Below are positions 1-64,000 of a stretch of DNA of 64,000 bases, in pieces. The stretch covers positions 1 through 64,000 of the forward strand of contig WGFY01000047.1 in assembly GCA_015491995.1 (NCBI GenBank). Reading direction: 5' to 3'. The notes under the pieces are model-generated. The model searched no databases, was not told the origin of the DNA, and saw only the letters and a list, made by a program, of their open reading frames with translations. The stretch is from Mesoaciditoga sp. (GTDB lineage: Bacteria > Thermotogota > Thermotogae > Mesoaciditogales > Mesoaciditogaceae). Position 1 is the stretch's first letter, and the number at the start of each line of letters is the position of its first letter. The position numbers and the translations under genes were made by a program.

Positions 1-688
1 CATATCCCCCAAGCGCTAAAGAACCGACATCTCCCATGAAAACTTTAGCAGGTTTCACGTTGTAGAAGAGAAAGGCTAAAACTGCTCCCAAACTTGTAAG
101 AGTCAAACTCACAGGAAGATCTTTTTCAACAGAAAAAAGCATCAGCCCAATTGCACTTATCATATAAACGCCACCATCAAGACCATCCAATCCGTCTGTT
201 AAATTCGACGCGTTTGTCATTCCAATTAGAAAGATCACGACTAAAATCGGGTAAGACCAGCCTAAATTCCATCGGCCAATTAACGGAACAATCGTGTATG
301 TATGAGGATTAAGTTGTTCAACCGCTATGCAAATAAAGGTTGAAATGATAAGCTGAAGCACTATTTTTTGCCACGGTTTTAACCCTTCCGATCTTTTTTT
401 CAATGTCTTGATCACACCGTCTAAGAATCCAACTGCCGAAAAAGCAAGTGTTGAAAGCGCCAAAAGGGTATTTTGAGGCGTTTTATCGAATGCGAGAGCG
501 ATGATTACAAAGATCGGAACAAACACAAGACCCGCCATGGTGGGAGTCCCCTCCTTGTAATTATGCATATCAGGGCCTTCAGTGCGGATGTGCTGTACCA
601 TACCACGTCGTTTGGCTAAATGGATGAAGACAAAGAGAATCCCAAATGTGAAGATAAAGGAAAGTGAAGTTTCAAGAGCTTCAATCAT
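1..688 (-). CDS. mraY: Phospho-N-acetylmuramoyl-pentapeptide transferase, 3' part cut by window edge
   Basis: Transfers phospho-MurNAc-pentapeptide to undecaprenyl phosphate to form lipid I at the inner face of the cytoplasmic membrane. Translation of the reverse strand from the ATG at 688 gives about 229 residues starting MIEALETSLSFIFTFG. The family hallmarks are present: an early KEGTPTMAG block, the Asp-rich motif NLTDGLDGLDGG and, near the window edge, FMGDVGSLALGG. Several hydrophobic segments alternate with these loops, as expected of a multi-pass enzyme. The start overlaps the end of murF by 8 bases, so the two are translationally coupled. The C-terminal third lies outside the window; nothing indicates a broken gene. 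Confidence 0.95.
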   Translation of the reverse strand, partial: MIEALETSLSFIFTFGILFVFIHLAKRRGMVQHIRTEGPDMHNYKEGTPTMAGLVFVPIFVIIALAFDKTPQNTLLALSTLAFSAVGFLDGVIKTLKKRSEGLKPWQKIVLQLIISTFICIAVEQLNPHTYTIVPLIGRWNLGWSYPILVVIFLIGMTNASNLTDGLDGLDGGVYMISAIGLMLFSVEKDLPVSLTLTSLGAVLAFLFYNVKPAKVFMGDVGSLALGGY

Positions 689-1904
689 TTAAAGCCTCTT
701 TTATCTCTTCAACAACCTTTTCCATTTTACACACTCTTGATCCCTTAACGATCACGATATCATTTGGCTTAAGCGTTTTCATGATCTTTTTAATCGCATA
801 CGATCGTCCAAAAGGATAAAAAAACTCCCCGATCGTAAAGACATCTTTTGGTCGAAAGCGTTTGAAAATGTTCATGAGTTTTTCACTTAGACAGTCGATT
901 TTGATCTCTTTCATAGGCGATAAAACCCAAATCACATTTCTCCCTTTTAAATCAAAAGCCGCTTTTGCAACATTTTCTAACGATTCCAAGTTGGCGTTGT
1001 AAGTATCGTCAACGATTGTATAATCACCGATGCGCTCGAATCGCATTCTACCTTTTGAAAAAGAAAGCTTTTTCAAATCTTTCGAAGTCCATTTTAATTT
1101 CAGCTCATTCATCACGTTAAGCGCCAATTCCAAATCTTTTATCTGACCGATTCCCCATATGCCATTTAGTTCCACTTCTTCATCTCCAATTTTCACGAGT
1201 GTATTTAAGTTTTTATATTCAACTTCACGAATGTGATTCTCAAAGATTTTTCCCTTGCTTTTTATCTTTTCTTTTATCCTCTCATCACCATCGTAAATGA
1301 CGACTCCTTTTGTGTCCTTGGAAATGGATGATTTTTCTCTTACAACATCCATGAAGGCTGAGTGAGAACTTCCTATAGAAGTTATAACAGAAAGATCTGG
1401 CTTGAATATTTTTGAAACGCTTTCAACATCCCCAGGAGAGCTTGCTCCAATTTCCATCACGCAATATTTGGGATTTTTAGGACCGTTTAGAACAGAAAGT
1501 GATATACCCACATCTGTGTTAAAGTTTTCAATCGTCTTACACACCCGTCCATGATTTTCCAAAAGAGAAGCAATCATGTTCTTGGTGGTAGTTTTACCAT
1601 TTGAGCCTGTAATCGCAATTTTGAAAGTCTTTCTCAACTTCCATGTGCTAAGGTTCATCAAAGAAGCGCGGACATCTTTTACCACTATGTGAGAAGATCC
1701 CTTTATCACATGGTTTACAACGGCAAATCCCCCATTTTTGTAAACTTCGCAGACAAAATTATGACCGTCTGTTTTTTTGCCTTTCAACGCAAAAAAAAGC
1801 GACCCACTTTGACATTTCCTTGAATCCGAACAAAAAAAAGATGTCTCCTTATCGTCTCCGATCAGCCTTCCATGGAGTATTTGAGAAATTTCGAAAAGCT
1901 TCAA
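681..1904 (-). CDS. murF: UDP-MurNAc-tripeptide:D-Ala-D-Ala ligase
   Basis: Cytoplasmic Mur ligase that adds D-alanyl-D-alanine to UDP-MurNAc-tripeptide. The 407-residue product has the ATP-binding motif GSNGKTTT at about residues 100-107, the substrate-binding N-terminal block SDSRKCQSGSLFFALKG and the central VMEIGASSPGDVESV region typical of MurF. The C-terminal domain carries YTIVDDTYNANLESL, a strong MurF signature. It is shorter than many MurF proteins (about 450), mostly through compact loops. The start overlaps the murE stop by 4 bases (ATGA) and the end overlaps mraY, so this is a tight murE-murF-mraY block. Confidence 0.95.
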   Translation of the reverse strand: MKLFEISQILHGRLIGDDKETSFFCSDSRKCQSGSLFFALKGKKTDGHNFVCEVYKNGGFAVVNHVIKGSSHIVVKDVRASLMNLSTWKLRKTFKIAITGSNGKTTTKNMIASLLENHGRVCKTIENFNTDVGISLSVLNGPKNPKYCVMEIGASSPGDVESVSKIFKPDLSVITSIGSSHSAFMDVVREKSSISKDTKGVVIYDGDERIKEKIKSKGKIFENHIREVEYKNLNTLVKIGDEEVELNGIWGIGQIKDLELALNVMNELKLKWTSKDLKKLSFSKGRMRFERIGDYTIVDDTYNANLESLENVAKAAFDLKGRNVIWVLSPMKEIKIDCLSEKLMNIFKRFRPKDVFTIGEFFYPFGRSYAIKKIMKTLKPNDIVIVKGSRVCKMEKVVEEIKEALND

Positions 1905-3361
1905 ATTTTTCCCATCTCCTTCAGTATTTCGAAAGCCACGTCCTTGTCATTAAATGGAAGTTCATAACCGTTGAAGATTTGGGTTTTTTCGTGCCCTTTT
2001 CCAGCTATAACAACTCTGTCTCCAGGCTCCCATTTTCTCAACGCCTCTTCAATTGCCCTTTTCCTATTTGGAATGACGTGCAATTTGTCTCTTTGCGATA
2101 TTCCAGACACAACTTCGTCGATTATGACCATTGGATTTTCGCTCTTGGGATTATCATTGGTTAAAAAAATCAAATTCGCGTAATTTTGTGCCATTTTCCC
2201 CATTAACGATCGTTTCCCACGATCTGCTTCGCCGCCCGCTCCAAAAACCAATATCAATCTTTTCTGAGTAAGCTTTTTTATGGCTTTGAGCGCTGCCTCC
2301 AAAGCACCTGGCGTGTGCGCAAAATCAACGTAAAAATCGTATTCATCTCCGTGATACCTTTCCATTCTTCCATCAACACCATTGAATTCTTGGACTGCTT
2401 TTTCAATGGAGTTCCAATCTATTCCCAATGAAGAAGCAGCCAATATTGAGGAGGTCATGTTTTCAGCCATGAATTTGCCGATCACCGAAGAAAAGAAGCT
2501 GTGTTCTTCATCACCAACTTTCAACGTGAATTCAATACCCTCATCACTTTCGGCTTTTATTTTCAACAGAATGTTCCCATTTTCTCCAAAAGTCAACGTT
2601 TTTAATCCTCGCTTTTGGGCTTCCCTCACATACCGATTTGCCCACTTCCCAGCGTTAAGATTCACGAACACGACTCCATCATCTTTAACAAGATCCAAAA
2701 GATGGACCTTCGCCAGAAAATAATTCTCAAAGTTCATATGTGTGTCAAAATGATCACGTGTCAAATTCAAGAAAGCGACTCGATCGAATCTAAATCCGTC
2801 GAGCCGTTTCATGTCCAATCCTTGAGATGAAGCTTCTATAGAGGCGAATTTTACACCTTCATCCAGGGCTCTCTTCAAAAGTTTAGCCGTGTACAGCGAA
2901 GATTGAGTTGTGTGTTCTGAAGGCTCTTCGAAATTTGGAGTTGAATTCAAAACGGTAGAAGTCAGCGCGCATTTCTCACCGGCACTTTCTATTATCTTTT
3001 TGAAAAAGAAGATCGCGGTTGTCTTTCCCTTCGTTCCAGTTACAGAAAAAGTCTTCAACTTTTCGTACACTCGATTGTAAAATTCGTAAGAGATAAGAGA
3101 AAGCGCAAGACGGGAATCTTTGACAATGACAAAAGGTTTTTTTGTTTTTATTGGGCTTTGACAAACAAAAGCAGCCGCCTTTGTTTTTGAAGCGATACAA
3201 TGAGAGTCAAAGAGAGAGCCTTTTATACAGACAAACAAAGAAGACTCATTTGATTCCCTTGAATCTTGAATTATCTCTTTTATCTCAGGATCGTAGGGCA
3301 AAGAACGGCCCATTACCAGACCGTTCTTCACAAGAAATTTGATTATCTTAGAAAATTTCAC
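1901..3361 (-). CDS. murE: UDP-MurNAc-L-Ala-D-Glu:diamino acid ligase
   Basis: Adds the third residue (a diamino acid) to UDP-MurNAc-dipeptide. The 486-residue protein has the P-loop TGTKGKTT at residues 108-115, the probable carbamylated lysine in YFLAKVHLL near K218 and the C-terminal ligase domain with [11 protein letters not shown]. The substrate-specificity motif at residues 403-406 reads DNPK. Known motifs are DNPR in meso-diaminopimelate-adding enzymes and DDPR in the Thermotoga maritima lysine enzyme, so specificity cannot be read with certainty. The gene overlaps eno upstream and murF downstream by 4 bases each. Confidence 0.95.
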
Positions 3362-4644
3362 TTTCTTATAGAATAAAAAGCATCAAGTCCCCTGTAAACT
3401 GAAACGTCTCCGAGCTCTTCTTCAATTCTGAGAAGTTGGTTGTACTTTGCAATTCTTTCGCTTCTCGAAAGAGAGCCAGTCTTGATTAAGCCCGTATTCA
3501 TTCCAACTGCGAGATCGGCTATGAACGTATCCTCTGTTTCACCAGACCTGTGAGATACAACACATGTAAATCCATGCGTTTTCGCATATTCTATGGTGTC
3601 AAGTGTTTCCGTAACAGTTCCAATCTGGTTCAACTTGATGAGTATCGAATTGGAAGCCTTTAATTCCACGCCTTTTTTTAGAATGTTTATATTCGTAACG
3701 TAATTGTCGTCACCAATGATGTGTATCTTATCTCCAAGCTCTTTCGTGATCTTCACAAATCCGTCCCAATCCTCTTCGTAGAATGGATCTTCTATGGAAA
3801 TGATCGGGTACTTATCAACGATCTTTTTATAAAAATCCAACAGCTCATCAGTCGTTATGTACTCTCCGCCGAAATGATATTTGCCTTTCTCTTCATCATA
3901 AAAAGAATCCGGTGCGCTGTCTATGGCAACGTAAATGTCCTTACCTGCCTTGTAACCAGCTTTTTCAATGGCCTCGACTATGACTTCAATAGCTTCTTCG
4001 TTGGTGGAGAGCCTTGGGGCAAACCCTCCTTCGTCTCCAACAGAGGTAACCATACCTTTATCCTTAAGAATGCCCTTGAGTGTGTGAAATGTCTCAGCTG
4101 CATATCTCAGCGCTTCTTTGAAACTCGGAGCGCCTGTGGGAACGATCATGAATTCTTGAACATCGAGTCCACTATCGGAATGTTTTCCACCGTTTATCAC
4201 ATTCATCATTGGGACAGGAATGGTTTTGGCATTCGTTCCACCGATGTATCTGTAAAGATCCATATCCATGTATGCGGCCACAGCTCTTGCCATAGCCATG
4301 GAAACACTGAGAATGGCATTCGCTCCAAGTTTACTCTTGTTCGCTGTTCCATCAAGATCGATCATGACTTTGTCTATGTAAGCTTGGTCGAATGCGTTCA
4401 AACCTGCAATTTTTGGAGCTATTTCGTTGTTCACGTTTGAAACGGCCTTCTCAACGCCTTTTCCGCCATAACGTTTTCCACCGTCTCTAAGCTCAACGGC
4501 TTCATTCTTACCGGTAGAGGCTCCCGATGGGACTATGGCTTTCCCCACACTTCCATCTTCGAGTAAAACTTCGGTTTCGATGGTTGGATTACCTCGCGAG
4601 TCTAAGACTTCTCTTGCTCTAACATCGATCACTTCAACTTGCAT
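3358..4644 (-). CDS. eno: Enolase
   Basis: Glycolytic enzyme converting 2-phosphoglycerate to phosphoenolpyruvate. The 428-residue length is standard. Visible signatures include the N-terminal [30 protein letters not shown], the Mg-binding [13 protein letters not shown], the family signature [15 protein letters not shown] and the catalytic [15 protein letters not shown] near the C terminus. The start ATG follows an AAAGGAGG ribosome site. It leads an operon with murE, murF and mraY; the 4-base overlap with murE makes coupling of a glycolytic gene to wall synthesis explicit. An extended -10 lies directly upstream. Confidence 0.98.
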
Positions 4645-4687
4645 TTGTATTGCCTCCTTTTTCCAATGTAAAACTTCATTTCATGAA

Positions 4688-4696
4688 ATTATATCA
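4688..4696 (-). promoter_or_regulatory. Extended -10 promoter for eno-murE-murF-mraY
   Basis: Read on the minus strand the sequence is TGATATAAT, a consensus -10 with the TG extension. The TGA here is at the same time the stop codon of rnfB. The predicted start leaves a leader of about 36 bases before the enolase ATG. The -35 region is poor, which is normal for extended -10 promoters. Seen in sequence; activity is inferred. Confidence 0.5.
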
Positions 4697-4987
4697 CGAT
4701 TTTTCTTCCATGATTTTTTTAATTTTTTCGGCGACTTTATTTTTCTTCCCAGGAACACATAAGTCATACGATTCTCCTTTTTCAACTACCGCATGCGCAT
4801 ATGCCGAACATCCTGGATGTCCACACATTCCACAATTTGCACCTGGCAAAACGTCGATGATCTTTTCAGTACGAGGATCTTCTTTCACTTCAAACTTTTT
4901 CGCTGCCAAAGAAAGTCCCCATCCAGCTATGAATCCCATCGCTCCCAACAAAATGAATGAATAAACGAATACTTGCATATCCATCAC
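4694..4987 (-). CDS. rnfB: Rnf complex subunit B, short form with only the first Fe-S domain
   Basis: Electron-transfer subunit of the Rnf ferredoxin:NAD+ oxidoreductase. The 97-residue product has one N-terminal membrane helix (about 5-28) and one four-cysteine Fe-S domain: C52, C55, C60 and C77, in CGMCGHPGCSAYA and DLCVPGK. Canonical RnfB proteins continue with a ferredoxin-type domain holding two or more [4Fe-4S] clusters; here translation stops at TGA and only 49 bases separate it from eno, so no remnant of that domain is present. The gene overlaps rnfA by 4 bases and stands last in the rnfCDGEAB order. Confidence 0.85.
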   Translation of the reverse strand: MMDMQVFVYSFILLGAMGFIAGWGLSLAAKKFEVKEDPRTEKIIDVLPGANCGMCGHPGCSAYAHAVVEKGESYDLCVPGKKNKVAEKIKKIMEEKS

Positions 4988-5568
4988 ACCTTTATCATTC
5001 CTGTAAATGCCATAAAACTCATAGACAAGATAAACGCCGTTATGAAAGCGGCTGGCATGCCTTCAAATGCGGCTGGTAATTCTTCTATGTCGAGTTTAAC
5101 CCTTAAAGAAGAGAATAGGATAAGGGCCATTGAGTATCCAACCGCCGATCCTACAGAGTTGAATATGGTCTCCATAAGCGTAAAGTTGTTTTGGACATTT
5201 ATGAGTGCCAATCCAAGAATGGCACAATTCGTCGTGATCAAAGGAAGGTATATACCAAGGGCACTGTACAAAGATGGATTAACTTTCTTTATGAATATTT
5301 CTATCAGTTGAACAAGAGCCGCAATGACAAGAATAAAAGCAAGTGTTTGCAAAAATTCTATGTGCCACATGATCAACAGGAGGTTCAAAAACCATGTGGC
5401 AATTCCTGCTACAAGCATGACGAATACAACCCCCATGGACATTCCAACCGCCGTATCCATGCTCTTTGAAACTCCAAAGAACGGACACAGCCCTAAAAAT
5501 CTTGATAAGAGGAAGTTATTCACGAACATCGCTGCAAGAAGCAACGCAAAAAGTTTAGCAGCATCCAT
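4984..5568 (-). CDS. rnfA: Rnf complex subunit A
   Basis: Integral membrane subunit of the Rnf complex, paired with RnfE in binding an intramembrane Fe-S cluster. The 194-residue product has about six hydrophobic segments and the conserved N-terminal NNFLLSRFLGLCPFFGVSKS, whose cysteine is a cluster ligand in the family, plus ITTNCAILGLALIN, which holds the second. It is preceded by an AAAGGGGTGAG ribosome site and follows rnfE by 5 bases. Length and motifs are normal for RnfA/NqrE proteins. Confidence 0.95.
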   Translation of the reverse strand: MDAAKLFALLLAAMFVNNFLLSRFLGLCPFFGVSKSMDTAVGMSMGVVFVMLVAGIATWFLNLLLIMWHIEFLQTLAFILVIAALVQLIEIFIKKVNPSLYSALGIYLPLITTNCAILGLALINVQNNFTLMETIFNSVGSAVGYSMALILFSSLRVKLDIEELPAAFEGMPAAFITAFILSMSFMAFTGMIKV

Positions 5569-5573
5569 TCAGC

Positions 5574-6203
5574 TCACCCCTTTACTTTCTTGTTTTTCCT
5601 AACGTTCGTAACATGTTTAAAAAATGCCATGTAAAATCCTATAACCAAAAACGCACCTGGTGGAAGCATCATGACAAACATTCCATAAGTTTTGGGCCAA
5701 ATTCTTAATCCGAATATCGTCCCTACAGAAAACAGCTCGCGTGTTATACCCAACAAAAGTATCGCACCTGTAAAGCCAAGTCCCATCCCAAGTCCATCGA
5801 GAAATGATTTCAAAATTCCATTTTTTGAGGCAAAGGCTTCTGCACGCCCCATTATTATACAGTTGACCACAATAAGCGGTATATACAAGCCAAGGTTCGT
5901 CCAAAGTTGATAAGTATATCCATGCATGAGCAAATTCACAATTGTAACAAAGGAGGCTATCACGGAAATATATGCTGGAATTCTTATCACATCAGGTATC
6001 AATTTTCTTATCATGGAAATGAAAATGTTCGAAAGCACCAACACTCCGGCTGTTGCCAAACCCATTCCTAAAGCATTTTCAGCATTTGTAGACGTTGCCA
6101 ATGTGGGACACAATCCTAAAACTTGAGAAAAGGTTGGATTTTGGCGTATGAATCCAGCCGTTAAAACATTCAAACTTGAAATTTTAGATTTGTCGTCACT
6201 CAT
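5574..6203 (-). CDS. rnfE: Rnf complex subunit E
   Basis: Membrane partner of RnfA. The 209-residue product contains the family motifs NPTFSQVLGLCPTLATST near the N terminus and VVNCIIMGRAEAFAS in the middle, each with a cysteine expected to ligate the intramembrane cluster. About six hydrophobic helices are seen. The start overlaps the stop of rnfG by one base (TAATG) and is served by a strong AAGGAGG site. Distinguished from RnfA by the AEAFAS motif and the basic C terminus. Confidence 0.95.
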   Translation of the reverse strand: MSDDKSKISSLNVLTAGFIRQNPTFSQVLGLCPTLATSTNAENALGMGLATAGVLVLSNIFISMIRKLIPDVIRIPAYISVIASFVTIVNLLMHGYTYQLWTNLGLYIPLIVVNCIIMGRAEAFASKNGILKSFLDGLGMGLGFTGAILLLGITRELFSVGTIFGLRIWPKTYGMFVMMLPPGAFLVIGFYMAFFKHVTNVRKNKKVKG

Positions 6204-6919
6204 TATTTAGCCTCCTTTTTAAGAAATGCGTACATGGCGTTGAGTGTGCTGACAACCGCACGCGGAGTGATGGTCGCTCCGGTCATCACATCACTTGTAA
6301 CCACAATGCCTTTTGATTTGTAGGAGTTCAATTTGGAAAGATAACCGTTTTTAAGCGGATAAAGATTGGCATCTTTATTAACCTTCAATCCACTTTCGAA
6401 TCCGGAGTTTGGTATGGAGTAAAAGCGCTTTCTCACCTTCAAATCATTTATCTGCGCACCTAATCCCGGAGTTTCGTTGGAATAATCTATAACCCGTATT
6501 GCATTTTCATAAAAGCCATCATCTTTCCTCACAAAAGCAGCCACGGTGATAACCCTTCCACCAAAGCCTATACCGTAACCAACCAGCACATAGGCATTTT
6601 TACCATCTTTTGTGGTGAATTTGTACGCGGGAGATAGAACATATCCTTTGACTTTATCATCTTTATACAGAACACCAGATGAATCCGATTTCCATACTTT
6701 CGAGTCGAGTTGTTTAAGAGATGTAGGTATCTCACTTTCTTTTATCAAAAGTTTACCGGTATTCGGATCCGTAAGGACACTTTTGATCGCGGAGAGCTTT
6801 GCATTAAGATCTGATTTGGCAATGGGTTTTTTTGTTAAAATGTATACAGAATCAAGTGCCACAGCGATCACGATCATCAACATCGTCAATATCAGCGCCA
6901 TTTTAAGGTGTTTAAGCAT
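6203..6919 (-). CDS. rnfG: Rnf complex subunit G, covalent FMN protein
   Basis: Periplasm-facing electron carrier with FMN bound through a phosphoester to threonine. The product has one N-terminal membrane helix and, near the C terminus, the flavinylation motif TSDVMTGATITPRAV, in which the threonine after GA is the expected attachment site. I place the start at the ATG at 6919, because GGGGAGGTGG lies six bases upstream; a longer reading from a TTG at 6937 would run through that ribosome site. With this start it overlaps rnfD by 8 bases. Confidence 0.93.
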   Translation of the reverse strand: MLKHLKMALILTMLMIVIAVALDSVYILTKKPIAKSDLNAKLSAIKSVLTDPNTGKLLIKESEIPTSLKQLDSKVWKSDSSGVLYKDDKVKGYVLSPAYKFTTKDGKNAYVLVGYGIGFGGRVITVAAFVRKDDGFYENAIRVIDYSNETPGLGAQINDLKVRKRFYSIPNSGFESGLKVNKDANLYPLKNGYLSKLNSYKSKGIVVTSDVMTGATITPRAVVSTLNAMYAFLKKEAK

Positions 6920-7910
6920 TTCTGCCCACCTCCCCAAAAACCCTTGGTCTTGTAATTCTGTCTATAAAAGGTACGAGGGCATTCATGAGTAATATCGCGA
7001 AATTGACTCCCTCTGGGTAAGATCCCACGTAACGTATCAGGACGGTAATGGCTCCACACCCTATTCCGAATATCCATTTTCCCTTTGAGCTTACTGGGCT
7101 TGTAACAGGATCTGTTGCCATGAACAGCGCACCAAGCATGACCCCACCAAGGAGGATCGAAGTCGTCGGATCGGAGTACGCATTAGGACTGACAAGCCAA
7201 AAAATGGCAGACATACCAAAGGTTGTTCCTATGTATGCGACCGGTATTTCAAAAGAAATGATACCTTTCCACCATAAATAAACAAATCCTAAGATAAGTG
7301 CAAGAGCACTCATTTCGCCTGCCGATCCTGGAATATTTCCAATAAATGAATTGAACATCAAATTCGGAAAATCCTTAGATGCTGCCGCCACTCCATGCAT
7401 TTTGATCTCCCCAAGAGGTGTTGCGGTTGTCTGTAGATGATAGGCAGCTTGAGAGAAATTAAACCAATTCGTTTTTGGCCAAGCGGTCATGGCGGCAGGA
7501 AATGATATGTACATAAAAATTCTTCCCACCAAAGCTGGATTGAAAGAGTTGTTACCTATTCCTCCCCAAACTTCTTTACCCACGATGATGGCAATGAAAA
7601 CCCCGGTTGCCATCATCCACCAGGAGATACCAGCTGGTACGTTGAGGGCAAGCAACAAACCTGTTACGGATGCAGAAAAGTCTGGCACGAATTCCTTCTT
7701 CTTCCGCATAACGCGCATGATGAAAAGCTCTATAGACTCAGCGAAGACCATAGAACCGATTTCAAGAAGCAACATGTACCATCCCCACATGAAAACGGCC
7801 AATATGCTCGCCGGTGCAAGAGCGATCAAAACATCGATCATTATAGCTCTAGCAGAAATACGATCGTGTATGTGCGGTGCAGGAGCAGTTGTCAATTTCA
7901 CATTCATCAC
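6912..7910 (-). CDS. rnfD: Rnf complex subunit D
   Basis: Multi-pass membrane subunit that carries a second covalent FMN and is thought to form part of the ion path. The 332-residue product begins with the typical TAPAPHIHDR and has about eight to ten helices. The FMN attachment region reads TTATPLGEI, matching the S/T-GATPL motif of the family, with threonine retained. GGVMLGALFMATDPVTSP is a further family signature. It overlaps rnfC by 4 bases upstream and rnfG downstream. Confidence 0.95.
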   Translation of the reverse strand: MMNVKLTTAPAPHIHDRISARAIMIDVLIALAPASILAVFMWGWYMLLLEIGSMVFAESIELFIMRVMRKKKEFVPDFSASVTGLLLALNVPAGISWWMMATGVFIAIIVGKEVWGGIGNNSFNPALVGRIFMYISFPAAMTAWPKTNWFNFSQAAYHLQTTATPLGEIKMHGVAAASKDFPNLMFNSFIGNIPGSAGEMSALALILGFVYLWWKGIISFEIPVAYIGTTFGMSAIFWLVSPNAYSDPTTSILLGGVMLGALFMATDPVTSPVSSKGKWIFGIGCGAITVLIRYVGSYPEGVNFAILLMNALVPFIDRITRPRVFGEVGRNA

Positions 7911-9208
7911 CTCTTAAGAGCTCTAAGCACGGTTTTTGACATTTTAAAAGCTTTGACATGATTTATATTGGATGGGCAGACATAAGAGCACGAACCACAT
8001 TCTATGCAATCCATCAGGTTGTAATCCGACATTTCGTTGAATCTCTTCTTCTTGAACAACTTATAAAGTAAATACGGCTCGAGATTCATCGGGCAAGCAT
8101 CCACACATCTTCCGCATCTGATACAATTTATTTCAGTTCTTTTTTTCACAATATCATCTGTAAAAACACTTATGCCAGAGGTCCCCTTCATCACCCCAAC
8201 ATCGATATCATTCAACGCTATTCCCATCATCGGTCCACCCAAAATAATTCGAGATGATTCTTCTCTTACCCTCGCAAGTTTGAGAAGATGCGAAATGGGA
8301 GTGCCGATCCTGACAAGAACATTTTTGGGGCTTTCCACACCTTCACCCGTTACGCTCACTCCGCGCTCTATCAAAGGCTCACCAAGCTCAAGCGCTCTGT
8401 ACATCGCTCTTGCCGTAGAAACATTTTGAACCACAACTCCAACATCCATGGGAAGACCTCCCAATGGAACTGTACGTTTAGTCACAGCGTATATCAAATG
8501 CTTTTCAGATCCTTGTGGATATTTCGTAAGAAGTTTTACAACCTTTATTCCCAATGGAGAGGCAACGCGTTTCATTGAATCGATCGCCAAAGGCTTGTTT
8601 TCCTCTATGGCTATGTAGATATTTTCAACTTCAAGTGCTTTTGAAAAAGCAAGCGCGCCTTTGACTATCTCTTCAGGGAACTCCACCATTATTCTATCAT
8701 CGATCGTCAAATATGGCTCGCATTCAGCTCCATTGAGTATCAAAACATCTACTTTTTTGGATGGCGAAAGCTTCACATGTGTTGGAAAAGTCGCTCCACC
8801 CATTCCAACGAGCCCAGCTTCTTGAGCACGCTTTACGATCTCCTCTTTGCTGAATTGATCGTGAGATTTTGCCGGTTCAATCTTTATCCACTCATCCTCA
8901 GACGTTCTTTCGATTACAATTACATCAGCTGGCCTCGAAGTAACCGGATGCTTTTGCTTTTTTATCTCCACAACTTGCCCCGTTATTGGAGAATGCAAAG
9001 GGACTGAGACGAAACCATCGGCCTTTGCTATTTCTTGCCCCGTTTTTACCTTCGCGCCGATTTCTACGATTATTTTCGGAGGTTTCCCTATGTTTTGAGC
9101 AAGAAAAAGAGAAACTTTTTGTGGTATTGGCATTTTTTCAATTGAAGATCTTTTCCCTAATTTTTTAGTTGGAGGATGAATCCCCCCTTTGAAATTCCAC
9201 ACGCGCAA
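7907..9208 (-). CDS. rnfC: Rnf complex subunit C, NADH-binding Fe-S flavoprotein
   Basis: Peripheral cytoplasmic subunit that exchanges electrons with NAD+. The roughly 433-residue product starts with the FKGGIHPPTKK family motif, has the nucleotide and FMN region GLVGMGGATFPTHVKL and ILNGAECEPYLTIDD, and two [4Fe-4S] motifs, CIRCGRCVDACP and CIECGSCSYVCP. I prefer the TTG at 9208 because GAGGTG lies six bases upstream; a GTG at 9217 overlaps that site. It is the first rnf gene, behind pgi. Confidence 0.95.
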   Translation of the reverse strand: MRVWNFKGGIHPPTKKLGKRSSIEKMPIPQKVSLFLAQNIGKPPKIIVEIGAKVKTGQEIAKADGFVSVPLHSPITGQVVEIKKQKHPVTSRPADVIVIERTSEDEWIKIEPAKSHDQFSKEEIVKRAQEAGLVGMGGATFPTHVKLSPSKKVDVLILNGAECEPYLTIDDRIMVEFPEEIVKGALAFSKALEVENIYIAIEENKPLAIDSMKRVASPLGIKVVKLLTKYPQGSEKHLIYAVTKRTVPLGGLPMDVGVVVQNVSTARAMYRALELGEPLIERGVSVTGEGVESPKNVLVRIGTPISHLLKLARVREESSRIILGGPMMGIALNDIDVGVMKGTSGISVFTDDIVKKRTEINCIRCGRCVDACPMNLEPYLLYKLFKKKRFNEMSDYNLMDCIECGSCSYVCPSNINHVKAFKMSKTVLRALKR

Positions 9209-9221
9209 TTCAATCACCTCT

Positions 9222-10601
9222 TCACATCATGAAATATTTTAACTTTTTTTTAACATCTTCGATGTGTTCACGTTGAAGCTCATATCCTTCTCTTCCCACA
9301 AGCGCATATGTGTTGAGTTTCCCCAATTCCACTCCTGGCTGATCGAAAGGATTCACGCCGTAGAGATACCCAACGGCAGTTACAAGAGATTCGTAATAAG
9401 TGAAGAATTTCCCAACTTCCTCAGCGTTGATTTTTTCGAATGTGATCGTCAAATTCGGTCTACCTTTCTCTATCAACGCCAAAGCTGTTGCTTCTTGCTC
9501 GCTGTTTATCAACTTTGACATATCTTTTCCTCCAAGATAAGCGAATTCTTTTTTATCTTTATGGATTTTTGGAATTTTCACATTCCTCCTAAATTCTTTC
9601 ACTTTGAGAAAAGTTATGATCTTGTCATTGGGGCCTTCCATGTACAGCTGAACTTGAGAATGCTGATCAACGGTTCCGAGTGCTTTTACTGGGGTTTGTC
9701 CAGCGTTGATCACCTCTCCAGTAAGATTTTTTTCCTTCCCGAGAGACTCTGCCCAAAGTTGCCTGTGCCAATCGGCAAGTGCGTAAAGAGCGTTGGAATA
9801 AGGCATCATAACGGATATTCGTTTCCCTTTTTTGGAATACAGATAATGTAAAGCGGCATTGAAAAGAGTTGGATTTTTAAGTGTGTCCTCTTGTGATATG
9901 AAATCGGATAGGGCTTTCTTCGCACCATCGATCATAGCTTTTACATCTACACCGATCACCGCAGAAGCGAGCAATCCTACAGAGGTTAAAACGCTAAATC
10001 TTCCTCCCACGTTAGACGGTATTTTGAAATTAGGAATCTCCTCATCTATCGCTATTTTACGCAAAGCGCCTTCATTTGGATCGGTTGTGAATACAAGATG
10101 AATCTTAGGGTCCAAACCTTTCAACTCGAGCGCTCCCCTTATCACCAAGTAATTCGCCATTGTTTCGGCGGTGGAACCGGATTTACTTATGATGTTGAAC
10201 ACACTTTTAGAAGGATCTATCAAATCCATGAGAGAAGCAACATGCTCTGGATCCACATTATCTATGACAAAAAGTCGCGGGTGACCGCTGCGAGATTCAC
10301 GTTCCAACGAATTCCAAGATGGATGTAGAAGGGCTGTCTGAATGGCTTGTACACCAAGTGCAGATCCTCCTATACCTACGATCACAAAATTCTCAAAATT
10401 GCCGTATCCTTCGGCAGCTTTAATCACTTCGTCTATTTCATCCAAATTTCTCAACGATTTGATAAAGCCAGGAGGGCTTTGTCTGAAAGATTCTAGAAAG
10501 CTGTGAAGTTTCCCAGAGATAGATTTCACATCATCAATGGAAACACCTTCACTTACATTCCAATCCAAAGCATTTGTAAAATCAAAATTCAAACTCATCA
10601 T
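9222..10601 (-). CDS. pgi: Glucose-6-phosphate isomerase
   Basis: Interconverts glucose 6-phosphate and fructose 6-phosphate. The 459-residue product shows IVGIGGSALGVQAIQTAL, the phosphate-binding ISKSGSTAETMANYLV, NVGGRFSVLTSVGLL and a C-terminal VNPFDQPGVELGK, all PGI family signatures. Length fits the shorter bacterial type. Two adjacent ATG codons are possible starts (10601 and 10598); the second has better spacing from GGGAG. It lies between apt and rnfC with gaps under 15 bases, so the glycolytic gene is in the Rnf transcription unit. Confidence 0.97.
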   Translation of the reverse strand: MMSLNFDFTNALDWNVSEGVSIDDVKSISGKLHSFLESFRQSPPGFIKSLRNLDEIDEVIKAAEGYGNFENFVIVGIGGSALGVQAIQTALLHPSWNSLERESRSGHPRLFVIDNVDPEHVASLMDLIDPSKSVFNIISKSGSTAETMANYLVIRGALELKGLDPKIHLVFTTDPNEGALRKIAIDEEIPNFKIPSNVGGRFSVLTSVGLLASAVIGVDVKAMIDGAKKALSDFISQEDTLKNPTLFNAALHYLYSKKGKRISVMMPYSNALYALADWHRQLWAESLGKEKNLTGEVINAGQTPVKALGTVDQHSQVQLYMEGPNDKIITFLKVKEFRRNVKIPKIHKDKKEFAYLGGKDMSKLINSEQEATALALIEKGRPNLTITFEKINAEEVGKFFTYYESLVTAVGYLYGVNPFDQPGVELGKLNTYALVGREGYELQREHIEDVKKKLKYFMM

Positions 10602-10607
10602 CTCCCG

Positions 10608-11120
10608 TCAATAAGTTATAACACTTCTGACTTCGTATTCTTTCAGTTTTTTTCTTGGTTCCAAGAAGGATAATTCTCCAAGAAAAACCATACCAGATAC
10701 TATTCCTCCCAATTTCTCAACTAAATGTGACATGGCAAGCGCTGTACCGCCTGTTGCAAGAATATCATCGGTAACAACCACACGATTGTCTGGTTCCAAA
10801 GCGTCAACATGTATTTCTATCTTTTCTTTGGCATATTCAAGATAGTACTCCTCACTAACTGTAAAATAGGGAAGCTTTCCTGGCTTTCTGATGGGAACAA
10901 ATCCGACACCAAGTTTGTATGCCACAGAAGAAGCAAATATAAATCCTCTTGCCTCAGCCGCCACAATTATATTTGGTTTGAATTCAGATACCAATTCCGA
11001 CATCTTATCAACTGCAAATGAGAAAGCCTTAGGCTCTTTTAGAAGGGGAGTTATGTCCTTGAAAAGTACCCCCTTCGTCGGAAAATCCGGTATATCCCTT
11101 ATATAGGATTTTAGTTCCAT
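10608..11120 (-). CDS. apt: Adenine phosphoribosyltransferase
   Basis: Purine salvage: adenine plus PRPP to AMP. The 170-residue length is standard. The PRPP-binding motif VVVTDDILATGGTAL is clear, as are the early FPTKGVLFKDITPLL and IVAAEARGFIFAS blocks. The start follows AAGGAG by about ten bases. It is the first gene of the apt-pgi-rnf unit, and an adenine deaminase lies elsewhere in the window, so adenine has two possible fates. Confidence 0.97.
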   Translation of the reverse strand: MELKSYIRDIPDFPTKGVLFKDITPLLKEPKAFSFAVDKMSELVSEFKPNIIVAAEARGFIFASSVAYKLGVGFVPIRKPGKLPYFTVSEEYYLEYAKEKIEIHVDALEPDNRVVVTDDILATGGTALAMSHLVEKLGGIVSGMVFLGELSFLEPRKKLKEYEVRSVITY

Positions 11121-11181
11121 ATCTTTAGCACTCCTTCACATTGAATTATCAATTTCCATTTCTCAAAACTCATCCAGCAAT

Positions 11182-11190
11182 ATCATAACA
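11182..11190 (-). promoter_or_regulatory. Possible extended -10 promoter for apt-pgi-rnfCDGEAB
   Basis: On the minus strand this reads TGTTATGAT, a TG-extended -10 one base off consensus, about 60 bases before the apt ATG. No good -35 is seen. The intergenic stretch 11121-11232 holds nothing else that I recognise; in particular no terminator for the ATPase gene upstream. Confidence 0.35.
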
Positions 11191-11232
11191 CAAATCAAGA
11201 ACGTGCATTCTCTTGTCATATTTTAAGCATTA

Positions 11233-12063
11233 TCACAGCTGTAAAGCATCTTCAAGAAACTTTATATCCTCAGCAAGTTTTTCATTCTTCGTGTTGAATC
11301 CTATTATCTTCTGTCCAACTTGATAAAGGGGAGGAGGCAACAATTCATATTTTTCAAAATCACTCGACTTCACAAATCCTTGAATGTTCCCATCAAATGT
11401 TATCTTGCCCTTTGACATGATCAAGGCTCTATCAGCATTTTGAAGTGAAAAATCAACAGAATGCGTTACCACGATAATGGTTTTCCCCATTTTCTTAAGG
11501 CTCTCCAAAGTCTTAACAAAATTCTTCACACTTGCAGGATCCAAACCTGAAGTCGGTTCATCTAAGATTATGTACTGTGGTTCACAAGCAATTACAGACG
11601 CTATGGCGACTTTACGTTTTTCTCCGCCTGATAAAGTAAAAGGTGATTTTGAAAGTACACTGGTTGAAAGGCCTATCATGTTCAAAGATTTAAGAATTGT
11701 GTTGTTTAATTTTGAACCTTCAAATCCAAAATTTTTAGGTCCAAACGCTATTTCTTTGTAAATATTTTCCTCAAAGAATTGATGCTCCGGATATTGAAAA
11801 ACTATTCCAACCTTTTTCCTTATTTCAAAGATGGAAGCATCGTTTTTTGTGGTGGATACGCCATCTATTAAAACCTTTCCAGACGTGGGCTTAAGGATTC
11901 CATTTGTGAGCTGAATAAGTGTTGATTTTCCAGAGCCAGTTCTTCCAAGAATGGTGACAAACTCACCCTTCGAAATGTTAAGAGTGACATCATCAAGTGC
12001 TTTTTTTTCAAAGGGTGTATGAAGTTCATATGTGTACTTCACATTTTTGAATTCTATCGACAA
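11233..12063 (-). CDS. ECF transporter ATPase, second copy (EcfA2-like)
   Basis: ATP-binding subunit of an energy-coupling-factor vitamin or metal transporter. The 276-residue protein has Walker A GRTGSGKST, the Q-loop in VFQYPEHQFFEE (the PEHQ form is typical of EcfA proteins), the signature TLSGGEKRKVAIASV and Walker B YIILDEPTSGLDP followed by the H-loop VTHS. The start is a TTG inside the end of the first ATPase gene (10-base overlap). No EcfT or substrate-binding S component is in the window. Confidence 0.88.
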   Translation of the reverse strand: MSIEFKNVKYTYELHTPFEKKALDDVTLNISKGEFVTILGRTGSGKSTLIQLTNGILKPTSGKVLIDGVSTTKNDASIFEIRKKVGIVFQYPEHQFFEENIYKEIAFGPKNFGFEGSKLNNTILKSLNMIGLSTSVLSKSPFTLSGGEKRKVAIASVIACEPQYIILDEPTSGLDPASVKNFVKTLESLKKMGKTIIVVTHSVDFSLQNADRALIMSKGKITFDGNIQGFVKSSDFEKYELLPPPLYQVGQKIIGFNTKNEKLAEDIKFLEDALQL

Positions 12064-12851
12064 AGCTCTCTCAACCTTTCACTTAACTCATCTGGTTTCA
12101 TGAAATGTTTTATGAAGCCATGGCGATACAATCTATATTGGAATTCGATGAAATCGGAAGTTCCAAATTCTTCTTTAACCTTTTTCATGATTTCCATTGG
12201 TTTCCCATCAAACACAATTTCCCCATTTCTCAAATAGACAACTCTTTTGGACACGACTATTTCATCTAGAATGTGTGTGGAGAACATCAACGTTTTTCCC
12301 ATTTTATTCATATCGTTCATGGTGGCCAATATTCTCTCACGTCCTATGGGATCTATCATCGAAGTCGGTTCATCCATGATCACGTATTTCGGTTTCATGG
12401 CAAGGATCGATGCAACGCAAAGAAGTTGTTTTTGTCCACCGGACAGATGATACGGTTCCGCTTTTTTCAAGTCTTCCATATCCACAAATCTTAAAACCTC
12501 GTCAACTCTTTTAACCATCTCAACTCTTGGGACCCCTATGTTTTCCATACCAAATGCGATATCTTCTTCGACGGTTGTCCCAACAATTTGGCTTTCAGGG
12601 TTTTGAAAGATCATTCCCACTTTTTTCCGAATTTCCCACAACTTTTCTTCTTCATCTGTTCTCATCCCATCTACGGAAACATAGCCGTCATTTGGCATGA
12701 GAAGACCGTTGATCATTTGGAAAAGAGAAGTTTTACCAGATCCATTTAATCCCAAAAATGCGATCGACTCTCCTTCTGATATTTTTAAATTGACGTTGTT
12801 TAAAGCGATATCTTCGCCGTATTTAAAATTCACATTTTTAAATTCGATCAT
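12054..12851 (-). CDS. ECF transporter ATPase, first copy (EcfA1-like)
   Basis: Partner of the following ATPase; ECF transporters normally use an EcfA1-EcfA2 heterodimer. The 265-residue protein has Walker A GLNGSGKTSL, Q-loop FQNPESQIVGTTVEED (the typical EcfA1 form), signature HLSGGQKQLLCVASIL, Walker B YVIMDEPTSMIDP and H-loop STH. The signature motif differs from its neighbour (QKQ against EKR), as expected for an asymmetric dimer. Starts at an ATG that overlaps the methyltransferase stop by 4 bases. Confidence 0.88.
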   Translation of the reverse strand: MIEFKNVNFKYGEDIALNNVNLKISEGESIAFLGLNGSGKTSLFQMINGLLMPNDGYVSVDGMRTDEEEKLWEIRKKVGMIFQNPESQIVGTTVEEDIAFGMENIGVPRVEMVKRVDEVLRFVDMEDLKKAEPYHLSGGQKQLLCVASILAMKPKYVIMDEPTSMIDPIGRERILATMNDMNKMGKTLMFSTHILDEIVVSKRVVYLRNGEIVFDGKPMEIMKKVKEEFGTSDFIEFQYRLYRHGFIKHFMKPDELSERLRELCR

Positions 12852-13444
12852 CTTTCCTTCCTTGAAGAATAAACTCTTACTCCTCCACTTTTGACAAGCG
12901 TTTTCACATTCCCGAAGATGATTTTCATTTCTCTTTCAACGGTTTTGCCAGCTTTGCTGTGAAACCCAACACAGATAAGTTTTCCACCAATTTCAAGATG
13001 TGCCAAAGATCCGTTGATAAGTCTTACCCAAACTTTTTTCCCGGCAGAAATTGGAGGGTTAAACGCTATCACATCGAAAAGTTTCTCACTCCATGGAGAA
13101 AAACCATCTCCGCTTTTGACAGTGACGTTCGCATTGTTATCTTTTGCGTTTATTCTAGTATAACGTACTGCTCTTTCGTTAACATCGCTCATAAAAAGAT
13201 TGAGTTCTGGATTCGTTACTTTCAGAGTGATTCCTATCAAGCCGTAACCACATCCAATATCTAAAATATTTCCATGTACTTTTGGAAAATATTTAAGTAA
13301 AGTCAACGATGCCCTATCTGGTTTCCCAAAAGAAAAAACACCACTCACACTTTTAAACACGATCTTCATATCGTTGATCTTCATCTCAAAATCTTTCTCT
13401 ACGATTTTACTTGTCGGCTTTTCAGAGAAATAATGTTCATTCAT
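12848..13444 (-). CDS. Class I SAM methyltransferase, RsmC/YbxB-like
   Basis: The 198-residue product has the SAM-binding motif ILDIGCGYGLIGITL, the acidic end of strand 2 in MSDVNERAV and the catalytic FNPPISAGK, the NPP-type motif of methyltransferases that modify the exocyclic amine of guanine in RNA. The N-terminal HYFSEKPTS and SVSGVFSFGKPDRAS blocks match the small YbxB-like branch of the RsmC family. A ribosomal RNA target is likely from the family, but not shown here. It overlaps the endonuclease III-like gene by 8 bases. Confidence 0.8.
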   Translation of the reverse strand: MNEHYFSEKPTSKIVEKDFEMKINDMKIVFKSVSGVFSFGKPDRASLTLLKYFPKVHGNILDIGCGYGLIGITLKVTNPELNLFMSDVNERAVRYTRINAKDNNANVTVKSGDGFSPWSEKLFDVIAFNPPISAGKKVWVRLINGSLAHLEIGGKLICVGFHSKAGKTVEREMKIIFGNVKTLVKSGGVRVYSSRKER

Positions 13445-14105
13445 GAGTTACACCACCGAATCCACAAATATCACTCAATGGACATTCCCCACAAAGTGGT
13501 TTTACCTTACAATGGACTTTGGAATGCCGTACTATAAGAGCATGAAACTCCCCTAAAACATCGGGTTTACTTCCAAGAGTTTGAACAAAGTTCAACTTCT
13601 CACTTTCTTTTGAAAGTGAGAATGAATATCCTAACCTATAAAAGAAACGTTCGGTATAGGCATCGACTATCAGAACAGGACGTCCGAATATGTACAACAA
13701 CAAAGAATCGGCAGTTTCCTTTCCAATGCCATTTACAGATAGTAAAGATTTACGTAGAGAATACGTATCGAGTTTTTTCATCTCTTCGAAATCAAAGGAA
13801 AATTTTTCGAAGAATTTCAGAAAATTCCTCAGCCGATCCGTTTTCAATCTCGGAAAACCAGAAGGCTTAATAGCAGTGGCAATTTTCTGAGGAGAAGCTA
13901 TGTACATTCTGTATGGCTCTAAAAGCCCTGATCTTTCCAAGTTCTTGATTGACACTTTTACGTTTCGCCACATGGTATTTTGAACCAAGATAGCTCCAAC
14001 GGCTATTTCGAAAGAAGTAAACGCAGGCCACCATCCTTGAGCTCCATAAGTGTCAAGAAGCATCCTAAAAATATATTTTATCCTCTGATCGTCAATTTTT
14101 TGCAT
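13437..14105 (-). CDS. Endonuclease III-superfamily DNA glycosylase without the catalytic lysine
   Basis: Base excision repair fold: helix-hairpin-helix VNGIGKETAD, catalytic aspartate in LIVDAYTERFF (D148) and a C-terminal [4Fe-4S] ligand set C199, C205, C208, C214 with spacing 6-2-5. Aligning to E. coli Nth, the catalytic lysine of GVGRKTA falls on E130 (GIGKETA). The protein should therefore be a monofunctional glycosylase, as in the MagIII-like branch, and not a lyase. 222 residues is usual. The ATG follows AAGGTGA. It sits oddly between an Ig-like lipoprotein and a methyltransferase. Confidence 0.85.
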   Translation of the reverse strand: MQKIDDQRIKYIFRMLLDTYGAQGWWPAFTSFEIAVGAILVQNTMWRNVKVSIKNLERSGLLEPYRMYIASPQKIATAIKPSGFPRLKTDRLRNFLKFFEKFSFDFEEMKKLDTYSLRKSLLSVNGIGKETADSLLLYIFGRPVLIVDAYTERFFYRLGYSFSLSKESEKLNFVQTLGSKPDVLGEFHALIVRHSKVHCKVKPLCGECPLSDICGFGGVTHE

Positions 14106-14108
14106 GAT

Positions 14109-15515
14109 TCACCTTTTGATTTTAAAGGAAAAGTTCAGAACTCGATCGTAAGAATCCTTCAATCCTATGATCCTTGCAAAACAAGGTTTTGTAATAATTG
14201 AAGAAGGAATAAAAACTTTGTTTCCATCAACAATTACATCTTTTTTATTCAGTAAAAGCGTTGAACCTATAAAATCAATTTCAAACACCGGATTCGCATA
14301 AAATTTCACCTTGTTTGAGAATTCAACTATCACTTGAGTGGAAGTGTTGGTAACTCCGATAACTCTTGTTTCAGGAATGATGGAAGAAAAGTTTATCTTC
14401 TTAAGAACATGATTATCACAAGCAATTCCAAATACATGATTACCAGGTGACGATTCCCATAAAGCTGTCATTCGTGGAAATCTTCCTTCAATATCCACAG
14501 GAATTCCATCCACCAAAGCCGATATTTTAACCCTTTTAGAAGATGCAATGAAGAAAGGTATTCGCGCCCTTTTGGTGTCTACACTGAACTTTGGTATTAT
14601 GACGGCAATCGTAGAGTTTTTTGAAAGCACCACCAGGTCTTTATGAATGATTTTTTCAATTCCAACACCATCGTATACGGTACATGTAGCCTGAACCAAC
14701 CTGCTTTTAGCATCATCAGTTTTCAACACAAAAGTGTAAAGGTTGTTAGTGTTAGCATACAGTTTTCTTTCACTCTTATCAATCTTTAAACCAACATCAC
14801 CAATTCCGTTTGGAGAATATGCATAAATCGTGAAAGTTGCACTTCGACCACTTTTGACAACAGATGGAAAGTTCACGAATTGTGCGTATGGTGGAGCATT
14901 TCTCGCACTTATCGACATTATGTCAATTTTCTTCGTATTCACAAGTCCTTGTCCGTTGACGGCTGTGACTAAGATTTTATGTTTTCCAATTTTTGAAAAC
15001 GTCCAATCAATAGTATCGTCATTGGTAATTGGAACATTTTCACCGTCTATTTCTAACGAAACACTTTTTACACCACTTTGAATATCGTAAGCCTTCAACG
15101 CGATTGGAAATTTCACTCCCACGGCAACCGTTTTAGGTGCGTTAAATTCTATAATTGGTGGTGTGGAATCGTTTACAAAAAAAGTATCCGTTTTCGTTGC
15201 TAAATTACCAGCCTTGTCCTGAGCCAAAATGGTTACATTGTACGATCCATAAACTCCGATCCAATTGGCCACGTAAACAGACGTACCCGTTTTAAATGTG
15301 GGAAGTGGTGAATCGTCTATTTCAAAAACAACATTTTCTAACCCACTTCCTGTATCTATCACATTGGCACTAAAAGAGATGTTCTTTTGTGAAAGTAAAG
15401 TGGCAGATTTTGTGAAATTCGATATCAAGGGCTTCACATTATCCTTTATAAGGACACATGAAGATAAGGATAATATGACAAAAATCAAAACTGAAAAAAG
15501 TGCGAACTTCTTCAT
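14109..15515 (-). CDS. Ig-like repeat lipoprotein
   Basis: Probably an exported lipid-anchored surface protein. Starting at the ATG at 15515, the first residues are MKKFALFSVLIFVILSLSSC, a signal peptide with the lipobox LSSC. The mature part is made of consecutive beta-sandwich-like units of about 90 residues; typical turns are YGSYNVTILAQDKAGN and IGKHKILVTAVNGQG followed by a PPI or PPY linker. The last unit resembles the terminal unit of the 956-residue protein at 17367-20237 (KVKFYANPVFEID against EPVFGKPYVKVV). The upstream barrel gene ends one base before. The function is unknown beyond envelope structure or adhesion. Confidence 0.75.
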   Translation of the reverse strand: MKKFALFSVLIFVILSLSSCVLIKDNVKPLISNFTKSATLLSQKNISFSANVIDTGSGLENVVFEIDDSPLPTFKTGTSVYVANWIGVYGSYNVTILAQDKAGNLATKTDTFFVNDSTPPIIEFNAPKTVAVGVKFPIALKAYDIQSGVKSVSLEIDGENVPITNDDTIDWTFSKIGKHKILVTAVNGQGLVNTKKIDIMSISARNAPPYAQFVNFPSVVKSGRSATFTIYAYSPNGIGDVGLKIDKSERKLYANTNNLYTFVLKTDDAKSRLVQATCTVYDGVGIEKIIHKDLVVLSKNSTIAVIIPKFSVDTKRARIPFFIASSKRVKISALVDGIPVDIEGRFPRMTALWESSPGNHVFGIACDNHVLKKINFSSIIPETRVIGVTNTSTQVIVEFSNKVKFYANPVFEIDFIGSTLLLNKKDVIVDGNKVFIPSSIITKPCFARIIGLKDSYDRVLNFSFKIKR

Positions 15516-15516
15516 T

Positions 15517-16011
15517 TTAGAATGCCAATCCAATACCAAATACCCATTCTTTTATTCCATTAAGTTGAAATTTTGGTTGATATGTGAACGAGCCTTTTGC
15601 CTCTGCAAAGATGGAAAAACTGTTTATGAATATATCAACTCCGCTTTTATAGTACAAAGTGCTAAGAGAAATAGGGGCGAAGTTGCCATCAGAAACGTTG
15701 TAAGTTGTTAGCACACCAACACCAGCGTAAGGTCTTATTTCTCCACTTGGAAGAGAGAAATAAATAGAAGGCATAAGATTCCACTTCTTAACATTCCCAA
15801 CTTGGCTTAGATCGAAATTGCTTCCCAAATTCCCTTCTATCGTTAATTCGAAACCTACAGCCCCTATGGATTTTATCGTCATCCCTATGGTATAGGTTGG
15901 TGTAGGATTACTTGTGATCAATCCCACATTTGCATCCACCGACGCCACCGCAAAGATTCCGACACTTAGTAATGTTAAAATCAAAATCAACAACACGCTG
16001 AACCTCTTCAC
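15517..16011 (-). CDS. Small exported outer-membrane-barrel-like protein
   Basis: The product has a signal peptide (RFSVLLILILTLLSVGIFA, cleavage probably after ASVDA) and then about 135 residues of alternating hydrophobic and polar strands with glycines and aromatics, ending GIGLAF. A terminal phenylalanine and a PYAGVGVLTTYNV-type strand are typical of eight-strand outer-membrane barrels. Start taken at the GTG at 16011, eight bases after GAGGTGG; an upstream in-frame GTG at 16023 lies on the ribosome site. It is the first gene of the 16011-11233 operon. The identity is inferred from pattern only; I recognise no named family. Confidence 0.6.
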   Translation of the reverse strand: MKRFSVLLILILTLLSVGIFAVASVDANVGLITSNPTPTYTIGMTIKSIGAVGFELTIEGNLGSNFDLSQVGNVKKWNLMPSIYFSLPSGEIRPYAGVGVLTTYNVSDGNFAPISLSTLYYKSGVDIFINSFSIFAEAKGSFTYQPKFQLNGIKEWVFGIGLAF

Positions 16012-16085
16012 TAAGAAATCCACCTCACTCTCCTAACATTCTTTGTCACTATAATACCTTGAAATTGTAACTTTTAAGTGAAGAA

Positions 16086-16120
16086 CTGCCGTTCTCAACA
16101 CCTATGATAGGGAACGGCAG
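16086..16120 (-). terminator. Hairpin after the 430-residue Ig-like gene
   Basis: CTGCCGTTCTC and GGGAACGGCAG form an 11-pair stem with one G-T pair around a 13-base loop, 13 bases past the stop at 16133. No run of T follows on the minus strand, so this may be a processing or mRNA-end stabilising hairpin and not a classic intrinsic terminator. The rest of 16012-16132 shows a weak TATTAT box before the barrel gene. Confidence 0.5.
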
Positions 16121-16132
16121 AAAATCACGAAA

Positions 16133-17425
16133 TCAATGAAGTGTGAACAGCAAAAGCACAAGTGTACCAACGAAAAACATCACAAGTGCCCAAAAAGGAA
16201 TTGGTGCTTCTGATTTCACAACTTTGAACTTGTAATGGTCGTTGATGATCTTACCGTTGACCGGATTGATCGCGCTTACCGCCAAAATATGTTCGCCAAC
16301 CCGATCAATTCTTATTGTTGTTCCCGCAGGACTGCCGTCATACAGTATTTTCACATCTATTGGAGTAACACCTGAATCCGTCCATAATTTAACCTTTACC
16401 GTTGTCGGAGTCACATATGTGTGCTTCAAAGGCAAGACTTGACAATGTGGCGAGTTAACATCTACGAATATATCTGTCGATACCGATGTTGTCGTTGCGT
16501 TGTTGAAAGTATCACTTACCATGATCGATAAATTCAAAATTTTATATCCACTTTTGGCAATTTTATTGAACGGTTTTTTTAAAGTTACAAGCCATCTTCC
16601 GCTTTTCAAAGTGGCTTTGACGCCGTTGATGCTGACTGACCTCACAGCGCTTTGATCTGTTGCCAAGATAGAAATTCGTAAGTCGCCTTTTGGACCCACG
16701 ACTTTGGGAGTTACATCTACGTTGGAGATCTTGGGAGGCGTTTTGTCTAAGGTATAACTCAGCGTGGTAGCCGTTGTAATGGTTTGTCCCGTGATCAAAG
16801 ACAGCTGAGCTTTGACTTCGTAAATCCCATTTGTTATATTTTCAATTGGTATTTCGAACATCTTTGCAGAATCCTCAGTTGGAGAGAGTTGATAATCTCC
16901 AACCTTGTTGGTGTTCAAAAAGACCTTCAAGCTTTCCCTACCAAAAGAAGAATTCACAAAAATATACAAATTCTTTGGAATTTTAATGGGCTGCAAAAAA
17001 ATGGATAATTGCTTGTTCGTATTGACTTTACTCATATGCGGAGAAAGGATCAACAGAGTTGCCGTAGACATGCTCCAATCTTTTATTCCCTTAACGGTTA
17101 AGTAGGTAAATGAATTGTCAAACGGTATGTTCAAATTAAAAACATCAGAATTCTTTAAACGTATTTTCTGGCTTTTTAACAAAACATCATACTGAACATC
17201 CTCTTCTGGAGAAATGATCTTGAACTTTATTTGGTTTCCTTTTCCTGCAACGATAGCAGATGGATAAATCACAAAGTTGGGACCATTTCCAAAGGAATGG
17301 ACCTCTCCCCAGCTTAAGGCCGTCATCGTCAATACAAGAAGAAAACTACCAATAAGGAATGTTGCCTTAGAAAGACCAAGGCGCAAAATTGTTACCGATT
17401 TTGTTTCCGACTTTGTCCGTGACAT
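16133..17425 (-). CDS. Ig-like surface protein with C-terminal membrane anchor
   Basis: 430 residues. A hydrophobic stretch at about 20-38 (FLIGSFLLVLTMTALSWG) is a signal sequence with an unusually long charged lead (MSRTKSETKS). Ig-like units follow, with the linker TLDKTPPKISNVDV and repeat text VRSVSINGVKATLKSGRW also seen in the neighbouring large protein (VKHVSVNGVDASLKDG). The last 20 residues (IPFWALVMFFVGTLVLLLF) form a membrane helix, so the repeats are probably outside the cytoplasmic membrane. The ATG follows GGTGGAG by seven bases, supporting the start even though it lies 59 bases inside the upstream gene. Confidence 0.75.
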   Translation of the reverse strand: MSRTKSETKSVTILRLGLSKATFLIGSFLLVLTMTALSWGEVHSFGNGPNFVIYPSAIVAGKGNQIKFKIISPEEDVQYDVLLKSQKIRLKNSDVFNLNIPFDNSFTYLTVKGIKDWSMSTATLLILSPHMSKVNTNKQLSIFLQPIKIPKNLYIFVNSSFGRESLKVFLNTNKVGDYQLSPTEDSAKMFEIPIENITNGIYEVKAQLSLITGQTITTATTLSYTLDKTPPKISNVDVTPKVVGPKGDLRISILATDQSAVRSVSINGVKATLKSGRWLVTLKKPFNKIAKSGYKILNLSIMVSDTFNNATTTSVSTDIFVDVNSPHCQVLPLKHTYVTPTTVKVKLWTDSGVTPIDVKILYDGSPAGTTIRIDRVGEHILAVSAINPVNGKIINDHYKFKVVKSEAPIPFWALVMFFVGTLVLLLFTLH

Positions 17426-20237
17426 TTTTGATCTCCACCTCGTAAGTGTTAAAAGATAATTTTACATTTGGTTTTGCCACCACAAAATCCCCTGAATTTG
17501 ATATGGTCGCAATTCCATCCCAAATGATCTTTCCGTTCCGGACCACTTTTACATACGGCTTTCCAAAAACGGGTTCGCTGAATTTGATGGTTAACTCGCC
17601 TTTCTCAAAATGGACATCTTGAATGTAAGGCGGCATTGTATCAACATAGACATGCTTGGTCACCGATGAGATATTTCCACATAGATCCTCTGCCGTCAAG
17701 ATCAATTCAACATCTTGTCCGTTTATTCCCGCAAGTACTTTCTTAAGATCAACAACTTTCTCATCTTCATTTTTCGTGTAAAGTTTGGAATATATAATCT
17801 TGTTTTTAAGTTTTACTTCGAATGAGCTGTAACGCAAATGGGAATCCTTCACGGTGATTTTAACACGATTCGTCTGTGTGACGTTTATATTCTGAGAAGA
17901 GTCAATATCGACATAAGGTGGCTCGTTGTCCACAGCTATGAAAAGCTTTGCGTTGAAACTCGCCTTTTTACCGCTTATTGGATCTACAGCTTCAGCTTTG
18001 ACAAAATGAATTCCACTTATTTTTAAGGGAAGTGTAATACCCTCACTACAGTCCAAAAACACATCAACTTCAGCTTTTACTTTTCCATCGGTAAAAGCTG
18101 TGTATTTAAGGACGGGCTTGGACTTGAAGTAAAGTACTCCTTCGAATCCGTTCGGAATTTCCTTGTTTCCCACATAAAATCTGATCGTCGGCAAACCTGC
18201 ATCTATGAAAACGCTCAATTTTTTGACTTCAACGTTTCCAAATTTGTCAACGGCTGAAATTTTTAAATTCCATTTTTTACTCGTATTCCAATCTGGTGTT
18301 GTCAGAGTCGCACACCAACTATCTTTGCCCTGGTTTTTCATCAGCTCATCGTTAACTCTCACGTACTTAACACCTATACCTTCATCTCTTGCATTCACAG
18401 AAACTCTGAAGCGTTTATTTGGACCAAGAGTTGCCGGTACATCTATTGACGAGATATCAGGTGGCACGTTATCGAATCCGAGTTTTAAAGTTTTTGATCG
18501 TTTAGACGACTTACCGTTGACAGGATTTTTGGCAACGCAGCTTAAAACGTACGTGCCACTCATCGAAACCAATGTGGCCTCTGAGAACGATTTGCCGTTT
18601 AAATCACATTTAACCATCGGATCAACTTTAGAATCGGTTACGGCCTTAACTCCTATGTAGAAAGGAACGTTTCTTTTACTCCAATATACACCGTTTCTTA
18701 AAGAATTATCAGGCCATAGTGTACATGTTATCGTTGGAGGGTTCTCATCCACGAAAACAAATGTGGATCTGTTGGAAATGTTGCCGAGATAATCCGTTGC
18801 CTTTATATTCAACGGGTATAATCCGCTTTTCTCTGCTTTAAGATTAATTTTGACAAAATAAGATCCGTCTTTCAATGATGCATCAACACCATTCACACTC
18901 ACATGCTTAACACCTATACTGGCATCTATCACTTTGGCTTTTACGGTTAAAGTAGCGCCAGGTTTGACCACGATCTCACCGTCTTTTGTTTTGAAACTAT
19001 CTGGGAGGATCTTAACATCTGATATTTGAGGGGGCGTATCGTAAAATTTAACGGAGAATTTTTTGTTCAAAGTGGCCTTTTCGTTGTTGACCAAATCCAT
19101 AACTGTCGCTTCAACCGTATACATATCGGGAGTTGAAATCTTAACCGATATTGATTTTGATACGATCTCCCCTTTTGAGTTCTTCCATTTTACAGTCACT
19201 TCTGGTTTTATTCCACATCTTTCACTGAAGGTTGAGAAGAAGATTTTCGCGGATAACGGTTCCCCACGTTTCAAAAATGTAGATCCTTCAACGAAAATGG
19301 CATCTTTTGTGAGCCTTACGGTGGGCTTCTGACCGTCAACATACACAGAAACTCTTGTAGACGATGTGTTACCGGCAAGATCCGAAGCTACCACATTTAA
19401 AATCCATTTTCCTGTTGTGGCAGGGGTGGTTATGCGAGCATTCCAAGTGTTCTTTCCGCTTCGATTTGCCGCCTGACCATTCACATCAACTTCATGTACG
19501 CCTATAGGGGATAAAATTTTCGTGTTCACGCGTACACAAGTTCCCGCCGCCAAGCATTTGGCGATCTTTGATAGCTTTATAATCGGTGGCTTGTTGTTAA
19601 CGTAATAACTGGTGATCTTAGAATAAACTTGGCCGGTAACCGATATAACTTTAACAGAAAAGGTATGCCATCCATTTGTGAGTTTTATCTTTTCCGTATT
19701 GATCTTGTAAGTTTTCGAGTAAACTCCCAACATCTGTGTGGACAATTCACTTTTAGAATTCACAACCCTTTTATCAATCATAAAGTCCACTTCACTTACC
19801 CCAAAGCCAGCGTAGACTTTTATCGGGAAAGAAACCGTTTTGCTTATGTATCCGTTGTTTGATGGAGAAGCTTTTCCAATTGTTATTACCGGATTGGCAG
19901 CGTTATAAACGATGACACTCACATCTTTTGCCACTCTTTTTCCATCTTTGGTTAATATCATCACTTTCACTACCAACCGTTTTTGACTTTGCCCTTTTTT
20001 CAGAGTTGGAGCGCTAAACATAAGCTCTGCAGGAAAGGATCGAGCAGTTTGGGATATTCCATCACATGTGGCCACCACCGATATTCCGCTGAGATTATGA
20101 GAATTTGAGTCAACATATATCGTGAAAGGTGCTTGTGGCGGAAGAATTTGAGGATTGACGGTAACCGTAAAAGAAGGCTGTGAGAAAACGAAAACGCTTA
20201 TAAGCAAAAATAGAGACAGAAAAACATACCTTTTCAC
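17367..20237 (-). CDS. Large exported protein of about ten Ig-like repeats
   Basis: 956 residues starting with MKRYVFLSLFLLISVFVFSQ, a signal peptide without lipobox. The remainder divides into about ten units of 80-100 residues, separated by linkers such as NNKPPIIKL, DGQKPTVRL, DTPPQISDV, DENPPTITC, DNVPPDISS, DNEPPYVDI and DTMPPYIQD. Units alternate between a type with a VNG(Q/V)(A/D)A strand plus DLAGN-like turn and a type with VNGKSS. The final unit resembles Big_5 domains (LTIKFSEPVFGKPYV, VTDKVGNKIG). GTG start behind AGGGG. Likely a cell-surface or periplasmic structural protein; binding partner unknown. Confidence 0.75.
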   Translation of the reverse strand: MKRYVFLSLFLLISVFVFSQPSFTVTVNPQILPPQAPFTIYVDSNSHNLSGISVVATCDGISQTARSFPAELMFSAPTLKKGQSQKRLVVKVMILTKDGKRVAKDVSVIVYNAANPVITIGKASPSNNGYISKTVSFPIKVYAGFGVSEVDFMIDKRVVNSKSELSTQMLGVYSKTYKINTEKIKLTNGWHTFSVKVISVTGQVYSKITSYYVNNKPPIIKLSKIAKCLAAGTCVRVNTKILSPIGVHEVDVNGQAANRSGKNTWNARITTPATTGKWILNVVASDLAGNTSSTRVSVYVDGQKPTVRLTKDAIFVEGSTFLKRGEPLSAKIFFSTFSERCGIKPEVTVKWKNSKGEIVSKSISVKISTPDMYTVEATVMDLVNNEKATLNKKFSVKFYDTPPQISDVKILPDSFKTKDGEIVVKPGATLTVKAKVIDASIGVKHVSVNGVDASLKDGSYFVKINLKAEKSGLYPLNIKATDYLGNISNRSTFVFVDENPPTITCTLWPDNSLRNGVYWSKRNVPFYIGVKAVTDSKVDPMVKCDLNGKSFSEATLVSMSGTYVLSCVAKNPVNGKSSKRSKTLKLGFDNVPPDISSIDVPATLGPNKRFRVSVNARDEGIGVKYVRVNDELMKNQGKDSWCATLTTPDWNTSKKWNLKISAVDKFGNVEVKKLSVFIDAGLPTIRFYVGNKEIPNGFEGVLYFKSKPVLKYTAFTDGKVKAEVDVFLDCSEGITLPLKISGIHFVKAEAVDPISGKKASFNAKLFIAVDNEPPYVDIDSSQNINVTQTNRVKITVKDSHLRYSSFEVKLKNKIIYSKLYTKNEDEKVVDLKKVLAGINGQDVELILTAEDLCGNISSVTKHVYVDTMPPYIQDVHFEKGELTIKFSEPVFGKPYVKVVRNGKIIWDGIATISNSGDFVVAKPNVKLSFNTYEVEIKNVTDKVGNKIGNNFAPWSF

Positions 20238-20253
20238 ATTGATTCCCCTCTCT

Positions 20254-20294
20254 AGTGACCTTGGTCTTAGCTAAAAGGCTGATTTACGGTCACT
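20254..20294. repeat. Inverted repeat in the leader of the Ig-like protein gene
   Basis: AGTGACC at 20254-20260 and GGTCACT at 20288-20294 are perfect complements around a 27-base loop; the left arm also forms a short palindrome GACCTTGGTC. It lies between the tmRNA 3' end and the ribosome site of the 956-residue gene and could be a leader hairpin, an operator, or part of a tmRNA terminator. No evidence separates these. Confidence 0.4.
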
Positions 20295-20319
20295 CACAAA
20301 AAACAGTGAATACATATTC

Positions 20320-20675
20320 TGGTGGAGGCGACGGGAATCGAACCCGTGTCCGAGGTGTACATTCCATGAACATCTCCGAGCGCAGTCCGTGCTTTAAAGT
20401 CGTGATCCGTCCCACACGGACACGGTACGAATCACCTTAGCTCTCTTGATCTCTCCGAATCAGCCAAGAGCAATTCTGACCGGAAAAGATTGAATTTTTG
20501 ACGCTTTGTCCTTTTCTCCAATCAAAAAAAGGGAAGCGGCTGCTATCTACTATTAAGCAGCAAGTGCGTAATTGTTATTGACGTTTATTTTTCTTTCCGC
20601 CTTTTTCACGAGGAGGCAGGCACCCTCGGCTCGCTTTTCACGACTTATACACCCCGTCGAAACCATTTCGCCCCC
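20320..20675 (-). ncRNA. ssrA: tmRNA
   Basis: Rescues stalled ribosomes by tRNA-like entry followed by translation of a degradation tag. On the minus strand the RNA opens with GGGGGCGAAATGGTTTCGAC and closes with GGTTCGATTCCCGTCGCC followed by TCCACCA, the tRNA-like T arm and acceptor with an encoded CCA. The tag reading frame ends at 20553 (TAA then TAG) and reads NVNNNYALAA upstream of the stop (20553-20585); the exact resume codon is uncertain. About 356 bases is normal for a one-piece tmRNA. The short in-frame ORF crossing it on the plus strand is not a gene. Confidence 0.97.
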
Positions 20676-20681
20676 AGTTGC

Positions 20682-20690
20682 ATTTTATCA
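20682..20690 (-). promoter_or_regulatory. tmRNA promoter, extended -10
   Basis: Minus strand TGATAAAAT, a TG-extended -10; six bases later begins GGGGGGC, placing transcription start at or one base before the tmRNA 5' end. The -35 is weak (TTCTGA at 17-base spacing). Confidence 0.55.
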
Positions 20691-20765
20691 TAAATTCCTT
20701 TCAATCAGAAATTGAAGATCTTTCAAAATATTTTTCAAAAAATTATATATTTTTATGTTTATGGC

Positions 20766-20794
20766 TTGACAAATCAATTTTTTTGATTTATACT
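20766..20794 (+). promoter_or_regulatory. Consensus promoter with a perfect dyad inside the spacer
   Basis: TTGACA at 20766-20771, a 17-base spacer and TATACT at 20789-20794: a near-perfect housekeeping promoter for the operon that starts at 20852. The spacer holds AAATCAA (20771-20777), five T, and TTGATTT (20783-20789), a perfect 7+7 inverted repeat centred between -35 and -10. A repressor bound here would block polymerase. The DUF2089 protein encoded downstream is the natural candidate, but that is inference. Confidence 0.75.
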
Positions 20795-20851
20795 TCAATA
20801 AAATTAATTAAAAAACAATAATTTTTCATCACGTTTTGGGAGATGTATTTC

Positions 20852-21070
20852 ATGGAAAGAACCGATTTGTTAGGCGTGTTAACCATGGTCAAAAGTGGTC
20901 AGACGAGCGTGAAAAATGCCGCAAAGATGATAGAATTACTTGAAAGACACCGCATTGCCAAAAATCCAAAAGATAGCCAAATCAAATATCATGAGAGAAC
21001 AAACGCTGTAGTTTCGCCGACATGCACTAAGGCGTACGTGATTCTGTCCCAAAAATTCTTAAAACTTTAG
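20852..21070 (+). CDS. Small SHOCT-like helical-hairpin protein
   Basis: 72 residues from the ATG at 20852, nine bases after GGGAG. The N-terminal 30 residues (RTDLLGVLTMVKSGQTSVKN, then AAKMIELLE) match the two-helix unit found at the start of YvlB-type proteins, with the pattern ILxxVKxGxxxxxxAxxLI. The rest is short, basic and unrecognised. The same unit appears at the end of the DUF2089 protein and at the start of the protein at 24036. First gene behind the dyad promoter and 11 bases before the DUF2089 gene, so it belongs to that operon. Role unknown; a small regulatory or adaptor protein is plausible. Confidence 0.65.
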   Translation: MERTDLLGVLTMVKSGQTSVKNAAKMIELLERHRIAKNPKDSQIKYHERTNAVVSPTCTKAYVILSQKFLKL

Positions 21071-21081
21071 GAGGTGGTGAA

Positions 21082-21468
21082 ATGTCTGTGGTAATCCATT
21101 GCCCCGCTTGCGGACATAAAATGGACGTTATAACTTTAAAATGCCCTGTCTGTGGCACAGGAGTCACCGGAAGGTTTGAAATGGACGAAATTTTCAATAT
21201 TTCAGAAGAACAGATGAAGTTCGTAAAGGTCTTTTTGAAAAACAGAGGCAATCTAAGCGAGGTACAAAAGGAACTCGGGATATCTTATCCCACGGCACGA
21301 AACCGATTAAATGATATTGTAAAGGCTCTTGGATACGATGTAGCAGATGAAGAAAAAATAAACGAGCGTGAGATCCTTGAGAAGGTGAAGAACGGTGAAA
21401 TAGATGCCGCCGCCGCCATATCCATATTGAAAGGAGAGAAAAAGAATGAAGGAAATCAGGAATTTTGA
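21082..21468 (+). CDS. DUF2089-family zinc-ribbon regulator
   Basis: 128 residues with an N-terminal zinc ribbon (CPACGHKM and CPVCGTG) and a helix-turn-helix-like segment (NLSEVQKELGISYPTARNRL at about residues 54-75), matching DUF2089 proteins. The C terminus ends in the two-helix unit EREILEKVKNGEIDAAAAIS. Ribosome site TAGGAGGTGGTG precedes the ATG. DUF2089 genes commonly stand next to DUF4097 genes, as here. A transcription regulator of its own operon is the likely role; DNA binding is not proven. Confidence 0.8.
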   Translation: MSVVIHCPACGHKMDVITLKCPVCGTGVTGRFEMDEIFNISEEQMKFVKVFLKNRGNLSEVQKELGISYPTARNRLNDIVKALGYDVADEEKINEREILEKVKNGEIDAAAAISILKGEKKNEGNQEF

Positions 21469-22426
21469 AAAAGACATTCCAGATATTAAAAGTATCACCC
21501 TTCACATGATCTCAACTGATCTTAAAATCGTATCTTTGGATGAACCAAGAATTTCCATAGAAGTAGAACTATCTGGATTCAAAAAAGATGTTGAAGAGTA
21601 TGAGCCAAAGGTAAAAGTTCGTGGGGATATATTAGATCTTTCTTTCATTTCCAGTGGATCGATTTCCATTTCTCTATTTGGAGCAACTTTTCCTGGAGTA
21701 AAGGTTTTAAGGGCTAAAATCGGCATCCCAAAAGTCGTTTCTTCGGTGATCGAAACGACATCAGGTGACATACTTGTTGATGATGTCACTTTAAAAAAAT
21801 TGGAGATCACAAGCGTCTCAGGAGATTTAAGAATTTCAAATGGAGAATTCGAGAAAATTTTCCTCAAATCCACCAGCGGAGATGTTGATATTCTTCAAAC
21901 GTCATCGCCAATAGAAGATGTTGAAGCACATACGGTTTCTGGAGATATCCAAATAAAAAAGGTTAGCTTTTCAAAAGCTTATTTCAAAACAGTCTCAGGG
22001 GATATAAAAGCAATTCATGTGAATGCAAACATGAGATCTTTGGAAGTCAAAACGACTTCCGGCGATGTAGAAGTTCTTTACTCTTCTCGCCCATCAATTC
22101 ACGTTGAATTTTCAACTGTGAGTGGAGATGTTCAAGCAGACGGTAGAAGGTTCCCCTCCAAAATGCGAAATGGCTCCTTTGACATCGGTGAAAAGCCAAA
22201 ATCCATCTTGAAATTCAAAAGTGTGTCAGGTGACGCTAAGATCGATTTCGGGAAAGGAGAAAAGATTAATTTTTCAAAAGATAATTCCGACGAAAATGAA
22301 GGGATTTTCAAAGAAATACTCAAATCAAAGAGAGCAACACTTTATGAAGTCAAGGAGTTAATGAACACTCTCAGGTACTCTCAAGAGGATATAAAGAAAT
22401 TTTTTGAAAAGGAGAAAAGAAAATGA
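21446..22426 (+). CDS. DUF4097 beta-repeat protein
   Basis: 326 residues. The central part is a run of about seven short repeats, each with a SGD(I/V/L) turn: TTSGDILVDD, SVSGDLRISN, STSGDVDILQ, TVSGDIQIKK, TVSGDIKAIH, TTSGDVEVLY, TVSGDVQADG and SVSGDAKIDF. This is the DUF4097/DUF2807 beta-solenoid pattern. The tail is charged and helical (LYEVKELMNTLRYSQEDIKK). No signal peptide is visible, so it is probably cytoplasmic or delivered to the membrane by a partner. It overlaps the DUF2089 gene by 23 bases and has its own AAAGGAG site. Confidence 0.85.
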   Translation: MKEIRNFEKDIPDIKSITLHMISTDLKIVSLDEPRISIEVELSGFKKDVEEYEPKVKVRGDILDLSFISSGSISISLFGATFPGVKVLRAKIGIPKVVSSVIETTSGDILVDDVTLKKLEITSVSGDLRISNGEFEKIFLKSTSGDVDILQTSSPIEDVEAHTVSGDIQIKKVSFSKAYFKTVSGDIKAIHVNANMRSLEVKTTSGDVEVLYSSRPSIHVEFSTVSGDVQADGRRFPSKMRNGSFDIGEKPKSILKFKSVSGDAKIDFGKGEKINFSKDNSDENEGIFKEILKSKRATLYEVKELMNTLRYSQEDIKKFFEKEKRK

Positions 22427-22746
22427 AAGCGTTTTCCATATTTTTGATCTTGGTAGGAATTTTGAGTTTTCTTTCCATATTTGGGATGATGAACATGACC
22501 TTTGGAATATTCGTTTCCGTACTTTTCGCGATCATATTCGGCGTTGAAGGCATAAGGGAAGTTGTAAAGGGAAGCTTGGTAGGAATAGGAGGAATACTTT
22601 TTTCTATTTTTCTATTCGCAAAGGTTTTTGGACTTCAAACGACGGGAGGACAAGTTTTCATGGCACTCGTTGCTTCCTATCTCATCGGTATAGGAATTCA
22701 TATACTCTTTAAGAAGAGTCGCAAATTCGATTTTTGGCAGGATTAG
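22423..22746 (+). CDS. Small membrane protein of the DUF4097 operon
   Basis: 107 residues with three or four membrane helices (about 3-25, 27-45, 52-70, 76-95) and a short basic tail (KKSRKFD). No family name is recognised. It overlaps the DUF4097 gene by 4 bases (ATGA). In comparable operons a small membrane protein anchors or senses for the DUF4097 partner; that role is inference. Confidence 0.7.
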   Translation: MKAFSIFLILVGILSFLSIFGMMNMTFGIFVSVLFAIIFGVEGIREVVKGSLVGIGGILFSIFLFAKVFGLQTTGGQVFMALVASYLIGIGIHILFKKSRKFDFWQD

Positions 22747-22781
22747 ACAAAACGGCAAATTCCAAAGGGAAGGAAAAAAAT

Positions 22782-24020
22782 ATGTCAAATGAAAGCCCAT
22801 CAAAAATTCCAGCTTTACCAACTAAACTCTTCAACAAAAATTACGTGCTTTTATGGTTAGGCCAAATGGTTTCTGCCACAGGAAATTCCATTCAATATAT
22901 AGCGTTGATGTGGTGGATCCTGGAAAAATTTCCATCGGACCAATCTGGTATCGTTATGGGATGGATGTTCGCTTCTAACATGATACCAGTTGCGGTGATA
23001 GGACCATTTGCGGGTGTGCTCGTTGACAGAATAAGCAGGAAAGCGATCGTGGTGCTTTCAGACGCATCAAGGGGAGGGCTGATATTGTGGATGGCGTACC
23101 TTGCATACACAAATCAATTGACCACCTGGTGGATATACACCATAGCCGCCCTTATGGGAGCTGGAGCCGCTTTTTTCAGACCGTCTCTGCAAGCTACAAT
23201 ACCCAACATAGTTCCTGATAGGCATTTGACAAGAGCCAACAGCTTGTTTCAAACAGGAATGCAATTCACACAGATCATAGGGCCCGCGATTGGTGGAATT
23301 TTAGTCGGATTCTTTGGAGCGTTTTTTGTTTTCGCTGTGAACGGCATATCCTTTCTTGTGTCAGCATTTACGGAACTTTTCATAAATTTCAGGCAAAATT
23401 TCAGAAAATCCGAGAAGATCAAATCTTTCCTTGGCGATTTCAAAGAAGGGTTGAAGTTCACGTATAGCAAGAAATTGATATTTTGGACCATGATCATAGT
23501 ATCACTTTTGAATTTCGCTTTTGCCCCAATAGATATTCTCATAGCCAAACAGGTTAAAGTCATCTACGGTCTTGGCGCGTTAGAGCTTGGGTATGTTGTC
23601 AGCGCATTTGCAGTGGGAATGATAATCGGTGCCGGATCGCTTTCAATCCTTCCAGAGCTAAAAAAGAAGCACAATGTGATAATCCTGAACATGTTCGTGG
23701 CTGGAGCCTTCTTTTCGGTAATGGGTTTTGCCCCAAGTCTTATCGCTTTTTTGATCTTATCCCTACTCATAGGGATCAGCATTTCAATTTCAGATGTGCT
23801 TTTCATGGTCGTTTTACAAAGAATTGTTCCAGATGAAAAACGTGGGCGAGTTTTCAGCGTTCTTACAACATTTGGTACCGTTTTACAGCCAATATCTCTC
23901 GCTCTAATTGGAGGTGTATCGGCAATTTTAACCAACAAGGTGATATTTCTTGTGCTTGGCATAATGGTAGCAGTTGGTTCGCTTTTCATGTATCTTGTGC
24001 CAGGAATGAAAGAAATATAG
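22782..24020 (+). CDS. MFS-type drug/metabolite exporter
   Basis: 412 residues, twelve membrane helices expected. The N-terminal NYVLLWLGQMVSATGNSIQY and the loop GPFAGVLVDRISRKAIVVLSD with the DRxxRK motif fit the MFS_3 group that contains macrolide and siderophore exporters. IVPDEKRGRVFSVLTTF between helices 10 and 11 is another group signature. I set the start at the ATG at 22782, eight bases after GGGAAGGAA; a longer TTG reading from 22734 overlaps the previous gene. Placed in an envelope-stress-like operon, so export of a damaging compound is a reasonable idea. Confidence 0.88.
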   Translation: MSNESPSKIPALPTKLFNKNYVLLWLGQMVSATGNSIQYIALMWWILEKFPSDQSGIVMGWMFASNMIPVAVIGPFAGVLVDRISRKAIVVLSDASRGGLILWMAYLAYTNQLTTWWIYTIAALMGAGAAFFRPSLQATIPNIVPDRHLTRANSLFQTGMQFTQIIGPAIGGILVGFFGAFFVFAVNGISFLVSAFTELFINFRQNFRKSEKIKSFLGDFKEGLKFTYSKKLIFWTMIIVSLLNFAFAPIDILIAKQVKVIYGLGALELGYVVSAFAVGMIIGAGSLSILPELKKKHNVIILNMFVAGAFFSVMGFAPSLIAFLILSLLIGISISISDVLFMVVLQRIVPDEKRGRVFSVLTTFGTVLQPISLALIGGVSAILTNKVIFLVLGIMVAVGSLFMYLVPGMKEI

Positions 24021-24035
24021 GAGGCGATTTTAATC

Positions 24036-24371
24036 ATGGATAAAGAATCTATTCTGAACATAATGAATATGGTAAAAGATGGAACCGTAACTCCAGACGA
24101 AGCCACAGAATTGATAAAAGCATTAACCGATAAAACGACGGAAAACGTGGTCAACGTTCACAAGTCAAAAAAAGGAAAGCTTGTAATCCGCGTAGTTCCT
24201 AAGAGTAAAAAAGGGGAAAAGGCAAATATAACGATCCCTTTGGGAATGGCAAAAATTTTTTTGAGAAAATTTGTGATGGATAAAGGAATAGATATGGATT
24301 TGAAGGATGTGGAAGAAAGCGGAGTACATGTTGAAACTGACGACGAAATTGTGGATATTCATGTTGAATAG
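24036..24371 (+). CDS. SHOCT-like helical-hairpin protein, second copy
   Basis: 111 residues. The N terminus KESILNIMNMVKDGTVTPDE followed by ATELIKAL is the same two-helix unit as in the protein at 20852 and the DUF2089 tail. The C-terminal part (KLVIRVVPKSKKGEKANITI, PLGMAKIFLRKFV, VHVETDDEIVDIHVE) resembles the C-terminal domain of YvlB-like proteins. ATG after AGGAGGCGAT. Last gene of the operon; fliI starts 32 bases later with its own promoter. Confidence 0.75.
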   Translation: MDKESILNIMNMVKDGTVTPDEATELIKALTDKTTENVVNVHKSKKGKLVIRVVPKSKKGEKANITIPLGMAKIFLRKFVMDKGIDMDLKDVEESGVHVETDDEIVDIHVE

Positions 24372-24388
24372 TTGAACGGAATCAATGG

Positions 24389-24397
24389 TGTTATAAT
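24389..24397 (+). promoter_or_regulatory. Extended -10 promoter at fliI, predicting a leaderless mRNA
   Basis: TGTTATAAT: consensus -10 TATAAT at 24392-24397 with TG extension. Transcription starting seven bases after the -10 begins at the A of the fliI ATG (24404). No ribosome site exists between -10 and ATG (TTCCTC). The best -35, TTGAAC, has only 14-base spacing. Confidence 0.55.
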
Positions 24398-24403
24398 TTC
24401 CTC

Positions 24404-25738
24404 ATGAACGATAAAAATAACATAAAAGATATTCTCGGTAAGCTAAAAGATGAAGTGGCAAATGGGGCACTTTGGAAAATCATGGGACGTGTAGACAAAG
24501 CCGTTGGTTTGACGATAGAATCGGTAGGCCCAAATGCTCCGTTGGGAGAATTGTGCGAAATAGACACGGTTAAAGGTAAAGTTCTTGCAGAAATAGTTGG
24601 ATTCAAGGAAAACAAAGTGATTTTGATGCCTCTAAACGATACTGAAGGGTTGTCGGTTGGGGCTCCTATAATGTCTACAGGCGAAAGGCTCTCAGTTCCT
24701 GTAGGTAATTCAGTGCTTGGAAGGATCATAGACGGTCTTGGAAATTCATTGGATGGGAAACCTTTAACCTCATACAAATCTTATCCTTTGAACGCCCCGC
24801 CACCTAACCCCATAACACGAAAGATGATAACTCAACCTCTTCCAGTTGGCATAAGGGTAATAGATGCACTCTTGACAATCGGAAAAGGCCAAAGGATAGG
24901 TATTTTTTCTGGAAGTGGTGTTGGAAAATCCACCTTGATGGGCATGATCGCTCGTAATGCCGAATCAGATGTGAATGTCATATGTTTGGTTGGTGAGCGC
25001 GGAAGAGAAGTTAGGGAATTCATAGAAAGAGATCTTGGAAGTGGCTTGAAAAGATCCATAGTGGTGGTGGCAACGAGTGACAAACCGGCATTGGTAAGAG
25101 TAAAGGCAATATTTACCGCCACCGCGATAGCGGAATATTTCAGAGATCAAGGCAAGGATGTTTTACTAATGGCTGATTCATTGACAAGATTCGCACTTGC
25201 CCAAAGAGAAGTGGGACTTGCCATAGGCGAGCCTCCAGCAACGCGCGGGTACACTCCAAGTGTGTTCGCTTTATTTCCAAAGCTTCTCGAGCGTGCTGGA
25301 AATTCAGACAAAGGGTCAATAACCGGTATATACACCATACTCGTCGAGGGAGACGATATAAACGAGCCTGTTAGCGATACCGCACGTGGAATATTAGACG
25401 GTCATATCGTTCTTACAAGAGAGCTTTCCAATGCCAACCATTATCCAGCCATCGATGTTCTCAAAAGTGTCAGCAGGGTTATGCCATCTGTTGTTGATCC
25501 TTCAACCATGAAAAGCGCCATGTTTTTACGAGAACTCATGTCGACTTACAATTCCTCAAAAGATATGATAAGCATTGGAGCTTACAAGAAAGGGACGGAC
25601 CCTAAAATAGACCGTTCTATAGAGATTCACGACGAAATAGAAAAGTTTTTAAGGCAGTCCGTTGATGAATCCGCTCCCTTCGACGAAACCATTCAAAAAC
25701 TTCAGAAAATAGTGGAGACGGCAAGGGCTAAAGAATGA
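24404..25738 (+). CDS. fliI: Flagellar export ATPase
   Basis: ATPase of the flagellar type III export apparatus. The 444-residue protein has P-loop GSGVGKST at residues 170-177, VCLVGERGREVREFIERDLG, the Walker B LLMADSLTRFA followed by AQREVGLAIGEPPATRGYTP, and the C-terminal SVSRVMPSVV, all standard FliI text and distinct from F1 beta. N-terminal GRVDKAVGLTIESVGP is also FliI-like. No fliH, fliJ or other flagellar gene is in the window. The 3' end overlaps the opposite-strand M24-fold gene by 11 bases. Confidence 0.95.
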   Translation: MNDKNNIKDILGKLKDEVANGALWKIMGRVDKAVGLTIESVGPNAPLGELCEIDTVKGKVLAEIVGFKENKVILMPLNDTEGLSVGAPIMSTGERLSVPVGNSVLGRIIDGLGNSLDGKPLTSYKSYPLNAPPPNPITRKMITQPLPVGIRVIDALLTIGKGQRIGIFSGSGVGKSTLMGMIARNAESDVNVICLVGERGREVREFIERDLGSGLKRSIVVVATSDKPALVRVKAIFTATAIAEYFRDQGKDVLLMADSLTRFALAQREVGLAIGEPPATRGYTPSVFALFPKLLERAGNSDKGSITGIYTILVEGDDINEPVSDTARGILDGHIVLTRELSNANHYPAIDVLKSVSRVMPSVVDPSTMKSAMFLRELMSTYNSSKDMISIGAYKKGTDPKIDRSIEIHDEIEKFLRQSVDESAPFDETIQKLQKIVETARAKE

Positions 25739-26813
25739 GAATATCGGGTCGTTTGTATTTTTTGCCGTTTATTTCAAATTTCAAATACGGCCAGTTTCCA
25801 CGGTTGTTGACACTCAGCAACTTCATTTCTTTTTCTGTGCGAACGTAAGTGTCCTCTGATTTTGTTCCGGTAATCGTTGGGTTCCAAGCAAAGGCCATTC
25901 CTTTTTCTGTCCCAAATGGAAAGTGTGGGATTGCAACGAATTCTCTTGTTCTGTAACCTGTTACGCCGCCTTGATGATGTAGTTTCCATTCTTCGGGATA
26001 TCCATATGATTCGTAAGATTTTTCTATAGCGAAAAAAATTTGAGACATCGAAGACTTCTCAAAAGAAGCGTTTATTATCTCAGCGTCTATTTGAGCATTT
26101 ACTCTGTGTTGATTCTCGTACTCTCCGTCTCTTTTGAATTCAATTGCTCTGGTAGCCGATATGACAAGTCCATACATCTTCACGCACACTGAGGCAAGAC
26201 ATTTATCTCTGATTTCGGCATTCCGAGGCAGATTGTGTCTGTAAAGCAAGCGGCTTTCTTCACCGAATACCAGCACGAGGAGAACGTCCAATCCTTTTTT
26301 TGACAGTTCACCTTCTATCTTGGCTTTAGCCTGAATTTCCGTCATTTTTGGAGTTAGACTTCTCATTCCTTTTTCAAGGGCACGCGCCGCTTTCTCTCCT
26401 ACTTGGGCATATTTTTCTTGTTCGTATGAGCTTAACCTTGTTCTGGTTCTGAGCAAAAAATTGTTGAACTTAGGATCCTCTTCGTAAAGAATTTTATTGC
26501 CATCCTCTATTTGAGAAATCACATCATCGAGTTTTGCAAACCAAGGATACTCTACAACAAAGAAATTTTTCGGGAGTTCTTCACGTTTCAAACGCTCCGT
26601 TTCGGGATTCTGCGATATAACGTAGGACTTATCCTTCGTCACAAACACCGAAGCTATACCATTTTCATCACTTAAAGCAACGTAAGAACGGGCTCCAGAA
26701 GTTATCCACGAAAAATTCTCTACACTTGTAATTAACGCTCCTTCAGCATTGCGCTCCCTTGTATATTCTTTGATAGAATTCAATTTCCTTTCAACATCTT
26801 CTTCTCTATTCAT
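25728..26813 (-). CDS. M24 (pita-bread) fold protein with degenerate metal site
   Basis: Related to creatinase and Xaa-Pro aminopeptidase. From the ATG at 26813 (after GAGGTGA) it has 361 residues: an N-terminal creatinase-like domain (LITSVENFSWITSGARSYVA) and a C-terminal pita-bread domain. Of the five usual metal ligands, the two Asp map to VKMYGLVISATRAI (no Asp), the His to HHQGGVTGY (Gly at the ligand position), the first Glu to Asn in AWNPTI, and only the last Glu (SEDT) is kept. It is therefore unlikely to be a standard dinuclear metallopeptidase. HHQGG is conserved-looking, so it may belong to a divergent but functional family. Confidence 0.8.
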   Translation of the reverse strand: MNREEDVERKLNSIKEYTRERNAEGALITSVENFSWITSGARSYVALSDENGIASVFVTKDKSYVISQNPETERLKREELPKNFFVVEYPWFAKLDDVISQIEDGNKILYEEDPKFNNFLLRTRTRLSSYEQEKYAQVGEKAARALEKGMRSLTPKMTEIQAKAKIEGELSKKGLDVLLVLVFGEESRLLYRHNLPRNAEIRDKCLASVCVKMYGLVISATRAIEFKRDGEYENQHRVNAQIDAEIINASFEKSSMSQIFFAIEKSYESYGYPEEWKLHHQGGVTGYRTREFVAIPHFPFGTEKGMAFAWNPTITGTKSEDTYVRTEKEMKLLSVNNRGNWPYLKFEINGKKYKRPDILIL

Positions 26814-26908
26814 AGAATTCACCTCGAGTAAATGCACTTGTTTGCATTATATACTCCGATTGTGCATGAATGTAACGGAATCAAAGTGATATGAGTCAAC
26901 GTCTTCTC

Positions 26909-26937
26909 TTGACACGTTACGAATTTTGTTGTAAAAT
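26909..26937 (+). promoter_or_regulatory. Promoter of tRNA-Lys (and probably infC operon)
   Basis: TTGACA at 26909-26914, 17-base spacer, TAAAAT at 26932-26937; the tRNA begins 18 bases after the -10. No second clear promoter lies between the tRNA and infC. The rest of 26814-26955 shows nothing else. Confidence 0.75.
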
Positions 26938-26955
26938 ATTGTTGTTGGTCGTAAT

Positions 26956-27031
26956 GGGCCATTAGCTCAGTTGGTAGAGCAACTGACTCTTAATCAGTAG
27001 GCCGCAGGTTCGAACCCTGCATGGCTCACCA
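26956..27031 (+). tRNA. tRNA-Lys (CTT anticodon)
   Basis: 76 bases with encoded CCA. Acceptor GGGCCAT pairs with ATGGCTC; D arm AGCTCAGTTGGTAGAGC; anticodon arm CTGACTCTTAATCAG with CTT; T arm GCAGGTTCGAACCCTGC. Reads lysine AAG codons. It lies upstream of the infC attenuator on the same strand. Confidence 0.97.
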
Positions 27032-27056
27032 TTCAAAGTAGAAGCCGCCGCTTCTC

Positions 27057-27141
27057 ACCTCCACCTTCGGGGAAGAGGTCGATGTAAAGTGTTTCTTTCG
27101 TTTGAAAGGATAAGGTGGCGTGATGCCACCTATTTTTTTTG
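27057..27141 (+). promoter_or_regulatory. Candidate attenuator in the infC-rpmI-rplT leader
   Basis: AGGTGGC (27113-27119), loop GTGAT, GCCACCT (27125-27131) and ATTTTTTTTG form a strong intrinsic terminator ending ten bases before infC. CCACCTT at 27061-27067 is complementary to AAGGTGG at 27112-27118, so it can take the left arm of the terminator and act as antiterminator. A further hairpin ACCTC/GAGGT (27057-27061 with 27075-27079) can sequester CCACCTT. This three-way arrangement fits feedback attenuation of the IF3-L35-L20 operon, known to be controlled by L20 in Bacillus. Alternatively it simply terminates the tRNA transcript. Confidence 0.65.
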
Positions 27142-27150
27142 TAGAGGAGT

Positions 27151-27693
27151 GTGATAGGTATAAAAAAATCAGGACCGTTAAAAAATGAGGAAATTCGTTA
27201 TTCTACAATTCGGTTAATAGGCCCCAGAGGGGCACAACTCGGAATTGTGTCCAAAAGAGAGGCGCTTGAAAAGGCAAAAGAGTACAGTTTAGATCTTGTT
27301 TTGGTATCTCCAAACTCAAATCCACCAGTCTGTAAGATAATGGATTTTGGAAGGTACATGTACGAACAAAGTAAGAAACAAAAGAAGACCAAACTCAGTA
27401 CGAATGTGCTGAAACAAATGAAATTCAGACCAAAGATCGATGAACACGATTATCAAACAAAACTTTCTCACGTCAAAAGATTCTTGCAGGGTGGAAATAA
27501 AGTAAGGATCACGATAATGTTCAGGGGTCGTGAAATGGCTTTCACGGATAAAGGAAGAGAGATTCTTGATAGAATAGCCAAAGATCTTCAGGACATTGCA
27601 GAAGTTGATTCTCCTCCACTTCTTGAGGGGAGAGATATGAGAATGGGATTAAAGCCTAAGAAGATCTCTGCTAAGGAGGATGAAAATGAATGA
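27151..27693 (+). CDS. infC: Translation initiation factor IF-3
   Basis: Binds the 30S subunit and checks initiation codons. Product of up to 180 residues with N-terminal NEEIRYSTIRLIGPRGAQLG, the linker and C-terminal FRPKIDEHDYQTKLSHVKRFL, KVRITIMFRGREM, all IF-3 signatures. The start is unusual: the only ordinary codon is GTG at 27151, directly against the ribosome site GAGGAG; ATA codons at 27154 and 27160 have better spacing. infC uses rare start codons for self-control in many bacteria. Stop overlaps rpmI by 4 bases. Confidence 0.96.
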   Translation: MIGIKKSGPLKNEEIRYSTIRLIGPRGAQLGIVSKREALEKAKEYSLDLVLVSPNSNPPVCKIMDFGRYMYEQSKKQKKTKLSTNVLKQMKFRPKIDEHDYQTKLSHVKRFLQGGNKVRITIMFRGREMAFTDKGREILDRIAKDLQDIAEVDSPPLLEGRDMRMGLKPKKISAKEDENE

Positions 27694-27887
27694 AATCCAA
27701 AATGAAAACAAATAAGAGCGTCGCGAAGCGTTTTCGAGTGACGAAAAATGGGAAGATTTTACACGAATCTGCCAATAGAAGTCATAAAAATTATCATAAA
27801 AGTGCTTCCAGAAAGAGAAGGCTTGATGTTGGTTCAGAGCTTCAGCAATCTGATAAAAGAAGAATCAAAAAAGCCCTCGGAATTTGA
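27690..27887 (+). CDS. rpmI: Ribosomal protein L35
   Basis: 65-residue basic protein of the large ribosomal subunit: MKTNKSVAKRFRVTKNGKI, RSHKNYHKS and KRRLD are typical L35 text. An internal ATG at codon 5 (MKTNKS) is the more usual L35 start, but the upstream ATG at 27690 has AGGAGG nine bases before. Second gene of the infC operon. Confidence 0.97.
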   Translation: MKSKMKTNKSVAKRFRVTKNGKILHESANRSHKNYHKSASRKRRLDVGSELQQSDKRRIKKALGI

Positions 27888-27906
27888 CAAAAGGATGTGA
27901 AATAAG

Positions 27907-28269
27907 ATGAGAATCAAAAGAGGTACGGTAAAAAAGAGGAAGCATAACAAGGTTCTCAAGGCCGCAAAGGGATATCGTGGTGCAAGAGGTAAGAGGTATA
28001 ATTTAGCGAAAGAGTCCACAACACGAGCCGGCGTTTACGCTTATGAAGGAAGAAAACTCAAAAAGAGAGATATGAGATCCCTTTGGATAACGAGAATAAA
28101 CATAGCAGCAAGAAATGCAGGTGTTAAGTACAGCGATCTTATCCATGGATTGAATCTAGCTGGAGTGGCTATTAACAGGAAAATGCTCTCTGAAATGGCC
28201 GTGTCAGATCCGGATATATTCAATTCATACATTGAGATTGCAAAGAAACATTTGTCCGCTCAGCAGTGA
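27907..28269 (+). CDS. rplT: Ribosomal protein L20
   Basis: 120-residue basic protein that is essential for early 50S assembly and, in several bacteria, represses its own operon by binding the infC leader. MRIKRGTVKKRKHNKVLKAA, KGYRGARGKRYNLAKE, WITRINIAARNAGVKYSDLI and LNRKMLSEMA-like text (INRKMLSEMA) match throughout. Its stop codon lies inside the downstream terminator hairpin. Candidate ligand of the leader at 27057-27141. Confidence 0.98.
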   Translation: MRIKRGTVKKRKHNKVLKAAKGYRGARGKRYNLAKESTTRAGVYAYEGRKLKKRDMRSLWITRINIAARNAGVKYSDLIHGLNLAGVAINRKMLSEMAVSDPDIFNSYIEIAKKHLSAQQ

Positions 28270-28285
28270 GCGGAGCTTATTTTTT
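28256..28285 (+). terminator. Intrinsic terminator of infC-rpmI-rplT
   Basis: CCGCTCA, loop GCAG, TGAGCGG followed by AGCTTATTTTTT. The stem includes the last codons and stop of rplT. It separates the operon from ppdK. Confidence 0.75.
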
Positions 28286-28307
28286 AACGAATCGGGAGGT
28301 GCAAAAA

Positions 28308-30968
28308 ATGTTGAAGAAATACGTGTACTTTTTCGGAAACGGAAAAGCGGAAGGCAACGCTAAAATGAAAAACACACTTGGCGGAAAAGGTGCTAACTTG
28401 GCTGAAATGACCAGCTTAGGCATCTCTGTTCCACCAGGATTCACGATAAGCGCGGAGGTTTGTAACCATTACTACAAGCACTCCGAAAAATACCCTGACG
28501 GACTCAAAGAAGAAGTCGAAAAAAACTTATCTGAACTTGAAGAAACTTCCCAAAAAAAGTTTGGGGATGTCGAAAATCCCCTTCTCGTTTCTGTTAGATC
28601 TGGTGCAGCGATCTCAATGCCTGGAATGATGGATACCATCCTCAATCTTGGTTTGAATGATAAGAGCGTCGTTGGCCTCGCAAAACTTACAGACAACGAA
28701 AGATTTGCGTACGATGCTTACAGAAGGTTCATTCAAATGTTTGGTGATGTGGCACTTGGAATAGAACATAAGAAATTCGAACAAGAAATAGAAGCCATAA
28801 AAGAGAAACATGACATAGAACTTGATACCGATATGACGATAAACGATTTGAAAGAACTTGTTGAGCGATACAAAGAACTTTATAAAAGAGAGGGAAAAGA
28901 ATTTCCTCAAGATCCGCTGAAACAACTATGGGTGGCCATAGATGCCGTTTTTGGTTCATGGATGAACAAAAGGGCCGTTGATTACAGGAGGTTGAATAAG
29001 ATACCGGAAGATGCACTTCTTGGAACGGCTGTCAGTGTTGTTTCTATGGTCTTCGGGAATATGGGGAACAACAGCGGAACAGGTGTGGCTTTCACAAGAG
29101 ATCCATCTACCGGCGAGAAACTCAGATACGGGGAATTTTTGAGAAACGCTCAAGGTGAAGATGTTGTTGCCGGTATAAGAACTCCCGAAAGCCTTGAAGG
29201 TTTGAAAAAAGTTTCTGAAGAAGCTTACAACGAACTTTTCAAAATCTTTGATGTTCTTGAAAATCATTACAGAGACATGCAAGACGTTGAATTCACCGTT
29301 GAAAGAGGAAAGCTTTACATGCTTCAAACACGTTCTGCTAAGAGAACGGCAATGGCCGCGGTTAAAGTTGCAATTGATATGGTTGATGAAAAGCTCATAA
29401 CAAAAGAAGAAGCCGTCATGAGGGTAACTCCAGATCATGTCGATCAGCTCCTTCACCCAATGTTTGACCCTCACGAAAAGAAAAGGGTTATCGAAGAAAA
29501 CAAGCTTATAGCCAAAGGCTTGCCAGCTTCCCCAGGAGCTGCAGCTGGAAAGGTTGTTTTTTCAGCAAAGCTCGCCGAAGAAATGGGCACAAATGAACCT
29601 GTGGTACTCGTAAGACCGGAAACTTCTCCTGAAGACGTTGCTGGAATGGTAGCTGCTCAAGGAATTCTCACTGCTCGTGGTGGGAGAACTTCGCATGCTG
29701 CAGTTGTCGCAAGGGGTATGGGGAAATGTGCCGTGGTTGGTTGTGAAGCCATAGATGTTGACGAAGAGAGCAAAGAGTTCCATGTCGCAAATACATCTGT
29801 TAAGGAGGGAGAGTGGATATCCATCGACGGTTCAACTGGTGAAGTCTTCGTTGGAAATATCAAAACCATAAAGCCAAAAGGTCTTGAAGGCAATTTATCC
29901 ACCCTTCTTGAATGGGCGGATGAAATAAGAAGGCTTGGCATCAGGACAAATGCGGATATTCCAAGAGATGCAAAAGTTGCAAGAGCTTTTGGCGCGGAAG
30001 GCATAGGGCTTTGCAGAACAGAGCATATGTTCTTTCAAAACGATAGAATACCTGCTGTCCGCGAAATGATAGCCTCTGAAACAAAGGAACAGAGAGAAAA
30101 AGCACTTTCCAAATTGCTTCCAATACAAAAAGAAGATTTCAAAGGTCTGTTCAGAGTGATGAAAGGACTTCCCGTTACCATTCGTCTCATAGATCCGCCA
30201 CTTCATGAATTTTTGCCTAAGGAAGAAAAAGCTCAAAAGAAGCTCGCCGTTGATCTTGGAATTTCATTTGATAGAGTCAAAGAAATAGTTGAAACGCTTC
30301 ACGAATTTAACCCGATGATGGGACATAGAGGATGCCGCTTGACGATTACCTATCCTGAAATTGCCGTCATGCAAACGAAGGCTATCATTCTCGCTTCAAT
30401 AGAATTGAAAAAAGAAGAAAACATAGAAGTGATTCCAGAGATCATGGTCCCCCTCGTAGGCCATGTTAACGAATTGAAATATGTGAAAAACATAATCACA
30501 GAAACCGCAGACGGCTTGATTGAAGGAAGCGGTGTAGATCTAAAATATCTCGTTGGAACGATGATAGAGGTTCCAAGAGCTGCCGTAACAGCCGATCAAA
30601 TCGCGAAAGAAGCTGAGTTCTTCTCCTTTGGAACCAACGATCTTACCCAAATGACATTTGGATTCAGCAGAGATGACAGCGGGAAGTTCCTCAAAGACTA
30701 CTTGGATAAAGGAATTCTCAAAGTCGATCCTTTCAAAACACTTGACAAAGATGGGGTTGGTGCCCTCGTGAAGATGGCTAAGGAAAAAGGGAGAAGCGTC
30801 AAGCACGATCTTCAACTCGGAATATGTGGGGAGCACGGAGGAGACCCAGAATCCATAAAAACAGTTGATGAAATAGGGTTGGATTACGTAAGTTGTTCGC
30901 CGTATAGAGTACCTATTGCAAGGCTTTCGGCAGCGCAATCAGCACTCCAGTTAAATCAACAAAAGTGA
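28308..30968 (+). CDS. ppdK: Pyruvate, phosphate dikinase
   Basis: Interconverts pyruvate, ATP and phosphate with PEP, AMP and pyrophosphate; a common PPi-linked step of anaerobes. 886 residues from the ATG at 28308, seven bases after GGGAGGTG (an upstream in-frame ATG at 28266 lies in the terminator). Domains: nucleotide-binding front (NTLGGKGANLAEMTSLGISV), phosphohistidine domain with GGRTSHAAVVARGMG, and PEP-binding TIM barrel ending in SFGTNDLTQMTFGFSRDD and LGICGEHGGDP. Flanked by terminators, so probably a single-gene unit, though I see no clear promoter. Confidence 0.98.
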   Translation: MLKKYVYFFGNGKAEGNAKMKNTLGGKGANLAEMTSLGISVPPGFTISAEVCNHYYKHSEKYPDGLKEEVEKNLSELEETSQKKFGDVENPLLVSVRSGAAISMPGMMDTILNLGLNDKSVVGLAKLTDNERFAYDAYRRFIQMFGDVALGIEHKKFEQEIEAIKEKHDIELDTDMTINDLKELVERYKELYKREGKEFPQDPLKQLWVAIDAVFGSWMNKRAVDYRRLNKIPEDALLGTAVSVVSMVFGNMGNNSGTGVAFTRDPSTGEKLRYGEFLRNAQGEDVVAGIRTPESLEGLKKVSEEAYNELFKIFDVLENHYRDMQDVEFTVERGKLYMLQTRSAKRTAMAAVKVAIDMVDEKLITKEEAVMRVTPDHVDQLLHPMFDPHEKKRVIEENKLIAKGLPASPGAAAGKVVFSAKLAEEMGTNEPVVLVRPETSPEDVAGMVAAQGILTARGGRTSHAAVVARGMGKCAVVGCEAIDVDEESKEFHVANTSVKEGEWISIDGSTGEVFVGNIKTIKPKGLEGNLSTLLEWADEIRRLGIRTNADIPRDAKVARAFGAEGIGLCRTEHMFFQNDRIPAVREMIASETKEQREKALSKLLPIQKEDFKGLFRVMKGLPVTIRLIDPPLHEFLPKEEKAQKKLAVDLGISFDRVKEIVETLHEFNPMMGHRGCRLTITYPEIAVMQTKAIILASIELKKEENIEVIPEIMVPLVGHVNELKYVKNIITETADGLIEGSGVDLKYLVGTMIEVPRAAVTADQIAKEAEFFSFGTNDLTQMTFGFSRDDSGKFLKDYLDKGILKVDPFKTLDKDGVGALVKMAKEKGRSVKHDLQLGICGEHGGDPESIKTVDEIGLDYVSCSPYRVPIARLSAAQSALQLNQQK

Positions 30969-30985
30969 GAATTTCCAAATGTAGG

Positions 30986-31017
30986 GGGTACACAACAACG
31001 TGTACCCTTGACTTTTT
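30986..31017 (+). terminator. Intrinsic terminator of ppdK
   Basis: GGGTACAC, loop AACAAC, GTGTACCC: a perfect 8-pair stem followed by TTGACTTTTT, 18 bases after the ppdK stop. Confidence 0.85.
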
Positions 31018-31043
31018 AAGAAGTAAAAAGGAGATGTGAATCG

Positions 31044-32198
31044 GTGGAACTGTTGGCCGAACTTCAAAAAGCATTTTCCGCAAGCGCTGTTTACACTTTC
31101 AGCGTTGGGAACTTATTCATGATAATAATTGCGCTGTTTATGATGTACATGTCGTACAAGCGCCATGCTGAGCCTTTGCTTCTTATACCACTTGCGTTTG
31201 GAATGATAATTTCGAATATCCCGGCAATATCATCTGGTATTTTCGCCACCTCAAGCGTTGTGAATGGTGTATCGATCCCTGGTGGAATAATGTGGTACAT
31301 TCAGCAAGGTATGTACACTGGAATATATCCTCCGTTGATATTTCTCGGAATAGGAGCTATTACCGACTTTTCATTTGTTTTGGCAAGTCCGATACTATTT
31401 CTTATTGGCGGTGCAGCTCAAATAGGCATAATGATCGCTTTTATGACGGCAAATGCTATGGGTTTCAACATATTTCAAAGTGCTTCTATAGGTATCATAG
31501 GCGGTGCAGATGGACCTACAACCATATTTGTCACGTCGCATCTTGCCCCAAAGATCCTTGGAACGGTTGCCGTTGCGGCTTACACTTATATCGCACTGAT
31601 CCCATTCATAGAACCACCTATTCAGCGATTGCTTACCACGAGAAAAGAAAGAATGATACGAATGAAGCAGCCTCGTGTTGTTTCCAAAACAGAAAGAATG
31701 ATATTCCCAATAGCCACAACACTTATAGCAGGCATCTTAGTTCCTAAAGCTCTTCCGTTAATAGGAATGCTGATGCTTGGAAATCTTTTGTATGAAATAC
31801 CGCTTACCAAGAGACTCGCCGATACATCTGGCCACGCTTTGCTCGATGTTGTTGACATACTTCTCATGCTTTCAGTTGGCGGTACGACAAAAGCCAGCAC
31901 GTTCCTCACTTCAGCCACTTTGGAAATATTAGGTCTTGGGCTTTTGGCTTTTTCGTGTTCGCTTGCAGGTGGCGTGCTTTTCGTCAAATTCTTGAATCTT
32001 TTCCTCAAGAAAAAGATAAATCCCCTCATAGGAGCTGCCGGTGTTTCGGCCGTGCCTGATGCCGCCCGTGTAGCTCAACAAACAGCCCAGAAAGACGATC
32101 CTCATAACTTCATTTTAATGCAAGCCATGGGACCAAACGTAGCCGGGGTAATAGGTTCAGCGTTGGTTGCAGGGGTTTTCCTTTCGTTGTTAAAATAA
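31044..32198 (+). CDS. Na+-translocating decarboxylase beta subunit
   Basis: Membrane subunit (OadB/GcdB/MmdB family) that couples decarboxylation of a carboxybiotin intermediate to Na+ export. 384 residues, about nine to eleven helices; conserved SIGIIGGADGPTTIFVTSHL, LMLGNLLYEI, SVGGTTKAST and the C-terminal GAAGVSAVPDAARVAQ. Start GTG at 31044 behind AAGGAG. The carboxyltransferase (alpha), biotin carrier (gamma) and small subunits are not adjacent, so the substrate (oxaloacetate, methylmalonyl-CoA or glutaconyl-CoA) cannot be told. Confidence 0.92.
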   Translation: MELLAELQKAFSASAVYTFSVGNLFMIIIALFMMYMSYKRHAEPLLLIPLAFGMIISNIPAISSGIFATSSVVNGVSIPGGIMWYIQQGMYTGIYPPLIFLGIGAITDFSFVLASPILFLIGGAAQIGIMIAFMTANAMGFNIFQSASIGIIGGADGPTTIFVTSHLAPKILGTVAVAAYTYIALIPFIEPPIQRLLTTRKERMIRMKQPRVVSKTERMIFPIATTLIAGILVPKALPLIGMLMLGNLLYEIPLTKRLADTSGHALLDVVDILLMLSVGGTTKASTFLTSATLEILGLGLLAFSCSLAGGVLFVKFLNLFLKKKINPLIGAAGVSAVPDAARVAQQTAQKDDPHNFILMQAMGPNVAGVIGSALVAGVFLSLLK

Positions 32199-32219
32199 CA
32201 CCATTGGAGGTGTAAATGA

Positions 32220-32441
32220 ATGACAAAAAAACTTTTCAATGTGGATATTGATTACAAAGTTTGTAAATCATGTGGTATATGTTATTGGGTATGTCCAACG
32301 CATACGATAGTAGAAGGCGAACTTCAGTTTCCGAAGATATCGGATATGGATAAATGTATAGGTTGCATGCAATGCGTTAACCTTTGTCCAGATTTTGCCA
32401 TAGAGGTTACTTTAAAGGAAGCCGTGTTGAAAAATGGATAA
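32220..32441 (+). CDS. 2-oxoacid:ferredoxin oxidoreductase delta subunit (2[4Fe-4S] ferredoxin)
   Basis: 73 residues with two cluster motifs, CKSCGICYWVCP and CIGCMQCVNLCP. The surrounding text (FNVDIDYKVCKSCGIC) matches the delta subunits of 2-oxoglutarate or branched-chain 2-oxoacid oxidoreductases. Preceded by GGAGGTG. It overlaps the alpha subunit gene by 8 bases, as in korDA-type operons. It passes electrons from the thiamine subunit to external ferredoxin. Confidence 0.88.
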   Translation: MTKKLFNVDIDYKVCKSCGICYWVCPTHTIVEGELQFPKISDMDKCIGCMQCVNLCPDFAIEVTLKEAVLKNG

Positions 32442-33594
32442 AAAATTCACGATAATGCAGGGGGATGAAGCATGTGCCATGGGAGCTATCGTTGCTGGAT
32501 GCAGATTTTTTGCGGGATATCCCATCACACCTGCAACGGATATAGCCGAGGTCATGTCAAGTGAACTACCCAAAGTTGGTGGGACTTTTATTCAAATGGA
32601 AGATGAACTCGGCAGTGCCGCGGCGATAATAGGCGCTTCGCTTGCCGGAGTCAAATCTTTGACGGCAACAAGCGGTCCTGGCTTTAGTTTGATGCAAGAA
32701 GCTTTTGGATACGCTTCAATGACCGAAACACCAACGGTTTTTGTTGATGTACAACGTGGTAGTCCAAGCACCGGCTTGCCGACTAGACCAGCTCAAGGCG
32801 ATATAATGCAGGCAAGATGGGGTACACATGGCGATCATGCGGTTATAGCCTTATATCCTTCTACTGTTGAAGAGACTTATCGTTACATAGTGACGGCTTT
32901 CAATTTCGCGGAGCTTTACAGAACACCGGTGGTTTTTCTTATGGACGAGACGTTAGGTCATATGCGTGAAAGCTTTTATCTTCCTCATACAGATGAATTT
33001 GACACCGTTGAAAGAATTCAAACAGAAGATTTAAAGAGTGAGACAGTTTATCAACCATTTCTCGAAGATTCTGAACTGTATGATGATATACAACCTTTGG
33101 TTTCAATGGGACGCTCAAGGTTCCATGTATCAGGTTTGTTTCACGATGAAAGTGGATTTCCGATCGGAGAATCTGATCTTGCCTCCAAGTTAATGAAACA
33201 TTTCACGAATAAAATAAAATTGCATCTTGACGATATTCTTATATATGATACCTACATGATGGATGATGCCGAGTACGTGATCGTAGCATATGGAATTACG
33301 GCGAGGAGTGCATACCGTGCAATGAAATTGGCCAGATCAAATGGAATAAAAGTTGGCATGTTCAAACCCATAACCATTTGGCCATTTCCCACCATCCCGT
33401 TGAAAAAAATACTCTCTAAAGTCTCAGGTATAGTCGTTGCTGAATTGAACATGGGACAATTCGCTCACGAGATGAGTAGAATTAACAGAAATATGGTTCC
33501 GATGCAAACCGTACTTAGAGAAGATGGACAGTTGATACAGCCATTTGATATAGTTGACGCTCTGACAAAATTGGAAGGGGAAAGTGAAGAATAA
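32434..33594 (+). CDS. 2-oxoacid:ferredoxin oxidoreductase alpha subunit
   Basis: 386 residues. MQGDEACAMGAIVAGCRFFA, GYPITPATDIAEVMS, TATSGPGFSLMQEAFGYASM, TPTVFVDVQRGSPSTGLPTR and the downstream LMDETLGHMRES are standard for the KorA/VorB alpha chain. It needs a thiamine-diphosphate beta chain and a gamma chain to work. Neither follows: the next gene is a DMT transporter overlapping its end by 11 bases. The missing subunits must be elsewhere, or the complex is incomplete. Confidence 0.9.
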   Translation: MDKKFTIMQGDEACAMGAIVAGCRFFAGYPITPATDIAEVMSSELPKVGGTFIQMEDELGSAAAIIGASLAGVKSLTATSGPGFSLMQEAFGYASMTETPTVFVDVQRGSPSTGLPTRPAQGDIMQARWGTHGDHAVIALYPSTVEETYRYIVTAFNFAELYRTPVVFLMDETLGHMRESFYLPHTDEFDTVERIQTEDLKSETVYQPFLEDSELYDDIQPLVSMGRSRFHVSGLFHDESGFPIGESDLASKLMKHFTNKIKLHLDDILIYDTYMMDDAEYVIVAYGITARSAYRAMKLARSNGIKVGMFKPITIWPFPTIPLKKILSKVSGIVVAELNMGQFAHEMSRINRNMVPMQTVLREDGQLIQPFDIVDALTKLEGESEE

Positions 33595-34489
33595 ATTAGC
33601 CTTTTTACTGTCTATACTTACCATTCTATTTTGGGGAATCTCGTTCGTGGCGACGAAAGTCGTCGTGAAGGAGATTCCTCCTATAACATTGGCAACTTTA
33701 CGATTTTTCATATCTTTTTTCATCTTAGCAATTGCAATGCTTCTTTCATCAAAAAAGAAGACAAATCTTTCAAAAATAGAGAAAAAACATGCTGCTCTTG
33801 CGGGTTTTTGGGGAGTAACGATGTATTTCATATTTGAAAATCTTGGAGTTAAGTTCACGACTCCATCTCAAGCTTCACTACTTATAAGTGCCGTTCCGAT
33901 ATTCACGATAGTCATCGCGGATGTTCAAAGAAGAAAAAAAAGCTCGATTGTACTCTATCTCATGTCATTTGTTTCTTTGTTTGGGGTTGCCTTAATAGTA
34001 TTTTCAGAAGGTTTCAAATTCAATTACGGCATGTTAGGAGATATTCTCATACTCTTCGCAGCTTTTTCCTGGGGAATGTACACACTTTATGTGGACAAAC
34101 TTGAAAAAGCTGATAATTTGGCTTCGACCCTTGAAATGACGAAGTGGGGATTGTTGTTCTTGACTCCATTCTCTTTGATCGAGGTGATCGTTGAAAAACC
34201 AAATTTTTCCCAGTTTATCAGGGCTGATATTGTTTTGTGGCTACTATTTTTAGGGATACTTTGCTCAGGATTTGGATATCTCATGTGGAATTATGGTGTA
34301 AAGATCTTAGGATCTCGCACAACCAGCATTTTTTTGTATTTGATACCGTTAGTTTCGATTAGCGCAGATTCCATAATGTTAAAAAACCCTCCCACCATCA
34401 GCATTTATATCGGTGGCACGCTCATAATATTGGGGGTTATCCTAGGCAAAAAATCTGCAAAAAAAGAGGATGTCAAAGCACTCGATTGA
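33584..34489 (+). CDS. EamA/DMT-family transporter
   Basis: 301 residues, ten membrane helices in two EamA repeats; FWGISFVATKVVVKEIPPIT near the start and FSWGMYTLYVDKL at the start of the second repeat are typical. The substrate of such exporters (amino acids, nucleosides, others) cannot be read from sequence. GTG start inside the end of the alpha-subunit gene. The 3' end overlaps panD on the other strand by 17 bases. Confidence 0.85.
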   Translation: MKNKLAFLLSILTILFWGISFVATKVVVKEIPPITLATLRFFISFFILAIAMLLSSKKKTNLSKIEKKHAALAGFWGVTMYFIFENLGVKFTTPSQASLLISAVPIFTIVIADVQRRKKSSIVLYLMSFVSLFGVALIVFSEGFKFNYGMLGDILILFAAFSWGMYTLYVDKLEKADNLASTLEMTKWGLLFLTPFSLIEVIVEKPNFSQFIRADIVLWLLFLGILCSGFGYLMWNYGVKILGSRTTSIFLYLIPLVSISADSIMLKNPPTISIYIGGTLIILGVILGKKSAKKEDVKALD

Positions 34490-34823
34490 TCTTGTTTTGT
34501 GAGTTCACAACAACCGTTTTCGCCTTATGAGACTCATCAGCATCGAAAAGTCCATAAGCCATGATTATCACCTTATCTCCGAGCTCTCCCATTCTTGCAG
34601 CAGCACCGTTGAGCTCTATCGCGCCTGAATTTTCTGGGCCCTTTATCACATAAGTTTCAAATCGAGAACCATTTTCTATGTCCACAACTTGAACCAATTC
34701 ACCTTCTTCTATCTCAACAGCTTTCATAAGCACTTCATCTACGGTTATGGAACCTTCGTAATCAAGACTTTTCCCAGTTATCTTTGCACGATGTATCTTG
34801 GCATGAAGAAAGAATTTTTTCAC
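34473..34823 (-). CDS. panD: Aspartate 1-decarboxylase
   Basis: Makes beta-alanine for pantothenate. The proenzyme cleaves itself between Gly and Ser in LDYEGSITVD to give the pyruvoyl group; that motif, the early FFLHAKIHRAKITG and the later NGAAARMGELGDKVIIMAYG are all present. Start placed at GTG 34823 six bases after GGGAGAG; a longer reading from 34847 would cover that site. 116 residues is the usual length. Confidence 0.95.
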   Translation of the reverse strand: MKKFFLHAKIHRAKITGKSLDYEGSITVDEVLMKAVEIEEGELVQVVDIENGSRFETYVIKGPENSGAIELNGAAARMGELGDKVIIMAYGLFDADESHKAKTVVVNSQNKINRVL

Positions 34824-34906
34824 CAAAATCTCTCCCTTATTTTTCACTTTTTAACAGATCTTACCATTTTTACCAAAAAAATTCAAAAAGAGCATTTTTT
34901 TTAAAT

Positions 34907-35953
34907 TTACTGAACGTGGCGATTCACTCCCCCTCCAAGCAGGTATTCCCCGTCGTAGAAAGCAACTATTTGGCCAGGAACAGGGATGACCGGTTTTGAA
35001 AATCGTACTTTCACCACTTCGCCAACTTCGACATGGCATCGCACACGTGGAGCTGTACTACGAATTTTACATTCACATTCGAATTCGTTTGGCAAATCGA
35101 TCAAAAAATTCGTTGAGACAAGTTCCGTGTAACTTTTGAACAGTTCGTTTTTCCCACCCACAGTTATGATGTTGGTCTTTGAATTGATATCAACTACATA
35201 TGCTTTTTTACCGGTGGCAATACCAAGCCCTTTTCGCTGACCAACGGTGTAAAGTTGATAACCTATATGTTTTCCGATCGCCTTTCCCTCTGCATCAACT
35301 ACAAGACCTGGAGATAACTTTTCTCCTTGAGAGCTAAAGAAATTTCCGAGTTTTCCATCAGGCACGAAGCATACATCTTGACTATCTGGTTTGGAAGATA
35401 CTTCTAACCCATTCTTTTTCGCTATTTCTCTCACCTTGTTCTTATCGAGTTCACCTATTGGTAAGATCAATCCGGTTACGTCGGATTTCTTCACCAAAGC
35501 AAGAAAATACGATTGGTCCTTTCTACCATCGATTGCAACCATTATTCTTCCATTTTTAACTCTTGAATAATGACCTGTGGCCCAGATCTTGGCGTTCACA
35601 CGTTTTGAAAAATTTCTTAACATCGAAAATTTGATCTTTCTGTTGCATATCACACATGGGTTGGGTGTGAGTCCCATTTCATACCCTTTAACGAACTCGC
35701 TTATAACCTCTCTTTTAAATTCTTCATGAACATCTAAAATATGTAATTCAATTCCCAATTTTTTTGTGATCTTTCTTGCGTCCATCGTATCATCAGGACT
35801 GCAACATACTTTATGGGTTAATTTGAATTTAGAAAAGAATGTATCCTCCTCTGTCTTGAAATGAATACCTATAACTTCGTACCCTCTTAACTTTAGCAGT
35901 AGCGCACTCACCGCACTGTCTACTCCCCCACTCATCGCAACTACAACTCTCAT
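34907..35953 (-). CDS. mnmA: tRNA-specific 2-thiouridylase
   Basis: Thiolates U34 of tRNAs for Lys, Glu and Gln. 348 residues: PP-loop VVVAMSGGVDSAVSALLL at the N terminus, catalytic cysteines in GLTPNPCVICNRKIKF and SKPDSQDVCFVP, and GQRKGLGIA in the central domain. ATG after AAGAGGTGAA. The target tRNA-Lys family is represented in this window by a CTT isoacceptor, though the enzyme acts on the UUU type. Confidence 0.97.
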   Translation of the reverse strand: MRVVVAMSGGVDSAVSALLLKLRGYEVIGIHFKTEEDTFFSKFKLTHKVCCSPDDTMDARKITKKLGIELHILDVHEEFKREVISEFVKGYEMGLTPNPCVICNRKIKFSMLRNFSKRVNAKIWATGHYSRVKNGRIMVAIDGRKDQSYFLALVKKSDVTGLILPIGELDKNKVREIAKKNGLEVSSKPDSQDVCFVPDGKLGNFFSSQGEKLSPGLVVDAEGKAIGKHIGYQLYTVGQRKGLGIATGKKAYVVDINSKTNIITVGGKNELFKSYTELVSTNFLIDLPNEFECECKIRSTAPRVRCHVEVGEVVKVRFSKPVIPVPGQIVAFYDGEYLLGGGVNRHVQ

Positions 35954-36047
35954 CTTTCACCTCTTTAACACGAATTGAAGATAATTGTCAGAATTGTCAG
36001 CACGCTCCTTATTAGAAGATGAACAATCCTAAATTCAGATCGTGATC

Positions 36048-36076
36048 TTGTATTTTGATAACGGTAATGATATAAT
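36048..36076 (+). promoter_or_regulatory. Promoter of the rhomboid-rpoN operon
   Basis: TTGTAT at 36048-36053, 17-base spacer, TATAAT at 36071-36076 with a TG extension (TGATATAAT). The leader is short, about 10-15 bases, and contains AAAGGTG. Confidence 0.7.
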
Positions 36077-36093
36077 TTTTTCAACGAAAGGTG

Positions 36094-37023
36094 ATGAATT
36101 TGAAAAGATTTTCTTGGACTATTTCGATCATACTCGTTAATTTTATCATTCTGTTGTCAATTGAATTTCTTGGTGGACCAAATATTTACAACCTCTTGAA
36201 ATTTGGTGGGCAATACGGGCCTTTTGTTTCAACTGGAGATTGGTACAGAATCGTGACGGCCATCTTCGTTCACGCAGGTTGGATACACTTGCTGTTTAAC
36301 ATGTATGCTTTGTATTATCTTGGAATCTTAGTTGAAGGCATATACGGTCCATCCAAATTGTTGGTAGTTTATTTTTCGTCTGGAATAATTGGAAATCTTT
36401 TAAGCGAGGTTTTCTATTATTCCTCCCCATCTGTCGGAGCAAGTGGTGCAATATTTGGTCTTGTTGGTTTGTTACTTGCGGCGACTTACTTTAGAAATGA
36501 TTTTCCTCCAACGATAAAACGTGCACTTTATATATTGTTGTTGCCCATGGTGATATTCAACATCGTGTATGGGTTTATTCCAGGCACCGATATAAACAAC
36601 GCGGCTCACTTGGGAGGTTTCGGGACAGGTTTACTTTTAGGCTATTTAATCCCGGTGAGACGTAGCTGGGGGATCAAGAGAAAAACATGGAATGTGCTTG
36701 CCGCTTTTTCACTTGCCGTGGTCGTAGCATCGTTTATCGGGCTGTCAACTAACAACGCCATGATCAAACTTCCATCAACTATAGATTTCGCAAATACCTA
36801 TTCTCGAGCGCTTTTTAGCGGTGCAAATGCGGGATTTACGCCACTTCCAAGTGAAATCAAGGCGATCAAGCCATTTGACAAAAAGACCGAGAAGCTAAAA
36901 AATGATCTTTTATCTTACTCAAAAGTTGGAACTCCAAAATTGCAGGAGTTGAATTTAGAATACGAGTCATGGATAAAGTTCGTGAAAAAAAGATATAAAG
37001 GGTTGATAGGTGTGAAAAAATGA
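36094..37023 (+). CDS. Rhomboid intramembrane serine protease
   Basis: About 309 residues with six core helices. Catalytic serine in SVGASGAIFGLVG and histidine in NNAAHLGGFGTG; HAGWIHLLFNMYAL is the family HxxxN motif. A C-terminal extension of about 100 residues after the last helix (from SLAVVVASF onward) is soluble and unrecognised. Start is the ATG at 36094 or TTG at 36100, both just after AAAGGTG. Overlaps rpoN by 4 bases. Confidence 0.92.
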   Translation: MNLKRFSWTISIILVNFIILLSIEFLGGPNIYNLLKFGGQYGPFVSTGDWYRIVTAIFVHAGWIHLLFNMYALYYLGILVEGIYGPSKLLVVYFSSGIIGNLLSEVFYYSSPSVGASGAIFGLVGLLLAATYFRNDFPPTIKRALYILLLPMVIFNIVYGFIPGTDINNAAHLGGFGTGLLLGYLIPVRRSWGIKRKTWNVLAAFSLAVVVASFIGLSTNNAMIKLPSTIDFANTYSRALFSGANAGFTPLPSEIKAIKPFDKKTEKLKNDLLSYSKVGTPKLQELNLEYESWIKFVKKRYKGLIGVKK

Positions 37024-38294
37024 GAAATAAAATATCACAAAATTTAAAACTATCGAACAAACTCATTTTGAGTAATAAAGTATTGCTTTCGCTACATTTA
37101 CTTGAACAAAACATCATGAACTTAGAGAATGAAATCATGGAAATTGTAGAAGAAAATCCTTTTTTGGAAATAGATGTTCAACCAATTTCCGATCCTTACA
37201 GAAGAGTGAAAAAAGCGGATGGAACAGACGATTTTATGGAGAATATTGGGGTACGTGTAAACACGTTGAGAAGTCACTTGATCGATCAGATTTACGCTTT
37301 GAGCATGGATCAAGAATTGGAGCACATCATGATGACGCTGCTGGACTTTTTGGATATTCATGGATTCCTAATCGTTGAATCTGAAGAAATAGCGAAAGAC
37401 CTTAAAGTGTCAAAACAAAAAGTGGAAAAGGCAACGAAAATTCTGAAAAGTTTGGATCCACCAGGAGTTGGCAGTATAAATGTGAAAGAAGCTCTTGAAT
37501 TTCAAACGGAAGACCCAATTGTCAAAACCTTGATAAATCATCTTGAAGAAGTTCAAAACGATCCGCACATTCTCATGAAGAAACTGAATCTATCCAACGT
37601 AGAATTCGATAAAGCCTTTCAAAATCTACGATCTTTGAACCCTTATCCAGCTAATGGATTCGCGGATTCCTCGTACACTCGCTACATAGAACCGGATATA
37701 CTTGTTTTCGAAAGTGATGAAGGGTATATCGTTGCTGTAAACGAAATTTTCGAAGTTAAATTCACATCCAAAAATCTTTACGAAAAACTCATGGAGTCGA
37801 AAGAAGAATCCAGCAAAAAATTTGCAAAACAGCTTTACGATCGTGCCTCAGCTCTTGTCGAAGCTTTAAATAGGCGAAAAGAAACTTTGGTAAAGATCGG
37901 GAAAACACTGGTAAAGCATGAAATTAACTTCTTAAGAGGTGGAGAGATCGTACCATTAAGAATTTCCGAAATAGCAATTGAAATGGATTTGAGCCTTTCA
38001 ACCGTTGCCAGAGCAGTTTCAACCAAGTACATGAAAACCCCTGTAGGGGTCCACTCTTTGAAAGCTTTTTTCTCAAGGGCAGTTTATCTGTCAGACAATG
38101 GAAAGATTTCAAGAGATCAAATAAAAGAAAAGATCAAGGAACTCATAATGAAGGAAAACAAAGCTAAGCCTTTTACCGATAATCAAATCACAAAAGAGCT
38201 TAAGAACGAGGGCATTAAGCTTAGCCGTCGTGTTGTGTCCAAATACAGAGAAGAGCTGATGATTCCTTCATCCAACAGGAGGAGAGTACGTTGA
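37020..38294 (+). CDS. rpoN: RNA polymerase sigma-54 factor
   Basis: 424 residues. Region I LHLLEQNIMNLENEIMEIVE and EENPFLEID; core-binding middle with SLDPPGVGSINVKEAL; C-terminal RpoN box in LSRRVVSKYREELM preceded by the helix-turn-helix ISEIAIEMDLSLSTVARAV. Directs transcription from -24/-12 promoters and needs AAA+ activators, none of which is in the window. Slightly short for the family. Coupled to the rhomboid gene (4-base overlap) and to thiamine pyrophosphokinase (4-base overlap). Confidence 0.95.
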   Translation: MRNKISQNLKLSNKLILSNKVLLSLHLLEQNIMNLENEIMEIVEENPFLEIDVQPISDPYRRVKKADGTDDFMENIGVRVNTLRSHLIDQIYALSMDQELEHIMMTLLDFLDIHGFLIVESEEIAKDLKVSKQKVEKATKILKSLDPPGVGSINVKEALEFQTEDPIVKTLINHLEEVQNDPHILMKKLNLSNVEFDKAFQNLRSLNPYPANGFADSSYTRYIEPDILVFESDEGYIVAVNEIFEVKFTSKNLYEKLMESKEESSKKFAKQLYDRASALVEALNRRKETLVKIGKTLVKHEINFLRGGEIVPLRISEIAIEMDLSLSTVARAVSTKYMKTPVGVHSLKAFFSRAVYLSDNGKISRDQIKEKIKELIMKENKAKPFTDNQITKELKNEGIKLSRRVVSKYREELMIPSSNRRRVR

Positions 38295-38956
38295 AAACCA
38301 TCGTATTTGCTGGCGGGATGTATGAAAATGTTGATTTTTACGGTCGTGTCGTAGAAAAATGCGATCTTAAAATAGCCGCTGATTCTGGTGCCGAATTCAT
38401 GAGAAAAATGAATTTACTTCCGGATGTGTTGATAGGCGACATGGATTCAATAAGCGTTGAAACACTTGAAAAGTGTGAAAAAGAAGATGTTAAGATACTG
38501 AGATTTCCAACTCAAAAAGATGAAATTGACACGGAATTGGCGTTGATGGAGGCTAAAAAAAGAGGTGCAAAAATCATATTCGTAGCGGGCGCATTTGGAA
38601 GTAGATTAGATCAAACCATAGCGGTTTTTAGGTTGATGGAACGGTTCAAAAATGTCGTTTTGTTCAATGAAAAACTTTATTCCATCGTCATTGATTCACC
38701 GATAACTCTTAAAAGTATTCCGGGTGAGATATGGTCTGTAATATCTTTAAAAAATGACGTGAATACGGTGTCGTTAAGAGGATTTAAATACCCCCTTACG
38801 AGGGAAAAAATGGGATATCTTCATCCGTATGGAGTGAGCAACGAAGCAATTTTTCAAGAGGTCAGGATCGATCCAGGCGATGGAAAATTGCTGATTTTCA
38901 GGTATCATAATGGACTTGTTGATTGGTTTGATGAGCTTACCAAGACTTTAAAATAA
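38291..38956 (+). CDS. Thiamine pyrophosphokinase
   Basis: Converts thiamine to thiamine diphosphate, the cofactor of NifJ and other 2-oxoacid oxidoreductases encoded nearby. 221 residues: IAADSGAEFMRKM, PDVLIGDMDSIS, FPTQKDEIDTELAL and GAFGSRLDQTIAV match the ThiN family throughout. TTG start behind AGGAGGAGAG; its TTGA overlaps the rpoN stop. Confidence 0.93.
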   Translation: MKTIVFAGGMYENVDFYGRVVEKCDLKIAADSGAEFMRKMNLLPDVLIGDMDSISVETLEKCEKEDVKILRFPTQKDEIDTELALMEAKKRGAKIIFVAGAFGSRLDQTIAVFRLMERFKNVVLFNEKLYSIVIDSPITLKSIPGEIWSVISLKNDVNTVSLRGFKYPLTREKMGYLHPYGVSNEAIFQEVRIDPGDGKLLIFRYHNGLVDWFDELTKTLK

Positions 38957-38974
38957 AGTGGGGGTGGTTTGGAA

Positions 38975-39838
38975 ATGGATGGCGGAAAAACCATAAGACA
39001 GTTGAAGAAAGAGGCTATGCAATTGAAGATCAAAGGTTACTACAACATGAGAAAAGTCGAGTTGGGAGAGGCCATTTCAAGGCGAAAAACTGAATTGGCG
39101 AAGATGATTCGTGACATTGATAACATGCGGATTGGTCAGCTTAGATCGTTTGCAAAAAAAGTGGGACTGAAAATGTCAAGACGTGCCACTAAAACCGACT
39201 TAGTAGAGGCCATATCCAAGATGTTCTCTTCATGGAAAAAAGAAAACGAAAGGAAAATTCCAGGTCAAATAACATCCTCTTTCTCAATGCCATCAAACGA
39301 AAATAAAGAAACAAAATCGAAAATAGAACTTCCCAAAACATATAAGAAGGATAAATTGGTTGGTCTGGAAGTGAACCCGAGTTGGATCCACTTTTATTGG
39401 GATTTTTCGGAAAAAACGAAAGAAATCTTAAAAGCACATTCTTCTCTTGTCCTCAGAGTTTACGACGTTACATACATAGAGTTCAACGGAACAAATGCTC
39501 ACAGGACATTCGAGATGGAAATGGGCATATCAACTCAAAAATATTACGTACAGGTACCGCAGCCAAATGCGGATTATATCGCTGAAATAGGTTACAAAGA
39601 GCGGAATAAATTCGTTCCACTTTTGAGATCGAATTTGGTGACAACGCCTCCTTCATCACCAAAATTGGCACAGATGGAATTATGGATGGATTTAAGGACA
39701 TACCAGAGATTTTCTGAAATGAGTTCAGGAAAAGCCGTTACAAGGATAGAAAGACTTGTTGGAATTTCCTCTATTCCTTCATCACCCTCCAAAATTTCTG
39801 GGAGAGGATCATTCTTTTGGCTTAGTGGGAGATCATGA
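38975..39838 (+). CDS. DUF4912 protein with SAP/Rho-N-like front
   Basis: 287 residues from ATG 38975, seven bases after GGGGGTGG. The first 90 residues contain two short helix pairs (TIRQLKKEAMQLKIKGYYNM and RIGQLRSFAKKVGLK) resembling SAP or Rho N-terminal folds that bind nucleic acid. The middle (VGLEVNPSWIHFYWDFSEKT) is the DUF4912 domain. It overlaps the GH57 gene by 4 bases; DUF4912 and GH57 genes are found together in other bacteria as I recall. The molecular role is unknown. Confidence 0.8.
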   Translation: MDGGKTIRQLKKEAMQLKIKGYYNMRKVELGEAISRRKTELAKMIRDIDNMRIGQLRSFAKKVGLKMSRRATKTDLVEAISKMFSSWKKENERKIPGQITSSFSMPSNENKETKSKIELPKTYKKDKLVGLEVNPSWIHFYWDFSEKTKEILKAHSSLVLRVYDVTYIEFNGTNAHRTFEMEMGISTQKYYVQVPQPNADYIAEIGYKERNKFVPLLRSNLVTTPPSSPKLAQMELWMDLRTYQRFSEMSSGKAVTRIERLVGISSIPSSPSKISGRGSFFWLSGRS

Positions 39839-41427
39839 TGAAAGGGAAATTGTTGGTAATGCTTCATGCTCATCTTCCGTATATAAATCATCCAGATCAC
39901 CCATACTTCATGGAAGAGAACTGGCTGTTTGAAGCGATAACGGAAACGTACATTCCACTTTTGATGGCATTCAATCGCCTGATAAAAGACAACATACCTT
40001 TTGGCTTGTCAATGTCTCTCACGCCTCCATTGCTTGAAATGCTCTCAAACCAAACGCTGCAAGACAAGTACAGAAAGTACATCACTTCACTTGTGGATTT
40101 AGCAAAAAAAGAAGTTGAAGCTACACAAAAAGAAGAAGGATTAAAGCATAAATGCGCTCTGAAGTATTTGGAAGATTTTCAAGGAACTTTGGATTTTTTT
40201 GAATCGTGTAAAGGAAACCTTATAACGGAGTTCAAGAAGATTGAAGACACCGGTTCGCTGGAGCTGATCACCTGTAATGCAACTCATGGCTTTTTGCCAC
40301 TTATGAAAGTTAATCCTCAAGCGGTTCACGCCCAAGTGGCAATGGGGACAAAAGCGTTTGAAGAAAGAGTTCAAGAACATCCAAAAGGCATGTGGCTTGC
40401 TGAGTGTGGCTACTATCCAGGATTGGATAAAGAGTTGGCCGATCAGAACATCGATTTCTTCTTTGTAGATTCCCACGCTCTCTGGTATGCCGACATTCCA
40501 CCAAAGTATGATGTTTACAGACCTGTGATAACACCAAACCACGTTTTCGTTTTTGCACGTGATCCGGAATCAAGTGAACAAGTTTGGTCGGCCCAATTCG
40601 GTTACCCTGGCGATCCAAATTACAGGGAATTCTACAGAGATGTGGGCTTTGACAGGCCTATCGATTACATAAAACCATATATAGATCCAGCTGGAAACAG
40701 GATCAACACAGGGATAAAATATTACAAGGTAACTGGCAATGTTCCATTGGGCACAAAGGAACTTTACGATCCAGATAAAGCTTTGGAAACGGCGAAGCGT
40801 CATGCAAAAGATTTTTCTCAGAAGAAAGCCGAACAATCTCAAAGACTTATGAATGCAATAGAAATAGAACCGGTGATAACTGCACCTTTTGATGCGGAGC
40901 TCTATGGTCATTGGTGGTACGAAGGGCCGATGTTCTTGGAATTCCTGTTCAGAGAAGTTGCAAATTCCAACACCGTTGAATCTTCTACTCCGCATAAAAT
41001 TATATCCAAAATGGATAGCGTACAAGTTGTTACCCCGGCGATGTCAACATGGGGGGCAAACGGTTACAACGAAACGTGGTTGAATGGGGCAAATGATTGG
41101 ATATATCCCCATATTCATGAAGCGGAAACGCGGATGGTAGAATTGGCAACTCAGTACGAAGATGCGACTGATCCACTTTACATTCGTGCACTTAACATGT
41201 GCGCACGTGAGTTGATGCTCGCCGAATCAAGCGATTGGGCGTTCATAATGACTACAGGAACAACTGTTGAATACGCTGTTAACAGAACCAAAACACATTT
41301 ATCACGTTTTCTTGAGTTATATGAAGCAATAAAGGCACATAATATAAACGAGAGAGCTCTTGAGCTTGACGAGTGGATTGATCCGATTTTCCCTTATATG
41401 AACTACAAACTCTACTCTTCAAATTAG
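39835..41427 (+). CDS. GH57 alpha-glucan branching-type enzyme
   Basis: 530 residues. Glycoside hydrolase family 57 features: N-terminal LLVMLHAHLPYINHPDHPYF, nucleophile glutamate in GMWLAECGYYPG (E190) and acid/base aspartate in PFDAELYGHWWYEGP (D353). The C-terminal DUF1957-like helical domain (ALNMCARELMLAESSDWAFI) is typical of GH57 branching enzymes such as the Thermotoga and Thermus members. Likely forms alpha-1,6 branches in glycogen. No glycogen synthase or ADP-glucose gene is nearby. Confidence 0.9.
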   Translation: MMKGKLLVMLHAHLPYINHPDHPYFMEENWLFEAITETYIPLLMAFNRLIKDNIPFGLSMSLTPPLLEMLSNQTLQDKYRKYITSLVDLAKKEVEATQKEEGLKHKCALKYLEDFQGTLDFFESCKGNLITEFKKIEDTGSLELITCNATHGFLPLMKVNPQAVHAQVAMGTKAFEERVQEHPKGMWLAECGYYPGLDKELADQNIDFFFVDSHALWYADIPPKYDVYRPVITPNHVFVFARDPESSEQVWSAQFGYPGDPNYREFYRDVGFDRPIDYIKPYIDPAGNRINTGIKYYKVTGNVPLGTKELYDPDKALETAKRHAKDFSQKKAEQSQRLMNAIEIEPVITAPFDAELYGHWWYEGPMFLEFLFREVANSNTVESSTPHKIISKMDSVQVVTPAMSTWGANGYNETWLNGANDWIYPHIHEAETRMVELATQYEDATDPLYIRALNMCARELMLAESSDWAFIMTTGTTVEYAVNRTKTHLSRFLELYEAIKAHNINERALELDEWIDPIFPYMNYKLYSSN

Positions 41428-41467
41428 GTGTATGTGTTGAATTTTTTTAGGATTAGGAGGCAAAAAA

Positions 41468-44400
41468 ATGACAAAAGAAATGAAAACGATGGATGGGAAT
41501 ACCGCAGCTGCTCATGTGGCTTACGCTTTTACGGAAGTCGCGGCTATATTTCCGATTACCCCATCTTCACCTATGGCAGAGTTGATCGATCTTTGGTCTG
41601 CCAAAGACAGAAAAAATATTTTTGGACAAAACGTAAGAGTTATCGAAATGCAATCGGAAGGTGGTGCTTCAGGAGCAGTTCACGGTTCTTTGGCGGCAGG
41701 AGCTCTTACCAGCACTTTCACGGCATCACAAGGGCTTCTCCTTATGATCCCAAATATGTATAAAGTCGCCGCTGAACTTCTACCGGGTGTTTTCCACGTT
41801 GCCGCTCGTTCTGTCGCCGCGCATGCACTTTCAATATTTGGAGATCACTCTGACGTGATGGCGACAAGGCAAACTGGCTTTGCCCTTCTTGCATCCGGTG
41901 GCGTCCAAGAAGTGATGGATCTTGCGAGTATCGCGCATCTTTCGGCTATAAGATCACGGATCCCTTTTCTTCACTTTTTTGACGGGTTTAGGACATCTCA
42001 CGAGATTCAAAAAATAGAGGTTCTGAATTACGATGATCTGGCAAAGCTTGTTGATATGGATGCGGTCAAAGCCTTCAAAGATAGGGCTTTAAATCCGGAA
42101 CATCCAAAGACGATGGGAACAGCCCAAAACCCAGATATATATTTTCAAGCAAAAGAATCGATAAACAGCTTCTACGAAGCAACACCAGATATCGTGGCAA
42201 ATTACATGAAAGAGATCTCAACTTTGACCGGAAGGGAATACAGGCCTTTTAATTATTACGGTGATCCAAAAGCAGAACGCGTAATAATCGCCATGGGATC
42301 CGTAACCGAAACTGCCGAAGAAACGGTGGACTACCTCAGAGGTAAAGGCGAAAAAGTTGGACTTATCAAAGTTCATCTTTATAGACCTTTCTCAGAAAAA
42401 TACTTCTTCGACGTTCTTCCTTCAACTGTGAAGGTCATCGGTGTGCTGGATAGAACGAAGGAACCAGGCGCATTGGGCGAACCATTGTACGAAGATATTC
42501 GCACGCTTTTCTACGATAAAAAAGATGCTCCAGTCATCGTCGGTGGACGTTACGGCCTTAGTTCAAAAGATACAACACCCTCTCAGATTAACACTGTATA
42601 CGAAAACTTAAAAGAATCTGAACCGAAAGATCATTTTACGATAGGAATCGTCGATGATGTAACACATACTTCTTTGAATGTCAAAAAAGAGATCTCCACC
42701 GAATCGGATGACACAATTCGTTGCAAATTCTGGGGATTTGGATCTGATGGAACCGTTGGCGCTAACAAACAAGCCATAAAGATCATAGGTGATAACACCG
42801 ATCTTTACGCTCAAGGATACTTTTCTTACGATTCCAAAAAATCAGGTGGTGTTACCGTTTCTCATTTAAGATTCGGGAAAAGTCCGATAAGATCAACCTA
42901 CCTGATAAATACGGCTGATTACATCGCGTGTCACAAACAATCTTATGTGTACAGGTATAACGTCCTGGATGGTTTGAAAAAAGGTGGTACTTTTGTTCTC
43001 AACACACCATGGAAAGAAAAAGAACTTGACACTTATCTTCCCACAAACATGAAAAGGTACATAGCTGAGAACAACATCAATTTTTACATAATAGACGCGA
43101 CCAAGATTGCCATGGAAATAGGCCTTGGAACGAGAATAAATATGATAATGCAAGCCGCTTTCTTCAAACTCGCAGATGTCATACCAATAGAAGATGCCGT
43201 CAAATATCTCAAAGATGCCATAAAGAAAACTTATGGCAGAAAAGGTGAAGACGTCGTCGAAATGAATTACAAGGCAGTCGATCGCGGAATTGGCGCACTT
43301 GTGAAAGTCAACGTTCTTGATTCTTGGAAGAATGCTAAAAGCAAGAAAAAAGTAGAGGCAGGAGAAGACAAACCAAAATTTGTAAAAGAGGTTGCCGACG
43401 TTATAAACAGATTGGAAGGTGACAAATTACCTGTTTCTGCATTTGTAGGAAGGGAAAATGGTGAATTCCCTGCCGGAACAGCCGCTTACGAAAAGAGAGG
43501 AGTCGCGGTGATGGTTCCAGAGTGGGATGTCGACAAATGTATCCAATGTACCATGTGCGCGTTCGCATGTCCACACGCCGTCATCAGACCTTTCTTGTTG
43601 AATGAGGAAGAGGTGAGTAAAGCACCCGATAGTTTCGTCACGAAGAAAGCGATCGGAAAAGGCATGGAGAGGATGAGATACAAAATTCAAATCTCTCCGC
43701 TTGATTGCACAGGCTGCGGAGTTTGCGTTGATGTTTGTCCAGCCCCTGGAAAAGCTTTGAAGTTGAAACCACTTGAAACTCAGGAAAAAGAGATAAAGAA
43801 CTGGGAGTTTGCGATAAAAGAAGTTTCAGAAAAGAAAGATATCATATCACGCGAAACCCTCAAAGGAAGCCAATTGATAAAACCTTTGATGGAGTTCTCA
43901 GGTGCTTGTGCCGGATGCGGTGAAACACCTTACGTCAAGTTGGCAACCCAGTTATTTGGCGATAGGATGATAATAGCAAATGCCACCGGCTGTTCTTCAG
44001 TTTGGGGTGCTTCGGCTCCTTCAACGCCATACACCGTAAACTCACAGGGATACGGTCCAGCGTGGGCCAATTCTCTTTTTGAAGATAACGCCGAATACGG
44101 TCTTGGAATGGTGGTCGCCGTGAGACACATCAGGGATAGACTTGAGGAACTCATGAAAGAGTTTATAACTCTTGATGTTCCAGATGAAATGAAAAAACCT
44201 TTCCAAACATGGATCAACGGAAAAGATGATGCCAGCGCTTCCAAAGCCGCGACTTTGGAAATACTTAAAGTGCTGAACATGAAGGTTCAAAACACAAGGG
44301 CAAAGAAAATTCTCGAAGAAATCAACGACAGAAAAGACATGCTCGTGAAAAAATCCATCTGGTCAATTGGTGGAGATGGCTGGGCTTACGACATTGGTTA

Positions 44401-44998
44401 CGGTGGCCTTGATCATGCACTGGCATCCGATGAAGATATAAACGTTCTAGTGCTTGATACCGAAGTTTATTCCAACACAGGAGGGCAATCCTCTAAAGCA
44501 ACGCCGGAAGCCGCGGTGGCAAAATTCGCGGCGTCTGGTAAGAGAACTAAGAAGAAGGATCTTGGCAGAATGGCCATGGCTTATGGATATGTCTACGTGG
44601 CTCAAGTGGCAATGGGGGCAAACAACAACCAACTTGTCAAAGCGATGGTTGAAGCCGAAAGCTATCATGGCCCATCACTCATAATCGCATATGCCCCGTG
44701 TATAAGTCATGGAATAAAAGCCGGAATGGGTAAGACACAAGATCAAGAGAAGAGAGCTGTAAAAGCAGGTTATTGGCACCTTTACAGACATAATCCGATG
44801 TTGAAAAAGGACGGAAAGAATCCATTCATTTTGGACTCCAAAGAACCTACAGAATCGTTCAAGGATTTCTTGATGAGCGAGGTAAGGTACTCATCGTTGA
44901 AGATAGAATTTCCTGAAGTTGCAGATGAATTGTACAAAAAATCGGAAGAAGACGCGAAAGAACGTTATGAAACGTATAAAAGACTTGCGTCTCAGTAA
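41468..44998 (+). CDS. nifJ: Pyruvate:ferredoxin (flavodoxin) oxidoreductase, single chain
   Basis: Oxidises pyruvate to acetyl-CoA and CO2 with ferredoxin as acceptor. 1176 residues with all fused domains: N-terminal MDGNTAAAHVAYAFTEVAAI and FPITPSSPMAELID, gamma-like GVLDRTKEPGALGEPL, the two ferredoxin motifs CIQCTMCAFACPH and CTGCGVCVDVCP, then the thiamine-binding FSGACAGCGETPYVKL and GGDGWAYDIGYGGLDH. Ribosome site TTAGGAGG. Supplies reduced ferredoxin to Rnf. Ends at a strong terminator. Confidence 0.98.
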   Translation: MTKEMKTMDGNTAAAHVAYAFTEVAAIFPITPSSPMAELIDLWSAKDRKNIFGQNVRVIEMQSEGGASGAVHGSLAAGALTSTFTASQGLLLMIPNMYKVAAELLPGVFHVAARSVAAHALSIFGDHSDVMATRQTGFALLASGGVQEVMDLASIAHLSAIRSRIPFLHFFDGFRTSHEIQKIEVLNYDDLAKLVDMDAVKAFKDRALNPEHPKTMGTAQNPDIYFQAKESINSFYEATPDIVANYMKEISTLTGREYRPFNYYGDPKAERVIIAMGSVTETAEETVDYLRGKGEKVGLIKVHLYRPFSEKYFFDVLPSTVKVIGVLDRTKEPGALGEPLYEDIRTLFYDKKDAPVIVGGRYGLSSKDTTPSQINTVYENLKESEPKDHFTIGIVDDVTHTSLNVKKEISTESDDTIRCKFWGFGSDGTVGANKQAIKIIGDNTDLYAQGYFSYDSKKSGGVTVSHLRFGKSPIRSTYLINTADYIACHKQSYVYRYNVLDGLKKGGTFVLNTPWKEKELDTYLPTNMKRYIAENNINFYIIDATKIAMEIGLGTRINMIMQAAFFKLADVIPIEDAVKYLKDAIKKTYGRKGEDVVEMNYKAVDRGIGALVKVNVLDSWKNAKSKKKVEAGEDKPKFVKEVADVINRLEGDKLPVSAFVGRENGEFPAGTAAYEKRGVAVMVPEWDVDKCIQCTMCAFACPHAVIRPFLLNEEEVSKAPDSFVTKKAIGKGMERMRYKIQISPLDCTGCGVCVDVCPAPGKALKLKPLETQEKEIKNWEFAIKEVSEKKDIISRETLKGSQLIKPLMEFSGACAGCGETPYVKLATQLFGDRMIIANATGCSSVWGASAPSTPYTVNSQGYGPAWANSLFEDNAEYGLGMVVAVRHIRDRLEELMKEFITLDVPDEMKKPFQTWINGKDDASASKAATLEILKVLNMKVQNTRAKKILEEINDRKDMLVKKSIWSIGGDGWAYDIGYGGLDHALASDEDINVLVLDTEVYSNTGGQSSKATPEAAVAKFAASGKRTKKKDLGRMAMAYGYVYVAQVAMGANNNQLVKAMVEAESYHGPSLIIAYAPCISHGIKAGMGKTQDQEKRAVKAGYWHLYRHNPMLKKDGKNPFILDSKEPTESFKDFLMSEVRYSSLKIEFPEVADELYKKSEEDAKERYETYKRLASQ

Positions 44999-45020
44999 AA
45001 AAAAATAGAAAAGATGTTAA

Positions 45021-45054
45021 AATAGAGCAAATCCAAGATTTGCTCTATTTTTTC
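45021..45054 (+). terminator. Intrinsic terminator of nifJ
   Basis: AATAGAGCAAATC and GATTTGCTCTATT form a perfect 13-pair stem with a three-base loop, followed by TTTTTC. It lies 24 bases after the nifJ stop and ends 14 bases before the next ATG. Confidence 0.92.
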
Positions 45055-45067
45055 AAGGGAGAAAAAC

Positions 45068-45367
45068 ATGGGGGAAAAATCAAGAGAATATCTGGCAGCA
45101 TGGTTGGCATCTCACAGACCAAATTTTGTTGTAATACACACCGAAAAGTTCACGAAATTCTTTAAATTTCCAGTTTTCTTGGGGATAGAGAGAAGAGGTG
45201 AAAACTACATTTTTTTGCTGCATACCTTTGACAGAACGATCACTGAAGTGGAACTGAATGAAAGGTTCAACGCGTTTTGTATAGATAAATATACAGAGCA
45301 AGAGCTTTCCATCATAGATATGAAAACCTCTATAGAGATCATAGAGAAATACGAAAAAATAGATTGA
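45068..45367 (+). CDS. Hypothetical protein, 99 residues
   Basis: Not recognised. A soluble alpha/beta-looking protein (FVVIHTEKFTKFFKFPVFLG, NYIFLLHTFD, then a helical acidic C terminus) with no signal peptide or membrane helix. The ATG follows AAGGGAG by eight bases and a terminator follows the stop, so the unit is probably real and expressed on its own. No promoter is visible apart from what could lie inside the nifJ terminator region. Confidence 0.65.
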   Translation: MGEKSREYLAAWLASHRPNFVVIHTEKFTKFFKFPVFLGIERRGENYIFLLHTFDRTITEVELNERFNAFCIDKYTEQELSIIDMKTSIEIIEKYEKID

Positions 45368-45385
45368 ACATCTCCAATTTGATAA

Positions 45386-45424
45386 AAAGCGTCGATCGTT
45401 TTCAAAGCGTTCGATGCTTTTTTG
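45386..45424 (+). terminator. Intrinsic terminator after the 99-residue gene
   Basis: AAAGCGTCGA (45386-45395) and TCGATGCTTT (45411-45420) pair over ten positions with one G-T, 15-base loop, ending in a run of six T. Confidence 0.7.
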
Positions 45425-45433
45425 TGGTAAAAT
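45425..45433 (+). promoter_or_regulatory. Extended -10 promoter of degV
   Basis: TGGTAAAAT, a TG-extended -10 located directly after the terminator tail; transcription would begin near 45440, 25 bases before the degV ATG. The -35 region is occupied by the terminator stem and is poor. Confidence 0.45.
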
Positions 45434-45464
45434 CATATAAAGTTGAATTTTGGGAGGAAAACAG

Positions 45465-46325
45465 ATGCGAATAAAAATCCTGGTAGATAGCACAGCAGAT
45501 ATTAGGAAAGATTGGTTAGAAAAATATGATGCGGATCTGGTTCCTTTAAAAGTTATTTGGCCGGATGGAACCTCTGAAGATGATAGTAGAGATCCAAAAG
45601 ACCTAATGAAATTTTACAGCAAGTTGAAGATCTCTCCAGAAATACCGAAAACCTCCCAACCAACTGTGTTCGAATTTCTTCAAAAGTACAGGAGCGCCGA
45701 GCAATCCGGATACGAAGGGGTAATCGTCATAACGTTATCCTCAAAGATGTCAGGAACTCTCAACTCGGCCACCACAGCCGCAAAAGAATCCAAAATTCCG
45801 ATCGAAGTTTGGGATACGAAATTAGCATCAAGTGTCAACGCTCTTGTTGTAAGACGTGTTAGAGAGTTGGCAAGTGAGGGGAAGACTCTCAAACAGATCG
45901 TGGATGAGCTTCAACGTGAAAGAGATACCAAAAAATTACAGGCATTTTTCTACGTTTCAGATTTTAATTACTTGGTTAAAGGTGGACGAGTATCAAAATT
46001 TCAAGGCTTTTTAGGAACTATGTTTAAAATAAAGGTTGGAATATGGATAAATTACGATGGAGAAATGGTTCCTTTTGACAAATCGCGTGGAAAATCCAGA
46101 GCATACGATCTACTTGTAGAAAAGGCTGGAAGTGAAATTCCTTTTGGGAGCCTTGTGAGGTTATCCATGATTTACGCTGATGCCGAAAATGAAGCTATGG
46201 AACTTTTAGAAAAGTTAAAAGAGAAATACGATGTCGTAGACTCCTCGTTTCACATGACAGGTAAGGTGATCACCACTCATGTAGGTCTGGGAATGTGTGG
46301 CTTCGGCGTGGAGCAGCTTGCATAG
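45465..46325 (+). CDS. DegV-family fatty-acid-binding protein
   Basis: 286 residues from the ATG at 45465, after GGGAGG (the longer TTG reading covers the ribosome site). IKILVDSTADIRKDWLEKYD, PKTSQPTVFEFLQKY, VITLSSKMSGTLNSATTAAK and YLVKGGRVSKFQGFLGTMFK are DegV signatures; the SGTxNSA serine lies at the fatty-acid site. Family members can act as the FakB subunit of fatty acid kinase; no FakA (Dak-type kinase) gene is next to it. Confidence 0.9.
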   Translation: MRIKILVDSTADIRKDWLEKYDADLVPLKVIWPDGTSEDDSRDPKDLMKFYSKLKISPEIPKTSQPTVFEFLQKYRSAEQSGYEGVIVITLSSKMSGTLNSATTAAKESKIPIEVWDTKLASSVNALVVRRVRELASEGKTLKQIVDELQRERDTKKLQAFFYVSDFNYLVKGGRVSKFQGFLGTMFKIKVGIWINYDGEMVPFDKSRGKSRAYDLLVEKAGSEIPFGSLVRLSMIYADAENEAMELLEKLKEKYDVVDSSFHMTGKVITTHVGLGMCGFGVEQLA

Positions 46326-46373
46326 CTTTAAAAAACAAATTTCTCCTTGAAAATCACGACAGGAGTTGATTTT

Positions 46374-46733
46374 ATGGAAAGGCAAAATCTATATGCAAAA
46401 AAAATAGTGAGACCTGAAGACTGTGCTTTAACGGTTAAAAGTGGAAATTTGGAAGTACTTTCCACACCTACCGTTTTGGCTTGGATGGAAGAAGTTTCCG
46501 CGGATCTTGCACGTCAATTTCTAAACGACAACGAAACTACTGTGGGAGTTCATGTCGAATTGGACCATCTTGCGCCAGCTTTTGTAGGGGATAACGTTGA
46601 AGTCAAAACCTTTCTTGAAAAGAGAGGGAAAAAGAAGCTCATATTTAGCGCCGAGGCTACCAAAAACGATGTGGTTATCGCAAAGGCTACTCACATTCGC
46701 GTGATAGTGAATAAAGGAATGTTTTCAAAGTGA
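46374..46733 (+). CDS. Hotdog-fold thioesterase, FlK-like
   Basis: 119 residues from ATG 46374, eight bases after CAGGAG. LSTPTVLAWMEEVSADLA, TTVGVHVELDHLAPAFVGD and VEVKTFLEKRGKKKLIFSAE match the fluoroacetyl-CoA thioesterase-like hotdog group (Thr, Glu and His catalytic candidates all visible). The physiological acyl-CoA is unknown. Its ending overlaps the GTG start of adenine deaminase by 4 bases. Confidence 0.85.
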   Translation: MERQNLYAKKIVRPEDCALTVKSGNLEVLSTPTVLAWMEEVSADLARQFLNDNETTVGVHVELDHLAPAFVGDNVEVKTFLEKRGKKKLIFSAEATKNDVVIAKATHIRVIVNKGMFSK

Positions 46734-48451
46734 AGATAGAAAACATCATTCCTGTGGCGCTTGGAAAAGCTCCAGCGGATGTTCTCTTTAAAAACTGTAA
46801 AATAGTCAACGTGTTCACAGGCGAAATTGAAGAAGGAAATATCGCTCTTTACCGAAAAAGGATCGCGGGAATAGGAAACTACGAATATGGGAAAAAGATC
46901 GTAGATCTGAAAGGAGATTACGTCGTACCTGGGCTCATAGATGCGCATTTACATATAGAAAGCTCCATGGTAGAACCGGTAGAATTCTCGCGTGCAGTCA
47001 TTTCGCGTGGCACCACCACAGTGATAGCAGATCCACATGAAATAGCCAATGTGATGGGTATATCTGGTATAGAATACATGCTAAAATACACGGAAGGTGT
47101 CCCTTTAAACATATACATGATGATTCCCTCTTGCGTACCCGCTACCGATATGGAAACAAGTGGAGCCGATATTTCATCTATCGATACCATAACACTTGTC
47201 ACCAAGTACCCGCGTGTCCTTGGATTGGGTGAGGTTATGAATTATATGGGAGTGTTGGATGCCGATTACGATCTGATGACTAAAATAGAGATCATTCGAC
47301 ATCTTTACAAAAGAACAGATGGACATGCACCTGGATTAAGTGGTAAAGAACTGAACGCTTACATTTCAGCATTCATACGCTCAGATCATGAATGTACAAC
47401 GGAAAAGGAAGCACTTGAAAAAGTATCACGTGGTATGCAGGTGCTTATAAGAGAGGGAAGTGTGGCAAGAAACCTTGATGATCTGATAGGTGCTGTTAGT
47501 GAAAGGAATGAAAGATTCTTCTCTTTTTGTACAGACGATAGACATCCTGATGATATTGTCAAAGACGGGCATATAGACAACATGATACGTCGTGCCATAT
47601 CAAGGGGAGTAAACCCAATCACCGCTATAAGAATGGCCACGATAAACAGTGCTTTGTTTTACGGGCTGAGAAGTATGGGAGCCATTGCTCCATCTTACAA
47701 GGCGGATATGATCGTAACGCATTCTCTTGAAAATTTCTTTCCTCACATGGTTATCAAAGATTCAAAAATAGTTGCCATGGATGGAAAGATAAAAGAGAAT
47801 TTCACAGGCAACAAGGGATACAAATACATAGCCAAAATGGATGGGAACTTTAAAACTCCCCATATAATGGAGAGCGATTTGAAAATTTCATCCGCATTCA
47901 AAAAAACAAGGGCTATCCATCTTTTCAACAACAGTCTCGTAACCAAGGAAAAAGTATTTGACATACCACCTTCACGTTTGCCGAATTTAGAAAGCGATCT
48001 TTTGAAAATAGCCGTTGTTAGCAGATATACACCGGAAAAATCGGTATCAGTGGGCGCCGTTCATGGGACGGGGCTGAAAAATGGGGCAATTGCCACATCA
48101 GTTGGTCATGATTCCCATAACATGTCCGTTATAGGGACAAATGACGAAGATATGGTCAAAGCGATAAATAGAGTGATCGATATGCACGGTGGTATAGTGG
48201 TCATAAGAAGCGGGAAGATCTTATCGGAGCTTCCTCTCCCTATAGCCGGATTGATGTCCGAACTTCCTATGGAGGAAGCTGCAAAGAGAATTGAAGAATT
48301 GAAAGAAGCGGCCTATTCAATTAATTGCGTCATAGAGGATCCGTTCATGGTGCTTTCTTTCGTTCAACTTGCGGTGATACCGCAATTGAGGATAACCAAC
48401 CTTGGACTTGTAAACACCGAAAAGCATCAATTTGTCGATTTGGGATGCTAA
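46730..48451 (+). CDS. ade: Adenine deaminase
   Basis: Converts adenine to hypoxanthine and ammonia. 573 residues; amidohydrolase metal motif GLIDAHLHIESSM, PHEIANVMG, DGHAPGLSGKEL, CTDDRHPDDI, and the C-terminal SVGHDSHNMSVIGTNDEDM typical of bacterial Ade. GTG start within the thioesterase stop. Followed after 14 bases by a molybdenum hydroxylase that could oxidise the hypoxanthine formed. Confidence 0.96.
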   Translation: MKIENIIPVALGKAPADVLFKNCKIVNVFTGEIEEGNIALYRKRIAGIGNYEYGKKIVDLKGDYVVPGLIDAHLHIESSMVEPVEFSRAVISRGTTTVIADPHEIANVMGISGIEYMLKYTEGVPLNIYMMIPSCVPATDMETSGADISSIDTITLVTKYPRVLGLGEVMNYMGVLDADYDLMTKIEIIRHLYKRTDGHAPGLSGKELNAYISAFIRSDHECTTEKEALEKVSRGMQVLIREGSVARNLDDLIGAVSERNERFFSFCTDDRHPDDIVKDGHIDNMIRRAISRGVNPITAIRMATINSALFYGLRSMGAIAPSYKADMIVTHSLENFFPHMVIKDSKIVAMDGKIKENFTGNKGYKYIAKMDGNFKTPHIMESDLKISSAFKKTRAIHLFNNSLVTKEKVFDIPPSRLPNLESDLLKIAVVSRYTPEKSVSVGAVHGTGLKNGAIATSVGHDSHNMSVIGTNDEDMVKAINRVIDMHGGIVVIRSGKILSELPLPIAGLMSELPMEEAAKRIEELKEAAYSINCVIEDPFMVLSFVQLAVIPQLRITNLGLVNTEKHQFVDLGC

Positions 48452-48465
48452 CAGGGAGGTGTGCT

Positions 48466-50781
48466 GTGGGAACTTTTACGAAAAAACGCGATTATTCAGT
48501 GATAGGAAAGGAAATCCCTCGTGTTGATTCGCTGGTAAAGGTTAAAGGAAAGGCAAAGTTCGTAGCAGATTTTGACATGAAAGACATGCTGTATGGAGCA
48601 TTAGTGCTATCGAAACGTGCACGTGGAAGAGTTAAAAAAATAGATGTTTCAAAGGCATCATCTCTAAAAGGTGTGAGAGCCATTTTGACGTATGAAGATA
48701 TACCTGGCGAAAACCAAATTGGCGAAGTGGTAAATGATATGCCGTGTCTTGTACCTGTGGGTGAAGAGGTTAGGTACTATGGAGACGTTATCTCTTTGGT
48801 GGCAGCAGATTCTCTTGAAATTGCAAAAGAAGCTGTGAAATTGGTGAAGGTGGAATACGAAGATCTCGAACCCGTTTTGACGATAGAAAAAGCTTTAAAA
48901 AACGAAGTCAAAATTCATCCATCTGGAAACATTTTAACTTCAAAGAAGATCAGAAAAGGAAATGTAGAAAAAGGTTTCTTTGAGTCAGATTTTGTAATAG
49001 AAGATGATTTTTACGCTCATTACCAAGAGCAAGCCTACCTTGAACCACAGGGGATACTTTCGCTTTACGATAACAATTACGGCATAACGATATACGGTTC
49101 CATGCAATGCCCCTATTACGTACAAGAAATGGTACCTAAAGTGTTGGGAATGTCTATGCATTCGGTACGGGTCATTCAAGCTGAAACAGGGGGGGCTTTT
49201 GGAGGGAAGGAAGATGTTCCTTCATACGTTGCATCTCAGTGTGCCCTTTTAACTTATCACACAAAAAAACCTGTTTTACTCGTATACTCAAGGGAAGTCG
49301 ACATTCAAACAACGAGCAAGCGTCATCCCATAAAATCCCATTACAAGCTCGGCGTGACTGAAGATGGAAAGATAAAAGCTGTTGAGATAACGGCCCATAT
49401 GGACATGGGGGCTTACGCAACACTTTCTCCAATAGTCATGTACAGAAGTTTGGTCCATGCGGCTGGAGCTTACGATATAGAAAACGTAAAAGTGGATATA
49501 GATGGAGTGTATACCAACAAAGTGCCTTGCGGTGCATTTAGAGGATTCGGAAGTCCTCAAGTTTTGTTTGCTATGGAATCTATTGTAGACGAGGCTGCGG
49601 AGAAATTGAGAATGGATCCGATGGATATTCGATTGAAAAATGCCCTTCGCATCGGAAGTAGAACATCTACCGATCAGCTTCTAACAGAATCAGTTGGCGC
49701 AGTTAAAACCATTGAACACGCGATGGAAATATCCAATTACGCCGAGTTGAAGAAAGAAATGGCAGCTTTCAATTTGGAAAACAAATTCAAAAAACGTGGA
49801 ATAGGAGTTTCTCATATAATATACGGCATTTCATTAGGTGCTGCCGGTCAACATCTTGATGCTGCAGGCTCTTTGGTCCAAGTTCATAGAGATGGAAGCG
49901 TCAACATTCATATAGGGAATACGGAAATGGGTCAAGGGGCTAAAACGGTAATAGCCATGATCGCTTCAGAAGCTCTCGGTCAAAGTATAGAAAAGATACG
50001 TGTTGACAATCCAGATACCTCTTACGTTCAAGATAGCGGTCCGACCGTTGCATCTCGAGCAACTGTTTTCAGCGGAAACGCGGTAAAGAAAGCCTGTGAA
50101 AAGATTAAAGCAAGAATGGAAGAGTATTTTTCTAAAACTCGAAATGTAAGTGTGGAGGAGATCGTGTTCAAAAACGGCGCTATCAAAACGGTTGATAACA
50201 AGCATAAAATCTTGTTTGACTCTCTTGCCAATGAGTGTTACAATTCGAATACGAAGATGGTTGAAAGAGGGTGGTTTGTTTCACCCAAACTTCGTTGGAA
50301 TTCAGAAACAGGCTTGGGGGAAGCTTACATAACTTACGCTTACGCCACTCAAGTTGTCGTAGCTGAAGTGGATATGCTCACTGGAAAGAGCCAAGTTATA
50401 GAAGCTTACACATCCCATGATGTAGGAAAAAAACTCAATCCAGTTGGATTGGTTGGACAAGTTCAGGGTGGATTCGTCCAGGGAATGGGATATGGCCTTT
50501 TTGAGGAAATAAAAACCACTGATGGTAGAATAACGACCGATAATTTCAACACTTACATAATTCCAACGATAAGTGATATTCCACAAAAGCTTAAAATAGA
50601 TTTCGTGGAAGATGCTTATTCTCAAGGGCCCTTTGGAGCAAAAGGAATAGGCGAACCATCACTTATGCCAGTGCCAGCGTCGATAGCAAATGCCATATCA
50701 AATGCTGTAAGAAAAAGGGTAAAACGTATCCCAGCAACAGCCGAATATGTTTTTAACATCATAGAGGAGGTAATAAAATGA
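48466..50781 (+). CDS. Xanthine dehydrogenase-type molybdenum hydroxylase, large subunit
   Basis: 771 residues from the GTG at 48466, four bases after GGGAGGTGT; a longer reading from 48325 runs back into ade and is rejected. Molybdopterin-binding text: YGSMQCPYYVQEMV, AETGGAFGGKED, CGAFRGFGSPQ, NTEMGQGAKTVIAMI and the catalytic glutamate in KGIGEPSLMPVP. The [2Fe-2S] and FAD subunits that usually accompany it are absent here. Position after adenine deaminase suggests hypoxanthine or xanthine as substrate. Overlaps the next gene by 4 bases. Confidence 0.88.
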   Translation: MGTFTKKRDYSVIGKEIPRVDSLVKVKGKAKFVADFDMKDMLYGALVLSKRARGRVKKIDVSKASSLKGVRAILTYEDIPGENQIGEVVNDMPCLVPVGEEVRYYGDVISLVAADSLEIAKEAVKLVKVEYEDLEPVLTIEKALKNEVKIHPSGNILTSKKIRKGNVEKGFFESDFVIEDDFYAHYQEQAYLEPQGILSLYDNNYGITIYGSMQCPYYVQEMVPKVLGMSMHSVRVIQAETGGAFGGKEDVPSYVASQCALLTYHTKKPVLLVYSREVDIQTTSKRHPIKSHYKLGVTEDGKIKAVEITAHMDMGAYATLSPIVMYRSLVHAAGAYDIENVKVDIDGVYTNKVPCGAFRGFGSPQVLFAMESIVDEAAEKLRMDPMDIRLKNALRIGSRTSTDQLLTESVGAVKTIEHAMEISNYAELKKEMAAFNLENKFKKRGIGVSHIIYGISLGAAGQHLDAAGSLVQVHRDGSVNIHIGNTEMGQGAKTVIAMIASEALGQSIEKIRVDNPDTSYVQDSGPTVASRATVFSGNAVKKACEKIKARMEEYFSKTRNVSVEEIVFKNGAIKTVDNKHKILFDSLANECYNSNTKMVERGWFVSPKLRWNSETGLGEAYITYAYATQVVVAEVDMLTGKSQVIEAYTSHDVGKKLNPVGLVGQVQGGFVQGMGYGLFEEIKTTDGRITTDNFNTYIIPTISDIPQKLKIDFVEDAYSQGPFGAKGIGEPSLMPVPASIANAISNAVRKRVKRIPATAEYVFNIIEEVIK

Positions 50782-52175
50782 GTTCCAAAAAAGTCATAGG
50801 ACCAACATTTGAAGAGATGTTGCATCCTGATAAAATCGATCCGAAGGTAAGAAAATTAGCACTCAAAAAGTTCAAAGAAGATCCGCTTGACCCGATCAAC
50901 TTTTTTAACATCACATGGCGTGGAATAGACAACAAAATAAAGTACGTTGTTTTGCCTAAAGCCTTAACCGGTGTAGCCGCCAATATAATAGTGATGTACG
51001 GCAGAGATTTTCCAACTGGTAGCCATAAAGTAGGAGCCACTTATTCAATAATGGCAGAAAAGGTCATTCGTAACGAAATAGATCCGTCGTATCATACACT
51101 CATATGGCCATCTACTGGAAATTATGGAATTGGCGGGGCATGGGTTGGATGTAGGATGAAATTCGATAGCGTTGTGATCTTGCCAGAAGAAATGAGCAAA
51201 GAAAGGTTTGAGATAATAAAATCCTATGGTGCCCGAGTTATCGCAACACCAGGGTGTGAATCAAACGTTAAAGAGATCTACGATAAAGCAAAAGAATTGA
51301 AGGCAGAAAATCCAGAAAAAGTTAGGATTTTAAATCAATTCGAAGAGTTTGGCAACTACCGTTTTCATTATTACGTAACGGGTAATACCATGTTGGAACT
51401 CGTTAAAAATGAGAAGATAGGAAATGGGAGAATAGCATCGATAGTCTCTGGGGTTGGATCTGCCGGAACCATCGCTTGTGGCGATAGGGTTAAGCAGGAA
51501 TTCCCAGAAACAAAAGTTGTCACGCTTGAGCCTACACAATGCCCAACGATTTCCATGAACGGTTACGGTGGTCATGACATTCAAGGAATAGGAGACAAAC
51601 ATGTCACTTGGATTCACCACGTAACCAACAGTGATGCAGTTGTGGCAATTGATGACATGGAATCAAAGAAGGGCATGCAACTTTTGACGGATGAAGTGGG
51701 GAAATCGTTCCTTAAAGAATTCATCTCATCTGATCAAGTTGAAGAGCTTGCAACGATCTTCGGAATATCCGGTGTGGCTAACGTACTCGGCGCGATAAAA
51801 GTGGCCAAAGAATATGGATATGGTCCTGACGACAACGTCGTAACGATTGCAACTGACACGGTTGACAGATACCGATCGGTCATGTCAGATCTTGACAAGA
51901 AATATGGGAAAATGGACAGAGCCGAAGCAAAAGCGAGATTTGAATCTATATTCATGGGTGTAAAAACAGACTGGTTTTTCGAAGGCACCATTGAAAATAG
52001 AAGAAGATGGCATAACCTCAAATACTACACTTGGATAGAACAGCAGGGAAAGAGCATTGAAGAGCTCAATTCCCAGCTTGAAGATGAGTATTGGGAAAAT
52101 CATCAAAAAATGGTTCAAGAAACCGATAAACTCATAATGGAATACAGAAAGAGAGAAGGAATATACGGTCTCTGA
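50778..52175 (+). CDS. PLP-dependent fold-type II enzyme
   Basis: 465 residues, related to cysteine synthase and threonine synthase-type lyases. The PLP lysine is in FPTGSHKVGATYS, the substrate loop in WPSTGNYGIGG and the phosphate-binding glycines in VSGVGSAGTIACG. Family members are usually 300-400 residues; here a C-terminal tail of about 100 residues rich in charged helix (YYTWIEQQGKSIEELNSQLE) is added. Coupled to the molybdenum hydroxylase by ATGA, so a role in the same catabolic route is likely. The reaction cannot be named. Confidence 0.75.
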   Translation: MSSKKVIGPTFEEMLHPDKIDPKVRKLALKKFKEDPLDPINFFNITWRGIDNKIKYVVLPKALTGVAANIIVMYGRDFPTGSHKVGATYSIMAEKVIRNEIDPSYHTLIWPSTGNYGIGGAWVGCRMKFDSVVILPEEMSKERFEIIKSYGARVIATPGCESNVKEIYDKAKELKAENPEKVRILNQFEEFGNYRFHYYVTGNTMLELVKNEKIGNGRIASIVSGVGSAGTIACGDRVKQEFPETKVVTLEPTQCPTISMNGYGGHDIQGIGDKHVTWIHHVTNSDAVVAIDDMESKKGMQLLTDEVGKSFLKEFISSDQVEELATIFGISGVANVLGAIKVAKEYGYGPDDNVVTIATDTVDRYRSVMSDLDKKYGKMDRAEAKARFESIFMGVKTDWFFEGTIENRRRWHNLKYYTWIEQQGKSIEELNSQLEDEYWENHQKMVQETDKLIMEYRKREGIYGL

Positions 52176-52196
52176 TTTTTAGGAAAGGGAAAAGCT

Positions 52197-54137
52197 TTGA
52201 AAAAGACCGATAAAATTTACAGTATAAAATACACTTTAAACAAAACACCAAGTAAAACTTCAGATGAACTTGATGATGAACAACGTGCCGCTGTTCTAGA
52301 TAACGGCGGCATATCTTTGGTCATCGCCGGACCTGGCTCTGGTAAAACGAAAACGATAACACATAAAATAGCCTATCTTGTATCAAATGGTGTTTCTCCA
52401 AATGAAATACTGCTTGTGACTTTCACAAGAGCCGCATCTCGTGAGATGATTTACAGAGCACAGCAAGTATCGCGAAACAAACTTGATGGCATGTTGGCTG
52501 GTACTTTTCATCACGTGTGTAATTATCTGCTCAGAAAGCACGCGGATGTCTTGAAAGTTGAGCCAAACTTTTCAATTCTTGATGAAGAAGACGTTAAAAC
52601 GTTGATCAAACATGCAAGAACAGCTTTGATCTCAAAACAAGAGAAATTTCCATCCCCCGCTTTGATAAGAAGGATAATTTCTTTGAGCTTGAATTTGCAA
52701 AAGAATTTAGAGGATGTCGTTGCAGAGCGTTATCCATATTTGTACCACATCGTGGATAAAATAGAAGAGATAAGACAAAAATACGAAAATATGAAATCCG
52801 AGCAGTCAGCATTGGATTATGACGATCTTTTGAATTATACGAACCATCTGTTAAGTGTTGAAAAAGTCAGGATTGAAGAATCTTCTCGATTCAAGTGGGT
52901 GTTAGTAGATGAGTTCCAGGACACGAACAAGGTTCAATTTGAGATCATAAAGAAGTTATCTTCTATCCATAAAAATCTCATGGTTGTAGGTGACGATGCA
53001 CAGAGCATTTATTCGTTTAGAGGGGCAAGATATGAAAATATATTCGATCTGTCTCAAGAGAAAAAAGTAAAACTCTACAAGATACAAACCAACTACCGCA
53101 GTTCTCCCCAGATCGTAGCACTGGTGAACAACGTGATACCCAACAACCTTTTTAAGAAGAAGTTGAGAGCCATCAAACCTCCTTCAACGAGGCCCGTTGT
53201 CGTCAGCACTTGGGATTCATTCGAAGAAGCCGAATTCGTTTCAAGCAGAATAACGGAGCTTGTTAATGAAGGCGTAAAGGAAAAAGAAATAGCCGTACTT
53301 TACCGCGCACATGCTCATTCAATGGACTTACAATTGGAACTTTCAAAATTGGATATCCCCTTCACGATAAAATCAGGAATTAAATTCACAGAATCAAAAC
53401 ACGTTAAAGATATCTTATCTTTTCTAAGAGCTCTGAATAACCCTCGTGATACTTTGTCATGGTTAAGGGCTTTACAACTTTTTACTGGGATAGGAAGGAA
53501 GGGAGCGGATACGCTTATATCTTTTATTCAAAGTGAAAAGCAACCGCTGTCAACTGTAAAGAGCATCTCAAAATTCGGGAAAAAATATGAAAATGTGGAG
53601 GAAAGGTTCGAAAATTTGTTAAAAGCGTCTACTCCATCCGATATGTTGAGATACGTTTACAGTTCATTTTATTCCGATTATTTGGCAATGACCTTCAACG
53701 ATTTTCGAGATAGGCAATTGGATGTGGAAAGGTTGATAGAAATAGCGGAGAGATATCAAAATATAACTTCTTTCCTTTCTGACTTGGCCATAACAGAAGA
53801 AGCTGATCTTAAACGAGGTGGTAATAAGGAAGGTGATAAGATCACCCTTACCACTGTTCATCAAGCAAAAGGTTTGGAATGGGATGTCGTCTTCATATTG
53901 GCCATTAACCCTGGTGATTTTCCATCGTATATGGGTATTAAAAGTGAGAATTTTGAAGAAGAGCGGCGCGTGTTCTACGTGGCCGTAACAAGAGCAAAAA
54001 ATCGATTATACCTTTGTCGTCAAAGAGGTGGATCTAGAACACCAATTTATGGCAACAGAATGCCGATAAATAATGGTGAGTATGATTTGATAGATATCAT
54101 TTCCCCATCTTTATACGACCATTGGAGTGTTGACTGA
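52197..54137 (+). CDS. UvrD/Rep-family superfamily 1 DNA helicase
   Basis: 646 residues. Q-motif LDDEQRAAVLD, Walker A VIAGPGSGKTKTIT, motif Ia VTFTRAASREM, motif II VLVDEFQDTNKVQFE, motif III VVGDDAQSIYSFRGA, motif IV TNYRSSPQIVALVN, motif V LTTVHQAKGLEWDVVFI and VI RRVFYVAVTRAKNRLYL. DNA repair or replication-restart helicase of the PcrA/UvrD/Rep type; a little short for the group. TTG start 21 bases after the PLP gene. Confidence 0.92.
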   Translation: MKKTDKIYSIKYTLNKTPSKTSDELDDEQRAAVLDNGGISLVIAGPGSGKTKTITHKIAYLVSNGVSPNEILLVTFTRAASREMIYRAQQVSRNKLDGMLAGTFHHVCNYLLRKHADVLKVEPNFSILDEEDVKTLIKHARTALISKQEKFPSPALIRRIISLSLNLQKNLEDVVAERYPYLYHIVDKIEEIRQKYENMKSEQSALDYDDLLNYTNHLLSVEKVRIEESSRFKWVLVDEFQDTNKVQFEIIKKLSSIHKNLMVVGDDAQSIYSFRGARYENIFDLSQEKKVKLYKIQTNYRSSPQIVALVNNVIPNNLFKKKLRAIKPPSTRPVVVSTWDSFEEAEFVSSRITELVNEGVKEKEIAVLYRAHAHSMDLQLELSKLDIPFTIKSGIKFTESKHVKDILSFLRALNNPRDTLSWLRALQLFTGIGRKGADTLISFIQSEKQPLSTVKSISKFGKKYENVEERFENLLKASTPSDMLRYVYSSFYSDYLAMTFNDFRDRQLDVERLIEIAERYQNITSFLSDLAITEEADLKRGGNKEGDKITLTTVHQAKGLEWDVVFILAINPGDFPSYMGIKSENFEEERRVFYVAVTRAKNRLYLCRQRGGSRTPIYGNRMPINNGEYDLIDIISPSLYDHWSVD

Positions 54138-54148
54138 AGGGAGAAAAA

Positions 54149-57989
<3,841 letters not shown>

Positions 57990-58020
57990 CATCTACTCAT
58001 GAAAGTGATGGGGTGAGAAC

Positions 58021-59328
58021 ATGTTTAAAAGACACACTCGAAGACAATTGAGAGAGAACATGACCGGCTATCTTTTCGTGTTGCCTGCACTGATTGCGAT
58101 GTCCGTTTTCGTATTTTGGCCAGTAGGTTACTCTTTTTATTTGTCATTTTTCAATTGGAATTATGCACACCTAAAAAGCCCTGAATTCATCGGTCTTGGG
58201 AATTATATTCAACTCTTTCAACTTGATTCACCACCACCATACTCATTTTACAAAGCATTGGCTTACAGCGCCGTTTACATTTCAATGACGATTTTGATCG
58301 CCTATTCTATTTTTTTAATCGCTCAGTTGGTATCTCAAAAAAAATACAAATTCGTTGATACTTTTTACATATTGGGATCAAGCACAATAGGAATCCTGTT
58401 CTTAAAATCTACCATCGATCATTTACAACAGCGTCCTTACCTTTCGATCCCATTCGTGATCATCGCGCTGGGCCTTATGATGTTTAAGAAACGTTCTTTT
58501 GTGTCGAGCATGATCGAGCATGGCCTGTTGTTGACAATTACGCTTATAATCTCGTATGTGTTCTTACGTTTTATGTTTTCAAGCCCTTACGGTGTGTACC
58601 AATGGCTTAACATCGTTAAAGATAAAGGGGATTTTGTAAAATCTCTGTGGAATACCGCTTATTACGTGATTCTTTACGTGCCACTGAACATCACGTTGGC
58701 ACTTTTTACGGCTTTACTCCTTAGCCGGCTGAAATGGTTCAAAGCTATCTTGAGGACTTCATATTTCATGCCATTTGTCACATCTGTGGTTGCAATAAGC
58801 TTAGTTTGGCAATGGATATACAACAATCAATTTGGTCTGTTGAATTACGCACTCTCGCTGATGGGACTTCCAAAGGAAGCATGGTTGAAAAACGAAATTT
58901 GGACGATACCAACGATAGCCATAATGTCCATATGGAAAACCATAGGGTACAATGCAATCATATTTTTAGCCGGCCTTCAATCTATAGACAAGTTTTACTA
59001 CGAAGCCGCAGATATAGATGGTGCCACAAACACACAAAAGCTTTTTTACATTACGTGGCCTTTACTTTCTCCAATGACTTTCTTCGTTTTAATCGTATCG
59101 GTTATAGGAGCCTTCAAAGTTTTCACAGAAGTTTACGTTCTCTATCAAGGAGTCCCTGGTCCATACAACAACAGTGGATTGACAATCGTTTATTACATAT
59201 TCAACACCTTCTATGGAGATCAACAAATGGGCTTAGCTTCGGCGGCTGCATATGTTTTGTTTGGCATAATACTATTTTTCACACTTATACAATTTAGAGC
59301 AAGCCGTAAAAAGGTAGAATATGTGTAA
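58021..59328 (+). CDS. MalF-type ABC sugar permease, enlarged
   Basis: 435 residues. The C-terminal permease domain has SLWNTAYYVILYVPLNITLA and the ATPase-contacting EAA loop (YYEAADIDGATNTQKLFYIT), matching MalF/UgpA permeases. Between the first helix region (about 20-100) and the core lies an extra hydrophobic stretch of roughly 100 residues with three or more helices (FVDTFYILGSSTIGILFL, SIPFVIIALGLMMF, GLLLTITLIISYVFLRF). Ordinary MalF-like permeases outside the E. coli branch have about 290 residues. No sugar-binding protein or ATPase gene is adjacent. Confidence 0.88.
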   Translation: MFKRHTRRQLRENMTGYLFVLPALIAMSVFVFWPVGYSFYLSFFNWNYAHLKSPEFIGLGNYIQLFQLDSPPPYSFYKALAYSAVYISMTILIAYSIFLIAQLVSQKKYKFVDTFYILGSSTIGILFLKSTIDHLQQRPYLSIPFVIIALGLMMFKKRSFVSSMIEHGLLLTITLIISYVFLRFMFSSPYGVYQWLNIVKDKGDFVKSLWNTAYYVILYVPLNITLALFTALLLSRLKWFKAILRTSYFMPFVTSVVAISLVWQWIYNNQFGLLNYALSLMGLPKEAWLKNEIWTIPTIAIMSIWKTIGYNAIIFLAGLQSIDKFYYEAADIDGATNTQKLFYITWPLLSPMTFFVLIVSVIGAFKVFTEVYVLYQGVPGPYNNSGLTIVYYIFNTFYGDQQMGLASAAAYVLFGIILFFTLIQFRASRKKVEYV

Positions 59329-59349
59329 ATACATGCGAGGTGAAAAACC

Positions 59350-61737
59350 GTGAGATTGAAAAATGGGCTTGTTGAACTTATATTGTACATCATTGCATTT
59401 GCTGGAGCCGCAATAATGTTGATGCCATTTGCATGGATGTTGGACACTTCTTTGAAATTGCCGGAAGAGGTTCAAGTATGGCCTCCTTCGTGGCAAAGCG
59501 AAGATGCGTTGAGTTCTCGACTTATACCTGTATCGATAGATCACCTCACGTATTCATCCGTGAATTACGGAGCCATGAGCTTACAACAAATGCTTACCTC
59601 AAATGTTTCAAGGAAAAAAGAACTTCCAAATGTTTTAACCGTAAATCTTGTCGGGACCGCCCCGATAAGGGGTGATTTTCGTCTTAATATGAGTGAAAAC
59701 GATAGCCATATCTTGAAATATGCGACGTCTATAAACCGTGAGCGTTTGAATTCACTCATACTGAAAGTTGACTCCAAAAAATATCCTTCCAAGTTCAAAG
59801 ACGATATGGAGAAATTGAGCTCTTTCGAATCTCAACCGATGGATTATTTAAAAACTTTCATAACGCTTTTTCGATACACCAGTTCACCTATCCTATCAAG
59901 GATCAATTTTATAAACGGACTGTCAAATTCGGCAAAGATCTCCATATCTTTTTTTGAAAGGTTCTCACCTGTACTTTCGAGAAATTCAAAGTTGTCCATA
60001 AAAAAAGACGATTCCACCTTGACAACGGAAGAAAAAAAATTCGTAAAAGACTACTTCTCATCCGATGACTACACCAAATCGGTTACGGATTTCGTTTCAA
60101 GGATTCAAAAATTCAAAAAAGGCCTTGGAACTTTGGCGTATGATGAACTCAATTTCAAATCACAAATCGATCATCTACTTTCTCGCATAGACCTCAAAGA
60201 AAAATTGACAGAAAAATTTGGTAAAATAAGTTCTTCATTGCTACCGATCTTGAATTTATATGACATGAGGGCGGTAGAACCGATAAGAGAATGGATGAAC
60301 TTGATAGTTTCTTATGATAACATGAAAAAATTCTACAACTCTTCTAAAAATCTTACGATAAGAGATCCTGAAATAAATTTCACATTTCAGTCGCTTAAAG
60401 AAAAAAAAGAGGCCTTGGAAAAATCCTTTAAAAACTCCAAGGTTCCAAAATATTATCTTAAGATTGCAGACGAATTAATCGAAAAAGAGAATATCAAAGA
60501 TTTTGCGAATTTATTTGTAAAAAGACTGAATTCACAGTTGAAATCATCAATGCTAAAAATGGGATACAACTCTAAGAAAGCCGCTCTTTTTCTCGGAAAA
60601 CTTGATGCCATATCCGCAAGTATGAAAATTCTCTACTCTTCTTTATCAAAAAGTCAGAAAAAAGAATTGGATGATATGATTTCAAAGGAATCTGAAAACT
60701 TCGATAAACTTGCAAGTGACATAAAAAACGCTTTTTCTGGAGCCTATCCCACCACCGTAGGAGTTCTTGTCGGCCAACTTGAAGAAGATCACAATTACTT
60801 TCTGGGCTTTGATCCGAACACGGCTAAATTGGAAGGGATTATGGAGAAAAACTGGAAAAACCGAAAAAACGTTACCAAGTTGACTAACATTTACAACGAT
60901 GTTTATTACACCATGAAAATCATCAAAGCATCATCACTGGTGTCCAAAATTCAATATTTTTCAAGTAATGGGAAGATAAAAATATTCTTCAAAAACATAA
61001 ACAGCGTTTGGTTTTTTGACGCTAAAGCGTCCCTCAAAGTTTCTTTCTCATTTGGGGAAGTGTTGGCTAATTTGTTTCAAAATTACGTGGATGCTTGGCA
61101 TGCAGCACCTTTTGCGCGATATTATCTCAACACCATTTTTGTGGCTACCGTTACGACCATTCTTAACATCATAATTGGTGTCATGGCAGCGTTTGCCTTT
61201 TCAAAATTACGTTTCTGGGGGCGAGATTTCATATTCATATTGTTTTTGGCAACGATGATGATACCAGGCGAAGTTCTGTTAGTCCCTAATTTCATAACCA
61301 TTGTAAAATTAGGCTGGCTTAACACCTATTATGCCTTGATAATTCCTTGGATTGCAAGCGCTTTTGTGATCTTTCTCATGAGGCAGAATTTCATGAGCAT
61401 ACCGGATGAGCTTTTCGATGCCGCCAAAATAGACGGAGCGTCAAAATGGAGATTTTTGTGGACGATACTCGTACCGCTTTCAAAGCCTGTTATCATCACC
61501 GGAGCACTTCTGAATTTCGTTGGAAGTTGGAATGCATTTTTATGGGTTTTGATAGTGACCAACACTCCATCCATGCGTACTTTACCGGTAGGTCTTCAAA
61601 ATTTCAGCAGTAATGCTGGAACGATGTATAATCAATTGATGGCGGCTTCGACCTTTTCGATGTTGCCAATCGTCATTCTTTTCCTTTTCGCCCAAAAGTA
61701 TTTCATTCAAGGCATAGCAAGAAGCGGACTTAAATAA
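59350..61737 (+). CDS. MalG-type ABC sugar permease with about 500-residue insertion
   Basis: 795 residues, against about 280 for normal MalG. Helix 1 is at about 7-30 (ELILYIIAFAGAAIMLMPFA) and is followed by the usual SLKLPEEVQVWPP; the permease core resumes only near residue 570 (FQNYVDAWHAAPFARYYLNT) and contains the EAA loop ELFDAAKIDGASKWRFLWT. The inserted part is hydrophilic and mostly helical with many charged residues, so it should face outside. GTG start behind GAGGTG. I recall enlarged MalG homologues in Thermotoga, so this may be a lineage trait. Pairs with the MalF-type gene. Confidence 0.85.
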   Translation: MRLKNGLVELILYIIAFAGAAIMLMPFAWMLDTSLKLPEEVQVWPPSWQSEDALSSRLIPVSIDHLTYSSVNYGAMSLQQMLTSNVSRKKELPNVLTVNLVGTAPIRGDFRLNMSENDSHILKYATSINRERLNSLILKVDSKKYPSKFKDDMEKLSSFESQPMDYLKTFITLFRYTSSPILSRINFINGLSNSAKISISFFERFSPVLSRNSKLSIKKDDSTLTTEEKKFVKDYFSSDDYTKSVTDFVSRIQKFKKGLGTLAYDELNFKSQIDHLLSRIDLKEKLTEKFGKISSSLLPILNLYDMRAVEPIREWMNLIVSYDNMKKFYNSSKNLTIRDPEINFTFQSLKEKKEALEKSFKNSKVPKYYLKIADELIEKENIKDFANLFVKRLNSQLKSSMLKMGYNSKKAALFLGKLDAISASMKILYSSLSKSQKKELDDMISKESENFDKLASDIKNAFSGAYPTTVGVLVGQLEEDHNYFLGFDPNTAKLEGIMEKNWKNRKNVTKLTNIYNDVYYTMKIIKASSLVSKIQYFSSNGKIKIFFKNINSVWFFDAKASLKVSFSFGEVLANLFQNYVDAWHAAPFARYYLNTIFVATVTTILNIIIGVMAAFAFSKLRFWGRDFIFILFLATMMIPGEVLLVPNFITIVKLGWLNTYYALIIPWIASAFVIFLMRQNFMSIPDELFDAAKIDGASKWRFLWTILVPLSKPVIITGALLNFVGSWNAFLWVLIVTNTPSMRTLPVGLQNFSSNAGTMYNQLMAASTFSMLPIVILFLFAQKYFIQGIARSGLK

Positions 61738-61751
61738 CGGAGGTGTTTTAT

Positions 61752-62537
61752 TTGCGCAAATTCTTTTTGTTCTTGGTAACGTTATCATCGATGGTGTTGA
61801 TACTTTCTGGCTGTTTCAACATGCAATCGACACTTTCTTACGAATATTACAGCGAATCCAAGCCAGCTTCTGTGCTACATGTTTACGTAACTATCAAATC
61901 GATCACCGCGAATAACAACGTAGCCTTTACAAAATTGAATAAACCGGTTGATCTCGTAACTGAAAGCTCTCAACCTTTGGTCAACGATATCAGCTTAAAC
62001 AACGGTCAAATTACCATAGGATCGCTTTCAATTGAGTTGGGTTCAGTTGCCACCATCGTTTACAAAAATGCCACAGTCGTTATGAAAATTGCCACACCGG
62101 ATAAGGTGCTCTTCTACAGTTTTTCCACTCAGCAAGTGGAAAAACATCCGCTGCAAATAACTGGAAGTGGATTGCACAAAACGGCTTTCATCCTTTGGAA
62201 TCTATCCGATCTGGCCACCATTTCTACGGCAAACGTGTGGAAGCCACGTGCAAAGGCATTTGACAGAGACGATCTTGTAAAGGTTGATGTTCATTACCCA
62301 ACGACAGCAGTAGGAACGTATACGGCAGAGATATCGGATGGTCTAAATTACTTCACTTTCAACAAATTAGGTTATTACGATCCCTTAAATGAAAGATATG
62401 ATTTCGAACTGTACCCTTACAAGTCACCCATTTCCAATGGCTATACGGCATACATTTCAATAAAAACATCCACTCAAACTGTTGCTTCGACAACGGTGAG
62501 TATTTGCGACAAAGATGTAACTGTTGAATTGAAATGA
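61752..62537 (+). CDS. Lipoprotein, possibly DUF4382-like
   Basis: 261 residues from TTG 61752, six bases after GGAGGTG. Signal peptide RKFFLFLVTLSSMVLILSGC with lipobox LSGC. The mature part is beta-rich: SVLHVYVTIKSITANNNVAF and later VDLVTESSQPLVNDISLNNG resemble DUF4382-type domains, but weakly. Not an extracellular solute-binding protein by pattern. Overlaps the next small gene by 4 bases and follows malG directly, so it may be part of the same envelope unit. Confidence 0.65.
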   Translation: MRKFFLFLVTLSSMVLILSGCFNMQSTLSYEYYSESKPASVLHVYVTIKSITANNNVAFTKLNKPVDLVTESSQPLVNDISLNNGQITIGSLSIELGSVATIVYKNATVVMKIATPDKVLFYSFSTQQVEKHPLQITGSGLHKTAFILWNLSDLATISTANVWKPRAKAFDRDDLVKVDVHYPTTAVGTYTAEISDGLNYFTFNKLGYYDPLNERYDFELYPYKSPISNGYTAYISIKTSTQTVASTTVSICDKDVTVELK

Positions 62538-62776
62538 AAAAAAAGTCAATTTTAACCGTTGCAATCGTGGTGCTTGTTGTATGGGTTGCGTACTTTGACT
62601 TGACATCTTATGTTAATTTCAGAAAAGCCCAGGGAGAGTATAGCAAAGCCGTCAAAAATTACGAAAGTGCCAAAAATAAATTGGTTCTACTCGACAAAGA
62701 ACTGAAGGAGTTGCAATTACAAATTGAAAACAATAGTGACAACGTCCCACAAACCAAGCCGCCAACAAGTCCTTAG
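62534..62776 (+). CDS. Small membrane-anchored coiled-coil protein
   Basis: 80 residues: one membrane helix (ILTVAIVVLVVWVAYFDL, about 5-24), a charged coiled-coil (about 30-68, KNYESAKNKLVLLDKELKEL) and a Pro/Thr-rich tail. Topology is like FtsL/FtsB-type division proteins, but no specific motif supports that. Not otherwise recognised. Coupled to the lipoprotein gene by a 4-base overlap. Confidence 0.6.
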   Translation: MKKKSILTVAIVVLVVWVAYFDLTSYVNFRKAQGEYSKAVKNYESAKNKLVLLDKELKELQLQIENNSDNVPQTKPPTSP

Positions 62777-63479
62777 AGCGCTGAAAATTTCCAAAGAAAG
62801 AAGGATACGTTACGTTTCTCGACGCCATCTTATTCTAAGAAAAGATGAAGCTGTCCTGATAGTGGAAACAGACAGAATATCTGCTTTAAAGAACGGGCAA
62901 AGATTTTTCTTTCATCCATCGTTGGCAGTGATAAGGAAATCCAACATAGATTCAGGTCAAAGGGATTACCTTATAGAATCACTTGATTTGGATGGCGATG
63001 AAGAAGTTTTGGACTGCACGCTTGGGCTGGGAAGTGAAGCTATACTGATCGCCCACTTTCTCCCGCAAGGGGAAGTTGTAGGTATAGAAAGCTCTTCACT
63101 CGTTAAGATCATCGTGGAAAATGGCATGAAACACAGTGAAAACCTGTACAAATGGATTAGAGAGGCTGTCAAACGAATAAAAATATTCGAAGATGACTAC
63201 AAAGAATACGTGAAAAAATCAGAAAGAAAATTCGACTGCATCTATGTCGATCCGATGTTTGAGCATCCCAGATACGATTCATCGGCCATGAACTCGATGA
63301 GACCATTTGCCGATCATTCCACGATAAGCGGTGACGATATAGAGGCTTTGAAGAAAAAAGCAAAAAAACGTGTGGTTGTAAAAGCACGTTGGAATGATTC
63401 GATATTCGAGAAATACGATTTTGACTACATAGTGGGAAGTGAAAAAAGCGATGTAGGATATGGAGTGATCGACATTTGA
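62724..63479 (+). CDS. Class I SAM-dependent methyltransferase, upstream of miaA
   Basis: 251 residues in the longest reading (TTG 62724); a GTG at 62736 is an alternative, and neither has a clear ribosome site. SAM-binding VLDCTLGLGSEAILIAHFLP, acidic VVGIESSSL and the motif IYVDPMFEHPRYDSSAMNSM (DPMF in place of NPPY) place it in the RsmJ-like group. Substrate not known; an rRNA or tRNA target would suit its position before miaA, with which it overlaps by 4 bases. Overlaps the previous small gene by 53 bases if the longest start is used. Confidence 0.75.
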   Translation: MKTIVTTSHKPSRQQVLRALKISKERRIRYVSRRHLILRKDEAVLIVETDRISALKNGQRFFFHPSLAVIRKSNIDSGQRDYLIESLDLDGDEEVLDCTLGLGSEAILIAHFLPQGEVVGIESSSLVKIIVENGMKHSENLYKWIREAVKRIKIFEDDYKEYVKKSERKFDCIYVDPMFEHPRYDSSAMNSMRPFADHSTISGDDIEALKKKAKKRVVVKARWNDSIFEKYDFDYIVGSEKSDVGYGVIDI

Positions 63480-64000
63480 AAATACCCATATTCACCGGTC
63501 CTACAGCCGTTGGAAAGAGTGATTTCGCCGTTGAATTCGCCAAACAAATGGATGGCGAGATCGTGTCAATTGATTCCATGCAAATTTACAAACATATGGA
63601 TGTTGGTACGTCTAAAGTGGGAAAATCAGAACGATTTGGAATTCCTCACCATATGATCGATATATTGGAACCAGATGAAGAGTTCGATGTGGAAAAATTC
63701 AGAAAAATGGTAATTGAAATCGTTGAAGATATAATAAAACGCGGTAAGAGACCCATTTTAGTTGGCGGCAGCGGATTGTACGTCGAAGCGGTAAAATACG
63801 GGATGTTCAAAGGCCCATCGAAGGACGAAAAAGTACGTGAAAGCCTCCGAAAAATGGAAAAAGAAAACCCAGGCACTCTTCGAAGGTTGTTGAAGGCAAA
63901 GGATCCCATTGCTTACTCCAAATTCGATCCAAACGACATGGTGCGTATCATTAGAGCTCTGGAGGTTTATATCGTCAGCGGAAAAACGATATCTTCTTTA
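63476..64000 (+). CDS. miaA: tRNA dimethylallyltransferase, 5' part cut by window edge
   Basis: Adds a dimethylallyl group to A37 of tRNAs reading UNN codons. The 175 codons present start at TTG 63476 (MKIPIFTGPTAVGKSDFAVE) with the P-loop GPTAVGKS, the substrate motif VSIDSMQIYKHMDVGTSK, PHHMIDILEPDEEF and LVGGSGLYVEA. All catalytic N-terminal motifs are intact; the remainder lies beyond the window. Confidence 0.96.
   Translation, partial: MKIPIFTGPTAVGKSDFAVEFAKQMDGEIVSIDSMQIYKHMDVGTSKVGKSERFGIPHHMIDILEPDEEFDVEKFRKMVIEIVEDIIKRGKRPILVGGSGLYVEAVKYGMFKGPSKDEKVRESLRKMEKENPGTLRRLLKAKDPIAYSKFDPNDMVRIIRALEVYIVSGKTISSL

Follow-up and report, generated by a model that had tools for sequence, protein, structure and literature searches.

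A predicted envelope-stress operon of the DUF2089-Toastrack kind in Mesoaciditogaceae, with an MFS exporter and a candidate tandem operator

Described systems and the Mesoaciditogaceae operon

The closest described system is a four-gene DUF2089-Toastrack context, proposed in PMC11237479 as an analogue of the PSP/lia systems, with signalling predicted beneath the membrane. The window (the whole 64,000-nt stretch of Mesoaciditoga sp. DNA analysed) holds an operon that is a Mesoaciditogaceae version of this predicted PSP/Lia-like envelope-stress system. The two have in common Toastrack, SHOCT-like domains and a DUF2089 protein built of Zn ribbon, HTH and SHOCT-like tail; in the window the DUF2089 protein has all three parts, its tail falling under the Pfam cut-off (E 8e-4), and the Toastrack gene adjoins it. 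The published context has a LiaI-LiaF-TM, B-box or PspC partner; the window has a weak LiaF-TM match (E 3e-4, 21.8 bits against a Pfam cut-off of 27). The window operon differs from the published context in its added MFS exporter, in carrying the SHOCT-like part as a separate gene and in its defined tandem operator; the words MFS and Thermotog are absent from PMC11237479.

Three further comparisons can be made. LiaX and YvlB have a SHOCT-like N-terminus fused to Toastrack; both domain types occur in the window operon but in separate genes, the fusion being found in some relatives of our families f9 and f10. The window Toastrack protein matches the NF038025 (LiaX) and LiaG models weakly, LiaX at 58 bits against a cut-off of 350. 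In LiaFSR and VraTSR, as in the window, a single operon unites a LiaF-TM-like part with Toastrack, but they have a histidine kinase and response regulator; profile searches found neither among the six window proteins, and DUF2089 stands in the regulator's place. In leaderless bacteriocin clusters (bawcin, enterocin DD14), DUF2089 adjoins small membrane proteins and exporters (PMC10707071, PMC7332713); there the DUF2089 protein is shorter (89–98 aa), no Toastrack is listed, and the exporter is ABC rather than MFS. The literature mentioning DUF2089, in the portions available, describes neither an operator or DNA target nor an MFS partner for it.

An earlier note on this DNA had proposed a six-gene envelope-stress-like operon. 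ORF calls and Pfam searches bear out the six ORFs and their domain assignments (Table 1), and the envelope-stress-like label is supported. The note had also taken the full set to be undescribed; its DUF2089/Toastrack/LiaF-TM/SHOCT-like core is already in PMC11237479, and it is the tandem operator that appears to be new. DUF2089 is the only DNA-binding protein recognisable by Pfam among the operon genes, and the exporter's profile matches are of the Mef/EntS/TIGR00900 kind. A fliI-like gene begins 32 bp past the last operon gene. On the other side a tmRNA gene (20320-20675, minus strand) is divergent from the operon; upstream genes differ in other neighbourhoods of f1, the family of near relatives.

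Table 1. Promoter, operator and gene features of the window operon
Feature	Position	Strand	Description
Promoter	20766..20794	+	-35 TTGACA at 20766-20771, 17-nt spacer, -10 TATACT at 20789-20794
Operator dyad 1 (candidate)	20771..20789	.	AAATCAA-TTTTT-TTGATTT; core CAA-N5-TTG at 20775-20785
Operator dyad 2 (candidate)	20795..20807	.	TCAA-TAAAA-TTAA; spaced exactly 21 bp from dyad 1; core with one mismatch
Small ORF	20852..21070	+	72 aa; 75 aa with start at 20843
DUF2089 protein	21082..21468	+	Pfam Zn_ribbon_DUF2089, DUF2089 HTH, sub-threshold SHOCT-like tail
DUF4097 Toastrack protein	21446..22426	+	Pfam DUF4097 (E 2e-25); helical C-terminal extension
Small membrane protein	22423..22746	+	Pfam LiaF-TM, weak
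MFS exporter	22782..24020	+	Pfam MFS_1; TIGR00900 / Mef-like
Stand-alone SHOCT-like protein	24036..24371	+	Pfam SHOCT-like (1.8e-7), above cut-off

A two-helix SHOCT-like unit had been claimed for three of the proteins. It is clear by Pfam in the stand-alone protein and sub-threshold in the DUF2089 tail, and the evidence for ORF 20852 is weak: 16.3 bits (E 0.001) with a model of the family of the 24036 protein, and 8.6 bits with a two-helix model, a score reached by 0 of 1000 shuffles. Structure models give two helices for the unit in both the 24036 protein and DUF2089, with modest confidence; the DUF2089 helices lie at the expected places, and in the 24036 protein the two are followed by a predicted beta-beta-alpha-alpha-beta-beta part. 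Fold search gave no significant match for the 24036 protein or for DUF2089. The top ranks for DUF2089, all at E above 0.1, are HTHs of the PucR and LuxR/NarL types, LiaR and VraR among them, and no PDB relative of DUF2089 was found by sequence.

ORF 20852 had been counted among duplicated small proteins of the system. It was found in this genome only, without a homologue in 60 neighbourhoods, and was rejected as a conserved partner, so that duplicated small proteins are not supported as a feature of the system; the weak matches it gives across 103 genomes (E 4e-4 to 8e-3) belong to a protein family of 212–350 aa in f7 that is unrelated to it. The ORF probably derives by truncation from a copy of the SHOCT-like gene at 24036, a reading that fits its coding score, good over the first 34 codons and poor over the remainder.

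A tandem site in the promoter

The top promoter-like match within 20600-24500 is TTGACA-17-TATACT, with 11 of 12 consensus positions matched, and the promoters of all nine f1 relatives align with it. As the earlier note had seen, a perfect 7+7 inverted repeat lies inside its -35/-10 spacer. When this stretch was shuffled 20,000 times, a perfect 7-bp dyad arose in 27 cases, and no dyad exceeds 4 bp at the 8 other good promoter matches of the 64 kb.

Comparison with relatives identifies the spacer dyad as one copy of a larger candidate tandem operator: the window has two dyads 21 bp apart, and other families have up to three, so that the site is more extensive than had been noted. The upstream consensus of the relatives is TTGACA-nn-TCAA-N5-TTGA-ttTATAaT-TCAA-N5-TTGA, the second dyad starting exactly 21 bp after the first; this second dyad, which has one mismatch in the window, is perfect in two other loci (L031 and L035). 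With pairs defined as CAA-N5-TTG sites 21 bp apart and at most one mismatch per site, they occur in 9/10 promoters of f1, 16/19 of f9 and 12/14 of f10, where locally shuffled sequences give an expectation of 0.1–0.2. Loci retrieved only once this rule was fixed were positive in 8/9 and 6/6 cases (14/15 in all), against about 0.2 expected.

Plain triplet counts lacking a null model were swamped by A/T motifs. The motif was also ranked in an unbiased scan of 13,888 combinations of triplet, gap and spacing. It came 1st in f1, 2nd in f9 and 3rd in f10, with an N4 variant ranking beside it; top z-scores were 17–20 at promoters, against 6–8 in a control region further upstream. The loose pattern CAA-N5-TTG-N10-CAA-N5-TTG has a background of about one match per genome over 103 genomes, and became informative only when A/T filling was imposed. 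The exact A/T-filled 21-bp pair then occurs 8 times in 26 whole genomes, every time before DUF2089, and three of the eight genomes bearing it (G067, G070 and G074) played no part in motif discovery. At 20-bp spacing there is one match in the 26 genomes, likewise at DUF2089; with 22-bp spacing or an N4 gap there is none. The comparison argues that the tandem operator is real and specific to this operon.

Within its own genome, the window promoter is the sole match to the double site with one mismatch. Double-dyad matches there number 11, against 3 for the reversed pattern; all but the top one have two mismatches and look chance-like, and a wider regulon was rejected.

The distribution across families is uneven. 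Three dyad copies are frequent in f10 promoters. The CAA-N5-TTG tandem motif is missing from promoters of f6, f7 and f8, and the scan gave f6 and f8 no motif clearly exceeding control level. Seven genomes of one f7 genus, g18 (L058, L140-L144, L149), have a different long dyad, AATACCACTT...AAGTGGTATT, running from -35 to -10. One f10 genome (G089) has a second DUF2089 copy with Toastrack and without the operator. In f9 and f10 (L069-L085) the last operator copy adjoins or overlaps the Shine-Dalgarno region, and a protein bound there could act at the transcript start too.

The gene set across Thermotogota and beyond

DUF2089 is present in 98/103 Thermotogota genomes, and the gene-neighbourhood survey that had been proposed found the operon genes together in many of them. 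Among 60 loci inspected, Toastrack occurs in 50, SHOCT-like genes in 34, LiaF-TM-like genes in 31 and MFS genes in 18; the common core is DUF2089 with SHOCT-like and/or Toastrack and a LiaF-TM-like protein. With B for DUF2089, C for Toastrack, D for LiaF-TM-like, E for MFS and F for SHOCT-like, the window and its near relatives read B-C-D-E-F, genomes of the Athalassotoga type B-C-E-D, and f6, without exporter, B-F-C-D. Parts of f9 and f10 have fused SHOCT-Toastrack followed by MFS, while f4 and Coprothermobacter place MFS in front. Outside Thermotogota, Armatimonadota loci have DUF2089-Toastrack, and loci of Chloroflexi and some Clostridia have DUF2089 and then a SHOCT-like protein of the length of a Toastrack fusion. 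The gene set and its co-occurrence are established on comparative sequence evidence. In one locus (L031, genome G013) the Toastrack ORF is in two pieces of 86 and 227 aa, possibly a frameshift or an assembly error.

The exporter, which had been described as part of the set, is linked to it in several families and in the 18 loci above. ABC or OEP/HlyD/ABC exporters replace MFS in other families, and many have the operon without any exporter, several of these retaining DUF2089-Toastrack. All Mesoaciditogaceae genomes searched have the operon homologue as their top match to the window MFS; in G015 it lies on a separate contig, the operon's contig ending before MFS. Some Mesoaciditogaceae have a second MFS homologue elsewhere, partial or full and 45–60% identical (L238 on G000:C52; L239; L240), and the stretches examined around these three contain neither DUF2089 nor Toastrack. 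Linkage of MFS, DUF2089 and Toastrack in different gene orders, and also in Coprothermobacter, was counted in favour of the favoured reading set out below, as were the ABC and OEP/HlyD/ABC exporters of other families.

Proposed regulation, alternatives and meaning

We lean, by a modest margin over even chances, towards a self-regulating envelope-stress operon of DUF2089-Toastrack type to which the MFS exporter has been added as an effector. DUF2089, named as autoregulator in the earlier note, likely does act on its own promoter through the putative operator dyads; this is the simplest reading, DUF2089 being the only recognisable DNA-binding protein of the operon. DUF2089 dimers bound at both CAA-N5-TTG dyads would lie on the same side of the promoter helix, 21 bp being two helical turns, a repeat that would suit cooperative binding. 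The position of the dyads over the -35/-10 spacer and transcription start suggests repression, in which RNA polymerase would be blocked. At the inner membrane, where the small membrane protein would be involved as well, the SHOCT-like and Toastrack proteins would serve as docking partners for the SHOCT-like tail of DUF2089; that SHOCT-like parts dock on Toastrack proteins associated with the membrane is a published prediction (PMC11237479). We infer that envelope disturbance would alter this docking and release DUF2089 from DNA, turning on the operon and with it the exporter, whose part in the stress response is likewise presumed.

The main objection to autoregulation by DUF2089 is that recognition helix and operator do not go together from one family to the next. 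The f1-type helix (ISYPTA..) is common to f6, f7 and f8, yet those families lack the site; f9 and f10 have the site and a different helix (GYFALRGKL). The operatorless second DUF2089 copy of G089 and the many families whose operon has no exporter also speak against the favoured reading. The helix mismatch counts in favour of a rival in which the tandem sites are real operators for a regulator encoded elsewhere, with DUF2089 its partner or controlling other genes. The confinement of the exact A/T-filled pair to DUF2089 loci in the 26 genomes is instead what a local autoregulator predicts, and no second recognisable DNA-binding protein is encoded in the operon; we regard a distant regulator as unlikely, though the strongest of the competitors. 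The repeats could also be A/T tracts set in phase, curving the promoter and binding no protein; they are A/T-rich inside and spaced by two helical turns, and AAA/TTT combinations at similar spacings score too. Curvature would be expected at many genes, but in the 26 genomes no gene other than those of this operon has the exact pair; moreover the CAA/TTG pair outranks plain A/T pairs in the scan, and the site edges are conserved (in f10, G in 24/24 and C in 18/24), all of which makes bare curvature very improbable.

The other question is what the operon is for. An operon mainly for drug efflux, in which DUF2089 detects what the pump carries and the remaining proteins are accessories, would accord with the kind of MFS encoded and with the ABC exporters beside DUF2089 in the bacteriocin clusters (PMC10707071, PMC7332713). 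Toastrack is far more constant than MFS in the 60 loci, and DUF2089-Toastrack is kept without an exporter in several families, so we give this quite a low probability. Returning to the stress-operon reading, its fullest form is tentative and in our estimate somewhat more doubtful than true: DUF2089 as a one-component membrane-stress repressor that controls its own operon from a phased CAA-N5-TTG array on one helix face and receives its signal by SHOCT-SHOCT contact with Toastrack proteins, in a sensor-switch module that Thermotogota and Coprothermobacter combine with one exporter or another (MFS, ABC, tripartite).

DUF2089, a widespread regulator family, here gains a precise, operon-specific candidate operator, and a predicted PSP/Lia-like Toastrack module is linked to exporters across a phylum. 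For the heat-loving Thermotogota this is probably a gene set for sensing membrane trouble and pumping something out.
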